Positions 1 through 45,796 of a stretch of DNA of 45,796 nt are shown one piece after another. The notes beneath the pieces were generated by a model that searched no databases, was not told where the DNA came from, and saw only the letters and a program-made list of their open reading frames with translations. Source of the stretch: Opitutaceae bacterium (lineage in GTDB: Bacteria; Verrucomicrobiota; Verrucomicrobiia; Opitutales; Opitutaceae). Each line of letters starts with the position of its first letter. Positions within the stretch are counted from its first letter, which is position 1. The position numbers and the translations under genes are program-made. Location: positions 1 through 45,796 of the forward strand of contig JANJTQ010000034.1 of assembly GCA_024711005.1 (NCBI GenBank), given 5' to 3'.

Positions 1-1
1 G

Positions 2-934
2 CAGGCCCAGGCCGAGGCGCGTGCGAAGATCGAGGATCTCAACGTGACCGTGCGCGTTGCCGAGCACGAGAAACAGCAACTCCGCGCCGCGGCCGACTCG
101 CTCAAGGTCCAGGTCGCGGCCGAGCGCGAGGAACGCATCAAGGTGCAGGAAGCCACCACGCAGCTTGCGCAAGGCGTTGGCCAACTCGCCGACAGTTCCA
201 CTGCGCTCACGAAGGAGATCCGCGAAAACCGGCCGATCAACGTCAACCTCCTCTTCAACGAATTCCTGGCCAATCGGGTGCAAACCTCGTTCACCGGCAC
301 GCGCCCCGGCCTTTTCGGCGTTCGCACGGAGGCCAAAGATACACGGACGATTTTTGTGACCGACGGACGCGACACGTTCGCGTTGCTGCACATCAGCGAC
401 ACGCCGTTCTCGCTGACCGAGCCCGGGTGGAATTGGAACACGCTCAAGGCCGAGTTCAGCAAGGCGAGCTATCGCAGCTCCGCCGACCGTCTGATGTTCC
501 TCGCTCTCGACCCGCGTGTCGCGGTGCTTCCGGTCACGCCTGCACAACTCGGCGCGCTCGCCGTGAAGGCATATCCGGTGGCGCTTGAACCTTTCAAGTT
601 CACCGAGGCGGTCCTCATCTCCAACGGCGGCGCGGGCTACGGTGAAGTTCCCTTCAAACTCGATCCGATCAACCCGAGCTACGTGCGCATGGACAACCGG
701 CTTGTGACGCGGATCTTTGGCGATTTCTCGCCTTCGCGCGGAGACCTCGTGCTGAGCAAGACGGGCGAGTTGCTCGGCATCATGGTGAACAACGAATACT
801 GTGCGCTCGTGAATAATTTCCTCCCGTCGCAAGTGATCAAGACGGGCGACGACCTGGGGACACGCCCGACGAGCAAGCAGTTCGACGACCTCTCGCAACG
901 GCTGCGACGGCTGCCCCTGAAAATTCAACAATAG
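2..934 (+). CDS. Coiled-coil protein with a chymotrypsin-like C-terminal domain (5' partial)
   Basis: The reading frame is already open at the first base, so the true start lies upstream of the window; the GTG at 44 is only the first internal start codon. The first ~75 visible residues are charged and Ala/Glu/Gln-rich (EAR, AEREER, KVQEA), as in a coiled coil. The remaining ~220 residues look globular. Near 725-780 the stretch SPSRGDLVLSKTGELLGIM resembles the nucleophile-loop region of trypsin-like proteases (S-G-G-P-L-V-x-x-x-G-x-x-x-G-I), but GDSGG itself is not conserved and I could not identify the His and Asp. It could be a degenerate protease or a structural relative. Substrate and partners are unknown. 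A hairpin follows about 75 bp after the stop. Confidence 0.75.
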   Translation, partial: QAQAEARAKIEDLNVTVRVAEHEKQQLRAAADSLKVQVAAEREERIKVQEATTQLAQGVGQLADSSTALTKEIRENRPINVNLLFNEFLANRVQTSFTGTRPGLFGVRTEAKDTRTIFVTDGRDTFALLHISDTPFSLTEPGWNWNTLKAEFSKASYRSSADRLMFLALDPRVAVLPVTPAQLGALAVKAYPVALEPFKFTEAVLISNGGAGYGEVPFKLDPINPSYVRMDNRLVTRIFGDFSPSRGDLVLSKTGELLGIMVNNEYCALVNNFLPSQVIKTGDDLGTRPTSKQFDDLSQRLRRLPLKIQQ

Positions 935-1009
935 GCAAACAGGAGGCCTGGGTCTTCCCGATGTTTCGCGTAAGGCGCGTGGTCGTTGTTCCGAGCCTCT
1001 CAAAATGAA

Positions 1010-1035
1010 GGCGGCGCACTCCCCAGTGCGCCGCC
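1010..1035 (+). terminator. Strong GC hairpin after the coiled-coil/protease-like gene
   Basis: Perfect 11-bp inverted repeat GGCGGCGCACT / AGTGCGCCGCC with a CCCC loop. The following bases are only mildly T-rich (CCGTATTCCCTTATTTG), so this may be a weak intrinsic terminator or a general 3' stabilising hairpin. Confidence 0.6.
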
Positions 1036-1250
1036 CCGTATTCCCTTATTTGTAGCCGAAGCTACGGGTGCAACGAATATGCGGTATTGGTTCATTCACA
1101 ATAACCTTCTGCGTCATCGGAATTAAGAAAGTGTAAAACGATTTCGTTGTTTTCCTCGGCTTGGAATCGCACTGGGGCTGTCGCGCGGCGCCGCAGTCGT
1201 CGTGCTTGTCTGCCACCTGAATGCGGAATGCTCGACTCTTGGGATGAGAC
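1036..1250. other. Intergenic stretch with no recognisable gene
   Basis: Together with the preceding 75 bp this makes a gap of about 316 bp between convergent genes. Apart from the hairpin at 1010-1035 and a small GTAGC-CGAA-GCTAC stem near 1052-1065, I see no supported coding sequence, RNA gene or clear promoter. Confidence 0.5.
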
Positions 1251-1991
1251 TTATGTGAGCCGCCGACGAAAGAGATCGACCGTCATACCCATCGTGAGGT
1301 GGGCCAGTTCCGCATCGTAGCGAAGGCCTTCGTCGCGCAGGAACGCGTGGGCGCCGTTGAACTCGTGCCACGTGAAATTCGCCCGGGCGGCGGTGAGCGA
1401 GGCGTAGATTTTGGAGCGTCCTTCACCCGGTACATGCGGATCCTGCCGGCCCCAAATCATCATCAATTCGCCTTTGATTTCAGGGATGCGCGCGAGCGAA
1501 TCGTCGGCCTTGCCCAGACCGAGGCTGCCTTGGTGAATATCGGTCGCGTAGAAACACGTCGTGGCGGCGACGTCGGGCAGCATGGCCGCTCGGAACGCGA
1601 GGTGTCCGCCGAGGCAGATGCCGATCGCGCCGACGCGACCGTTGCCGGCGTCGTGGTTTTTCAAATACGCGACAACGGCGCGCGCATCGTCGTCGTAGCC
1701 GGCGAGCGGTTTGGCGTATTTGAGTTCGTTGCCCTTGTCGGCGCCGGCCTGATCGTAGGCGAGCACGGTTCCGGCCGGCAGGAACTCGTGATAGACCTCC
1801 GGTACCGCGACGATGAACCCGTGGCCGGCGAGAAACGCCGCGGTGCGCCGGATGGGCGCGGTGATCTGGAAGATCTCCGAATAAAGAACGATGCCCGGGT
1901 GGCGTCCGTCGCCGGTCGGGCGGAAAACCTGCGTCCGAATGGGGCCGCTGGCGGTGGGCAGATCGACGAATTCAGGTTCGCGAATGGTCAT
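1251..1991 (-). CDS. Dienelactone hydrolase family protein
   Basis: A 246-residue alpha/beta hydrolase, close to the usual length for the dienelactone hydrolase (carboxymethylenebutenolidase) family. The catalytic Cys is in GICLGG (C126), with Asp in GRQDPHVP (D184), His in NGAHAFLRD (H215) and the family's conserved Glu in LYSEIFQ (E39). This is the Cys-Asp-His set expected of the family, which hydrolyses lactone or ester bonds in the cytoplasm; the actual substrate cannot be told from the sequence. There is no signal peptide. I start at the ATG giving MTIREPEF because family homology begins there. A GTG at 2021 and an ATG at 2015 in frame would add 8-10 residues. No Shine-Dalgarno sequence is evident at any of the three. 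Confidence 0.9.
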   Translation of the reverse strand: MTIREPEFVDLPTASGPIRTQVFRPTGDGRHPGIVLYSEIFQITAPIRRTAAFLAGHGFIVAVPEVYHEFLPAGTVLAYDQAGADKGNELKYAKPLAGYDDDARAVVAYLKNHDAGNGRVGAIGICLGGHLAFRAAMLPDVAATTCFYATDIHQGSLGLGKADDSLARIPEIKGELMMIWGRQDPHVPGEGRSKIYASLTAARANFTWHEFNGAHAFLRDEGLRYDAELAHLTMGMTVDLFRRRLT

Positions 1992-2063
1992 GGTCGGCGA
2001 GCGCAACAGGCGCATCCGCACTTGGCAACCCGCGGCAGCGGATAGCCGCGTAGTTCGGAGCTC

Positions 2064-2125
2064 TAGCCCGAATCGGTCGCTTCTCGAAGAAGGCGAGGTT
2101 CACGGTCCGGGCTAAGGCTCCGGAC
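2064..2125. repeat. Intergenic inverted-repeat element
   Basis: TAGCCCG at 2064-2070 is matched by CGGGCTA at 2108-2114, and GTCCGG at 2105-2110 by CCGGAC at 2120-2125. The layout resembles the other short GC-rich intergenic repeats of this window. Its function is unknown; it lies between two minus-strand genes. Confidence 0.4.
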
Positions 2126-2156
2126 TACATGTCGTTCCGCTCGCGCGCCCAAACCA

Positions 2157-2181
2157 GTTTGTCACTTATTAAGTGACAAAC
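2157..2181. other. Perfect palindrome enclosing the methyltransferase stop codon
   Basis: GTTTGTCACTT and AAGTGACAAAC form 11-bp arms around a 3-nt loop (ATT). The methyltransferase stop codon lies inside the left arm. The AT-rich stem has no U tract on the minus strand, so it is not a typical intrinsic terminator. It could be a weak terminator, an mRNA 3' end structure or a protein-binding palindrome. Confidence 0.5.
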
Positions 2182-2821
2182 CGGGTTGGGCGAAAACGGC
2201 GCTCCGGATGAAGCCTCCCTGCCACTCCGCCGCGGCGAGGCGCCGCAAGCCGGAGGCTTCCAGCAGGGCGTTGACAGGCGGGAGCTCCCGCACCGCGAGG
2301 CCGGTTTGCCAGCGGAAAAACGCATACATCACGGCCAGCCAGAGTCGCGCGCGCAGTCGCATCCAGCCGCGCGGAGGCAGTGCGAAATCCGCCTCCAGCC
2401 ATACCGCGCCGGCGGCAAGCGCGGGACGCAGCCGGTCGATCAGGATCTTGACCCGGTTGGTTGAAAAGCAGTCGAAGAAAAACAGCGTCACGACCGCATC
2501 GTAGGTGTTTTCCGGATACTCGGCGGCCAGTGCATCTTCGTGCCTCCAGGTCACGCGGGGGTGGTCCGCTTCGGAAAGACGCCTGGCGGCGCGGGCGATC
2601 ATGCCGGCGCTGATGTCCAGAGATTCGATGCGGGCAGTCGGGGCGAGTTTGCAGACGAGCGCGAGTGCCCGCCCGTCGCCGTCGCCGAGCAGCAAGATGC
2701 GCTTGCGGTCGCGCAGGTGATCGAAGTAGCGGAAGCGGGCCCGTTCCAGCGCCCGTCCGAAGGCGAGCAGTTCGAGCATCCGATAGCACCGGGCGAGGCG
2801 GTCGTAGCCCGAGGCCTTCAT
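2162..2821 (-). CDS. Class I SAM-dependent methyltransferase
   Basis: A 219-residue cytoplasmic protein with a Rossmann-type methyltransferase fold. Motif I is ILLLGDGDGRAL (about residues 43-54), followed by the acidic end of beta2 in ARIESLDIS, a D-A pair in WRHEDALAAEY, and the motif-IV-like YDAVVTLFFFDCF. It probably transfers a methyl group from S-adenosylmethionine to an unidentified small molecule or lipid. The start ATG overlaps the TGA of the upstream membrane-protein gene (ATGA), which indicates translational coupling and a shared pathway. A longer frame continues upstream without a stop, but that part is only the shadow of the neighbouring gene; homology begins at MKASGYDR. Confidence 0.85.
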   Translation of the reverse strand: MKASGYDRLARCYRMLELLAFGRALERARFRYFDHLRDRKRILLLGDGDGRALALVCKLAPTARIESLDISAGMIARAARRLSEADHPRVTWRHEDALAAEYPENTYDAVVTLFFFDCFSTNRVKILIDRLRPALAAGAVWLEADFALPPRGWMRLRARLWLAVMYAFFRWQTGLAVRELPPVNALLEASGLRRLAAAEWQGGFIRSAVFAQPGLSLNK

Positions 2822-3672
2822 CGGACAAACAAAACGAAGGCCGGCGTCATCAGCGTGACGTCGATCAAGGCGCGCGCGGCTTGGCGACCGATGCGCGGGT
2901 GGATGATATCGAGCACTCCAAGCAACAGTCCGCTCGCCGCGGCGCAGGCCGCGGTGGGGCGGGTCGCGTCGGAACTCGCGACGACGGCGCCCAGTCCGGC
3001 GACGAACAACAGCCAGGGCAGACCGTGGATCAGGATGAGTCCGCGCGTCCATTGCAGCGCGAGCGAGGTTTGGCCATGGAGCGAATCCACTTCTTGTTCC
3101 CATGAGGCGATGAGCGCGCAGTTCGCGAAGCAGAGCAGACCGAAAAAAAGGGTGGGCGCGATCAACAGCGGGATTTTGTCCAACGCCTGCACGGCGGGCG
3201 CGAGCACGCAACCGAGGGCGAAGATCACCGCGATGCAGATTTCCTTGGGCAGTCGCAGCGGATGGTGGCGATGAACGAGCTGATGGGAGAGCAGATAGAG
3301 CAGGGTGGGGATGAGCAGGACGAAACCGGCCTTGAATTCCTGTTCGTCGAGACGGGCGATGGCGATGACGGTCGTCGTGATGATAACGACGAGTCCCAGG
3401 GCAAACACCGGCCATCGCCAGCGAATGTAGAAGTAGTGACGTTGCGTCCGCACGACCTCCGGGACGAGACGCCAGCCCTCGATCCAGCGGTCGGCCGCAT
3501 AGACGATCCAGACGACGAGGCCGAGCAGCACCGGATCGTGCCAGTCGAGCTTCACGTCGGCGACACGGGCGAACAGCATCTGCCAGAGCACGGCGACGAG
3601 CGGCGCATCGAGCGACAGGATGGTGAGCCATTGCCACCAATGAGGGCGGCCAGGCGTGAAGGACTGCGACAT
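2818..3672 (-). CDS. Multi-pass membrane protein, possibly UbiA-superfamily prenyltransferase-like
   Basis: A 284-residue integral membrane protein with about eight hydrophobic segments, for example LLGLVVWIVYAAD, VFALGLVVIITTTVIAIA, FVLLIPTLLYLLS and ICIAVIFALGCVLA. YAADRWIEGWR after the second segment and the KEICIAVIFALG stretch are positioned like the first Asp-rich region and the later conserved Lys/Gly segment of UbiA-type enzymes, but the canonical NDxxDxxxD is not intact. The prenyltransferase call is therefore tentative. I start at MSQSFTPGR because the in-frame residues further upstream are compositionally unlike a membrane protein. The stop overlaps the methyltransferase start, so the two probably act in one membrane-lipid or quinone-type modification, which is inference. 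Confidence 0.75.
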   Translation of the reverse strand: MSQSFTPGRPHWWQWLTILSLDAPLVAVLWQMLFARVADVKLDWHDPVLLGLVVWIVYAADRWIEGWRLVPEVVRTQRHYFYIRWRWPVFALGLVVIITTTVIAIARLDEQEFKAGFVLLIPTLLYLLSHQLVHRHHPLRLPKEICIAVIFALGCVLAPAVQALDKIPLLIAPTLFFGLLCFANCALIASWEQEVDSLHGQTSLALQWTRGLILIHGLPWLLFVAGLGAVVASSDATRPTAACAAASGLLLGVLDIIHPRIGRQAARALIDVTLMTPAFVLFVR

Positions 3673-3721
3673 TGATGGAAAGTTATCGGAGCGGACGGCG
3701 AAGGTCTCGGATAAAAAAATG

Positions 3722-3852
3722 TGGAGTGCGGCGAGCTCTCGCCGTTTTGGACGACGTGGCCCGACACGTCGCCTCGATGCCGGCGTGTGAACGATTACGG
3801 GGCGGGCCGACAGGTCGGCCTGTCGAAAGCGGGGAGAGCTCTCCGCACTCCA
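3722..3852. repeat. 131-bp intergenic inverted-repeat element
   Basis: The outer arms TGGAGTGCGGCGAGCTCTC (3722-3740) and GAGAGCTCTCCGCACTCCA (3834-3852) are reverse complements with one mismatch. Between them is a separate perfect hairpin, CGACAGG-TCGG-CCTGTCG (3808-3825). The structure is typical of REP/MITE-like dispersed elements. It sits in the divergent region between the membrane-protein gene and the degenerate sulfatase. Confidence 0.7.
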
Positions 3853-3898
3853 TGTCGGCAGCGTTGCGCTGAAGCGGTGGTCCGTGTTGATAACGCGT

Positions 3899-5077
3899 AT
3901 GTCAAAGCCCGCCGCGCCCAACATCCTGTGGATCGTTACCACCCAGTGGCGGGCGCAGGCGTGCGGTTATGCGGGCGACCCGAATGCCCGCACGCCGAAC
4001 CTGGACGCGCTTGCCGCGCGCGGCGTGAACTACACGCAGGCCGTGACGCCGCATCCGTTCGGCCCGTTTGCACGCGCGGCACTGCTGACCGGTGTGCCGT
4101 CGCCGGAGAACGGCGTACGCGATTACTACGATCCGCTGCCGACAACCGCGCGGACCATCGCCCATGACATGGGCGAACGCGGGTATGCGACGGCATTTTT
4201 TGGGAAGTGGCATCTGGGCAAACGCGACCCGGCCGCGCCGTTGATGGGCGATGTCCATGCACGAACCCTCGTGCCGCCGGAGGCGCGTGGCGGGTTCGAG
4301 TTTTGGGAAGGATTTGAGGGCGGATTTTTGCTCAACGATCCCTGGCTGCACGGCACGCGATTGCCGGAGCCGGTTCAGTTTCAAGGTTACCAAAGCGACA
4401 TTCTATGCGAACGCGCGGCGGAGTGGTTCGAGGGTAGGGCACGACCGCCGGGCGCGCCGTGGTTTGGAGTCGTGAGCCTGGAGGCACCGCATCCTCCTTA
4501 TGACGCGCCTGCCGCAGGCATCGAAAAACGTGATGTTGTCCTTTCGCCCAATGTGCCTCGAGGAGGCGACGTGGCTGAAAAAGCCGCGCATGAACTCGCC
4601 GGTTACTACGCGCACATTGAAGCCACCGACCGGGCGATCGGCCGACTGCTCGCAACGTTGGCCGATAACATCATTGTCGTATTCACCTCCGTCCACGGCG
4701 ACATGCACGGGGCGCATGGCTTGTTTCGCAAAGGCTGGCCTCACGAGGAAAGCATTCGCGTACCGCTGCTCGTGAGTGGTGCGCCTGTGAGTGGTGCGCC
4801 GGGTTCGACTTCGATTGCACACCGATCCGATGAACCAGTTTCGCTCATCGACCTGCCGACGATGACCCGCGCGTGGTCCGAAGGCCGTGCATGGACGTGC
4901 GAACGTGAGCGCGCCGAGATTTCGATGCCGAGCGTCGTCGCGCTGTCGCATCAATGCGACCGTGTGTGGCGCGGCTGGCGTTCACCGGTGAGGAAGGAAA
5001 TTTTTAACGCCGACGGTTCGCCGTGGCTGGCGTTCGACTTGGCGCGCGATCCGGGCGAATTGCGGAACCTGGTTTGA
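3899..5077 (+). CDS. Sulfatase-family protein with degenerate active site
   Basis: A 392-residue protein with the alkaline-phosphatase-like sulfatase fold: NILWIVTTQ at residues 8-16, TPNLDALAARGVNYTQAVT, ARAALLTG at 58-65, FGKWHLGKRD at 101-110, HGDMHGAHGLFRKG at 266-279 and the C-terminal FDLARDPGELRNL. The fold is clear, but key residues are gone. The formylglycine Cys of CxPxR is Gly55 and its Pro is Phe57, the first metal Asp is Thr15, and the Asp of SDHG is Val265. Arg59 remains. By family knowledge it should not hydrolyse sulfate esters, so binding or a scaffold role is more plausible. There is no signal peptide. I start at the ATG for MSKPAAPN; a GTG at 3884 would add five residues. 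Confidence 0.9.
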   Translation: MSKPAAPNILWIVTTQWRAQACGYAGDPNARTPNLDALAARGVNYTQAVTPHPFGPFARAALLTGVPSPENGVRDYYDPLPTTARTIAHDMGERGYATAFFGKWHLGKRDPAAPLMGDVHARTLVPPEARGGFEFWEGFEGGFLLNDPWLHGTRLPEPVQFQGYQSDILCERAAEWFEGRARPPGAPWFGVVSLEAPHPPYDAPAAGIEKRDVVLSPNVPRGGDVAEKAAHELAGYYAHIEATDRAIGRLLATLADNIIVVFTSVHGDMHGAHGLFRKGWPHEESIRVPLLVSGAPVSGAPGSTSIAHRSDEPVSLIDLPTMTRAWSEGRAWTCERERAEISMPSVVALSHQCDRVWRGWRSPVRKEIFNADGSPWLAFDLARDPGELRNLV

Positions 5078-5078
5078 A

Positions 5079-5150
5079 AGTAGCGCAGGCTTCCAGCCTG
5101 CCATGGACACGGCTCAGGGGATCGGAAGCAGGCTGGAAGCCCGCGCTACT
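5079..5150. repeat. 72-bp inverted repeat after the degenerate sulfatase
   Basis: AGTAGCGCAGGCTTCCAGC at 5079-5097, continuing CTGC, is matched by GCAGGCTGGAAGCCCGCGCTACT at 5128-5150, giving ~22-bp arms with one internal difference and a ~26-bp centre. It starts two bases after the sulfatase stop and could also act as a 3' transcript structure. It resembles the other dispersed intergenic repeats in the window. Confidence 0.7.
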
Positions 5151-5233
5151 TTCCCCGGAAGTTTTTTTCTAAGAAAACGAAGGCGGTCGTGTCTTAGAGG
5201 GTGAAGTCATGCTTGTTCCGCCTTTCAACCGCC

Positions 5234-5827
5234 ATGGAGTCCGCCGTTTTCACCTCATCCGCAGCTCCGCCCTTGCGTGAGGAAACCAAGGCGACCTATG
5301 TCTTTGAACTCGCGATGAATAGCCCTGCATCGACCCTCGCCGGATTGTTTGAGACGGAAGAGGGGCCGCTGCTACACTTCGCGCTTGGTTTGATCGGACG
5401 GCGGACCGTCGCGGAGGAGTTGGTGCAGGAGGCATTCATGCGGCTGCATCCGCTGTGGGCCGAGGTGGAAAACCCGCGCGCGTGGCTCTATCGCTGTGTG
5501 CGCAATCTCGCGCTCAACCACCTCCGCGATCATCGCCGAGAAACCGGATTGGAGGATGGCGTCGAGTCGCTGCCCGCCTCGGCCGAGCTGCCCGTCGAAG
5601 ACATGGGCCGGCGCGAAGCGGTGGGATTGGTGAGACTGTTTTTGGCCGAGCTGCCGACCGAGGATCGCGATTTGATTCACCTGAAGTATCACGAGGATTT
5701 GAAATACCATGAGATCGGCCAACGCACGGGGCTGAACGCCGGCACGGTCGGTTACAAACTGCATCACCTGTTGAAGAGCCTGGCCGACACGCTGAGGAAC
5801 GCGGGCATCGAAGGGAGCCGGGGCTGA
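5234..5827 (+). CDS. ECF-type RNA polymerase sigma factor
   Basis: A 197-residue sigma-70-family factor with only regions 2 and 4, the extracytoplasmic-function arrangement. Region 2 contains VAEELVQEAFMRLHPLW and ENPRAWLYRCVRNLALNHLRD, with the usual D/E-L-V-Q-E-x-F signature and promoter-melting helix. Region 4 is LPTEDRDLIHLKYHEDLKY followed by the HTH EIGQRTGLNAGTVGYKLHH. It should direct RNA polymerase to a small promoter set. The next gene starts 14 bp downstream and begins with an anti-sigma-like membrane segment, the usual partner arrangement. The start is uncertain: GTG 5201, ATG 5234 and ATG 5315 are all in frame without a good ribosome site, and 5315 would still keep region 2 whole. 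Confidence 0.88.
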   Translation: MESAVFTSSAAPPLREETKATYVFELAMNSPASTLAGLFETEEGPLLHFALGLIGRRTVAEELVQEAFMRLHPLWAEVENPRAWLYRCVRNLALNHLRDHRRETGLEDGVESLPASAELPVEDMGRREAVGLVRLFLAELPTEDRDLIHLKYHEDLKYHEIGQRTGLNAGTVGYKLHHLLKSLADTLRNAGIEGSRG

Positions 5828-5829
5828 CC

Positions 5830-5834
5830 GGAGG
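5830..5834 (+). promoter_or_regulatory. Shine-Dalgarno site of the VWA/anti-sigma gene
   Basis: GGAGG lies 7 nt before the ATG at 5842. It is one of the few clear Shine-Dalgarno sequences in this window and supports that start as well as efficient translation after the sigma factor stop. Confidence 0.7.
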
Positions 5835-5841
5835 CAACGCC

Positions 5842-8800
5842 ATGAACAACGACCATTTTAATAAGGATAACCCCCCGCCGATCCCTCCCGAACTGGAGGC
5901 TCGCGTTGTGGCCTGGGCGCTCGGCGAAGCCTCGGCCTTCGAGGCGGCGGAGTTGGAACGCCTGTGCGCGGAGCAGCCCGAGTTGGCGGTTTTCAAACGT
6001 CGCATCGAAGCGGTGCACGGTTTGGCGGGCGAAGCGGCGAAGCCACCACGTGAAGTGTTGCGTCTGTCGGCTGAGCGCCGCGCAAAACTGCTGGCTGTAA
6101 TCGGTGGCGGTCAAAGTGTGGCCGGCGTCCCCGCCGGACAAGGACCGGCGTCGCCCGCCAAGCGATCCGGCGGAAGCGTGAGGGCATCGAAGCGATTCGC
6201 CTGGCGCGAGTGGGCGTTGCCGATGGCGGCGTGCCTGGCGTTGGTGTTTTCGTTGGCAACAGTGATCGTTCCGAAGAGGGCCGGTGAGCAGATCATGGGT
6301 AAGAAAAAGGCCTTTGAGGCTGCACCGACACTCATGGCGTCGGATACGAATGAGGCGCTGGTAGACCATTCCGGCGCGTTCCGGGGAGAGCAGCTGAAGC
6401 AGATCGAACACCGTTTACAGGTTTCTCGTAAAGGGGGAGGAACCGCGAGCGGCTTAGGTTCTGGTCTGGACGTCAGAGATGCGTTCGCGGCGCAGGCGGA
6501 CCGGTTTAGTCCGCCAGCCCCGACGACCTCGTCCGTTAGTAGTGGCATCTCAATCACCGCCGGAAAACCAACGGAAAGTTTTACGGGGCAGTTCGAGTTG
6601 GAGAAAAAAATCACCGCGCTCGAAAAACAGAGAGAGGCGCGTTCCCAGGCAGAGTTCGATGCTGATCAATCAAGGCCGGGATCGAGAAGCTTCGCCGACA
6701 AAATGGACGACCGTCGTCGTCTCGATTCGGTCACTTCGGACGTTCATCGTCGCCGCCAGCTAAACCCCGCTCCTTCCGCTGATCCGTTTGCTCCGCCTGC
6801 GGCTGGATTGGATAGCGATACGAGCTTCTCTCTGGATGAAACCGAGCTGGCAAAGTTGGAAGTCAAGGGCCGCAGCCAATACCTGGCAGGCGATACTTCC
6901 GGGGCCGAAGAGACATTCAGGATGCTCGAAGCCGTCTCTCCGGAAAACGCTCATGCGAAAAGCTTCCTCGGACGGATCGCAAAAGAGAAAGCTGCCATAG
7001 CTGAACTGAATCGTATCAAGACGCGCTCCCAGCTGATGGAGGAAGTTGGAAATTCGTGGCAGCGGCCGACGGGCTATGTAACAAAATCCAAGACGCAGAA
7101 AACCAGCGAAGAGCTTAATCGGCGCCTGGACCGAATCGTCATTCCCTCGGTCAACTTCAGCGGGGTGCCTCTGAACCAGGTTGTCACGACGCTGATGGCT
7201 ATATCGGAAGAGCATGATGCCAGTGAGACTGGAACACGCGGTGCAAATATCGTGCTGGTGGATCCGTTGGATAAAAATCCGAACGTATCGATCACGCTGC
7301 GTAATCTTTCACTCCGCAGGATTCTAGACCTCATCACCGATTCGACTGGATATCGCTACGAGATCCGGGACGGCACCGTGGTGGTGTTGCCCGGACTCCC
7401 CCCACTTCTTGATAACGCCATTTTCCCTCTTCCTCGCACCCTCGTTCGACGCATGATTGGTGCCATTGGAGAAGAACTGACGCCCGAAAATGCTTCCTCG
7501 GAGATACAGAGATTTCTCCAGCAATGCGGGGTCGATTTCAACCTGTCCGGCACAACTCTGGTGTACGATGGAGCTGCGCTGATTGTGAATCAGACGCCCA
7601 AGAACCTGGAGCGTATCCGCAAAATCATTGATCGCTATGAGGAAGGCGTATCAAAGGCGGCGCAGCGCGACGAACTCACCACGGCGGCCGCGCCGGTATC
7701 CACGTTCTCACTTCATGTGAGCGACGTGTCTTTCAAGCTTACCAAGGAGTCCATTAGGTACGGGGTGACTTATCCGGACAAAATCCGTCCCGAGGAGTTC
7801 TACAATGCGTTCGACTATGGCGATCCGGCGCCGGTGGCGGGCGAGGCGGTTTCGTGCCGGATCGAGCAATCGACGCATCCGTTCATGCAGCAGCGTAACC
7901 TCGTTCGCATCGCCATGAAGGTGCCTGCCGCGGGGCGCGGGGCGAGTCAGCCTCTGCGTCTCACCGTTCTACTCGATACGTCCGGCTCGATGGAGCGAGA
8001 GGATCGTGCGGCTACCGTGCAGGCCGCGCTCGTTTCCCTAGCTTCGCTACTTGGGCCGAATGACCGCGTGTCGCTGGTCGGGTTTGCCCGCACGCCGCGT
8101 TTGCTTACCGAGGGTGTGCCGGGCGACCAGGCGATCCGCGTCGTCGACCTCGCGGCGCGGACTCCCGCCGAGGGCGGCACCAACATGGAGGAGGCCCTGC
8201 AACTCGCCGGGGAACTTGCGCTGCGTCAGCGACTGGACGGCGCGCAGAATCGTATCGTTCTCCTCACCGACGGCGCGGCCAACCTGGGCAATGCCGATCC
8301 GCAGGCATTGTCGAAGCAGGTCGAAGCCCTTCGCCAAAACGGCATCGCGTTCGATGCGTGCGGCGTGGTCGCCGACGGGCTCGATGACTCGGTCTTGGAG
8401 GCGCTCACGCGCAAGGGCGATGGACGTTACACGCTCATCAATTCACCCGAAGACGCCGACGCGACCTTTGCGCGTCAGCTCGCGGGAGCGTTTCGTCCGG
8501 CCGCCAAGGACGTGAAGGTCCAGGTGCATTTTAATCCGGCCCGCGTGGGACGGTACCGCCTGATCGGCTTCGAACAGCACCGGCTCAAGACGGAGGATTT
8601 CCGCAACGATGCGATTGATGCCGCCGAGCTCGCGTCCGAAGAGGCCGCCGTGGCGCTTTACCAAGTCGAGGTGTTGCCCGAGGGTGAAGGCGAACTGGGC
8701 GAGGTGTTCGTGCGGTTTCTTGACACGGCGACCGACCAGCGGGTCGAGCGGTCGTGGACGCTCGCCTACGAGGCGCAACCATCCGCGTTTTCCCGTGCCA

Positions 8801-8994
8801 CGCCGTCGATTCAGCTGGCGGGAAGCTCCGCATTCCTCGCCGAGAAACTCCGTGGTGGTGCGCTCGCCGGACAGATCCGACTCGATGAGTTTGCGCCGAT
8901 CGTGGAAGGGCTGGCGGGATATTATCCGCAGGCGACTCGCGTGCAGGAATTCATCACGATGTTCCGGCAGGCCCGACGGCTGAAGGGCGAATGA
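5842..8994 (+). CDS. Anti-sigma-like membrane protein with secretin-type and VWA domains
   Basis: A 1050-residue protein. Residues 1-115 are cytoplasmic and resemble the N-terminal part of anti-sigma factors (PELEARVVAWALGEASAFEAAE), followed by one membrane segment at about 124-142. A TPR-like stretch lies near 334-385. A secretin/TonB short N-terminal (STN) type domain is at ~434-514 (IPSVNFSGVPLNQVVTTL, NVSITLRNLSLRRILDLIT), with a second secretin-like subdomain to ~600. Then come the N-terminal domain of YfbK-type proteins, a VWA domain with an intact metal site (DTSGSM at ~712, GGTNMEEA at ~779, LTDGAANLG at ~808) and a C-terminal DUF3520-like region. It follows the sigma gene by 14 bp, so it probably holds the sigma factor at the membrane and senses something outside through the VWA part (inference). 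Residues ~150-600 read less GC-biased than the flanks, suggesting a mosaic origin. Confidence 0.88.
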   Translation: MNNDHFNKDNPPPIPPELEARVVAWALGEASAFEAAELERLCAEQPELAVFKRRIEAVHGLAGEAAKPPREVLRLSAERRAKLLAVIGGGQSVAGVPAGQGPASPAKRSGGSVRASKRFAWREWALPMAACLALVFSLATVIVPKRAGEQIMGKKKAFEAAPTLMASDTNEALVDHSGAFRGEQLKQIEHRLQVSRKGGGTASGLGSGLDVRDAFAAQADRFSPPAPTTSSVSSGISITAGKPTESFTGQFELEKKITALEKQREARSQAEFDADQSRPGSRSFADKMDDRRRLDSVTSDVHRRRQLNPAPSADPFAPPAAGLDSDTSFSLDETELAKLEVKGRSQYLAGDTSGAEETFRMLEAVSPENAHAKSFLGRIAKEKAAIAELNRIKTRSQLMEEVGNSWQRPTGYVTKSKTQKTSEELNRRLDRIVIPSVNFSGVPLNQVVTTLMAISEEHDASETGTRGANIVLVDPLDKNPNVSITLRNLSLRRILDLITDSTGYRYEIRDGTVVVLPGLPPLLDNAIFPLPRTLVRRMIGAIGEELTPENASSEIQRFLQQCGVDFNLSGTTLVYDGAALIVNQTPKNLERIRKIIDRYEEGVSKAAQRDELTTAAAPVSTFSLHVSDVSFKLTKESIRYGVTYPDKIRPEEFYNAFDYGDPAPVAGEAVSCRIEQSTHPFMQQRNLVRIAMKVPAAGRGASQPLRLTVLLDTSGSMEREDRAATVQAALVSLASLLGPNDRVSLVGFARTPRLLTEGVPGDQAIRVVDLAARTPAEGGTNMEEALQLAGELALRQRLDGAQNRIVLLTDGAANLGNADPQALSKQVEALRQNGIAFDACGVVADGLDDSVLEALTRKGDGRYTLINSPEDADATFARQLAGAFRPAAKDVKVQVHFNPARVGRYRLIGFEQHRLKTEDFRNDAIDAAELASEEAAVALYQVEVLPEGEGELGEVFVRFLDTATDQRVERSWTLAYEAQPSAFSRATPSIQLAGSSAFLAEKLRGGALAGQIRLDEFAPIVEGLAGYYPQATRVQEFITMFRQARRLKGE

Positions 8995-9025
8995 GCCATG
9001 ATGATGATCCACGCCGAAGCTCCTA

Positions 9026-9067
9026 AGGTAGGGCCGGAACGGCGGGCCCAGCGGTCTCGCCCTACCT
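9026..9067. repeat. 42-bp inverted repeat before the giant-gene promoter
   Basis: AGGTAGGGC (9026-9034) and GCCCTACCT (9059-9067) are perfect 9-bp arms around a GC-rich centre. It lies just after the VWA gene stop and may double as a transcript end signal between the two genes. There is no T tract. Confidence 0.55.
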
Positions 9068-9074
9068 CGATCCA

Positions 9075-9102
9075 TGACAAATCTCTGACAATCCTCTGAC
9101 AA
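9075..9102. promoter_or_regulatory. Three TGACAA direct repeats at 11-bp spacing (PhoB/OmpR-type half sites)
   Basis: TGACAA occurs at 9075-9080, 9086-9091 and 9097-9102, exactly one DNA turn apart. Read on the other strand this is TTGTCA repeated every 11 bp, the spacing and core (TGTCA) of PhoB-family boxes. The array ends about 30 bp upstream of a perfect -10 hexamer. A response regulator of the PhoB/OmpR family is the natural candidate binder. No such regulator gene is in the window, so this is inference. Confidence 0.5.
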
Positions 9103-9109
9103 CTTCGGC

Positions 9110-9138
9110 GCAATTGGCCGCCGTGTGCCGCGTATAAT
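9110..9138 (+). promoter_or_regulatory. Probable sigma-70 promoter of the giant gene
   Basis: A perfect TATAAT lies at 9133-9138, followed by a leader of about 40 nt to the ATG at 9187. At the ideal distance the -35 (9110-9115, GCAATT) is poor, and the TTGGCC at 9114 is only 13 bp away. This suggests that the promoter depends on an activator bound at the adjacent TGACAA repeats. Confidence 0.5.
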
Positions 9139-9186
9139 CACGGGGCGCATCTCCCGAATACACTTACCCCTGACACCTCATTTTTT

Positions 9187-12100
9187 ATGAACGCTTCTTT
9201 CTTTAATGTAGGAGCCTGCTTGCAGGCGATTCGTGTGGTGGCACAGGCGTTCCGCCCGTGTTTCCGAGCCCATGGGCGGGACGCCCATGCCACTCCAGGC
9301 AAGCAGACCTTTGCATTCGGAGTACTGGCGTTGCTCGCCACGACGTTGTCGGCGGCACCGGTCTCCGCGGATCGTGCCCAGGTTTCGACCTCGCTCACGC
9401 CGGGCGGCGGCGGTCGGATCCTGGTCGAGGCCACCGGTGTGCAGCCGATCGCACCGCTGTTTTTTGCGGCGAGCGCCGAGCAGAACGTGCGCATCGGCGC
9501 GGGCGAGATCACCGGCGAGATGAAGCTCAACGTACGCGTGGTTCAAGGAAGCGCCGAGGTGCTCACACTGGGGTTATCGGGCGATGGCGAGGTGGTTGCG
9601 GTCAGCGGCGTGGGTTTGCGCGACTGGTCGGTGCGGCAAGGCGTGGGCGACGCGGCGGCGAAACGGTTTCTCGATCTCCGGTCCACACTCGTCGATGGAA
9701 ACGCTCCGCGCACCCTCGACTTGGTGGTGCGCACGCGTCTGAGCAATCCGGCGGTGCCGGGCAAGACGGCCGTGTTGTTGTTGACCGCCGGCGATGCCGT
9801 GGGATTTGAGTCGCGGGTGCGCTTGCAGCCCGACGCAACGGTTGATGTGCGAGTGGCGCAGGCCTCCGGGGTGATCGCGGTCGGCGGCTCGAAAGGTCCG
9901 GACGAGGCGTTGGGCTTTGTGGCGCGCGGCGAGGCGGGGATCGAACTGGCGCTCGCGCGGCGCGGGGCGGCTTTGGCTGAGGCGGAGCTGACGGCGGTGC
10001 AACTCACGGGCGCGGTCAACGAAGCGGCGGGCAGCGTGGATTTCCGTTTCCGGGCGCAAGGGCGCGTGGAGTTGGCGGGCGCTCGGTTGCGGTTGCTTTC
10101 GGGTCGGGCGGCGTTGACCGGACAGGCGTCAGGCGACGGCTGGCATGTGGAGCTCGCGAAGGCGGACAACGACGCGGTTTACTACGAATTGGTGTTCGAC
10201 CGAAAAGGCATCGTGCCGGTCGATCTGGCATTTGCGGCGGCCATGAGCGAAGCGGGCGATTGGCGGAAGTTGCATTTTCACATGCCGGCGGGCGCGGTGG
10301 TGCCGGTGGTGCTGACGGGGCTCGCGGCGGACGGCGTGGAATTTGATCCGACGCAGAATGTCGTGCCGCTGACGACGACCGCCGGATGGCAGGGCTTCCT
10401 GCCGGCGAACGGCGGTGCGTCGCTGGCGTGGAAGCGCACGCGCGAGGCGGGCGTGGCGACGTTGTCGTTTACCAGCGCGGAGCAGACGGAGGTGCGTGTC
10501 GGTGCGGGTCTGCTGCGTCAGTCATCGCAGATCGCGTTTCGCATCTTGCAGGGAAAATTGGACGGGGTGCGTCTGCGGCTCGACGGACCGGGCGAGATTG
10601 TCGGCGTCGAGGGCGCGAACGTGCTTGGTTGGAAAGTTCTGCCGGAAGGCGAAGGACGCGTGTTGGAGGTGAAGTTGAGCCGCCCGTTTGAAGGTGAAGG
10701 CCAGCTCATTGTGCGGAGCCAATCGACGCTCGGCGGGTTTCCCGTTCGGGCCGAGGCGGTGCGGCTGACACCCGAGGGCGGGGTGAGGCATGCGGGTTTT
10801 GTGCGCGTGGCCAACACGGGGGCCGTGCGGCTGGAGGTCGCGGATGTCGAGGGCATGATGCAGCTCGCGCCGGAGCAGTTCCCGGGCGGCGCGGTCGAGG
10901 CGGGTGCGCGGCAGATGTTTGTTTATCGGTTCCCGTCGGCGGAGCATGGCTATCGCGTGCTCGCCAGCCAGATTCTGCCCGAGGTGGGTGTGTCGGCGGT
11001 CGTCACGTATGAACTCGCGGAGACCGACCGCATCATCAACGCCGATCTCGAACTCGATGTGCGCGAAGCGCCGTTGCGCGACTGGTCGCTGGAGATTCCG
11101 GAGGATTACGCGGTTGTCGCGGTGCAAGGCGCGGGCGTGGTCGACTACGTGGTCGAAAGCGCAGCCCGCGACGGTCGGCGCACGCTCAAGGTTCTTTTTG
11201 AAAAAGCGGTCGAGGGACGTCAGCTCGTGAAACTGCGTCTGGAGAAAAACCAGGCGGCGGGCGCGGGTGAGTGGACGCTGCCTCCGCTGGCTTTCCCGGG
11301 CGCGAAGTCTGTGCGCGGACACGTGGGCGCGGTGTCGGCGCCGGGCTATCGCATCACGCCGGGAGCGACCCGTGAATTGGTCGAGGTGCCGCTGAGCTAT
11401 TTCCCGCGACAGACGCCCGGCATGCAACAGGCGTGGCGGTTGCGCGAGGCGAGCTGGGCGGCGGCCGTTAAAATAGAGGCTCTTGGCCAGAGCGTGCAGG
11501 CGGATGTGTTTCACCTGTATTCGCTGAAAGAGGGCGTCGTTTACGGAAGCGTGCTCATTAATTATTTCGTGATCGGCGCGCCGGCCGGGGAGCTGCGTAT
11601 CGAAGTGCCTGATACGATCGGGAACATCGATGTGACCGGTCAGGGCGTGCGACGCGAGTGGCGGCGCGAAGGCACGCAGGTGATCGTGGCGCTGCACCAA
11701 CCGGTGCTCGGCGCGGCGACCTTGCTGGTGACCTTTGAACAACCGATGAGTGCGCGCGGCGGCGTGATTAATCCCGGCGAGGTGCGTCCGCTGGGCGTGC
11801 AGTCGGAGCGCGGATATTTGCAGGTGGTCAGCCCGCTTCAGGTGAAGAACGAAATCAAGAAGGCGGACGGCGCCCTCTTGAAACTGGAGCCGCTGGAGTT
11901 GCCGGCGGAGCTGCGCTTGCTGACGACTTCGCCATCGCTGGCGGTTTATCAATACACGGCGCGGCCGTTCGCGCTGGAGTTGGGTGTCGATTGGTATCAG
12001 CCGGGCGAGACGGTCGATCAGGTCGTGGATTTTGCGAAGCTGTCCAGTCGGGTGGCTCGCGATGGACAGGTCGTTACCGAGGCGCGGTTTTTTGTGAAGA

Positions 12101-15100
12101 CACGCGGACGCAAGGCGCTGCGACTGGAGCTGCCGGAAGGCGTGAAACTTTGGGAGTCGCGGGTGGATGGGGAGGTCGTCAACGCCCGCGCCGACGGCGG
12201 ACATACGCTGGTGCCATTGCCGGCGCGGTTGAATCCCAACGAGCCGGCCGATGTGGTGCTGCGGCTCGGTCAGGGGGCGGGGAAGTCGGCCGGACGTGTG
12301 ACCGTGACGGCGCCCAAGATGTCCGCACCGATGGTGATTGGTGAATGGACGCTGCACGCGGATTCAGACCGTCTGCTGGTGACGAAGCGCGGAGAAGTCG
12401 TGCGGAGCAATCTCACGGAGCGTGGCTTTGAATGGTTGTCGCAGCGCGGCCGCGTGCCGGTGATCGGGCTGCTGTTATTGGTGGCGGCGGCGGTGCTGGC
12501 GTTGCGGGCGAAATCGGGACGGTGGCTGCCGTTCGGTTTGCTGGCGGGTGCGCTCGCGGTGGTGTTCGCGCTGGCGATGGCGATACAGGCCGCGAGCAGC
12601 CGGCGGATTAACACGAGCCATGTCGATTATGCGGCGACGGTGGTGCCCGCCGATACGGCGGTGACGATCGAAGTGGCCAACACGGTTGCCTGGCGCGCGA
12701 TGATTTCGGGCTGGGGTGTGGCCGCGGTGATTGTCGGCGCGATCCTGCTGATCGCGTCGTTGCTGCGAGGCCGCTTTGCAGGTCGCGAGTTTGCCCGCGC
12801 AGGGAGCATTGCGGAGCGCCTGCAAGCAGGCGGCCTACCTGCGATGCTCGGAGCGGCGCTGATTGTCGGGGGTGTGCTGGCGCAGCGGTTTGGCGCGGTC
12901 GGATTTTTTCTGTTGATCGCCGCGGTGGTGTTTTTGTTTGGGATCCTGCCAGGGTTGGGACGCTCCTGGAGAGCCTGGCGGGAATGGCGTCAGCGTCGGA
13001 ACGACACCGGTCCGGAAGATGAAGGAACGGCGACGGCGGGTCCGTTGCTTGTGGTTGTGCTGCTCGCGGGTGTCGCGCTGGGCTTGGGTGCGCCCGATGT
13101 GCACGCCGCCAAGGCGGCACCGGTATCCGATCCGTGGATGCAGGAAGGCGCGAAGGCGGCCCAGTCTCTGGTGCAGCGCTGGGAACTGCGCGAAGGACGC
13201 CTGTTTGCCGAGGCGGAGTTCACGGTGCGTGGAAAGCCGGGCGACAGTTTCCTGTTGTTAAAGGCGCCGGCGGTGCTGACGCATTTTTCCGGCGACGGTC
13301 TGCGCGTCGGCAAAATCGTGCGCGACGGGGCGACGGCCTATGTCGTGTCGCCCGAACGCGAAGGCACGTTGGTTGCGCGGGTGAAGTTTGAACTTCCGGT
13401 GCCGGATATCACGCGAAGCCTGACGCTGCCGACCGGTCCGGCGGCCATGCAGCGTGTCACGATTCAGCTTGATCAAGGCGGCTGGGACTTTGGCTCGCCG
13501 ATGGCCATTCAAGTGTTGCCGACGACAGGGCTCGGCGAAGGGCAAAGCGGGGCGACGTTGGTGCTCGGGCCGACGGGTGCGGCGACGATTCAGTTCACGC
13601 CGCAGAAACGAAACCTCTCGGCGGAGGCGACCCAGTTTTACGTGGAGACGGCCAGTCTGTTCGCGCCCGGACCTGGCGTGGTCAATGGTTACACGCGCGT
13701 CACGGTGCGACCGGTGCAAGGGCGCGTGACGGCGCTCGAACTCGACGTGCCGGAAGGTTTCACGGTGGGCGAGGTGGGCAAGGGGCCGGTGGGGGCGTGG
13801 CGGTTTAATCCCGAGACGCGCCGGCTTCAGGTGGCGGTCGAACCGGCGCAGGCGGAGGCGTTTAATTTTGTGGTCGAGTTTCAGCGCGGCACGGCGGCGC
13901 TGCCCTACGATCTCACGCTGCAACCGGTGCGGGTACAAGGAGCGTCGGGCGAAGTCGGCATGGTGGCGCTGGCGTTCGGTGGTGACGCGCAGCCGGAAGG
14001 TGTGAAACCCGAGGGGTTGTCGCCGGTGAACGTGGAGGATTTTGATGCCACGCTGGTGCCGCGCGGGCGCGACGGACAGCCGTTGGCGGTGTTGCAGCAG
14101 GTGTATCGACATGGTGGTGACGGGGGAGTGCTGACGTTGCGCGTCGCTCCGGTGGCTCCGGAGGTGAGGCTGGCGACGAAACAGGTGCTTTCGTTTGGCG
14201 CGGACCGGCTGGTGCTGGCGGTCGATTTGAACGTGGCGATTACGCGGGTGGGGTTGTTCAAACTGAGCTTTGCGCTCCCCGCGGGGTTGGAAGTGGAGTC
14301 GTTGAGCGGACCGGCGCTGAGTCATTGGACCGAGGCGCGGGAAGGGGCGCGGCGCGTGGTGACGATGCACCTCAACGGACGAACGATCGGCGATCAGCGC
14401 TTTGCGTTGACGCTCGCCGGGCCGGCTCCGGCGGCGCAGGCGGGTTGGGCGGTGCCGCGCGTGTTGCTGCGCGAGGCGACGCGACAGACGGGCGAGTTAC
14501 AACTCGTGCCGGAGAAAGGTCTGCGGTTGCAGGCGATGGAGCGCACGCATGTGTCGCAGCTCGATCCGCGCACGGTGGGCAATACGCGGCCGGGCGCGCT
14601 GGCGTTCCGGTTGTTGCAGGAAGATTGGGCGCTGTCCGTCGGCATCGAGGCGCTTGATCCGTGGGTGACGGTGCAGGCGCTGCAGGAAGTGACGGCGCGC
14701 GAAGGGCAGACGCTTACGCGGATCGCATTGCGCTACAAAGTGGAGAATGCGGCGGTCAAAACCCTGCGCGTCCGGCTGCCCGGGCTGAGTGCGGAGCAGG
14801 CGCGAACGGTGCGTGCGACGGGTCCGGCGGTGAGCGATTTCGCGGCGGTTCCGGGCGAGCCGGAGCGTTGGGAGATCCGGTTTCAGCGCGGCATCGTCGG
14901 GGAAACCGAAGTGCAGATCGAGTTCCAGGCGCAGGCCGGGCGCGAGCAGGGACGGGAAACCATTGCCACACCAGTATTCGAAAATGTGCGACAAGCGGTG
15001 CAGTTTGTCGCGGTGCGGGCGGGCGGACGTCTGGAGTTGGAAGCGGCGGAGATTCCCCGCGGCTGGCAGCGGCTCGACTGGGCTGCCGTGCCGGCGGCGT

Positions 15101-16275
15101 TGCAGGATCGCGGCGACCGCAGTGTGCCGGCGCTGGTCTTCCGCGTGGCGGAGCCGGAGAAGCCGCTGACGGTTCTTGTGCGCCGGCATGAGGTGGCCGA
15201 TGCGTTGAAGTTGCGCGTGACGGGAGGCGAGTTGACCACGGTGTTTTCACCGGACGGACCGTTCCTCACGGCGGCCGAGTTGCGTGTCGAGGTGGTCGAA
15301 AAGAGCACGTTGCGTGTGCGGTTGCCCGAAGGCTCGCGGTTGTTCAACACGATGGTGAATGGCGAGAGCGTTTCGGTGGTGCGCGAAGGCGCCGAGTATC
15401 TGTTCCATGTCGCGCCCAGCACGGCCTCCGGACGCGTTGCGAAAGTCCGGATCGTCTACGCGGTGACGCAGGCGCAGGACGGACGGATCGCGTTGCAGGG
15501 GCCGGGGCTGAACGTGCCGCTGGAGAACGTCTCGTGGCGCGTGGTGATTCCGCCTGGGTATGCACTAGACGAATACGCTGGCGGGCTTCGACTGCGGGAG
15601 GAGCGTATGGCGGGGAGCTTCGGGTTGGGTGATTACCAGTCGCTGGTCGTGTCGAAACGCGCGGCGGAGGCCAAGCAGGCGACCGACTTCATCACGGAGG
15701 CGAACATCCTGCTGCAGAAAGGCGAGCAGCAGCAGGCGGGCGAGGCTCTCAATCGTGCGGCAAAGGCGAATGCGTTCGATCAGGCGACGAACGAAGACGC
15801 CCGGGTGCAGTTGCGTGCGCTCAAGACCCAGCAGGCGGTGTTTGGCCTGAACACGCGCCGGCAGAAGCTCTATCTGGATAACAGCGCCGAGGTCGTGAAG
15901 AACGAACAACTCGAGCAGGCGGCGAACCTGAATCCGTTTCTGCAAGGGCGCATGAACTACGACCCGAAGCAGGTGGATCAATTGCTGATGGGCAACACGG
16001 CGGAAGAAAACAGTGCATTGCGCGGGATTGCGGCCCGGATCGTGGACCAGCAACTCGCGGCCGAGCCCGCGCCCGGTGCGATCGACGTGACACTGCCTGA
16101 AAAAGGCCAGGTGCTGACGTTCACGCGCAGCCTTCAAGTGGACGGCGGAGCACCGCTGGAGTTGCGGTTGGATGTCTCGTCGGCGCGGCGCTCAGGGGTG
16201 GGCTTCGGGTTGCTGGTGCTGGTGGTAGCGGGCGGGATCGTCGGGCTGCTGAGTCGGCGGAGAAAAACAGCGTGA
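9187..16275 (+). CDS. Giant exported multi-pass membrane protein of unknown function
   Basis: A 2362-residue protein that I do not recognise. Hydrophobic residues ~43-58 followed by SAAPVSA form a signal peptide, but residues ~8-37 ahead of it are encoded by an inserted intergenic repeat. Residues ~62-1085 look beta-rich. About five membrane segments lie between 1090 and 1258. A second signal-like hydrophobic stretch at 1285-1305 ends in a VHA-A cleavage-like site and leads into another ~1000-residue beta-rich half. A helical, Gln-rich region precedes a C-terminal membrane helix (2337-2356) with a basic tail. A module with the pattern V-x-Q-G...P-x-G-x-V...W recurs near residues 116, 452 and 1504, with a related form near 619. 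It follows the sigma and VWA/anti-sigma genes but has its own promoter. It may be a large envelope or surface structure; that is speculation. Confidence 0.85.
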   Translation: MNASFFNVGACLQAIRVVAQAFRPCFRAHGRDAHATPGKQTFAFGVLALLATTLSAAPVSADRAQVSTSLTPGGGGRILVEATGVQPIAPLFFAASAEQNVRIGAGEITGEMKLNVRVVQGSAEVLTLGLSGDGEVVAVSGVGLRDWSVRQGVGDAAAKRFLDLRSTLVDGNAPRTLDLVVRTRLSNPAVPGKTAVLLLTAGDAVGFESRVRLQPDATVDVRVAQASGVIAVGGSKGPDEALGFVARGEAGIELALARRGAALAEAELTAVQLTGAVNEAAGSVDFRFRAQGRVELAGARLRLLSGRAALTGQASGDGWHVELAKADNDAVYYELVFDRKGIVPVDLAFAAAMSEAGDWRKLHFHMPAGAVVPVVLTGLAADGVEFDPTQNVVPLTTTAGWQGFLPANGGASLAWKRTREAGVATLSFTSAEQTEVRVGAGLLRQSSQIAFRILQGKLDGVRLRLDGPGEIVGVEGANVLGWKVLPEGEGRVLEVKLSRPFEGEGQLIVRSQSTLGGFPVRAEAVRLTPEGGVRHAGFVRVANTGAVRLEVADVEGMMQLAPEQFPGGAVEAGARQMFVYRFPSAEHGYRVLASQILPEVGVSAVVTYELAETDRIINADLELDVREAPLRDWSLEIPEDYAVVAVQGAGVVDYVVESAARDGRRTLKVLFEKAVEGRQLVKLRLEKNQAAGAGEWTLPPLAFPGAKSVRGHVGAVSAPGYRITPGATRELVEVPLSYFPRQTPGMQQAWRLREASWAAAVKIEALGQSVQADVFHLYSLKEGVVYGSVLINYFVIGAPAGELRIEVPDTIGNIDVTGQGVRREWRREGTQVIVALHQPVLGAATLLVTFEQPMSARGGVINPGEVRPLGVQSERGYLQVVSPLQVKNEIKKADGALLKLEPLELPAELRLLTTSPSLAVYQYTARPFALELGVDWYQPGETVDQVVDFAKLSSRVARDGQVVTEARFFVKTRGRKALRLELPEGVKLWESRVDGEVVNARADGGHTLVPLPARLNPNEPADVVLRLGQGAGKSAGRVTVTAPKMSAPMVIGEWTLHADSDRLLVTKRGEVVRSNLTERGFEWLSQRGRVPVIGLLLLVAAAVLALRAKSGRWLPFGLLAGALAVVFALAMAIQAASSRRINTSHVDYAATVVPADTAVTIEVANTVAWRAMISGWGVAAVIVGAILLIASLLRGRFAGREFARAGSIAERLQAGGLPAMLGAALIVGGVLAQRFGAVGFFLLIAAVVFLFGILPGLGRSWRAWREWRQRRNDTGPEDEGTATAGPLLVVVLLAGVALGLGAPDVHAAKAAPVSDPWMQEGAKAAQSLVQRWELREGRLFAEAEFTVRGKPGDSFLLLKAPAVLTHFSGDGLRVGKIVRDGATAYVVSPEREGTLVARVKFELPVPDITRSLTLPTGPAAMQRVTIQLDQGGWDFGSPMAIQVLPTTGLGEGQSGATLVLGPTGAATIQFTPQKRNLSAEATQFYVETASLFAPGPGVVNGYTRVTVRPVQGRVTALELDVPEGFTVGEVGKGPVGAWRFNPETRRLQVAVEPAQAEAFNFVVEFQRGTAALPYDLTLQPVRVQGASGEVGMVALAFGGDAQPEGVKPEGLSPVNVEDFDATLVPRGRDGQPLAVLQQVYRHGGDGGVLTLRVAPVAPEVRLATKQVLSFGADRLVLAVDLNVAITRVGLFKLSFALPAGLEVESLSGPALSHWTEAREGARRVVTMHLNGRTIGDQRFALTLAGPAPAAQAGWAVPRVLLREATRQTGELQLVPEKGLRLQAMERTHVSQLDPRTVGNTRPGALAFRLLQEDWALSVGIEALDPWVTVQALQEVTAREGQTLTRIALRYKVENAAVKTLRVRLPGLSAEQARTVRATGPAVSDFAAVPGEPERWEIRFQRGIVGETEVQIEFQAQAGREQGRETIATPVFENVRQAVQFVAVRAGGRLELEAAEIPRGWQRLDWAAVPAALQDRGDRSVPALVFRVAEPEKPLTVLVRRHEVADALKLRVTGGELTTVFSPDGPFLTAAELRVEVVEKSTLRVRLPEGSRLFNTMVNGESVSVVREGAEYLFHVAPSTASGRVAKVRIVYAVTQAQDGRIALQGPGLNVPLENVSWRVVIPPGYALDEYAGGLRLREERMAGSFGLGDYQSLVVSKRAAEAKQATDFITEANILLQKGEQQQAGEALNRAAKANAFDQATNEDARVQLRALKTQQAVFGLNTRRQKLYLDNSAEVVKNEQLEQAANLNPFLQGRMNYDPKQVDQLLMGNTAEENSALRGIAARIVDQQLAAEPAPGAIDVTLPEKGQVLTFTRSLQVDGGAPLELRLDVSSARRSGVGFGLLVLVVAGGIVGLLSRRRKTA
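9208..9302. repeat. Dispersed intergenic repeat embedded in the giant gene's signal peptide region
   Basis: GTAGGAGCCTGCTTGCAGGC, then a GGTGGCACAGGCGTTCCGCC...GGCGGGACGCCCATGCCAC arrangement, is the same style of element seen between genes. Here it is translated as VGACLQAIRV...HGRDAHATPG. The short MNASFF before it and the KQTFAFGVLALLATTL after it together make a normal signal peptide, so the element appears to have inserted in frame. Confidence 0.6.
12817..12838. repeat. Short repeat fragment within the giant gene
   Basis: Read in reverse, this is GTAGGCCGCCTGCTTGCAGG, nearly the beginning of the element at 9208. It encodes RLQAGGLP in a loop between two membrane segments, where an insertion would be tolerated. 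Confidence 0.45.
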
Positions 16276-16341
16276 GCACGCAGGATGCGTCCTCGGCGAC
16301 GCCTCCATCGCCTGCTCTCGAGATCCTCTCGGTGGGACTCC
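16276..16341. other. Short convergent gap between the giant gene and the fused hydrolase gene
   Basis: 66 bp between two convergent stop codons. I see no clear intrinsic terminator; only weak GC-rich self-complementarity near the middle. Confidence 0.4.
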
Positions 16342-19300
16342 TTACATTGTTGGCATCGCTTTGAGTCGCATGAAGCGGCGGGCGGATTCCGTGATCGATG
16401 TGTTGTCGCGGGCCTTGAGGGCCGTGGGCATGTCTTCGAGAATCGTGACGTGCTCCGGGCCGGACGACCAGAGAGCGAGGTCTGAACTGACTTCGATTTG
16501 GAGGTTCACGGCGGTGGCGTCGGGATTCCGGGTGGCGGTCAATGTGAGGAAACCGCCTTCCGGTTCCACGAGGGGCAGACCGACGAGATCCACCGCGTTC
16601 GGATCAAGATCGAGGACGAACTCCAGTAGGTTGGGGATGCCGTCGCCGTCGGCGTCGCCGAGGTGGTTGTCCGTGGCGGGATCGAGACCGTGGGCGATTT
16701 CCCAAGCGTCGGGCAGACCGTCGCCATCGGCGTCGACCACGACCGGTGGCGGTGCGAGGAGCGTGAACTCGTTGGCCTCGCGGGCGTATCCGCTAATGAC
16801 GACCTGGTCGATGAGGCCGGCCAGTTCGAAACGGAAAGGGCTGCGTGTGGTGGTGCCGACGCCAAGCAGGTTATTGACTCCGCCCGGCAAGTCGGCGGCA
16901 AGCGTGGTGGTGCCAATGAGGTTGGCCGCGGCGGGCGAAGCGGCGAGGGCGGTCCAGTAAAAGCGCGTGTTGCCGGTGGAACCTTCCGAACCGGTGTAGA
17001 CGATGGCGACGTGGAACCATTGATTGGCAACGAAGGCATGCGCGCCGGTGATGGGGATTGTTGCCGTGACCGAGCCGGAGCCGTTGTAAAAGGAGAGCTG
17101 TCCGCCCACCACGCGGAACAGAAAACCACGCGTGCCCGAGCCGTCGTGAGAGAGGATCGTTTGTTCGGCGGTGATGCCGCCAATGCGAATAAACGCCTCG
17201 TAGGTGAAGGCGCCGTCGATGCCTTGGAGCGCACTTTGCAGGACGGGGGAGGCGGTGGTGAGACCGCCACCGGTTGCGGAACCGCCGGAAGTGGCGTGAT
17301 AGGCGCCATCGCCGGAGGCGAGCAGGTCGAAGGCGGAGCCAAACCCATCCTGGCCCGGTGCGCCGTAGCCTCCGGTTCCCGTGGCGTCGCGACCTGAGGC
17401 GCCGCCCGTGTCGGTGAGGTTGAGGGTGGTGTCGGCCTCGCCATGGTTGGTGATCGCTGCGCCGCCGGATTCCTCGAAGCGATACCAGGCGATGGTGCCG
17501 TCAACGGATGTCGGCGGTGGCGGCTCGCCCGGCGGTTCGCCGGGAGGCTGCGCCATCAAGGCGCGGATCACTTCTTCTACGTAGTCTTGGTTCGAATACA
17601 CCCCGTAGCCGCCTTTCATCACGAGGTAGTGGTGGTTCTTCATGCCGGCGGGATCCCAGGTGAAGGTGCCGTTGGGGTTGATGTTCATCGAGCCGGTGGA
17701 TTCGACGTCCCAGTAGTCGTGGGCTCCGCGTACGGCGTAGAGCACGGTCGCGGGATCGGCGACGTGCCGGTCGATCGGCGAACCTCCGCCGAAGTAGCGT
17801 TGATAGGCGATGCGGACGGGATTGGTGACGGGAGTGCCCATGAGTTCCTGGCCGGCGCGCAGGGGGCTGGGTTCGCTGGCGACCTCGCGAGGGAGGAAGG
17901 TCAGTTTTTTCGGGAAGTTCTGGATGGCGTAATAGGCGGCGGCTTGGTCGCGGGTAAAGTTCACGTTGTTCGTGGACGTGGTGAAGAAGTTGCCGCCCAT
18001 GCAGGCCCACTCCTTCACCTTTAATGAGACGAGGTCGTGTCCGTTGAGGGGGCTGTGTGCGTCGGGGGCGGACTGGAGGAGCGCGGCAATGTTGGTTAGA
18101 TAACCGACCGTGGTGATGACGACACTGTCGTCGGGTTGGGCGGCCAGGATCCGTCGGTAGGTGTCTACGGCGGCGGGCACCTGGTCGGCGAGGGGACTGT
18201 CGTGGGGGAAGTTGTCGTAGAGGTAATTGAGATAGGCGCTGGAATGGGCGGGGCCGGTGTGGGCGATGCCGAGGGGGATGGCGGGGCGACCGTAGTAGGT
18301 GTTGACCACGTCGATGGCACCGGGGGCCTTGGGCCACGAGGTGGAAGAAACGGTGGCGAGGATCTCCACTTCGCCGTTGTCGGCCAGGGCGTGCAAGACG
18401 GCCAGGGCTCCGGGGTCGTCGCAGTCGGTGGAGTAGTCGGTGTCGAAGATGACTTTGACCGGAGCGTCATGGATTTTTAGATACGCGACGACATCAACGC
18501 CGGCCCACGGGGCGGCGAGGGCTTTGTCTCCACCGGCGTGGGTGAAGATGTTCGCGGTGATGGTTTCTCCGGTGTCGGCGCGCATCCAGCGAAGGGCGTA
18601 GGGACCGGCGGGGAGGTTGATGAGGGTGAGGGAAGCGGTGCCGGTGGCGAGGGATGCGGAGCCGCCGTCGGTGGCGGCGTTCGGGTGATAGAGGACGAAG
18701 GCGGAGTCGTCGGGCTTGCGCATGGCCTTTACTCGCTTGGTGGCGATGGGACCGGTGACGCGGGTGTCGGCGGGGAGCCAGCCGGCGAGCTCAAGGTTGT
18801 TGTCGGTAAAAAAGGATTTGAGGTGGATGGCGTCGTCGAGGCCGGTGAAGGATGTCTGATTGTAGGGCACGATGGTGCGCCAATAGCCGCCGTAGTTGGC
18901 GGAGGCGCCGGCGAGGGTCCATGCCCAGAACAATCGGCGGAAGAAGTACGCGTTGTTGGTGATACTGCGCTCGTCCTCGTACCAATCCTCGCCGTTGAAG
19001 ACATGCATCGCCGAGCCGGTATAGTTGTCCACCTGATTGGCGGAGAGCGCGGTGGTGGTTTCGAGGTGGATGTAGCTCACCCATGGGGCCGACGTGAAGT
19101 AGAACGGTTGATCGCGGTTAGGGCCGGAAGAGCGGAGATTCTTGGTTTTCCACGGATCATTGGCGGCGAGATAGGCGCCGATCTCGGCGACCATGGCATT
19201 GTTGTTGGGAAAGCCGGTGCCATGAAATGCGTCGTTGGTGACAAGCCAGAAGAGCTGAGGCCAGGCGGCGTAGCGGGCGACGACGTTGCGCAGGAAGCGG

Positions 19301-20094
19301 ACGCGTTGCGCGGCGGTGAGGCCGGCCCATAAATTTTCGTCCTGGCCCCAGCCGTTGTTGGGCTCGGGAGTGAGGATGAGTTGAACGTAGAGGTGTGGAT
19401 GGTTGTTCAACATCCACTCGAGGCGGGCGTCGTCGGTCTGGAGGGCGGCGAGATTGAGGCGGTTGCGTGTACCGTCGGCGAAGATGCGGTCCCAGCCGTC
19501 GGAGGCCTGCTGTTTCTCGAATTGGCGGAGGGCTCCGGCGAGATTGGCACGGAGGGAGGTGACTCCGAGGTTCCAGTTGTCGGTGATGAATTGCTGCCAG
19601 TGGGTGCTGTCCGGGTTGAAGAGATAGTAGGCGGTGTCGGAGACGTTGAGGAACCAGCGACCGTCGTCGGTGGCCCAGGCCTTGTTGTCGTCGGGATGTT
19701 TGACGAGCTTGCCGCGCAAAGTGGACACGACGGCGGAGAAGGTGCCTGACTGCGCGTCAAGACCGGCATCGGTGGCGGAGGCGGACGACCACGTCCAAGT
19801 TCCGGCCTCGTGAATGTAGGCACGCGCGCGCCAGGTGTCGTCGCCGTCGTGGAAGGCGTAAACGGTGATCGCGTTGGCCGCGCCGGAAGGCGGGGTAAAG
19901 GTGACGGTCGCGAGGGTGTCCTGCGGGTTGGCAACGGTGCCGTTGCCGGTGAGGGTGATCTCGTGGATGCCAAACACTTTGGCGGTTTCGACGCCTCGCG
20001 TGAAGTGGGCGGCGGTGGCGACCGGTGGAACGAGGATCACAACGGCCAGTAAGAGCGTGGCTGCAAGCGGAGACGCGGAGAGTCGGAGGAGCAT
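16342..20094 (-). CDS. Secreted DUF5060/apiosidase-like protein fused to a nucleoside-hydrolase domain, LamG and type 3 calcium repeats
   Basis: 1250 residues. A signal peptide (~1-28, LLLAVVILVPPVATA) is followed by a DUF5060-like beta domain (~35-125, VFGIHEITLTGNG...TWTWSSA). Next is a DUF4038/GH140-like barrel (~130-455, KAWATDDGRWFLNVSDTAYY, WLVTNDAFHG) and its small C-terminal beta domain (~460-540). From ~545 to ~850 comes a nucleoside-hydrolase-family domain with the Asp cluster DTDYSTDCDD. A Pro-rich linker leads to a LamG/concanavalin-like domain (~865-1105), and DADGDGLPDAW and DADGDGIPN calcium-binding repeats lie at ~1115-1165. It is probably an extracellular glycan enzyme; why an N-glycosidase-type domain is attached is unclear. 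I use the ATG at 20094; TTG 20100 is also in frame. A GTTAC palindrome lies ~111 bp upstream. Confidence 0.85.
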   Translation of the reverse strand: MLLRLSASPLAATLLLAVVILVPPVATAAHFTRGVETAKVFGIHEITLTGNGTVANPQDTLATVTFTPPSGAANAITVYAFHDGDDTWRARAYIHEAGTWTWSSASATDAGLDAQSGTFSAVVSTLRGKLVKHPDDNKAWATDDGRWFLNVSDTAYYLFNPDSTHWQQFITDNWNLGVTSLRANLAGALRQFEKQQASDGWDRIFADGTRNRLNLAALQTDDARLEWMLNNHPHLYVQLILTPEPNNGWGQDENLWAGLTAAQRVRFLRNVVARYAAWPQLFWLVTNDAFHGTGFPNNNAMVAEIGAYLAANDPWKTKNLRSSGPNRDQPFYFTSAPWVSYIHLETTTALSANQVDNYTGSAMHVFNGEDWYEDERSITNNAYFFRRLFWAWTLAGASANYGGYWRTIVPYNQTSFTGLDDAIHLKSFFTDNNLELAGWLPADTRVTGPIATKRVKAMRKPDDSAFVLYHPNAATDGGSASLATGTASLTLINLPAGPYALRWMRADTGETITANIFTHAGGDKALAAPWAGVDVVAYLKIHDAPVKVIFDTDYSTDCDDPGALAVLHALADNGEVEILATVSSTSWPKAPGAIDVVNTYYGRPAIPLGIAHTGPAHSSAYLNYLYDNFPHDSPLADQVPAAVDTYRRILAAQPDDSVVITTVGYLTNIAALLQSAPDAHSPLNGHDLVSLKVKEWACMGGNFFTTSTNNVNFTRDQAAAYYAIQNFPKKLTFLPREVASEPSPLRAGQELMGTPVTNPVRIAYQRYFGGGSPIDRHVADPATVLYAVRGAHDYWDVESTGSMNINPNGTFTWDPAGMKNHHYLVMKGGYGVYSNQDYVEEVIRALMAQPPGEPPGEPPPPTSVDGTIAWYRFEESGGAAITNHGEADTTLNLTDTGGASGRDATGTGGYGAPGQDGFGSAFDLLASGDGAYHATSGGSATGGGLTTASPVLQSALQGIDGAFTYEAFIRIGGITAEQTILSHDGSGTRGFLFRVVGGQLSFYNGSGSVTATIPITGAHAFVANQWFHVAIVYTGSEGSTGNTRFYWTALAASPAAANLIGTTTLAADLPGGVNNLLGVGTTTRSPFRFELAGLIDQVVISGYAREANEFTLLAPPPVVVDADGDGLPDAWEIAHGLDPATDNHLGDADGDGIPNLLEFVLDLDPNAVDLVGLPLVEPEGGFLTLTATRNPDATAVNLQIEVSSDLALWSSGPEHVTILEDMPTALKARDNTSITESARRFMRLKAMPTM

Positions 20095-20163
20095 GAGCAA
20101 AACGGCGGAGCGGGGAGCGTGTTTTCGGGTGTATCGCGACCCTCATCGGGCGCGATATTCTTT

Positions 20164-20215
20164 CAGGTAACGTATCCGGCGAGGTAACGTGAGGGCGGCG
20201 TCTCGTTACCGTATC
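20164..20215 (-). promoter_or_regulatory. GTTAC-type operator cluster upstream of the fused hydrolase gene
   Basis: GTTACCGTATC at 20205-20215 differs by one base from the GTTACNGTAAC palindrome found upstream of two other genes in this block. GGTAACGT occurs twice more, at 20166-20173 and 20183-20190, 17 bp apart. Several half sites in 50 bp suggest a repressor or activator binding region about 70-120 bp before the start codon. Confidence 0.45.
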
Positions 20216-20254
20216 CCCGCGGACTCCTTCCAAAGCGGAGTCCCCTCCGGGCAG

Positions 20255-20285
20255 AAAAAACCGCCGGAGCCACAAGCTCCGGCGG
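20255..20285 (-). terminator. Intrinsic terminator of the PEP-CTERM gene
   Basis: CCGCCGGAGC-CACAA-GCTCCGGCGG is a perfect 10-bp stem with a 5-nt loop. On the minus strand it is followed by six U residues (A tract at 20255-20260). It lies 48 bp past the stop of the PEP-CTERM gene. Confidence 0.9.
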
Positions 20286-20333
20286 TGACCGGGAAACGGG
20301 ACTTGGAAGTGAGCAAGTCGCCGGGGGGGCGGG

Positions 20334-21245
20334 TCAGCGACGGCGACGGCGGAAGGCGATCACGCCGAAGGCCAGACTGCCGGCGAGCAGGGCGTAGGTC
20401 GAGGGCTCGGGGATGGCGGCGATGGTAATCGAACCGGTGTAGTCGCCGTCGGTAAAGTAGGCGTCGTAGGCGGCATTGAGGTCCGAGTAGCTATAGGTGA
20501 CGCCCGCCGTCAAGACGGTGCCGCCAATGGTCGCCGAGGCGACCGTGATGTTGTGCGTGAGGGTGACCAGAGAGCCCGTGTTGATCGTTAGCGACGCATT
20601 GCCGGCGGTGAGGTTGTTGGTTAGCAGCAGGGAGCCGCTGTTGATGTTGATGCTGCCGGTGAAAGCGGAGGCGTTGGCGATATCCAGATTTATGAAGTGG
20701 CCGGTGATGGCGGCGCTCTTGTCAAAGATGAGGTTCTGAGAGCCTGTGAGGGTACCCACATTCAGCCGGTAGCCGCGGTTGGTGGTGCCCACCCCGAATG
20801 TGATGTCGGCATTGACGTCGAATGTGCCGACCGACAGGCGCTGACCCAACGACGAGGTGTTGCCTGCCGAGACCGCGGCGGCGTCCGTCACGATCAGGTG
20901 GTTGACCGAAGCGGTGGAGTTGGAGCCGACCTTGAGAATAAAAGACGTGCCGACCCCGTTGAGGACCAACGTGTCACCCTCGAAGACGTCATTGGCGGTC
21001 GTATCGCGGCTGCGGACCGCTTTGCCATTGGAGTAATACACGCCGGTCGGGTCCATTGTCCCGAGTAACGTGCCCCCGGAGGTCGCGGTAAACCACCCTT
21101 GGGTGTCGTTGGTGCGATTCCAGTGGTGGCTGGAGTCATGATTGTTCTGGAGGTAGTAGTCGACGGCTTGGGCGGAACCGAGCCCGACGGTGGCGAACGC
21201 GACGGCGGCGATGGCCGGGCGAGTATATGCGAACATGCGTTTCAT
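20334..21245 (-). CDS. PEP-CTERM sorting-domain protein with beta-strand repeats
   Basis: 303 residues with a signal peptide (MKRMFAYTR...VGLGSAQA) and a low-complexity, Thr/Ser/Asn/Gly-rich beta-repeat body of the kind found in autotransporter-associated repeat proteins. The C-terminal PEP-CTERM tripartite tail has IPEPSTYALL, a hydrophobic helix and RRRRR. By family knowledge such proteins are handled by an exosortase/archaeosortase-type enzyme and end up at the cell surface; no sortase gene is in the window. A second in-frame ATG lies three codons on. It stands between the GH5 enzyme and the fused hydrolase, with its own terminator and an upstream GTTACTGTAAC palindrome. Confidence 0.88.
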   Translation of the reverse strand: MKRMFAYTRPAIAAVAFATVGLGSAQAVDYYLQNNHDSSHHWNRTNDTQGWFTATSGGTLLGTMDPTGVYYSNGKAVRSRDTTANDVFEGDTLVLNGVGTSFILKVGSNSTASVNHLIVTDAAAVSAGNTSSLGQRLSVGTFDVNADITFGVGTTNRGYRLNVGTLTGSQNLIFDKSAAITGHFINLDIANASAFTGSININSGSLLLTNNLTAGNASLTINTGSLVTLTHNITVASATIGGTVLTAGVTYSYSDLNAAYDAYFTDGDYTGSITIAAIPEPSTYALLAGSLAFGVIAFRRRRR

Positions 21246-21368
21246 AAGGGAGAGAGAACTCGATGTTGGGGTAACCGGAGGGCAATGCGGCGTACCGGCA
21301 TATGGCCGGGAATCACGCGATGACAGAGACCTAGCAGGGAAAAATACCCGGGCGGAGCGGTTTTTAAT

Positions 21369-21379
21369 GTTACTGTAAC
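21369..21379 (-). promoter_or_regulatory. GTTACTGTAAC palindrome upstream of the PEP-CTERM gene
   Basis: A perfect 11-bp palindrome 124 bp before the start codon. On the minus strand it reads CGTTACAGTAACA and is followed by an A-rich tract. The same palindrome with one centre change occurs at 27591-27601. Confidence 0.55.
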
Positions 21380-21429
21380 GACCCGTGGGGAGAAGGCGTG
21401 CGTCGCCAGGCTTGGGCTGGAGAGGCGGT

Positions 21430-22990
21430 TCAGTTGCCAAGGACCTGAAGCAGACCGGTGCCGGTGAGACGGGCGGAGGTATTGGCCGCGCCGGATCCGA
21501 TCGGACCCCAGGCTCCCGGAGCGACGAAGCTCGAACCGCCATCGAGCGAGAGCTTGCCGATCGTGTCGGTGCCGGTGAAGGCAAGATCGGCGGTCGCGGT
21601 GCCGTCAATGATGAGCGATGCGGCATCGGCGATGTAGTCTTGAGTGGATCCCTGCGCAAGGCGGAGGGTGGCGCCGTTGGCGACGGTGATGTTACCGGTG
21701 CCCAGCGCGCCGGCGGCATGGGCGCGCAGCGTGCCGGTCGAGACGATGGTGCCGCCGGAGTAGGTGTTGGCGCCATTGGTCAGCGTGGTGTGGTCGGTCG
21801 CGTTCGCCATACCGATGGCCAGTGTGCCGGGGCCGCGGATCCGCGAGGCGATCGTCAACGTGCGGCCGGCCGTGGCCGAACTCACGCCGAGTCCGCCGGA
21901 TTGCAGCGTCAGCCCGCCGGCCAGCGTGAAGGCGCCGTTCAGCGCCAGAGAAAGGTAGCCATTATTTGAATACATATCTCCGACGGTGATCACGCCAGGC
22001 GAGGTTGTGCGCATCACCATCCGGCCGCCGTCCAGCAGCAGCAACGCATCGCCCTGGAATGTGTGACTGGATGTGTTTCCGGACGTGCGGAGGTCGAGGC
22101 CGTCCACCACGTAGATGGCGCCGGCGTGCGGCGCCAGTCCGTCGCTCCAGCGGGTTCCGCCGGTGAAACTGGTCTGGTCCCAGGTGTCGCCGGCGGTGAG
22201 TTCGACGTAGGCGGCCGGCCCGACTTGCAGGCGGCCGGTGCCGGTGAGGCGGGCGAAGGTGTGGGCCGCGCCGGAGCCGACCGCGCCCCAGACACCGGCG
22301 GCGACGTAGGTCGCGCCGCCGTCGAGCGAGAGCGCGCCGATGGCGTCGATGCCGTCGAAGGCGAGCTCCACCGTGGCGGTGCTTCCGACGACGAGCGATG
22401 CGGTGTCGGCGAGGTAATCATGCGCGGCGCCTTGTGCGAGACGGAGGCCGGCTCCGTTGGCGACGGTGACGCCGCCTGTGCCGAGCGCGTGGTCGGCATG
22501 GGCGCGCAGCAGACCGGTCGTGACGGACGTGCCGCCGGCGTAGGCATTGGCGGGGTTGGTCAGCGTGGCATGGTCGGTCGCGTTGGCCATGCCGATGGTC
22601 AGGCCGCCGGGGCCGGTGATCCTCGCGGTGATCGTCAGCGTGCGGTTCGACGTGGCCGAGCTGACCGCCAGTCCGCCGGATTGCAGCGTGAGGTTGCCCG
22701 CGAGCGTGAAGGCGCTGTTTAAGGCCAGCGAGATGTAGCCACCGTTCGAATACATGTCGCCGACGGTGACCACGCCGGGCGAGGTCGTGCGCATCACCAG
22801 GCGGCCGCCGTTTTCCAGCAGGAGCGAATCGCCGCCGAAGGTATGGCTGGAACCGTTGCCGGGGCTGCGGAGGTCGAGGCCGTTGACGGTGTAATCAAAG
22901 CCGGCCTGCGGGGCCTGTCCGTCGCTCCAGCGGGCGCCGCTGGTGAAGCTGGTCTGATCCCAGGTGTCGCTGGCGACGAGGGTGCGGGAC
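21430..22990 (-). repeat. Two tandem copies of a 780-bp coding unit
   Basis: Landmarks in the GH5 gene recur with an offset of exactly 780 bp; for example, the sequence for TWDQTSF lies at 22169-22188 and again at 22949-22968. The copies are similar along their whole length but not identical, so the duplication is not very recent. Confidence 0.85.
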
Positions 22991-24843
22991 GCGGGGACGA
23001 CCGCGGTGAGGGCGACGGGCGTGGAGCGGCCGGGGTTGCCGTGCAGGTCGTAGGCGATGGCGGTGAGGCGGTGGTCGCCGGCGGCGGGCAGGGAGAGGAT
23101 GGCTGCGTAGGGAAAGGTCTCATCGATTGCCACGCGCCGTCCGTTGAGCAGGAACTCGACGAAGTCGATGGCGCCGCCGGAGTCGCTCGCGGTGGCGGTG
23201 GCGGTGAAGGGCGCGTTGACGTTGAACGTGACACCTTCCGGCGAGGCGACGGTGGCGGTGGGCGGCGTGGTGTCGGGTTTTTCGATGACGAAGCTGTCGA
23301 GCCGGACGGTGTGCGTGGTGTTGTTGATCGGGAGGCAATCGAAGGCGACGCGGTCGACGCGTTGCGTGCCGGTGAATCCGCCGCCGAGGAACCGGGACAG
23401 CGGTATGCGCACCTGCTGCCAGGCGCCGCTGGACGTGACGTAGGCGGCGGTGTCCACCCGGACGCTTTCCGCGCCGGTGGTGTCGCGCAGGAAGACGCGC
23501 ACGGAGGCGCCGGCGGTGCCCTTGAGGTGGAAGGAGAGGATGTGGTCGCGGGCGAAGTTGGGGGTGAGGTTGGCGCCGGCGTTGATCTGCATGCCGGCGA
23601 CGGCCCAGCCGCCGGAGGGGATGGTGTAGGACAGGGTGATGCCCTTTTTTGTGCTGTAATTGCCGATGGCGGAATTGGGATCCGCGAAATCGGCGGTGAG
23701 CGAGGCGGTGGGGGACTTGTCGGTATAGGTGGAGGAGCTCTGCGTGCCGCTGGAGACGGCGTCCTTATACCAGGCGAAGGCCGGCCAGTGGCGGGTGCCG
23801 GGGCCGTCGCCGTAGTTGATCAGCACGGACATTTGCGGGGCTTCGTCGTGGCTGCGGCGCGGCTCGGTCGAGAGCGCGTAGTCGCCCCACCAGGGGCCGC
23901 CGGCCCAGTAGGTGCCGCTGACGTTGTTCGCGGCCAGATAGTCGAGGGCGTTGTCGAGCAGGGCGTTCCAGCGGGTATCGTCGTCGGGCACGCCGTATTC
24001 GCCGACAAAGCCGCGCACGCCGTTGGCGTTGCACCAGTTGACGAAGTTGCTCAGGCGGGTGACGCCGGTGGCGGGAGTGGCGCCTTCGACGTCGTAGGAT
24101 GCGTCGTAGGTGCCGGAGCTGTCGTTGTCGAAATAGGAGTGCGCCTCGTAGATGAGGTTGGCGGCCGGATCGACGATGTTGATGAGATTGGTGCTGTAGG
24201 TGGTCCACTTGCTCGCGCTGCTGTAAACGTCGCCCGGAATGAGGATGGCGTGTCTTGTATCATGAACTCGGATACCATTTACGGCGTGTTGGGCGGTGTC
24301 CTTCCAGGTGTAGGCGCCGACACCGTAGGGTTCGTTCATGATGCCATAGGCCCAGAGGCAGTCGCGGTGCTCGAAGTGGGCGGCGAGTTTTTCCCAGAGA
24401 TCCCGATAGGCGGAGCGCGGCACCTGGGTGGTGCCGATGAGGTGGCTGGTGCCGGAGAGGCTGTAGCGCGCGTAGTTGTGCACATCGATGATGATGCGCA
24501 TGCCGCGCTCCTCGACGGCGTCGACCACGGCGTCGAGCCGGGCCAGTTCGGTGGCGTCGAGCGATCTGTGGAGGGTCTGCTGAACGCGTTCCCAGCGGAT
24601 AGGGAAGCGGATGAGCTCGATGCCGCGCGCCTTGTAGTAGTCGAGGTAGGACGGGTCGGGGTAGATGTAGTGGGTGCCGTAGGTTCCGGGATAGACGCCG
24701 CCGAAACCGGCGGCGGAGAGGTTGACGCCGAACATATCGGGCGGGTTGTCGCGGGGGGAGTCGGCGAAGAGCAGGGCGGATTGCAGGCCGAGGAGAACGC
24801 CGGCGAGGCGGCGGAGGGCTGAGGGGATTTGGGGTTGGTTCAT
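21430..24843 (-). CDS. Secreted GH5 glycoside hydrolase with two tandem autotransporter-type beta-repeat units
   Basis: 1137 residues. After a signal peptide (~1-27, LAGVLLGLQSALLFA) comes a GH5 TIM barrel (~35-380) with the conserved RIIIDVHNYARY, the acid/base Glu in GIMNEPYG (E171) and the nucleophile in GFVGEYGV (E282). A beta-sandwich carbohydrate-binding-like domain (~400-540) and an Ig-like domain (~545-640, TPPTATVASPEG) follow. Two ~260-residue units each begin TWDQTSF and contain VMRTTSPGV, a pattern of autotransporter-associated beta strands. It is likely an extracellular endo-glucanase or mannanase-type enzyme; the exact substrate is open. There is no PEP-CTERM tail. I start at MNQPQIPS, since the in-frame residues upstream are Pro-rich and would spoil the signal peptide. 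Confidence 0.9.
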   Translation of the reverse strand: MNQPQIPSALRRLAGVLLGLQSALLFADSPRDNPPDMFGVNLSAAGFGGVYPGTYGTHYIYPDPSYLDYYKARGIELIRFPIRWERVQQTLHRSLDATELARLDAVVDAVEERGMRIIIDVHNYARYSLSGTSHLIGTTQVPRSAYRDLWEKLAAHFEHRDCLWAYGIMNEPYGVGAYTWKDTAQHAVNGIRVHDTRHAILIPGDVYSSASKWTTYSTNLINIVDPAANLIYEAHSYFDNDSSGTYDASYDVEGATPATGVTRLSNFVNWCNANGVRGFVGEYGVPDDDTRWNALLDNALDYLAANNVSGTYWAGGPWWGDYALSTEPRRSHDEAPQMSVLINYGDGPGTRHWPAFAWYKDAVSSGTQSSSTYTDKSPTASLTADFADPNSAIGNYSTKKGITLSYTIPSGGWAVAGMQINAGANLTPNFARDHILSFHLKGTAGASVRVFLRDTTGAESVRVDTAAYVTSSGAWQQVRIPLSRFLGGGFTGTQRVDRVAFDCLPINNTTHTVRLDSFVIEKPDTTPPTATVASPEGVTFNVNAPFTATATASDSGGAIDFVEFLLNGRRVAIDETFPYAAILSLPAAGDHRLTAIAYDLHGNPGRSTPVALTAVVPASRTLVASDTWDQTSFTSGARWSDGQAPQAGFDYTVNGLDLRSPGNGSSHTFGGDSLLLENGGRLVMRTTSPGVVTVGDMYSNGGYISLALNSAFTLAGNLTLQSGGLAVSSATSNRTLTITARITGPGGLTIGMANATDHATLTNPANAYAGGTSVTTGLLRAHADHALGTGGVTVANGAGLRLAQGAAHDYLADTASLVVGSTATVELAFDGIDAIGALSLDGGATYVAAGVWGAVGSGAAHTFARLTGTGRLQVGPAAYVELTAGDTWDQTSFTGGTRWSDGLAPHAGAIYVVDGLDLRTSGNTSSHTFQGDALLLLDGGRMVMRTTSPGVITVGDMYSNNGYLSLALNGAFTLAGGLTLQSGGLGVSSATAGRTLTIASRIRGPGTLAIGMANATDHTTLTNGANTYSGGTIVSTGTLRAHAAGALGTGNITVANGATLRLAQGSTQDYIADAASLIIDGTATADLAFTGTDTIGKLSLDGGSSFVAPGAWGPIGSGAANTSARLTGTGLLQVLGN

Positions 24844-25000
24844 GGGGCATGGGGTGAAAAAGAGCGGAGGCGGGTCAGGGGCGTCGCTAGGGCAGGGGCG
24901 TGTCGTCACCTAAGGCGGGGATGGCCAAACGTGGTGAACGGGAGTGTGGCGGCGGTTTGCGTGCCATCGGGAGAACGCGAGCGACTCGGATCGGGCGAGG

Positions 25001-26638
25001 TCAGCGCAGGCGCTTGAGCTCGAACGGTTCGCCGGCGAGCGCGCGTTTGGCGGGTTGACCCCAGTAGGCGGTGGGCGTGTATTGCCAGTCCGCCAGCATG
25101 CGGGGGCCGGCCTTGGGGTGGAAACACCAGCCGGTCCAGTTGAGGCGATGCTTTTGGATGAGGCCGAGCATGTCGGGCACCCAGGTATCAGGCGGGACGA
25201 AGTTCGCGTCGGTTTGCCATGGCATCTTTTTTTCATCGGCCCCGACCTCGCCGACGAGGATCGGATGAAGGTTGGCGATATCGAGCATCCTGCCCTGCCA
25301 GTCGCTCTTCCACGGGTAGATGTGCGAGGCATACATGATGCCGTTGCCGCCTTTTTCCTCGAGGGGGAAACCATTGATGATGCCGGAGAGATCGTAGGCG
25401 TAGTCGAGACCGCCGGCCACGATCACGTTGCGTGCGCCGGTCGCCCGGACGACCTCGACCATCTTTTGCATGCCGGGGGATTGGAAACCGTGGACGATCC
25501 TGGCGCGTTCCTCGGCCGTGAGAAAGTTGTCCTCGTCGGCGCCCTGTTTGCGCTCGGCGACAAATCCGCCGTTGCGCCAGATCTCCCAGGTAATGCCGTG
25601 GGGCTCGTTGAGCAGATCGAAGAGCACGGCCGGGTGGTTTTTGTAACGCGTGGCGGCGTCGGTCCAGAACTCGATGTGTTCCTCGCGAGGGGCGCGATAA
25701 CGGTGCAGGTCGAGCACGACATAGGCGCCGCGATTGGCGGCGAGAGTGATCAGGGTGTCGACGAGCTCCCGGTAGTTCTTGCCTCCGTCCTTCTGGCCGG
25801 CGTCGCGGCCGAACCAGTATTCCTCTTTTACGGGAAGCCGGATGACGCCGCATTTCCAATCCTGAATCGCGACGACGGAGGAGCGCAGGACGTTGTCGCC
25901 ATGGGAACTCCATTCCAGGCTGGGGATGTTCACCCCCTGCAGCCACACTTCACGACCGTCCTTATCTTGTAGCCGATTTCCAACTACAAAAATTTCCGCG
26001 GGCCAGGCGGCGTGGTTGGGCTCCTCGGCCCGAGGCGGCGGCGCCGCGGTGTTTCGGGCGATTTCCGCCTTCAGGGCGACGGAGTCGGTCGGCTTCAGAA
26101 CGATGTCGTCGAGGTCAAAGGTGCCGCTTCGCACCTGAAACAGCGCGGGCATGAAGTCCAGGGTGACGGCGTCCTTGGGAATCAGGAAACGGGAGGAGCG
26201 GGTCACCCAGCCGGTGGTGTTGTCACGCTGGTAGGAAGGCGGGGCGTTGCCGATTTGTTTCCCCGTGGCGTCCTTGAAATTCATGATGACGCGGGCGTCG
26301 TGCCACGGTTTTTCTCCGCGCTTCAAACCGGTCACGCGACTGCGGTAGGACAACTCAAGGGCTCCGATATCGGAGGGCAGGGGAATTTGGAGATGAACGG
26401 AATCCATTCTGCCCGGGCCGGTCGACTGGATCCGGAGAAAGCGGTTGCCCGCCTCCTCCACCCAGGAAACTCCCCGGCTCGCGGGCCATCCGGGAGGAAT
26501 GCCGGTTGTCGGATCGACGGTTTCAAACGTGCCGTCGGGAAGAACGGATGTGAAGACGGGGCTGCTCTCGGTCGCGAAGGAAGGCGGCGAAACCAGTGTG
26601 AGCGCGAGCAAGACGAGGAGTGGGCGGACGGGGATCAT
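25001..26638 (-). CDS. Secreted GH5-family glycoside hydrolase with N-terminal beta domain
   Basis: 545 residues. A signal peptide (~1-22, LLVLLALTLVSPPSFA) is followed by a jelly-roll, carbohydrate-binding-like domain (~25-185, ending TFDLDDIVLKP) and a GH5 barrel (~215-540). The barrel shows DGREVWLQGVNIPSLEW, AYVVLDLHRY, the acid/base Glu in LLNEPHG (E345), HIYPWKSDW and the nucleophile in ILVGEVGAD (E464). It should cleave beta-1,4-linked glucan or mannan-type polysaccharides outside the cytoplasm. The frame is open well beyond the ATG used here, but that part only shadows the pseudopilin gene. It is separated from the pseudopilin gene by 89 bp, probably in one transcript with it. Confidence 0.9.
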   Translation of the reverse strand: MIPVRPLLVLLALTLVSPPSFATESSPVFTSVLPDGTFETVDPTTGIPPGWPASRGVSWVEEAGNRFLRIQSTGPGRMDSVHLQIPLPSDIGALELSYRSRVTGLKRGEKPWHDARVIMNFKDATGKQIGNAPPSYQRDNTTGWVTRSSRFLIPKDAVTLDFMPALFQVRSGTFDLDDIVLKPTDSVALKAEIARNTAAPPPRAEEPNHAAWPAEIFVVGNRLQDKDGREVWLQGVNIPSLEWSSHGDNVLRSSVVAIQDWKCGVIRLPVKEEYWFGRDAGQKDGGKNYRELVDTLITLAANRGAYVVLDLHRYRAPREEHIEFWTDAATRYKNHPAVLFDLLNEPHGITWEIWRNGGFVAERKQGADEDNFLTAEERARIVHGFQSPGMQKMVEVVRATGARNVIVAGGLDYAYDLSGIINGFPLEEKGGNGIMYASHIYPWKSDWQGRMLDIANLHPILVGEVGADEKKMPWQTDANFVPPDTWVPDMLGLIQKHRLNWTGWCFHPKAGPRMLADWQYTPTAYWGQPAKRALAGEPFELKRLR

Positions 26639-26727
26639 GGGTAAAGTCGAGGCGGCGGCGAGTGCTCCGCGGCGGCAGGCGGTGCCACTTACCGAAAACG
26701 GTTCGCCGCATCTGATGTTCCGGACGC

Positions 26728-27435
26728 TCAGGGGCTGAAATCCTGCGGCGAGGAGGGGTTCGTATCGAAGCCGTTGTTGACGTAACCCATGCCGGCGATG
26801 GCCCAGTTGTTCGGAGGTGTGTTGCCCTCGCCGCGGAAGGCCCCGCCTTCGGTTCCGGACATGCTGCGCACCGAGGCGTCGGTGAACACGGCGTTCTGAC
26901 GCGTGCCCCCGTTGTGACGGAACATCTGGCGACGTTGATCCTGGGAATAGCCGGCGCGGTTCCATGGCCAGACACCGTCGTACTGCATGACGTGGGCATC
27001 GGCATACATGACGATGTGGGAGGTAAGGTTCGCCGTGCGCGCATTCAGGGGCGCCTTGTCCAGAAAGTAGGAAACGCTGTAGGTCGTTTCCAGGTCGCTG
27101 GCGGGCGTTTTGGCATTGGGACAATTGAAGCGTGAACGCGCGGTCACCTTGTCCAGATTCAAGTAAGGGCTGATCTTCTCGGCCCAGTTGCCACCGCCGG
27201 CCCAGTTGCCCGCGGGAAGCATTCCGCGGTTGTTACCGGCATACAATAAACCCGCGAGCCCGAGCTGACGAAGATTGCCCAGACACTGAGTCGTGCGGGC
27301 TTTTTCCCTCACGTGTCCGAGGACCGGGATGAGAATGGCGGCGAGAATGCCGATGATTGCGATGACCGTGAGCAGTTCGATCAGCGTGAAGGCGGATGCG
27401 CCTCTTTGGCGGAGCGTGCAGGATGCGATCTTCAT
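26728..27435 (-). CDS. Type II secretion pseudopilin-like protein
   Basis: 235 residues with a prepilin leader: a short basic N-terminus, then [20 protein letters not shown] with the conserved Glu at +5 after the cleavage site and a Pro-ended hydrophobic helix. The residue before Phe is Ala rather than the usual Gly. The C-terminus contains [17 protein letters not shown], a variant of the H-X9-DG motif of the large verrucomicrobial/planctomycetal pseudopilin family, here with 11 residues between His and Asp. A prepilin peptidase should process it for a pilus-like export machine. It lies just upstream of a GH5 gene, which suggests a role in exporting or displaying these enzymes. I start at MKIASCTL. 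Confidence 0.88.
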
Positions 27436-27590
27436 TCGTTTTCCAAGGTTCGACAGGGGCGGTGCGAGGGGAGGGGGCAAACGGCGGTGTTTTGAAATCT
27501 TGCGGATGAATCGAATCCCTGTGCCGCGGGATCGCGGACAACTGGCCCCATTTGTATCAGAGCGGCGCCGATTTTGGAGAGGGTAGTGTC

Positions 27591-27601
27591 GTTACCGTAA
27601 C
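27591..27601 (-). promoter_or_regulatory. GTTACCGTAAC palindrome upstream of the pseudopilin/GH5 genes
   Basis: A perfect 11-bp palindrome 156 bp before the pseudopilin start and 89 bp past the AraC stop. Its flank on the plus strand (TCGTTACCGTAAC) matches the minus-strand flank of the site at 21369-21379. Confidence 0.55.
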
Positions 27602-27689
27602 TAAATGCGAGCCGCCAGTCGCGGACCAGCGTGGACGGCGGCCATCGCGCCGTCGTGCACATCAGCGCCGTTCCGGAGGTGTTATTCGC

Positions 27690-28562
27690 TTACGCTCGGT
27701 CCGCGTTGCCGTGGGCGGCCCGGCCGGGCGGGCCGCCTCGACGCCGGGTAAACCAGGCGGAAAAGTGACTGGGAGACCGGAACCCGAGTCCGTATCCGAT
27801 CTGCTTTATCGTCTGGCCGGTCTCGCTCAGGCGATCGCACGCGAGTTCATAGCGGAAATCGTCGAGCCAGGCCTTGGGGGTCTTTTTCAGATCCCGCCCA
27901 AACAGCCGTTTGAATTGACTGAGGCTTAACCCGACGGAGCGGGCGACGGTGTTTTCGGTCATCACTGCGCCCGCTTGCAACTGGGATTCCATCAACCGCA
28001 CCGCCTCTTGGATTCGGTCGTCAACACGAGGCGCCTGTCTGGGCGTGTGGCCCAAGCGGGTAATCGACTCCACATAGGCCCGCAACCAATCGTCCACGTG
28101 AGTTTGCAGCGTGAGGTAACGACCCACATCGACCGACGCCCGGCCCAGATGAAAGCCGTCCGGACTCAGGCTTCCCTGAACGAATTCAGCCAGGGCGAAT
28201 GCCGCCTGATCCAGGCCCGCGGCCGCGGCGGGGCGAACGATGATCGGTTGGCGATGATCGAAGAGCTGCTCATCGCCGGGCCATTGCATGCGAAAACGCA
28301 CGGAGATGAATTCGGTGCCGTCCGAGAAGGAACGTTCCCCGGTTCCCATACCGGGAAAAATCCAATCGCCGGCCTTCAACCGGCGGTCGCCGGAGGAGAG
28401 TCGGAACCTCGCCCGGCCTTTGATGAGACGCCACGCGGCGATCCTGCCCTGCGGCTGGTAGGTCAGGCGTTGGTGCTTCTTTTCGATGACCGCGCGCCTG
28501 ATCCAAACGAGCTCCCGTTGGAGCCGGTTCCATTTATCCACGGGGAATTCGCAGGTCACCAT
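27690..28562 (-). CDS. AraC-family transcriptional regulator
   Basis: 290 residues. The N-terminal ~150 residues contain a cupin-like effector domain (GRIAAWRLIKGRARFRL, GDWIFPGMG). The C-terminal ~100 residues are a double helix-turn-helix of the AraC/XylS type: ENTVARSVGLSLSQFKRLFGR and the second one in IKQIGYGLGFRSPSHFSAWF. It is divergent from the intact sulfatase gene by 82 bp and heads the minus-strand carbohydrate block, so it probably senses a sugar and controls one or both sides. I chose the start giving MVTCEFPVDK; in-frame ATGs at 28637 and 28682 would extend into the sulfatase promoter or gene and are less likely. Confidence 0.85.
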   Translation of the reverse strand: MVTCEFPVDKWNRLQRELVWIRRAVIEKKHQRLTYQPQGRIAAWRLIKGRARFRLSSGDRRLKAGDWIFPGMGTGERSFSDGTEFISVRFRMQWPGDEQLFDHRQPIIVRPAAAAGLDQAAFALAEFVQGSLSPDGFHLGRASVDVGRYLTLQTHVDDWLRAYVESITRLGHTPRQAPRVDDRIQEAVRLMESQLQAGAVMTENTVARSVGLSLSQFKRLFGRDLKKTPKAWLDDFRYELACDRLSETGQTIKQIGYGLGFRSPSHFSAWFTRRRGGPPGRAAHGNADRA

Positions 28563-28644
28563 GAGCTGTTTCCATAATCCAATGAGCCATTCCGACAACG
28601 CTATTGCGTGGGGACCGGCTCCGACTCGCGTCAGCATCGTCGGT

Positions 28645-30078
28645 ATGAGTGACTCCCCGCGCCCCAATCTGCTTCTCATCACGACCGATCAACAGCGGGG
28701 CGACTGTCTCGGCATCAATGGCAATCGCCGGATCGAAACCCCGAACCTGGACCACCTGGCGTCTCGCGGGGTGAACTTCACCCGGGGTTATTCCACGTGC
28801 CCGGTCTGCATTCCCGCACGTCGCACTCTCTTGTCCGGTCAGAGTGCGGATAGTCATGGGCTCCGACACTATGAAGACGGTCTTGAGTACGATCCTCCTG
28901 CCACGCTGCCCGGCTGTCTGGGGTCGGCGGGTTATCAGACCCAGTTGATCGGCAAGCTGCACCTTCATCCGCAAGGGAAACGTTATGGCTTCGACAACAT
29001 CATCCTGTCTGAGACGCCCAACTGGCGGCCCCGTTGTCCGACCCAAAAACGTAACGACTATGTGGACTGGCTGCGCAGCCAGGGAATGACCAAGCACCCT
29101 CATGACCACGGCATCGACGGGAACGGGCGACTGGTACGTCCGTGGAGTCACGCCGATCATCTTCATCACAACAGCTGGCTGGCCGAGGAAGCCGTTCGCT
29201 TCCTGACGGAGAAGCGGGACCCGTCATGCCCGTTTTTCCTGCACCTCTCTTTTGTGCACCCGCATCCGCCGCTCGTGCCGTTGGATCATTATCTCCAACG
29301 CTACCTGGCGAAAGACATCCCGCCGGCGGTTCTCGGCGAGTGGTGCTCGAAACAGACCGGAGGTGTGATTGCACCGCATTCGGCGACCGGCCCCTTCGAT
29401 TCCGAAATCATCCGGCGCGCCACCGCGGCGTATTACGCGCTGATCAATCATATCGACGACTGCATCGCGCATGTGCTCGAACAGTTCGCCGGCTATGGGT
29501 CGCCGGACAGCCGCGCGCCGTATTACCTGTTGTTCAGTTCGGACCACGGAGAGATGTTGGGCGATCATCATCTGTTTCGGAAGTCCCTCGGTTACGAAGC
29601 CTCGGCACGCGTCCCGTTTTTTATTTCCGGGGCGAACGTGCCGATCAAATCCGCGGGGATGGACGAACTGGTGTGCTGGGAGGATATCGCGCCGACCTTG
29701 CTCGACTTGGCGGGGGTCGAAGTCCCGCGTTCGATGGACGGCGTTTCGTTGGCGCCCTTGGTGCGCGGTCAGGCCTTGAAGCAGTCTCGCGACCACCTGT
29801 TCGGCGAGTGCGGCGGCGGTTATCACAACCTTTGGATTGTCACCAAAAAGTGGAAGTACCTGTGGTTTCCCAAAACCAACGAGGAGCAGCTCTTCGATTT
29901 GGAGCAGGATCCGAACGAGTGTCGCGACCTCTCGGGAGAAAGCCCGGTGTTGGCGGAGATGCGCCGGTTGCTCGCGGGGCACGTGGCGGATCGCAAGGAC
30001 CTGAGTTACGGCCTGGCCAAACTGAAACCCTGCGCTAATCGCCCGCCGCTCGTTTTCTGGCCCGCGATCGGCGGATGA
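28645..30078 (+). CDS. Sulfatase (formylglycine-dependent, Cys type)
   Basis: 477 residues of the alkaline-phosphatase-like sulfatase family with a complete active site: TTDQQRGD (metal D15, Q16), CIPARRTLLSG with the Cys converted to formylglycine (C55, P57, R59), LIGKLHLHP (K104, H106), FVHPHPP and SSDHGEMLGDH (D300, H301). It should hydrolyse a sulfate ester of a sugar after activation by a formylglycine-generating enzyme, which is not in the window. No signal peptide is visible at the chosen ATG, so it may act on imported sugars. A longer in-frame start would run through the AraC divergent region. The degenerate sulfatase at 3899 lines up with it without gaps up to residue 65. Confidence 0.92.
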   Translation: MSDSPRPNLLLITTDQQRGDCLGINGNRRIETPNLDHLASRGVNFTRGYSTCPVCIPARRTLLSGQSADSHGLRHYEDGLEYDPPATLPGCLGSAGYQTQLIGKLHLHPQGKRYGFDNIILSETPNWRPRCPTQKRNDYVDWLRSQGMTKHPHDHGIDGNGRLVRPWSHADHLHHNSWLAEEAVRFLTEKRDPSCPFFLHLSFVHPHPPLVPLDHYLQRYLAKDIPPAVLGEWCSKQTGGVIAPHSATGPFDSEIIRRATAAYYALINHIDDCIAHVLEQFAGYGSPDSRAPYYLLFSSDHGEMLGDHHLFRKSLGYEASARVPFFISGANVPIKSAGMDELVCWEDIAPTLLDLAGVEVPRSMDGVSLAPLVRGQALKQSRDHLFGECGGGYHNLWIVTKKWKYLWFPKTNEEQLFDLEQDPNECRDLSGESPVLAEMRRLLAGHVADRKDLSYGLAKLKPCANRPPLVFWPAIGG

Positions 30079-30085
30079 GCAGGCC

Positions 30086-30121
30086 AAAAAAAACGGGCCG
30101 GACATCTCCATGTCCGGCCCG
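30086..30121 (-). terminator. Intrinsic terminator between the sulfatase and GH16 genes
   Basis: CGGGCCGGACAT-CTCC-ATGTCCGGCCCG is a perfect 12-bp stem with a 4-nt loop. On the minus strand it ends in eight U residues (A tract 30086-30093), so it terminates the GH16 transcript. The stem may also stop the convergent sulfatase transcript. Confidence 0.92.
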
Positions 30122-30145
30122 CGTGGAATTCAATCTATGGCCTGA

Positions 30146-32518
30146 TTACTCGGGCATATACGCTCTGACGGCGTGGATATACATGGAATAGGGCACGGCC
30201 GGCGTCGGCGGGTTCTTCCACGGGCCATGGGTCTGTGCGCCGAGGATGGGATAGAAGTTCTGCAGCTCGGCGACGGGCGAGATGCAGTTCGCCGTGACGC
30301 TGTGATCGGCGGTGTAGAATTTCACGCCGTCCAACCACCAGGTCACACGTTGATGAATCGGGTCGTAGCTCGCACCGAAGACATGTCGTTGGGTGCGATC
30401 CAGTGCGGTGCCGCCGGCGACCCATGAATTGGACACCACGGCGCTGTAGTTGGGATATTGTCCCTGCCAGGAGATGACACTGCCCAGCATACCCGGGCGG
30501 AAGCCGCCTTCATCGACGTCGAGCTCCATCCAGCGCTGATAGTTGGCCGGATCGTTGGGGTAGATGTTCGGGTAGACATCCTGCAGCGGCTGTCCGTTGC
30601 CGCCGTTGTGTTCCGCCGGCATCAGCCAGACCGCGGGCCAGTGGTCGGTGTTGTTGGTCGATAGCCTGACGTCGAACTCGACATAAAAACCTTCCGAGCC
30701 CGCAAGCCGGGGGAGCGCGCCGCCCACAAAATCATGCGGTGCGCCGACCAGCGAATTGCTGGTGCCGTCGGCTTTTTGCAGGAGGGTGAGAACGCCATTG
30801 GTCTCCGTGAAGTTGCTGAGCGGAGGTTGGGTGGGAGTCCACACCGCGCCGCGGAACCATTTATAGTTTCCGGTCTTGCCGGGAGCGATGTCCGCGAGCT
30901 TTGGGCGCTCGTCGATGATCAACCGGGTGTATCCGAGCGCGGCGGCTCCGGGAGGGATGTTCACATTGGTGAACACCACCACGTTGTCCAACGAGCCGGC
31001 GCCGGAGAAGTCACCGCCCCAGAGGTTCGCTCCGATTTCGTTGAAGCTCTTGGTGAGGACATCGGCGCCCGTGACGGTTCGGGTCTGGGAGGAACCGTTG
31101 AACGTCGAGGTGATGAGGAGGTCGTTGCCGTTGGCCGCCAACTCGATCTTGAGCGTCAGGGTGTGAACCGAGTTCAACGCGATGCCTGTGCCGGTGCTCA
31201 CGGTGTTGAGGCTCGGATTGAGGGTGCCGAAGCGCAGCGGTGCGAAGCCGAGGTGGTTTTTGAAGAGGATGAGATCGTTGGCGGTCTCGAAGCTCTTGTA
31301 GGCCTTGTAACCGCGGTCATCGGTCAACGACGCCGGGAGCGTGCCGTCGGCCGCGCCCGTGTGGTCGGCCGTGAGCCGGGTGCCTTGCGAATTATAGAGA
31401 GCTAGGGTGGGTCCGGTCGTGTTCGTGGCCTGCTTCGCGGTGTAGCGCACATTGTAGCGGGCCTGGATGTAGTCGCCGGGCCACTTGAGCGTCACCGTCT
31501 TGAAATAGCCGACCGAGGCGACCTTGGCATAGTTGAACTGCAGCACGTTCCCGCTGAGCGGAGCGGTGTTATCGGTGCCGATGGCGGGCTTGGTCGCGCT
31601 GCCGATACGTTTCCATTGGGTGAAGCCGGTATCGAGATTGTCATGGAATGATGACGTGGTGCTCGCCGGGATGGTCGGGCGGTTGGTGGTGACCTTGACG
31701 TTGTCCATCACGCCCGAGGAGGAGAAGTCGCCGCCCCAAAGATTGATGCCGATTTCGTCGAAGGTCTTGGTCAGCACATCGGTGCCCGCCACCGTCTTGG
31801 TTTGGGTGGAGCCGCCGAAGGTCGAGGTGATGACCAGATCGTATCCATTGGCGGCCAGCTCGATCTTCAGCGACATGGCATGGACCGTGTTGAGCGCGAT
31901 GGTTGAGCCGGTGCCGATGCTGTGGATAGTCGGGTTGAGGCTGGCAAAGCGCAGCGGTGCGAAGCCGAGGTGGTTCTGAAACAGGATCAGATCGTTGGCG
32001 GTTTCGAAGCTCTTGTAGGCCTTGTAGCCGCGATCGTCGGTCAACGAGGCCGGCAGCGTGCCGTCGGCCGCGCCGGTGTGATCGGCCGTGAGCTGGGTGC
32101 CCTTGGAATCGTAAAGCGCCAGGGTGGGGCCAGTGGTGTTGGCGCTTTGTTTCGACGCATAACGCAGATCGCAGCGCGCCAGGATGTAGTCGCCCGGGTT
32201 TTGCAGCGTTACCGCCGGGAAATAGGCGACCGTGGCCACTTTTCCAAACGCGGACAACATGACGTTGCCGCTGAGCGGGGCCGTGTTGTCGGTGGAGATG
32301 GTGGGTTTGGTGGCGCTGCCGACCCGCTTCCACTGGGTCATGCCGCCGCTGAAATCATCCTCGAACAAAACCGCTTCCGCTTGGACCGAGGTCGCAAGCA
32401 AGGTGGAGAAGAGACCGATGGAGGCGGTCGCCAGCAGTGTTTTCCAACGGGGCAGGGGGCCGCGAACGAAGGCGCAAGGCCTCCGGTGTTCTGACTGTGG
32501 GGTGGTTGTCATATTCAT
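30146..32518 (-). CDS. Secreted GH16-family glycoside hydrolase with two tandem lectin-like modules
   Basis: 790 residues. A signal peptide with a long n-region (~1-48, LLATASIGLFSTLLATSVQA) precedes two ~239-residue modules (~53-290 and ~292-530). Both contain GSATKP, NTTGPTLALY, DRGYKAYKSFETANDLILF, LNPS/T and INLWGGDF/NLWGGDF. The C-terminal ~255 residues are GH16-like: HWPAVWLMP and the catalytic ELDVDE with nucleophile E665 and acid/base E670. Family members cut beta-1,3/1,4-glucans, agar, carrageenan or related galactans; the target here is unknown. Starts at 32518, 32512 and GTG 32536 are all in frame. The tandem module is also present in the PEP-CTERM protein at 35004. Confidence 0.88.
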   Translation of the reverse strand: MNMTTTPQSEHRRPCAFVRGPLPRWKTLLATASIGLFSTLLATSVQAEAVLFEDDFSGGMTQWKRVGSATKPTISTDNTAPLSGNVMLSAFGKVATVAYFPAVTLQNPGDYILARCDLRYASKQSANTTGPTLALYDSKGTQLTADHTGAADGTLPASLTDDRGYKAYKSFETANDLILFQNHLGFAPLRFASLNPTIHSIGTGSTIALNTVHAMSLKIELAANGYDLVITSTFGGSTQTKTVAGTDVLTKTFDEIGINLWGGDFSSSGVMDNVKVTTNRPTIPASTTSSFHDNLDTGFTQWKRIGSATKPAIGTDNTAPLSGNVLQFNYAKVASVGYFKTVTLKWPGDYIQARYNVRYTAKQATNTTGPTLALYNSQGTRLTADHTGAADGTLPASLTDDRGYKAYKSFETANDLILFKNHLGFAPLRFGTLNPSLNTVSTGTGIALNSVHTLTLKIELAANGNDLLITSTFNGSSQTRTVTGADVLTKSFNEIGANLWGGDFSGAGSLDNVVVFTNVNIPPGAAALGYTRLIIDERPKLADIAPGKTGNYKWFRGAVWTPTQPPLSNFTETNGVLTLLQKADGTSNSLVGAPHDFVGGALPRLAGSEGFYVEFDVRLSTNNTDHWPAVWLMPAEHNGGNGQPLQDVYPNIYPNDPANYQRWMELDVDEGGFRPGMLGSVISWQGQYPNYSAVVSNSWVAGGTALDRTQRHVFGASYDPIHQRVTWWLDGVKFYTADHSVTANCISPVAELQNFYPILGAQTHGPWKNPPTPAVPYSMYIHAVRAYMPE
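30880..32370 (-). repeat. Tandem duplication of a 717-bp lectin-like module
   Basis: Within the GH16 gene the sequence encoding the KAYKSFETANDL stretch occurs near 31281 and again near 31998, an offset of 717 bp (239 codons). Long stretches of the two copies are almost identical at the DNA level, which suggests a fairly recent duplication or ongoing gene conversion. Confidence 0.8.
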
Positions 32519-32572
32519 TGGGTTATTGGGGTGCACGGTCTTTTGTTCCGGCGTCGCAACCTGTTCGAGGTG

Positions 32573-32624
32573 GGCCGCGTGCTTGCACGCGCTCCGGACG
32601 CGCCAGCGAGCTGGCTGCCTACGT
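32573..32624. repeat. Dispersed GC-rich intergenic repeat, copy 1
   Basis: Its reverse complement begins ACGTAGGCAGCC and contains GCTGGCGCGTCCGGAGCGCG followed by TGCAAGCACGCGGCC. It shares about 45 positions with the element at 34775-34841, in the opposite orientation. It lies between the GH16 and SGNH genes. Confidence 0.65.
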
Positions 32625-32735
32625 AAGACGAAAGACCATCGTTTGGGGGTGGGGGAAATTCTGTGACGCGTGGCCGCCCGATCGGGGCCTGATCAGGGCG
32701 GCGGGATGGCAATGAGTGAGCCTCGTCGAGCCAGT

Positions 32736-33410
32736 CTATTTTTCGTCTGAAGCAGACGCGGCGACCTTTTGGTAGGCTTCGTAGATTGCCTGCGCGACGA
32801 CCTTGTAACCGGCCGTGTTCAGATGAAGTTTGTCCGATCTCAGCGAGGCCGGGACGACGTCGTTTTCGTGGTCAATCACATCCTGCGGCTGGGTCTCGTC
32901 ATAGGCCGCGACCAGCAACGGGCGAACATCGACGAAGCGAATACCATAGGTGGCCTTCAGATCGGCGTTGAGCGTATCCATGATTTCGAGACGTTCGCTG
33001 CCCTTGGGCTCATCGGTTTTGTTGGTGATGCCGACTACCAGGTAGTTGTTGTGGTTGAGGGCCGCGACCATCTCGGCGATGTGCTTCTTCACCCACTCGG
33101 GACCGGGGTAGTTGTTCCGGCCCGCCCAGATGACGGTGAACTCCTGGTGCAGGGAGGGCTCCGCGAGCATGCGATCCCGGATCTGCTTGGAGGATTCTCC
33201 GCCGACGCCTTTTTTGATGACTTTGATCCCGCTGAATTCGGTGAACCACTTGGGCCAGGTTTTTTCGCCCTTGTCCGGATGATCCGCGCCCGTTCCATAG
33301 GTCATCGAATCGCCCCAGGCGACAATGTCGGCCTGGCCGGGCACGACCACCGATACGAAGAGCAGGGCGCGGACGAGGACTTTCAAGAGAGTGCTTTGGG
33401 TCATGATCAT
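32736..33410 (-). CDS. SGNH/GDSL-family hydrolase, secreted
   Basis: 224 residues. A signal peptide (~1-27, LVRALLFVSVVVPGQA) is followed directly by block I, IVAWGDSMTYG (nucleophile S35). Block II Gly is in KKGVGGESS (G70-G71), block III Asn in IWAGRNNYPG (N99), and block V is SDKLHLN (D193, H196). This is the full SGNH set, as in carbohydrate acetylesterases and lipolytic enzymes. In this context it is probably a deacetylase for a decorated polysaccharide. It is divergent from the LacI gene; a LacI-type operator lies 150 bp before its start and may control both. A second ATG two codons in is also possible. Confidence 0.88.
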   Translation of the reverse strand: MIMTQSTLLKVLVRALLFVSVVVPGQADIVAWGDSMTYGTGADHPDKGEKTWPKWFTEFSGIKVIKKGVGGESSKQIRDRMLAEPSLHQEFTVIWAGRNNYPGPEWVKKHIAEMVAALNHNNYLVVGITNKTDEPKGSERLEIMDTLNADLKATYGIRFVDVRPLLVAAYDETQPQDVIDHENDVVPASLRSDKLHLNTAGYKVVAQAIYEAYQKVAASASDEK

Positions 33411-33559
33411 CGGGAGGAAAATTGATCCGGGGGTATTCGCGAAGGGGGAGCGTGAGAGGAAGTAACTCCGTCGGATGGGCTGCGGAACGCGATGGGGAGG
33501 CGTGCGCGGGGGTGACGCGGACTCTGTTTAGTTGCGAAGCGTGCACAATCGTTTGGATT

Positions 33560-33573
33560 TGACTCACGAATCA
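33560..33573. promoter_or_regulatory. LacI-type operator, site 1 (SGNH/lacI divergent region)
   Basis: TGACTCACGAATCA: half sites TGACTC and GAATCA around a 2-bp centre, one base from a perfect palindrome. It lies 50 bp before the LacI start and between two divergent genes. The same palindrome recurs at 34926 and 43780. Confidence 0.65.
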
Positions 33574-33622
33574 TCCCGAGGTGGTGGTGAGTGCCGGCGA
33601 TCTTCATCCCCGCCTCGCCCCC

Positions 33623-34684
33623 ATGCCCAACCAACGAGAAATCGCCCGCGCGCTCGGTATCGCCCAGATCACGGTTTCACGGGCGCTGAGTAACAGTCCG
33701 CTGGTGACGGCGGAGACCCGGGAGCGCGTGCGGGCGGTCGCGAAAAAAATGGGCTACCAAGCCAATCCATATGTGACCGCATTGATGGCCAACATTCGTT
33801 CGGGACGACACCCGGCCGATCAAGGCTGTCTCGCCTTGGTGTCGGATATCTCTTCGAGAGAAAAAATGTTTTCCCACATGGTGTATCGCACTTGGTGGGA
33901 ATACATGAAGAAGCGCGCGCATCTCCGCGGCTACCGGGTCGAGCTCTTCCTTACCGGCGCGCCCGGGATGAGTGGGAAAAAAATCAATCGGATCCTCATC
34001 GAGCGCGGCATTCGTGGCGTGATCATCGGTAATTGCTCGGACAAATTTTTTGCCGCGAATCGCGATGTCTTTGACTGGGATCGTTACGCCTGCGCCACGC
34101 CGATGGAGGATTACAACACCTACGGCATCGACTGCGTGTGCACCGATTGCTACCACAACACGGTGCTGGCGTTTCAGCACACGCTGGCTCGGGGCTATCG
34201 CCGCATCGGCCTGGTGCTTCCCAAGACGGTCGTTTCGGGAGCCTATGTGAAGGAGTGGCTGGGCGCCTATCTGGGCTGTCAGCAATGGGTACCGGCGAAG
34301 CAACGACTGGCTCCGTTTCTGGGTTCTCCCAACGAAGCTTCTCCGGGCGAGTTTGCGGCGTGGTATCGGCGCTGGAAACCGGATGTGCTGCTTTGTCTTT
34401 GGGGCGAGGAAATGCAATGGATCAGCGCGATGGGGCTTGCGTTCGATGAACTCGCCATCGTCTGCCTCAATCGTCCCGCCGACTCCGTGTTTTCCGGGGT
34501 GGAGGAGAACAACGAACGGGTTGGCGAGATGCTTTGCGACACGGTCGTCAACCAACTGACGCATAACGAGCGCGGATTCCCCGCGCACAGTCGCACCCTC
34601 CACATCAAGGGCACGTGGAGGGAGGGCCGAAGCCTCCCTGACAAAAGCCAGCGAGGCGCGAAAAGCAGGATCCCCACTTCGTAA
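33623..34684 (+). CDS. LacI-family transcriptional regulator
   Basis: 353 residues. The N-terminal helix-turn-helix and hinge are typical of LacI/GalR proteins: REIARALGIAQITVSRALSN (residues ~4-23), then VTAETRERVRAVAKKMGYQANP. The periplasmic-binding-protein-like effector domain follows, with RGIRGVIIGN, LARGYRRIGLVLP and PDVLLCLWGEE, and ends near LHIKGTWREG. It should bind palindromic operators and release them on binding a sugar. A TGACTC-type palindrome lies 50 bp upstream and identical half sites precede both nearby PEP-CTERM genes, so autoregulation and local control are likely. I start at MPNQREIA; a GTG at 33581 would add an atypical N-terminus. Confidence 0.92.
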   Translation: MPNQREIARALGIAQITVSRALSNSPLVTAETRERVRAVAKKMGYQANPYVTALMANIRSGRHPADQGCLALVSDISSREKMFSHMVYRTWWEYMKKRAHLRGYRVELFLTGAPGMSGKKINRILIERGIRGVIIGNCSDKFFAANRDVFDWDRYACATPMEDYNTYGIDCVCTDCYHNTVLAFQHTLARGYRRIGLVLPKTVVSGAYVKEWLGAYLGCQQWVPAKQRLAPFLGSPNEASPGEFAAWYRRWKPDVLLCLWGEEMQWISAMGLAFDELAIVCLNRPADSVFSGVEENNERVGEMLCDTVVNQLTHNERGFPAHSRTLHIKGTWREGRSLPDKSQRGAKSRIPTS

Positions 34685-34774
34685 GAGGGCGCGGTACCGT
34701 CGACTCAGAGCCTTCGCACGGGGCTTGGGCTGCGCGAGCGGGCTCCGCAGGATCTTTTGTTTCGAGTCTCTATC

Positions 34775-34841
34775 ACGTAGGCTTCCAGCGGCCGCGAGCT
34801 TGCTGGCGCGTTCGGAGCGCGTGCGAGCACGCGGCCTACGT
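34775..34841. repeat. Dispersed GC-rich intergenic repeat, copy 2
   Basis: Flanked by ACGTAGGC and GCCTACGT, with internal stem-forming GCGAGCTTGCTGGCGCG and GCGCGTGCGAGCACGCG. It is related in sequence to the element at 32573-32624. It can fold into two adjacent hairpins, like REP elements. Confidence 0.7.
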
Positions 34842-34925
34842 CGGAACCAGGTCTTTCCGGGAGATGGGTCGGACGTCATCCGGCCACGGAACACACCGAT
34901 CACTTCGATCTTTTGTGCCGCGTAA

Positions 34926-34939
34926 TGACTCGTGAATCA
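34926..34939. promoter_or_regulatory. LacI-type operator, site 2 (upstream of PEP-CTERM gene)
   Basis: TGACTCGTGAATCA, within the longer symmetric ATGACTCGTGAATCAT. It lies 64 bp before the start codon of the PEP-CTERM gene at 35004. Confidence 0.65.
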
Positions 34940-35003
34940 TGTCGGCCCCATTGCGCCATGCCGCGCGCGATTCAAGCTGAACCCGAACTTAACCCCTACT
35001 CCC

Positions 35004-35915
35004 ATGCAAATGCATTCCCGCTTAACGGCCCCCCGGGGCCTGAACCACCCCGCCCTCACGCTGATCCGCTTTGGCAAGAGCTGCTTGAAGACCGCAATGT
35101 TGGGCCTGTGCCTGCTGCCGTTGGCCGGCGGCGTCGCTCAGGCGCAAACGGTCTTGTTGAATGAAAACTTCAACAGCTACACCAATGATGCCGTTCCGAC
35201 GGGCTGGTATAGCATCGGCACCACCACTAATCCGCCGAAAGTTCAGGACGGGCAGCTTCGGTGGAGTTTCATCCGGCCAGCCGACGTCGCCTCGTTCCAG
35301 TCGGTGACGCTGGAAAATGCCGGCGACTATATTCAGGCCAGCTTCGATGTGCGCTATACGACCGCTCCGACAGCGGTAACCACCGGGCCCTCGTTGGCGC
35401 TCTACAATTCGGGAGGTGTTCCCGTGGCGGCCAGCACGGCCGGCACAAGCGTGGCTGGTCATGTGGGCTACAAGGCGTACAAGGCGTTCGACGTTACCGG
35501 TTCCGTTCCCAACGATTTTGTTCTTTTCCGAGATAACGCGCTGTCCCGGGACCGTTACAGTAATACCGTGCTCAAACAGCAGGCGAGCGGCTCGACCATT
35601 GCGTTGAACACTGTCTACAGCGTTTCCCTCAATATTGAGCGCCAGGCCAACAGTGATCTCCTCATCACCTATTCGTTTGGCAACCTGACCCAAAGCCACA
35701 CGGTGGCCGCGGCAAGCGCCATCTACACCTTCGACGAGATCGGGATCAACCTGTTTGCGGGAGATTTTCCCGGAGTTGGCTTTCTCGACAACGTGTTGGT
35801 CACGACCAGCTCCATTCCCGAGCCCTCGGCCTATGCCCTTCTTTTCGGCGGTGCTTCGATCCTGCTCACCGCTTGCGCCCGCCGTCGAGTCCGGTCCCTC
35901 CCCTCGGTCAAGTAG
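35004..35915 (+). CDS. PEP-CTERM protein with the GH16-associated lectin-like module
   Basis: 303 residues. A long n-region and signal peptide (MLGLCLLPLAGGVAQA, ending ~47) precede one lectin-like module that clearly matches those of the GH16 enzyme: SVTLENAGDYIQASFDVRYT, TTGPSLALYNS, GYKAYKAFD, TIALNTVYSVSLNIE, FDEIGINLFAGDF and DNVLVTT. A PEP-CTERM tail follows (IPEPSAYALLFGG, hydrophobic helix, RRRVRS). It is probably a surface-anchored glycan-binding protein that recognises the same polysaccharide as the GH16 enzyme (inference from the shared module). ATG 35004 and 35010 are both possible. A LacI-type operator lies 64 bp upstream. Confidence 0.87.
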   Translation: MQMHSRLTAPRGLNHPALTLIRFGKSCLKTAMLGLCLLPLAGGVAQAQTVLLNENFNSYTNDAVPTGWYSIGTTTNPPKVQDGQLRWSFIRPADVASFQSVTLENAGDYIQASFDVRYTTAPTAVTTGPSLALYNSGGVPVAASTAGTSVAGHVGYKAYKAFDVTGSVPNDFVLFRDNALSRDRYSNTVLKQQASGSTIALNTVYSVSLNIERQANSDLLITYSFGNLTQSHTVAAASAIYTFDEIGINLFAGDFPGVGFLDNVLVTTSSIPEPSAYALLFGGASILLTACARRRVRSLPSVK

Positions 35916-35951
35916 CCCGCGCTTCGACCGGTCTTTTTTCCGAGCCCCCTT

Positions 35952-35990
35952 TCTCGCGGACCGTTTGAGAACGAAACGGTTTGCGCGAGA
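35952..35990 (+). terminator. Imperfect stem-loop after the PEP-CTERM gene
   Basis: Outer arms TCTCGCG / CGCGAGA and inner arms CCGTTT / AAACGG with a small internal bulge and a 7-nt loop. There is no T tract after it, so it may only attenuate transcription into the downstream dehydrogenase operon. Confidence 0.45.
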
Positions 35991-36072
35991 CGCATAGCGA
36001 CGCGTCGCGCCGCTGTTCGCGTATCCGGGGGTGCACTACCTCCGGCCCCGTCCCCTTCTCAACGCAATTCAT

Positions 36073-37146
36073 ATGAAGACTATTCCCACAACCGGTCAAA
36101 GGCTGGTGTTCACAGGCAAAAACGCGGTCGAACTCCAGGCGTTCGACCTCAGCGCTCCGGCTGCGGGCGAGGTTTTGGTGGAGAACCACTGCTCGCTGTT
36201 GAGCACGGGTACGGAGACCATCGTCTTCGCGCGCAAGTTCGATCCCGGCACGCATTGGGATGCGTGGGTGCGTTATCCATTTCGTCCCGGCTATGCGACC
36301 GTCGGCCGGGTGCTCGCGGTGGGCGAAGGCGTCGAGGGAATCGCGCCCGGTAAACGAGTGGCAACGCGTTTAGGCCACGGATCGCACGTCGTTATGAAAG
36401 CTGAAAACGCCTATCCGATTCCGGACGACGTTGCGGCGGAGGATGCGATCTGGTTCGCGCTGGCCAAGATCGCCGGACATGGCGTGCGCGCCGCCCGGAT
36501 TTCCCTGGGCCAGTCGGTGGTCGTGATTGGTGCGGGTCCCATCGGACAGATGGCTGCGCGCTGGGCGCTCGTCTCCGGCGCGGCCCGTGTTCTCGTTGCC
36601 GATCTTTCCCCGGAACGTCTGAAGCTCGCGGCCCGCGCCGGTGCAATTCCCGTGCAAGGCTCGGCCGCGGACACGACTGCGGAGGTTCGCCGCATTCTGG
36701 GCGGCGCCCGGCCCGACGTGGTGATCGACTCCACCGGCAATGCCGAGGTTCTCAAATCGGCCTTCGGCATGGTCGAGACCGAAGGGACGGTGGTCCTGTT
36801 GGGCGACACCGGGACCCCCACGGAGCAACGGCTCACCGGCGATGTGATCTCGCGCGGACTCAAGCTCGTGGGCGCCCACGACGGTCGCAACTCCGCCCAG
36901 TGGAACAACCCGGTGGCGGCGGATCGTTTCTTTGAATTTGTGCGCACCAAGCGCTTTCCGCTGGACGGGCTGATCACCCACCGGTTCCTCCCCTCGCAGT
37001 GCGTCGAGGCGTATACGCTGGCGAGCACCGACCGGCTGCGCACCCTCGGCGTGCTTTTCGATTGGAGTCAGGCCACGAAGGCCCGCCCTTCTGAAACTGA
37101 AGCCCCGTTGGCGAAACTGACTGCGTTGGCCGATGCTGTCGGGTGA
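36073..37146 (+). CDS. Medium-chain (MDR) zinc-type alcohol dehydrogenase-like protein
   Basis: 357 residues. The N-terminal GroES-like domain has ENHCSLLSTGTET and FRPGYATVGRVLAVGEGVEG. The nucleotide-binding domain has VVIGAGPIGQMAARWAL (G153-x-G155-x-x-G158) and PDVVIDSTGNAEVL. The usual catalytic-zinc signature CxxCGTD is replaced by SLLSTGTE, as in a subgroup of MDR sugar or inositol oxidoreductases, so a zinc-free or altered active site is likely. It probably oxidises or reduces a released sugar or sugar acid in the cytoplasm. It starts a closely spaced run of five genes; the next gene's ATG lies 29 bp past its stop. I start at MKTIPTTG because in-frame residues upstream are not family-like. 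Confidence 0.87.
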   Translation: MKTIPTTGQRLVFTGKNAVELQAFDLSAPAAGEVLVENHCSLLSTGTETIVFARKFDPGTHWDAWVRYPFRPGYATVGRVLAVGEGVEGIAPGKRVATRLGHGSHVVMKAENAYPIPDDVAAEDAIWFALAKIAGHGVRAARISLGQSVVVIGAGPIGQMAARWALVSGAARVLVADLSPERLKLAARAGAIPVQGSAADTTAEVRRILGGARPDVVIDSTGNAEVLKSAFGMVETEGTVVLLGDTGTPTEQRLTGDVISRGLKLVGAHDGRNSAQWNNPVAADRFFEFVRTKRFPLDGLITHRFLPSQCVEAYTLASTDRLRTLGVLFDWSQATKARPSETEAPLAKLTALADAVG

Positions 37147-37175
37147 ACTCGGTTGTCAGGTCCTCTGTTACCCCG

Positions 37176-40100
37176 ATGAGATTTCCTCTGAGATTGTTTG
37201 CAGCCTTGTCCACACGATTGCTCCTGCTGGCATGCGGTCTCGCATCCGCTTCCGTGCACGGCGGGGAATTGCGTGCTTCGCTTGAGCTGCCGCGCGGTTG
37301 GAAGGTTCAGCCGGCGGCCAACCCCGAGACACCGCCCGAAGCGGCGGACTGGGGCCGCACCACTTCGGGATCGTGGAAGGAGGGCGCGAGCCGGCAAGGC
37401 ACGCGCTGGCAATCGGCCAGCCTGAAATCGATTCACTCCCTGTGGTTTGAGCAGGAGCTCGTCATCCCCGCCGCGTGGCAGGGCAAGAGCGTCACGGCCG
37501 ATTTCCGCCGGATCGAGGGCGACGCCATCGTGTTTCTCAACGACCGTCGCGTGGCCGAGCTGCTTCGTCCGGGTGGCGAGGTCGATCTCACGGCATTCGC
37601 CGAATTCGGCGGACGCAATACGCTGCGCGTGTATTTGACTCGTAACTACACCGGAATCTCGCGAAACCAGGATCAGGACGTGTTGCGGCGCTACGTCCGC
37701 GCCCGCCAGCGACTCCCCATGGATCAATGGGGATTGGGCATCACCGCCCCCGTCACGCTCACCGCGCGGTCGGCCACTGCGGCCGTCACCGACGTTTTCG
37801 TGATCTCCTCCTGGCGGAAAAAACAACTGAGTCTCGAAATTGAAATCGCCGCCTCCCGGCCGGTCACGGCGGTGCGCGCGGTGGCCACCGTTTTCGACGC
37901 TCTCAAGAAACCCGTGCTGACGCTGACCGGCGATTCGCTGTCGCTGCCAGCGGGCCGGAGCGTCCACACCGTCTCCGCGCCGTGGGCCGATCCTATTCCG
38001 TGGGAACTCGACCAGCCCTATCTCTACACGACGGAAGTCCGGCTGGAGGTTGCCGGGAAAACCGTCGATGCCCTGGCGCCGGTGACCTTCGGCTTTCGCG
38101 AAATTTGGACCGAGGGGAACAAGCTGCTCATGAACGGCCATCTCTCCCGCTGGCGGTTGACCGAGATCTACGGTGCGAACAAGCACGGCCTCTCGCTCTA
38201 TCGCCTCCTCGGCTACAATGTCGGCCAGATCCAGCCGCACGGAGACCTGTGGTGGTGCGCAACTTGGGCGCCGGAAACCCCCGTCTTTGACGAAGAAGTA
38301 CTCAAGGAAATGGACCGCCTCGGAATGGGTGTCACGTTGCCCGTGCCATCCGTCGCCTACCTGCGGGAAAATTTCCGCAAAGAAGGCGTCGCCGCCGCTT
38401 ACGAGCGCGAGGTCGGCTATCATCTCAAAAAATACCGCAACCATCCCTCGGTGCTGGCCTGGGTCGTGGCGATCAACAGCTACGTTCCCCAGAGCGCGAT
38501 CGAGCCGGAAAAGCTGGGCGTCCGTGAGACTAACCCGCGCGGCCAGGCCAAGGTCATCAACGATGCCGTCGCCGTCGTCCACAAGTGGGACCCGACGCGC
38601 CTCGCTTTCGCCCACGCCGACGGCAGCACCGGCGACATCGCCACCGCCAACACCTACCTGAATTTCGCTCCGCTGCAGGAGCGCGAGGAATGGCCCAAGG
38701 CTTGGTCAACCCAGGGAGACATGCCGTATTCCGCAGTGGAGTTTGGCGCGCCGTTCTCCGCGAATTATTGGAAGGGGAAGCAGTTCCTCCTTACCGAATA
38801 CCTCGCCATGTATCTCGGCGACCAAGCGTATCTGGACGAGGGCGAAGACGGTCTTCGGAAGACGATCGACTACGGCCTGCTCAACAAGACCGGCTTCGGA
38901 AAATGGGGTGCGATCGACCTCGATGCGTATCCGCCTTATTGGGATTTCCTGAGCCTCTTCGTCACCCACAGCAACCGCTCGTGGCGCACCTGGGGCATCA
39001 ACGCCGGCTGGCTTTACTGGCTGATCGGCGAACGCTATGGCCACCCGACCAAGACGCGCGATGTAGCGACGTATGAGGAACTCAACTACAACTTCCTGAA
39101 GGAGCCGCTCACCGAAAAACCATCCTGGGCCAGCCCCAACTGGGATGTGTTCAAGCAGGCCAACCAACCGCTCCTCGTTTATCTTGCGGGCTCGCCGGTG
39201 CACACCGACAAGACCCACGGCTACTACGCGGGCGAAACGGTGAAGAAACAGATCGCCGTTGTCTGGGACGGAGCCGTCGCGACCGCGCTTGAAGCCGATT
39301 GGACCTTGAAGGCCGGCGGCAACGTCCTCGCCTCCGGAAAAGAAACGCTCCGGTTGGCCCCGGGTGAAATCCGGTTCGCTCCGATCGAAGTGCCGCTGCC
39401 GAAGCACGTGGCGGCGCGTACTGCGCTTACGCTCGAACTGGTCGCGCGGCAGGCCGGTAGCCCCGACGTCATCACGGATCGTTTCTCGCTCGAAGTGTTC
39501 CCCCAACCGACCGCTCCCGCGCCGTCCGCCGTCCGTCTCGCCCTCTACGATCCGCTCGGCAGATCAACCGACGACCTGAAGAAGCTCGGCGTCACCCCGA
39601 CCGCGTGGAAGCCCGGCGACAGCCTGGCCGGCGTGGACGTGCTCATCGTCGGCCGCGAAGCCATCAAACCCGGCGACACCATGCCCTACGGCGCCGCCGA
39701 TATCCGCAACGGACTCAAGGTGCTCGTGCTGGAGCAGTCGCCGCTGACCTGGCGCTCGCTCGGCTTCGAGACCATTGAGACCATGCCGCGTTATGTGTTC
39801 GCGCGTGACACCGCCTCACCCCTTTTCACCGGTTTGGAACCCGAAGATTTGGTCAACTGGCGCGGCTCGCCCGATCTTCTGCCCGAAGGTCGCCAAGCCG
39901 TTTCATCCGACGCCCCGCACGCGCCCAAGTGGACGAACCGCCACGCCGTCGCTTCGGTGGTCTTGAAGACGCCGCAGGTCGCGGGCTTCACCCCGTTGAT
40001 CGAAACCGAGTTCGATCTGGCCTACACGCCCCTGCTGCAATGGCGCGAAGGCAAGGGCACCGTTTACTTCAGCTCCCTCGACTTCAGCGGCCGTCTCGGC

Positions 40101-41366
40101 AGCGATCCCGCCGCCACGCTGCTGGCTGGCAATCTCATCAAGACGGTTGCGTCCACGACGCATCCCGCGACCGCGCCGGTTTATTATCTGGGCGGCGACG
40201 AAGGGCTGACCCGGTTGCGGCAGCTCGGCATCGACGCGGTCCGCGGCATTCCCGCGAAACCGATCACGGACGCCCTCCTTGTGGTTGGCGGCGATCCGGG
40301 CACGCCTCCCGCCGACCAGCTCAACGCATTCGCGCAGGCCGGCGGCACGGTGCTCCATTTGACGCGACCGGCGGATGAGTTGCAGGCCCGCGGACTCCGC
40401 ACGACCCGCCGCTCCGTCTATCGCGCGACAACGTCACCCACTGCGCCGTTGTTGCGCGGCGTTGGCCCCAATCTCCTTCGCTGGCAGGACGCGCTTGAGG
40501 TGAACGCCTTCACTGCGGACAACCAGTCCGGCGGCGTCAACGTCCTCGCGGACGGACTTCTGCTCGAAAAGAAAACCGGAAGCGGGAGGGATGTTTATCT
40601 GCAAGTCGCCTCCGCGTTGCTGGAGGGCCGTTACGCCGACAACACCGACAAGCGCGAGGCGATCCAGCTCAGCTTCCCGCGCCTCGACCGACTCGTGGCG
40701 CAAGTATTGACCAATCTCGGCGCCAGTCCCGCGCCGGAGGTGTCGCGCCGACTGGTCGAATCGAAGAAACCCTCCGCCATCACGACGCTGGGCTCATGGC
40801 GCGTGATGGGGCCGCACATCAGCGCGAAGACGAAGGCCCACGAAATTCTGGGCGAGTCGTTCCCCGGCCAATGGGAGGCCATCCGCGGCGCCGAGAATCC
40901 CAACGCACTTCACAAACGTGCGGACGGCGTGGTTCTCGACTGGCGCAAGACCGCCGAAGCCGGCAAGGACGGCTTCGTCGATCTTCAACCCGCGATGGGC
41001 CCGGCCCGCCACGGACACGTCGGCTACGCCACCCGTAGCGTGGACAGCGACGAGGACCGGAAGGTCACCCTTTCGCTCGGCGTGGACTATTGGATGCAGG
41101 TCTGGGTCAACGGCCAATCGGTGGCCAAGATCGACGAAAATCATGGCACGCCCGTGCCCAACGCCTTCAAGACCGACGTGTCCCTCAAGAAGGGAAAAAA
41201 CATCATCACGCTCAAAGTAGGCTCCGGGTCGAACGGCTTCGGCTTCTGGTGCCAGATGAAAGCCAGGGACGCCGCCGGACCGGTCGACGACCAGGCGGAT
41301 GCGCTCGTCAGTTTTTACGCCCCGCTTTTCCGCGCGTTCGACCCCTACCTGTTCACCTACTGGTAA
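37176..41366 (+). CDS. Large secreted GH2-like glycoside hydrolase
   Basis: 1396 residues with a signal peptide (~1-29, LLLLACGLASASVHG). An N-terminal GH2-type sugar-binding jelly roll (~85-160, SLWFEQELVIPAAWQG, FLNDRRVAELL) is followed by an Ig-like domain (~190-300) and a TIM-barrel region (~310-660). A likely nucleophile lies in FLLTEYLAMY (~538). At the position expected for the acid/base, SVLAWVVAINS has Asn-Ser instead of Asn-Glu. Further domains include a GATase-like fold (~780-880, LDVLIVG-type) and a C-terminal jelly roll (~1205-1370, SWRVMGPH, WMQVWVNGQS). It may cleave a beta-galactoside, mannoside or glucuronide linkage, or have a changed mechanism. A GTG at 37143 overlaps the dehydrogenase stop, but the ATG at 37176 gives a better signal peptide. 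Confidence 0.85.
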   Translation: MRFPLRLFAALSTRLLLLACGLASASVHGGELRASLELPRGWKVQPAANPETPPEAADWGRTTSGSWKEGASRQGTRWQSASLKSIHSLWFEQELVIPAAWQGKSVTADFRRIEGDAIVFLNDRRVAELLRPGGEVDLTAFAEFGGRNTLRVYLTRNYTGISRNQDQDVLRRYVRARQRLPMDQWGLGITAPVTLTARSATAAVTDVFVISSWRKKQLSLEIEIAASRPVTAVRAVATVFDALKKPVLTLTGDSLSLPAGRSVHTVSAPWADPIPWELDQPYLYTTEVRLEVAGKTVDALAPVTFGFREIWTEGNKLLMNGHLSRWRLTEIYGANKHGLSLYRLLGYNVGQIQPHGDLWWCATWAPETPVFDEEVLKEMDRLGMGVTLPVPSVAYLRENFRKEGVAAAYEREVGYHLKKYRNHPSVLAWVVAINSYVPQSAIEPEKLGVRETNPRGQAKVINDAVAVVHKWDPTRLAFAHADGSTGDIATANTYLNFAPLQEREEWPKAWSTQGDMPYSAVEFGAPFSANYWKGKQFLLTEYLAMYLGDQAYLDEGEDGLRKTIDYGLLNKTGFGKWGAIDLDAYPPYWDFLSLFVTHSNRSWRTWGINAGWLYWLIGERYGHPTKTRDVATYEELNYNFLKEPLTEKPSWASPNWDVFKQANQPLLVYLAGSPVHTDKTHGYYAGETVKKQIAVVWDGAVATALEADWTLKAGGNVLASGKETLRLAPGEIRFAPIEVPLPKHVAARTALTLELVARQAGSPDVITDRFSLEVFPQPTAPAPSAVRLALYDPLGRSTDDLKKLGVTPTAWKPGDSLAGVDVLIVGREAIKPGDTMPYGAADIRNGLKVLVLEQSPLTWRSLGFETIETMPRYVFARDTASPLFTGLEPEDLVNWRGSPDLLPEGRQAVSSDAPHAPKWTNRHAVASVVLKTPQVAGFTPLIETEFDLAYTPLLQWREGKGTVYFSSLDFSGRLGSDPAATLLAGNLIKTVASTTHPATAPVYYLGGDEGLTRLRQLGIDAVRGIPAKPITDALLVVGGDPGTPPADQLNAFAQAGGTVLHLTRPADELQARGLRTTRRSVYRATTSPTAPLLRGVGPNLLRWQDALEVNAFTADNQSGGVNVLADGLLLEKKTGSGRDVYLQVASALLEGRYADNTDKREAIQLSFPRLDRLVAQVLTNLGASPAPEVSRRLVESKKPSAITTLGSWRVMGPHISAKTKAHEILGESFPGQWEAIRGAENPNALHKRADGVVLDWRKTAEAGKDGFVDLQPAMGPARHGHVGYATRSVDSDEDRKVTLSLGVDYWMQVWVNGQSVAKIDENHGTPVPNAFKTDVSLKKGKNIITLKVGSGSNGFGFWCQMKARDAAGPVDDQADALVSFYAPLFRAFDPYLFTYW

Positions 41367-41407
41367 TCGATCGAGCCCTGTCCCGAAAAAAATAGCGTAA
41401 CCTAATT

Positions 41408-42154
41408 ATGAATACGAACTCCAAAAAACTTTCCTGCTTACTCGCCCTGATATCCTGTCTTGCCGGGACCGCGTTCGTCCAAGGCGCGCCGGCCGCCGGC
41501 GTCCTCGCGCAGGACGACTTTGGCGCGACCCGAAAAAACTGGGAATGGCATGGTGAAATCTCGGACGGGGAATTTGTCCTGACCGCCCTGAGCGCGGCCC
41601 GGTATGCGGGCGCCCAGACCTTGCTCCGGGAGCCGGTCCTGCTGCCGCCCCCGACGAGCGCCGAGGCGATTCGCGTCCGTTTCAAAATCACCGGTATTGC
41701 CGACGCCGCCTCCGGGAAACTGGCCTCCGAAGCGCGCTTTTTTCTGGTGCCCGAGCCGTTGAAAAATCCGACATTCGCGGACCCCTTTTCCAATCCCAGC
41801 GCGCTGACGCTCCTCGTGTCGGCCAACGCCGAAAAAGAAACCCTGCAACTTCATCTGTTCCAGAAAACGGAGCAGTCGAAGGGTGGCTACGGCACGCCGC
41901 TGTATTCCGCGAGCCTGCCGCTGACGAGTTTCCCGCTGACGCTCGATTGGTGGATCTCCCGGAACGCCTACAAACTGGACATGGAGCCCAAAGGTATGAC
42001 GGTCGACGGCTCGCGACACGGAACCCTGAATCTTGACGCCGTCTGGGAGGGAGAGCTGCGCTATATCATGCGGGCGGTGAACGTGGAGGAGGGAGTCAAA
42101 ACCCAGCTTCGCATCGACGATTTTTCGATCACCACGGGCACGATCCCGGAGTAA
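41408..42154 (+). CDS. Secreted hypothetical protein, probable concanavalin-like fold
   Basis: 248 residues with a signal peptide (~1-27, LLALISCLAGTAFVQG). The remainder is rich in beta-prone segments: QDDFGATRKNWEWHG near the start, RVRFKITGIAD, LDWWISRNAYKLDME, and an ending in RIDDFSITTG. That layout is seen in LamG/jelly-roll carbohydrate-binding proteins, but I do not recognise a named family. It lies 41 bp after the GH2-like gene and 37 bp before the pseudopilin, so it is probably cotranscribed. A glycan-binding role is inference. Confidence 0.75.
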   Translation: MNTNSKKLSCLLALISCLAGTAFVQGAPAAGVLAQDDFGATRKNWEWHGEISDGEFVLTALSAARYAGAQTLLREPVLLPPPTSAEAIRVRFKITGIADAASGKLASEARFFLVPEPLKNPTFADPFSNPSALTLLVSANAEKETLQLHLFQKTEQSKGGYGTPLYSASLPLTSFPLTLDWWISRNAYKLDMEPKGMTVDGSRHGTLNLDAVWEGELRYIMRAVNVEEGVKTQLRIDDFSITTGTIPE

Positions 42155-42191
42155 ACCCACCGCTACCCGGTAGTTCCAACCCAAGGGCCCA

Positions 42192-42830
42192 ATGAGCTTT
42201 CATCCCATCACCCGCAGGCTTCATTCCCGCTCCGGTTTCACCTTGGTCGAGTTGCTCACGGTGATCGCCATCGTGGTTATCCTGATCGCGATCACCATTC
42301 CGATTGTCGGGACGGTGCGGAGCAACGCCAGTGCGACCAAATGCAAAAGCAACCTCCGGCAGTTATCGACGGCGTATCTGCTCTACGCGCAGGACCACAA
42401 GGGAAAGTCGCTGACCGACTCTCCGTGGACCAATCTCCTCGATCCTTATCTGGCGCGCGCCAAGACGACTGATAAATTGTATGACTTTTACCGGTGCCCG
42501 GTCGCGCCAGAGCGGCCTGAAGCCGAGTATTATCAACCGGATTATGCAGCCAACATCCACGGCGCGGTGCATGCCAGCTATTCCCACGGAGGACCCAAGG
42601 CTCCGACCAAGCTGAACGGCATCGCCAATCCGGGACGTGTGTTTGCGTTCGTCGACTGGCTTCCCAGATGGCGCTTTGCCCAAGTGTTCGATATCGGGAC
42701 GGCGAACGGCGCGAGAAAAGACGAGGTCTTTCGCCATAGCGGAAAAGTGAATGCCGTGTTTGTGGACGGACACATTCAGCAGTTCGACTGGCCTTTCCCC
42801 GCCGACGTGTACGCGGCTCCCTGGAACTAG
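42192..42830 (+). CDS. Pseudopilin-like protein with H-X9-DG motif
   Basis: 212 residues with a clear prepilin leader: HSRSG then [19 protein letters not shown], with cleavage after Gly15 and Glu at +5. The C-terminal RHSGKVNAVFVDGH is an exact H-X9-DG motif, the signature of the expanded pseudopilin family of Planctomycetes and Verrucomicrobia. Conserved Cys and Asn residues (KCKSNLRQLSTAYLLYAQDHKG) follow the helix, as in the other pseudopilin at 26728. It is flanked by a secreted protein and an esterase whose ATG is 7 bp away, so it belongs to the carbohydrate operon. It probably acts in enzyme export or display. Confidence 0.9.
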   Translation: MSFHPITRRLHSRSGFTLVELLTVIAIVVILIAITIPIVGTVRSNASATKCKSNLRQLSTAYLLYAQDHKGKSLTDSPWTNLLDPYLARAKTTDKLYDFYRCPVAPERPEAEYYQPDYAANIHGAVHASYSHGGPKAPTKLNGIANPGRVFAFVDWLPRWRFAQVFDIGTANGARKDEVFRHSGKVNAVFVDGHIQQFDWPFPADVYAAPWN

Positions 42831-42837
42831 AAAGCAT

Positions 42838-43767
42838 ATGAAATACTCCTTTGCTTTAATCGCGATGATGGGAGCCGTGGTCGCAAGCGCTCCGCTCGTG
42901 GGTCAGTCATCGTCCAAGCCCCTCCCTGCATCCGCCTTTGGCGAAAAGCCCAGCGAGATCCTGCTTTGGGATGACGCTCCTCCTGGCTTTATTGAAGGCG
43001 CGCACAAAGCATGGCCGGGAGTGGGCGAGGGCGGGGTGAAACTGGTTTCCCGCATCGGCATCCCTTCGATCATTCTTCATCAGCCGCTGGCCCCCGCCAA
43101 AAAAAGAAAAGCGGTGATCCTTTGTCCCGGAGGGGCCTATCAGGCGTTGGCCTCCATCGAAAATGGCAACGGCACGCTGGATCCTTTTCTCAAAGATGGG
43201 TTCGTCGTGATCGTGCTGAAATACCGTACGGTGCCGAATCCCAAACAGGCCGAGATTGACGCACTGGTTGATGCCAAGCGTGCGGTTCGTCTGGTCCGTC
43301 ATCGCGCGGCGGAATGGAATATTGATCCGGCACAAATCGGCGTGGTGGGATGGTCGGCCGGAGGCAATCTGACTCTTAATTTGGCAAGCCATACGGATAA
43401 CGGAAACCCTCAGGCCACGGATCCTATTGAGCGCCAGAGCTGCCGTCCGGACTTTGTCGCGATGCTTTGTCCTTGGCCGACCAGTCGCCCGGCCAGCGGC
43501 TACCTCATCTCCAAGGATTCCCCGCCCGCCTTCATTGCTTCGGCCAAGGATGACAAGGCTGCGCCCACCCGATTCGCCACCGGCATCGCCGCGAATTACG
43601 AACAGGCCGGGGTGCCTTGCAACCTGTGGGTCATCGAAGCGGGAGGCCACCGTGCCTTCAGTTACGATTCCACGGGAGAGGGATCCCATTGGCGCGAGCG
43701 GTTTGTGAAATGGATCCATACCGCCGTCCCTCAAAATCCAACGATCGCCTCCGACGGCGGAGTTTGA
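42838..43767 (+). CDS. Secreted alpha/beta hydrolase, acetyl-xylan-esterase/BD-FAE type
   Basis: 309 residues. A signal peptide (~1-23, MMGAVVASAPLVGQS) is followed by an alpha/beta hydrolase fold: the oxyanion-hole motif ILCPGGAYQ (~95-102), nucleophile elbow GWSAGGN (S173), acid in ASAKDDKAAP (D238 or D239) and histidine in EAGGHRAFSY (H271). The arrangement matches esterases that remove acetyl or feruloyl groups from xylan-type polymers, which suits the neighbouring glycosidases. It starts 7 bp after the pseudopilin stop and ends the operon. I use the ATG for MKYSFAL; the in-frame start upstream lies inside the pseudopilin gene. Confidence 0.88.
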   Translation: MKYSFALIAMMGAVVASAPLVGQSSSKPLPASAFGEKPSEILLWDDAPPGFIEGAHKAWPGVGEGGVKLVSRIGIPSIILHQPLAPAKKRKAVILCPGGAYQALASIENGNGTLDPFLKDGFVVIVLKYRTVPNPKQAEIDALVDAKRAVRLVRHRAAEWNIDPAQIGVVGWSAGGNLTLNLASHTDNGNPQATDPIERQSCRPDFVAMLCPWPTSRPASGYLISKDSPPAFIASAKDDKAAPTRFATGIAANYEQAGVPCNLWVIEAGGHRAFSYDSTGEGSHWRERFVKWIHTAVPQNPTIASDGGV

Positions 43768-43779
43768 GTCGGGATCTAA

Positions 43780-43793
43780 TGACTCGTGAGTCA
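43780..43793. promoter_or_regulatory. LacI-type operator, site 3 (upstream of PEP-CTERM gene)
   Basis: TGACTCGTGAGTCA, with fully symmetric TGACTC and GAGTCA half sites around GT. It is the best of the three palindromes and lies 120 bp before the start of the PEP-CTERM gene at 43914, just past the esterase stop. Confidence 0.7.
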
Positions 43794-43913
43794 ATCACGG
43801 GACGTTGTCACCCATTCCCGGGTTGATACGCCTCACAACGGTCAGTTCCACCCCTTTACCCTGTTTGTGCACTCATTCCGAGTTGCCACTCAAGTTACGC
43901 AGACACCTCACCT

Positions 43914-44663
43914 ATGAAAACGCATACGATTCCCTCACTCCTCGTCCTCGCCTTGGGGACTTTGTTTACGTCGGCCAAGCTCCAATCCCAGGTTATATAT
44001 TCCGAGAATTTCCATAATACTGCGCCCAGCGGAAACATGTATTTGGCCAACTTCGGCTGGAGTGGATATATAAATTCATTGGCGACAACTGTTAACGCTG
44101 GAAATGCCTATATCCCTAATCTGGCCGGGAACCCTCCTCCCGACCACGGCTATCTCAGTTTGTCGGGTATCTCGGCCACCTATGGCTTGATAGAAACCTT
44201 TTCCAGCATTGATGCGGCGGGTAGCGAGATCACTTGGAGCATGGGCAACAGTGCCACCTCGACCACGCTCCGCCTATTGGTGCAGTCGGGCTCCGAGTGG
44301 TATGCCTCCAATGAACTCTTTTCAAATACGGGGACATACACTCAGGCTACTTTTTCGGCCGCGACGTCGGACGATGTTCGTCGGTCGCTGACTTTTTCGA
44401 CGGCAGCTGAGAATTGGCGGTCGTTTACGCTTACCCCTGGCTCGGAGATGACGCTGGGAAGTATTGCCAGCAGCGCTATATCATCCGAGATCACGGGAAT
44501 CGGATTTTACGTGACCACGACCAGCGGCACCACCCGGCTTGATTCGCTTGTGGTCACGGCGGCAGTCCCGGAACCTTCGGCCTATGCGGCCCTGTTCGGG
44601 GCGGTTGCGCTTTGCGCGGTTGGATGCAGGAGGAAGCGTGCCCGCTTCGAGCAGGCTGCGTAA
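43914..44663 (+). CDS. PEP-CTERM sorting-domain protein
   Basis: 249 residues. Signal peptide ~1-25 (LLVLALGTLFTSAKLQSQ). The body is Ser/Thr/Gly-rich with beta-prone segments (YSENFHNTAPSGN, SEITWSMGNS, GFYVTTTSGTTRLDSL) similar to concanavalin-like domains, but without the module shared by the GH16 and 35004 proteins. The C-terminus is a PEP-CTERM signal: AVPEPSAYAALFGAVALCAV then RRKRAR. It is probably exported and surface-attached by an exosortase encoded elsewhere. Its composition is less GC-rich than most neighbours. It has its own operator and a strong terminator, so it is a single-gene unit under likely LacI control. Confidence 0.88.
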   Translation: MKTHTIPSLLVLALGTLFTSAKLQSQVIYSENFHNTAPSGNMYLANFGWSGYINSLATTVNAGNAYIPNLAGNPPPDHGYLSLSGISATYGLIETFSSIDAAGSEITWSMGNSATSTTLRLLVQSGSEWYASNELFSNTGTYTQATFSAATSDDVRRSLTFSTAAENWRSFTLTPGSEMTLGSIASSAISSEITGIGFYVTTTSGTTRLDSLVVTAAVPEPSAYAALFGAVALCAVGCRRKRARFEQAA

Positions 44664-44744
44664 AGGGTCAATCACCGACCTTGGTTTAATTTTTCCAGTG
44701 AGGCTTCTTCCTTGAGGAAAAGGCCGGGGCATACGGCGAAACGG

Positions 44745-44791
44745 CGGCGCGCTTTCTCTTAAAGCAGGAGAGAAAGCGCGCCGTCGGTTTT
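44745..44791 (+). terminator. Intrinsic terminator of the PEP-CTERM gene
   Basis: CGGCGCGCTTTCTCT (44745-44759) and AGAGAAAGCGCGCCG (44769-44783) form a perfect 15-bp stem with a 9-nt loop, followed by TCGGTTTTG. It lies just 12 bp before the start of the next gene. Confidence 0.85.
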
Positions 44792-44802
44792 GTGGCAACG
44801 AC

Positions 44803-45546
44803 ATGACATTATCGGAATGGGGGAGTCCGTTTGAGTGGCGCGGGTTCGTCGGTTACGAAGGCGTGATCGATGGACGGGCGTGCAAGATTGTCGTGCCGCC
44901 GACGGCGGCGAACGGGAATCCCTGGGCATGGCGGCCGGAGTTTTTTAATGCGTTTGCCGAGGTGGATGCGCAGGTCGTGGCGCGTGGATTTCACTTCGTG
45001 TACCTTGATGTGAGCGACCACTACGGCTGTCCGAAAGCCATCGCGCACGGCGACGCGATGTGGCGATTCGTAACGGAACAGTTTGGCCTCGCGAAGAGGT
45101 GTGCGTTTATCGCGCTGAGTCGCGGCGGGTTGTTTGCCTACAACTACGCGGCGGCCTTTCCCGGGCGGGTGGCGTGCATCTACGCGGACAATCCGGTGTG
45201 CGATTTCAAGAGCTGGCCGGCGGGATGGGGCGGCGGGCCGGGCAGCGCGGATGACTGGGCGAAGTGTCTGGCGGTTTACGGATTCACCGAAGAGCAGGCG
45301 CGAGCGTATGCCTACAATCCGGTGGATCGCGCTGACGTGCTCGCGAAGGCGGGGATCCCGATTTTCCAAGTGCTCGGTGATGCGGACGAAATCGTGCCGG
45401 TGGAGGAGAACGGCTATGTGCTGCGCGAGCGCTTCAGGGCGGCGGGCGGGACGTATCGCGAGATCATTAAACCGGGCGCGCTTCACCATCCGCATGGCTT
45501 GGATGATCCGACGCCGGTGGTGGAGTTTATCGTTGGCTCGGCGTGA
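44803..45546 (+). CDS. Alpha/beta hydrolase, family not resolved
   Basis: 247 residues. It shows an alpha/beta hydrolase core: a strand ending FVYLDVSDHYGCPKA, a nucleophile elbow FIALSRGGLFAY (S106), an acid after beta7 in LGDADEIVP (D193 or D195) and a His in GALHHPHG (H228-H231). There is no signal peptide, so it is cytoplasmic. It could be an esterase or lipase-like enzyme; many uncharacterised bacterial proteins share this LSRGG type of elbow. It stands alone after a strong terminator, although its ATG is only 12 bp past that structure, so its promoter must overlap the terminator region or depend on readthrough. It is convergent with an AraC gene. Confidence 0.85.
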   Translation: MTLSEWGSPFEWRGFVGYEGVIDGRACKIVVPPTAANGNPWAWRPEFFNAFAEVDAQVVARGFHFVYLDVSDHYGCPKAIAHGDAMWRFVTEQFGLAKRCAFIALSRGGLFAYNYAAAFPGRVACIYADNPVCDFKSWPAGWGGGPGSADDWAKCLAVYGFTEEQARAYAYNPVDRADVLAKAGIPIFQVLGDADEIVPVEENGYVLRERFRAAGGTYREIIKPGALHHPHGLDDPTPVVEFIVGSA

Positions 45547-45615
45547 GTCGTCACGGTTGCGACCGTGCCGAAGTTCGGAGCGATGAGGGATCCTTGGACT
45601 TCCCGGTTGACAGCC

Positions 45616-45795
45616 TCAGTCTCGCTCGTGGCGCCCGCGGAATTTTCGGGGCGACTCCTTGAGGTTCTTGGTGAACCAAAACGAGAACTGGCTGAGGTGA
45701 CCGAAACCGGTTTCGTAGGCGACCTCTTTGATGGTGTGTCCGTCGCCCTGCAGCAGCGCGCACGCGGTTTGTACGCGGCGCTGGTTCCAGAATTG
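45616..45795 (-). CDS. AraC-family transcriptional regulator, C-terminal fragment at window edge
   Basis: The last 59 residues of an AraC/XylS-type regulator that continues beyond the right end of the window. It shows the end of the first helix-turn-helix (QFWNQRRVQTACALLQGDG) and the second one, TIKEVAYETGFGHLSQFSFW, with the signature Phe-Gly/Ser-Phe spacing and F-T-K-x-x-G/E-x-S-P ending. It is convergent with the alpha/beta hydrolase. Nothing can be said about its effector domain. Confidence 0.85.
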   Translation of the reverse strand, partial: QFWNQRRVQTACALLQGDGHTIKEVAYETGFGHLSQFSFWFTKNLKESPRKFRGRHERD

Positions 45796-45796
45796 C

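Follow-up and report, generated by a model that had tools for sequence, protein, structure and literature searches.

A sigma factor, probable VWA anti-sigma and giant membrane protein operon across Verrucomicrobiota, with a candidate signalling insert in the giant

A gene for an ECF sigma factor, a gene for a VWA-domain membrane protein that by homology is an anti-sigma factor, and a gene for a giant exported protein stand side by side in a contig from an Opitutaceae bacterium. This arrangement is more than chance, because it recurs across the phylum Verrucomicrobiota: of the 56 giants that are full-length and have 5 kb or more of sequence upstream, 51 are preceded by the sigma and VWA genes on the same strand and in the same order. 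One genus, g45, keeps the giant alone, without trio-type sigma and VWA proteins, and since this lineage also lacks a helical insert in the last domain of the giant, the comparison points to the insert as the part that the anti-sigma would monitor. At the level of sequence, co-occurrence and the co-loss of one giant segment support a functional tie between the giant and the sigma–VWA pair, and the result is a phylum-wide regulatory operon with a testable signalling element. The trio is not described among the literature matches listed; to the preliminary description of the locus the three-part arrangement was unfamiliar. The sigma–VWA half, on the other hand, is not rare: an ECF sigma gene lies beside 20 of the 21 ordinary YfbK-type VWA genes examined, with no giant. 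An ECF group with VWA anti-sigmas may have been mentioned earlier, for example in the 2021 ECF re-classification. For YfbK-type VWA proteins beside ECF sigma genes generally, the suggested identity is that of anti-sigma factors.

The window, by which we mean the whole stretch of 45,796 nucleotides analysed, carries the three genes in the order first described, including the 14-bp gap between the sigma and VWA genes (Table 1). Pfam matches to Sigma70_r2 and Sigma70_r4_2 bear out the ECF assignment; the protein has regions 2 and 4 only, with no region 3, and its sigma70-ECF match is above the cut-off. By simple hydropathy only, the VWA protein has the one membrane helix claimed for it, and the giant looks exported and multi-pass as proposed, with a signal-peptide-like segment, a central group of hydrophobic helices and one more close to its C-terminus. 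The separate promoter postulated before the giant gene was not confirmed: a sigma-70 consensus scan of positions 9000–9190 was empty, and the motif that precedes the sigma gene reached only a background score there.

Table 1. Features of the sigma–VWA–giant locus, in window coordinates
Feature	Position	Strand	Basis or remark
Conserved promoter motif TTCTAAGAA-N13-(spacer)-GTGTCT 5' of sigma gene (putative autoregulatory ECF promoter)	5167..5194	+	motif comparison across loci
ECF sigma factor gene	5234..5827	+	Sigma70_r2, r4_2 by Pfam; 197 aa
VWA-domain membrane anti-sigma factor (by homology), 1050 aa	5842..8994	+	
N-terminal class I anti-sigma domain, ~aa 1–90; zinc ligands lost in window copy, zf-HC2 intact in deep-branch members	5842..6111	+	alignment; zf-HC2 search
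Single transmembrane helix, aa 125–143	6214..6270	+	simple hydropathy only
TPR/STN segment, ~aa 202–601, related to same-genome type IV pilus-type secretin; accessory	6445..7644	+	
VWA domain, MIDAS residues D712, S714, S716, D810 invariant	7960..8433	+	Pfam; alignment
YfbK_C domain, aa 885–1045	8494..8976	+	Pfam; 43/43 members
Giant exported multi-pass protein, 2362 aa, two homologous beta-repeat halves	9187..16275	+	
Central membrane block of giant, ~6 helices, aa 1090–1302	12454..13092	+	hydropathy
Last beta-sandwich domain of giant, aa 2003–2335, OST1/ribophorin I-like and M1-aminopeptidase-N-domain-like, insert included	15193..16191	+	model; fold match
Helical insert in last giant domain, aa 2147–2291; missing in g45 giants	15625..16059	+	alignment; model
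C-terminal transmembrane helix of giant, aa 2337–2355	16195..16251	+	hydropathy; model

Neighbourhoods were taken from part of the 82 giant matches in the phylum, within a search that covered Verrucomicrobiota; two duplicate rows were dropped (L163, a copy of L122, and L176, a copy of L035). In the loci examined, neither the giant nor the VWA protein lacks the sigma gene in most genomes, g45 with its lone giant being the exception. Five giant-linked VWA genes have no sigma neighbour (L150, L158, L168, L171 and L177), and all five start no more than 250 bases from a contig end. VWA matches below E 1e-90 occur in 11 of the 177 genomes of the order, namely 10 of the 16 that bear a giant plus G112, and the next match is at 1e-56. 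A further 24 giant genomes (outside the neighbourhood set, cut by a contig end, or G275) were covered by the VWA search only, and 20 of these have a trio-type VWA (E below 1e-100). The single contig scan of genomes used a narrow three-sequence query. Variants of the layout include G112, where sigma and VWA genes lie at a contig end and the genome has no giant match anywhere; G275, with the giant and the sigma–VWA pair on separate contigs; and L128, L131 and L136, with 1.2–2.8 kb between VWA and giant. A 4-bp overlap between the sigma and VWA reading frames, of the kind found in coupled pairs, occurs in 17 of 61 loci (start codons as chosen by the analyst). No further conserved neighbours of the trio were seen, the biggest shared flank cluster comprising seven loci from close relatives.

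A motif of fixed spacing, AAGRR-N13-GKGTCT, precedes the sigma gene in 22 of 59 loci, which suggests that the gene may be autoregulated; the choice of the ATG at 5234 as sigma start agrees with its position. Five loci outside the motif-building set (L124, L125, L128, L173 and L175) score 24–38, at positions −45 to −63. The motif is missing from all 23 deep-branch loci, where a promoter was looked for and none was found, and even by weight matrix it is weak or missing in 9 of the 36 class-level loci. Across 12 genomes (~66 Mb) the strict pattern has ten matches, nine of them the motif-building sites, and the sole match away from a sigma gene equals the reversed-pattern control (1). A regulon scan of the window's own genome with two strict patterns gave one extra match each (C114; C327). 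This operon order and promoter would also fit simple co-expression, in which the giant is only an output of the sigma factor while the VWA anti-sigma responds to something else in the envelope, such as a metal, a polymer or another protein, and never touches the giant. We regard that explanation as a substantial minority possibility; the VWA proteins of pairs with no giant beside them (20 of the 21 ordinary loci, each with a sigma gene next to it) presumably sense something else, and what this explanation leaves unexplained is the absence of the insert from g45 giants alongside the loss of sigma and VWA.

The anti-sigma role first proposed for the VWA protein is supported by homology, because 21 of 58 family N-termini match zf-HC2 in Pfam. 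The window N-terminus has no Pfam match and is without Cys ligands, yet it aligns with the family; zf-HC2 is kept in the deep branch. The locus resembles ECF sigma/class I (ZAS) pairs, in which an ECF sigma is likewise followed by a single-pass membrane protein of a family with an N-terminal zf-HC2-type domain. Unlike those pairs, it has a VWA/YfbK module as its periplasmic part and a giant as additional partner, and the class to which the window belongs has lost the zinc ligands. All 43 members combine vWF_A, VWA and YfbK_C, which they share with YfbK-type VWA proteins beside ECF sigma genes, and the MIDAS residues are invariant in the 43 sequences aligned. A tree separates trio VWAs from ordinary YfbK-type VWAs in a 100/100 split (63 versus 21 rows, with a long-branch warning), and the trio VWAs, unlike the ordinary ones, are tied to the giant. 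Alignments and tree leave out L133, which has its VWA matches in two ORFs and is counted as a trio. Protein binding is common among VWA domains whose MIDAS is complete, and the periplasmic part here greatly exceeds the anti-sigma domain in size; the VWA protein might then serve the giant chiefly as structural partner or in its assembly, with a secondary anti-sigma role. We consider this unlikely, given that deep-branch members retain an intact zf-HC2 and that an adjacent sigma gene is kept where the pair has parted from the giant (G275). A weak sequence match of the VWA part to ITIH4 reflects the common VWA fold.

The combination of STN and VWA domains first reported for the window protein is present (STN at E 1.4e-7 by Pfam), but it does not look like a shared design, as Pfam finds STN in 2 of 43 members, and STN as the core of the system was rejected. 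The segment appears recurrent but optional: BLAST with the window segment (E 0.01) finds similar stretches in 12 other members, several of these matches being very weak, and the TPR/STN segment is absent from several close relatives of the window protein. FecR-like cell-surface signalling through STN could draw on these matches, together with a FecR_C match in the window protein that is weak and below the Pfam cut-off. We think it very improbable in view of the scarcity of STN by Pfam, the lack of any similar segment in the relatives L035, L036 and L174 by the same BLAST search, and the giant, which has no TonB-dependent-receptor match in Pfam and whose helices are inner-membrane-type by simple hydropathy.

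The giant has no match in Pfam or NCBIfam at E 0.01, and a profile of its C-terminal half matched no PDB sequence at E 0.1; at these thresholds none of the three databases gave a known relative by sequence. Its two homologous beta-repeat halves flank the membrane block. In fold searches its last domain matched the C-terminal domain of OST1 (8agb_E, Z 15.8, 3.0 Å over 162 residues) and the N-terminal domain of M1 aminopeptidases (4qhp, Z 14.5; Escherichia coli 4xmv, Z 14.2). The moderate-confidence model also has the OST1-like succession of a membrane-proximal beta-sandwich and a TM helix. A search with the whole C-terminal half gave very low TM-scores for its first entries, among them OST1, integrin alpha and further proteins built of tandem beta-sandwiches, so we relied only on the single-domain match. 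A family of proteins of more than 2000 residues with no Pfam name is in this way linked to the fold of a eukaryotic oligosaccharyltransferase subunit. The likeness to OST1/ribophorin I and the M1 enzymes is one of fold only; unlike them, the giant has many tandem copies, a helical insert and halves arranged around a membrane block, and no catalytic domain was seen.

The insert, 145 helical residues near the membrane within the OST1-like domain, is where g45 departs from the rest. The corresponding block is only 20–27 aa long in the five g45 giants, as against 129–168 aa in the other 65 of the alignment; the giant profile matches four of the five up to the insert start. None of the five g45 genomes has a VWA match, and their sigma matches are only weak (E 2e-6 to 9e-6). 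The loss is not perfectly clean, because in four of these giants the last 41–45 residues after the insert are shorter than usual and diverged, and the five represent one loss event. G282 would be a second, weaker case: it has no trio-type VWA, and its insert is unmatched by the insert profile, with a helical-looking segment remaining; its best sigma match is E 7.6e-7, the window sigma being a remote query for that branch. Four genomes have the insert with no trio-type VWA found (G131, G268, G358 and G473); their assemblies are all fragmented, and in each the giant lies no more than ~1.7 kb from the end of its contig. Mean identity in the core of the insert (aa 2176–2230), a short stretch picked by eye, is 44%, the highest among 15 segments measured; the whole insert averages 36%, like the beta parts. 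The natural loss in g45 could serve as a ready-made test of which segment of the giant is the signalling element.

We give about an even chance to a self-regulating homeostat whose anti-sigma would monitor the giant by way of this insert. The single-pass VWA protein would tether the ECF sigma to the inner membrane by its cytoplasmic N-terminal domain and would use its VWA/YfbK domain, on the periplasmic side, as the sensor. The clearest target of the sigma factor would be its own operon, yielding more sigma, anti-sigma and giant. The giant itself is predicted to sit in the inner membrane and to project two large stacks of beta-sandwich domains into the periplasm, and would most likely be monitored at the juxtamembrane insert of its last domain by the MIDAS of the VWA domain. 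A changed contact may then release the sigma factor, probably by regulated proteolysis, and the presumed product feedback would match giant output to envelope demand. More tentatively, the trio could be a new class of transmembrane signalling, with a VWA anti-sigma whose MIDAS would count, or feel the load of, the giant ribophorin-like envelope protein encoded in the same operon via a dedicated insert, the operon being sensor, actuator and product at once and the insert discarded once the circuit is lost. The homeostat would recall FecI-FecR-FecA, where a sigma factor and a membrane anti-sigma are joined by a third envelope protein as product and, in our case putatively, signal source. It differs in that STN is not conserved in the VWA family, and also in the product of the third gene, which is a beta-repeat protein of multi-pass, inner-membrane type where the Fec system has an outer-membrane receptor.

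The three genes lie in the window as the preliminary description had them, in the order ECF sigma factor, VWA membrane protein and giant exported multi-pass protein (2362 aa), on the + strand, with 14 bp between the first two and 192 bp between the VWA and giant genes. A conserved neighbourhood across Verrucomicrobiota is also borne out: 51 of 56 giants (length 1900 aa or more, with 5 kb or more of upstream sequence) have VWA and sigma genes upstream in the same strand and order, with a VWA–giant spacing of 1.2–2.8 kb in three of the 51 trios (L128, L131, L136). The five others are four giants from one genus (g45) and L144, whose genome (G275) has sigma and VWA genes, but on a different contig from the giant. 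Promoter scans gave no support to the separate promoter suggested ahead of the giant gene.

Genes of the trio in the window
Feature	Position	Strand	Remarks
ECF sigma gene	5234-5827	+	Pfam Sigma70_r2 and r4
VWA protein gene	5842-8994	+	Pfam STN, vWF_A, VWA, YfbK_C
Giant gene	9187-16275	+	third of the trio

Across the phylum, the giant profile has matches in 82 of 387 genomes, though some genomes are counted on weak, partial matches alone; within the order, 16 of 177 genomes have a giant. Neighbourhoods were fetched for a part of the giant-bearing genomes and for named contigs; among 24 giant genomes that were unfetched or cut by a contig end (G275 included), 20 have a trio-type VWA protein at E < 1e-100, and G268, G282, G358 and G473 have none at that threshold. 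Within the order, VWA matches below 1e-90 (the next is 1e-56) occur in 11 genomes, namely ten of the 16 with a giant plus G112, where the contig stops at the VWA gene and a genome search found no giant. That leaves six genomes with a giant: G131 and the five from g45. No further conserved genes flank the trio in the loci compared. The nearest named relative is a Rariglobus MAG (giant identity up to 83%). At L142, sigma genes flank the trio on both sides (4797-5207, 15331-15918), the upstream one apparently shortened. A second, distant giant-like family, of adjacent genes of ~1.1 and ~2.5 thousand residues (L049:7531-18482, L050:14398-17721), matches the giant profile at E about 1e-77 to 1e-93; the sigma and VWA profiles match nothing in those fetched stretches.

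An HxxxCxxC zinc anti-sigma domain stands at the N-terminus of deep-branch VWA members, and zf-HC2 is matched in 21/58 N-termini of the family. The same stretch aligns in the window-class members with its zinc ligands lost, so that the window protein by itself has no zf-HC2 match. In 17 of 61 loci (with start codons of our choosing) the sigma reading frame runs 4 bp into that of the VWA gene, and all 43 sequences compared keep the VWA metal-site residues D712, S714, S716 and D810. Outside the trio, an ECF sigma gene adjoins 20 of 21 ordinary YfbK-type VWA loci (L203-L222 and L053; the exception is L212), which suggests that VWA anti-sigma factors form a large class; one of these pairs lies in the window's own genome. 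A branch with 100/100 support parts the trio VWA proteins (63 rows) from the ordinary ones (21) in a tree for which the tool warns of long branches.

Upstream of the sigma gene, a bipartite motif, AAGRR-N13-GKGTCT, occurs at constant spacing in 22 of 59 loci, its second half being GTGTCT in 18 of the 22; at L035, L159, L174 and L181 it falls within an over-long reading frame as taken, ahead of the conserved start. The pair count in motif discovery was 14/34; in five single-base shuffles the top pairs reached no more than 6. Five class-level loci outside the motif-building set score 24–38 at positions -45 to -63, and with these the motif is present in 27 of 36 class-level loci; it is missing or weak in the other nine and in all 23 deep-branch loci. 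The strict motif has ten matches in 12 genomes (~66 Mb), nine at the trio, all of them sites used to build the motif, and one elsewhere; a reversed-pattern control gave one match in the same genomes. Such sites are almost absent elsewhere, which would fit a sigma factor that acts chiefly on its own operon. A large inverted repeat, AGTAGCGC...GCGCTACT (window 5079-5150), by eye dispersed-repeat or terminator-like, lies a short way upstream of the putative sigma promoter.

The giant has no Pfam or NCBIfam match at E 0.01. Its N- and C-halves are homologous (E 9e-80), each with a repeat period near 170 aa, and hydropathy places about six helices between them and one at the C-terminus. Residues 10-38 (window 9214-9300) look dispersed-repeat-encoded, a 21-base piece having two more genomic copies with 2 mismatches, and are missing from the Rariglobus copy; it is therefore unsure where the window giant begins and which residues form its signal peptide. 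The model of the C-half, of modest confidence (mean pLDDT 73, pTM 0.34), is largely beta. Modelled alone (pLDDT 69, pTM 0.47), the last domain has a beta-sandwich into which six helices are inserted (aa 2147-2291), together with two strands and a TM helix. This model resembles OST1/ribophorin I (8agb_E, Z 15.8, 3.0 A, 162 residues) and the N-terminal domains of M1 aminopeptidases (Z 14.2–14.5), a likeness of predicted fold and not family membership; a PDB sequence search with the C-half profile gave no match at E 0.1. The insert core (aa 2176-2230) has the top mean identity (44%) of 15 giant segments; the whole insert, at 36%, is comparable to the beta parts.

The insert block measures 129–168 aa in 65 aligned giants outside g45 and 20–27 aa in five g45 giants (L042, L043, L044, L047, L048), of which four fit the giant profile up to the insert start; the C-terminal hydrophobic helix is kept, and the short stretch before it has diverged. 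None of the five g45 genomes has a VWA match, and their best sigma matches are weak (E 2e-6 to 9e-6, 24–25% identity), where four trio genomes scored 9e-15 to 2e-38 in the same search. G282, without a trio-type VWA protein, has an insert that fails the insert profile, yet a helical-looking segment remains; its sigma test is weak, the query being remote from that branch. Among the giants examined, none lacks the insert in a VWA-bearing genome. Against co-loss count G131, G268, G358 and G473, where the insert is present and no trio-type VWA protein was found; all four are fragmented assemblies with the giant near a contig end. These sequence comparisons are suggestive, not statistical, of a tie between the insert and the sigma and VWA proteins, because they represent at most two loss events, and the g45 divergence after the insert, the G112 case and the weak G282 sigma test make the pattern less clean.

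Our preferred reading, which we rate at about even odds, is that the trio is a product-feedback homeostat, in which the VWA anti-sigma factor would hold sigma and read the giant through the juxtamembrane insert, by a presumed contact. Sigma release, perhaps by regulated proteolysis and given the supposed topology of the parts, would boost the whole operon, the sign of the feedback likewise being our assumption. M50 proteases are present in the window genome and are merely permissive for such a mechanism, as all 14 control genomes also have them. The sigma/anti-sigma principle is already known. Among the literature matches listed, a scope outside which many subscription papers fall, a VWA anti-sigma factor with a dedicated giant partner is undescribed; that one gauging its operon's own giant via an insert is a new class of transmembrane signalling is a tentative proposal, which we think rather less probable than the homeostat.

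The STN segment, earlier taken as part of the design, belongs to an accessory STN/secretin-like middle of the VWA protein. A secretin encoded elsewhere in this genome, lying across two contig ends, shares 45–63% identity with it; relatives at L035, L036 and L174 are without a similar segment, the Rariglobus copy (L158) keeps it and L180 does so partly. Across 43 VWA members, Pfam finds STN in two and Secretin in one. Window 6445-7644 (also L052 and L054) is a pilus-type secretin piece within a probable anti-sigma protein. Similar segments recur in L040, L046, L125, L126 and L157, that of L046 apparently inside YfbK_C.
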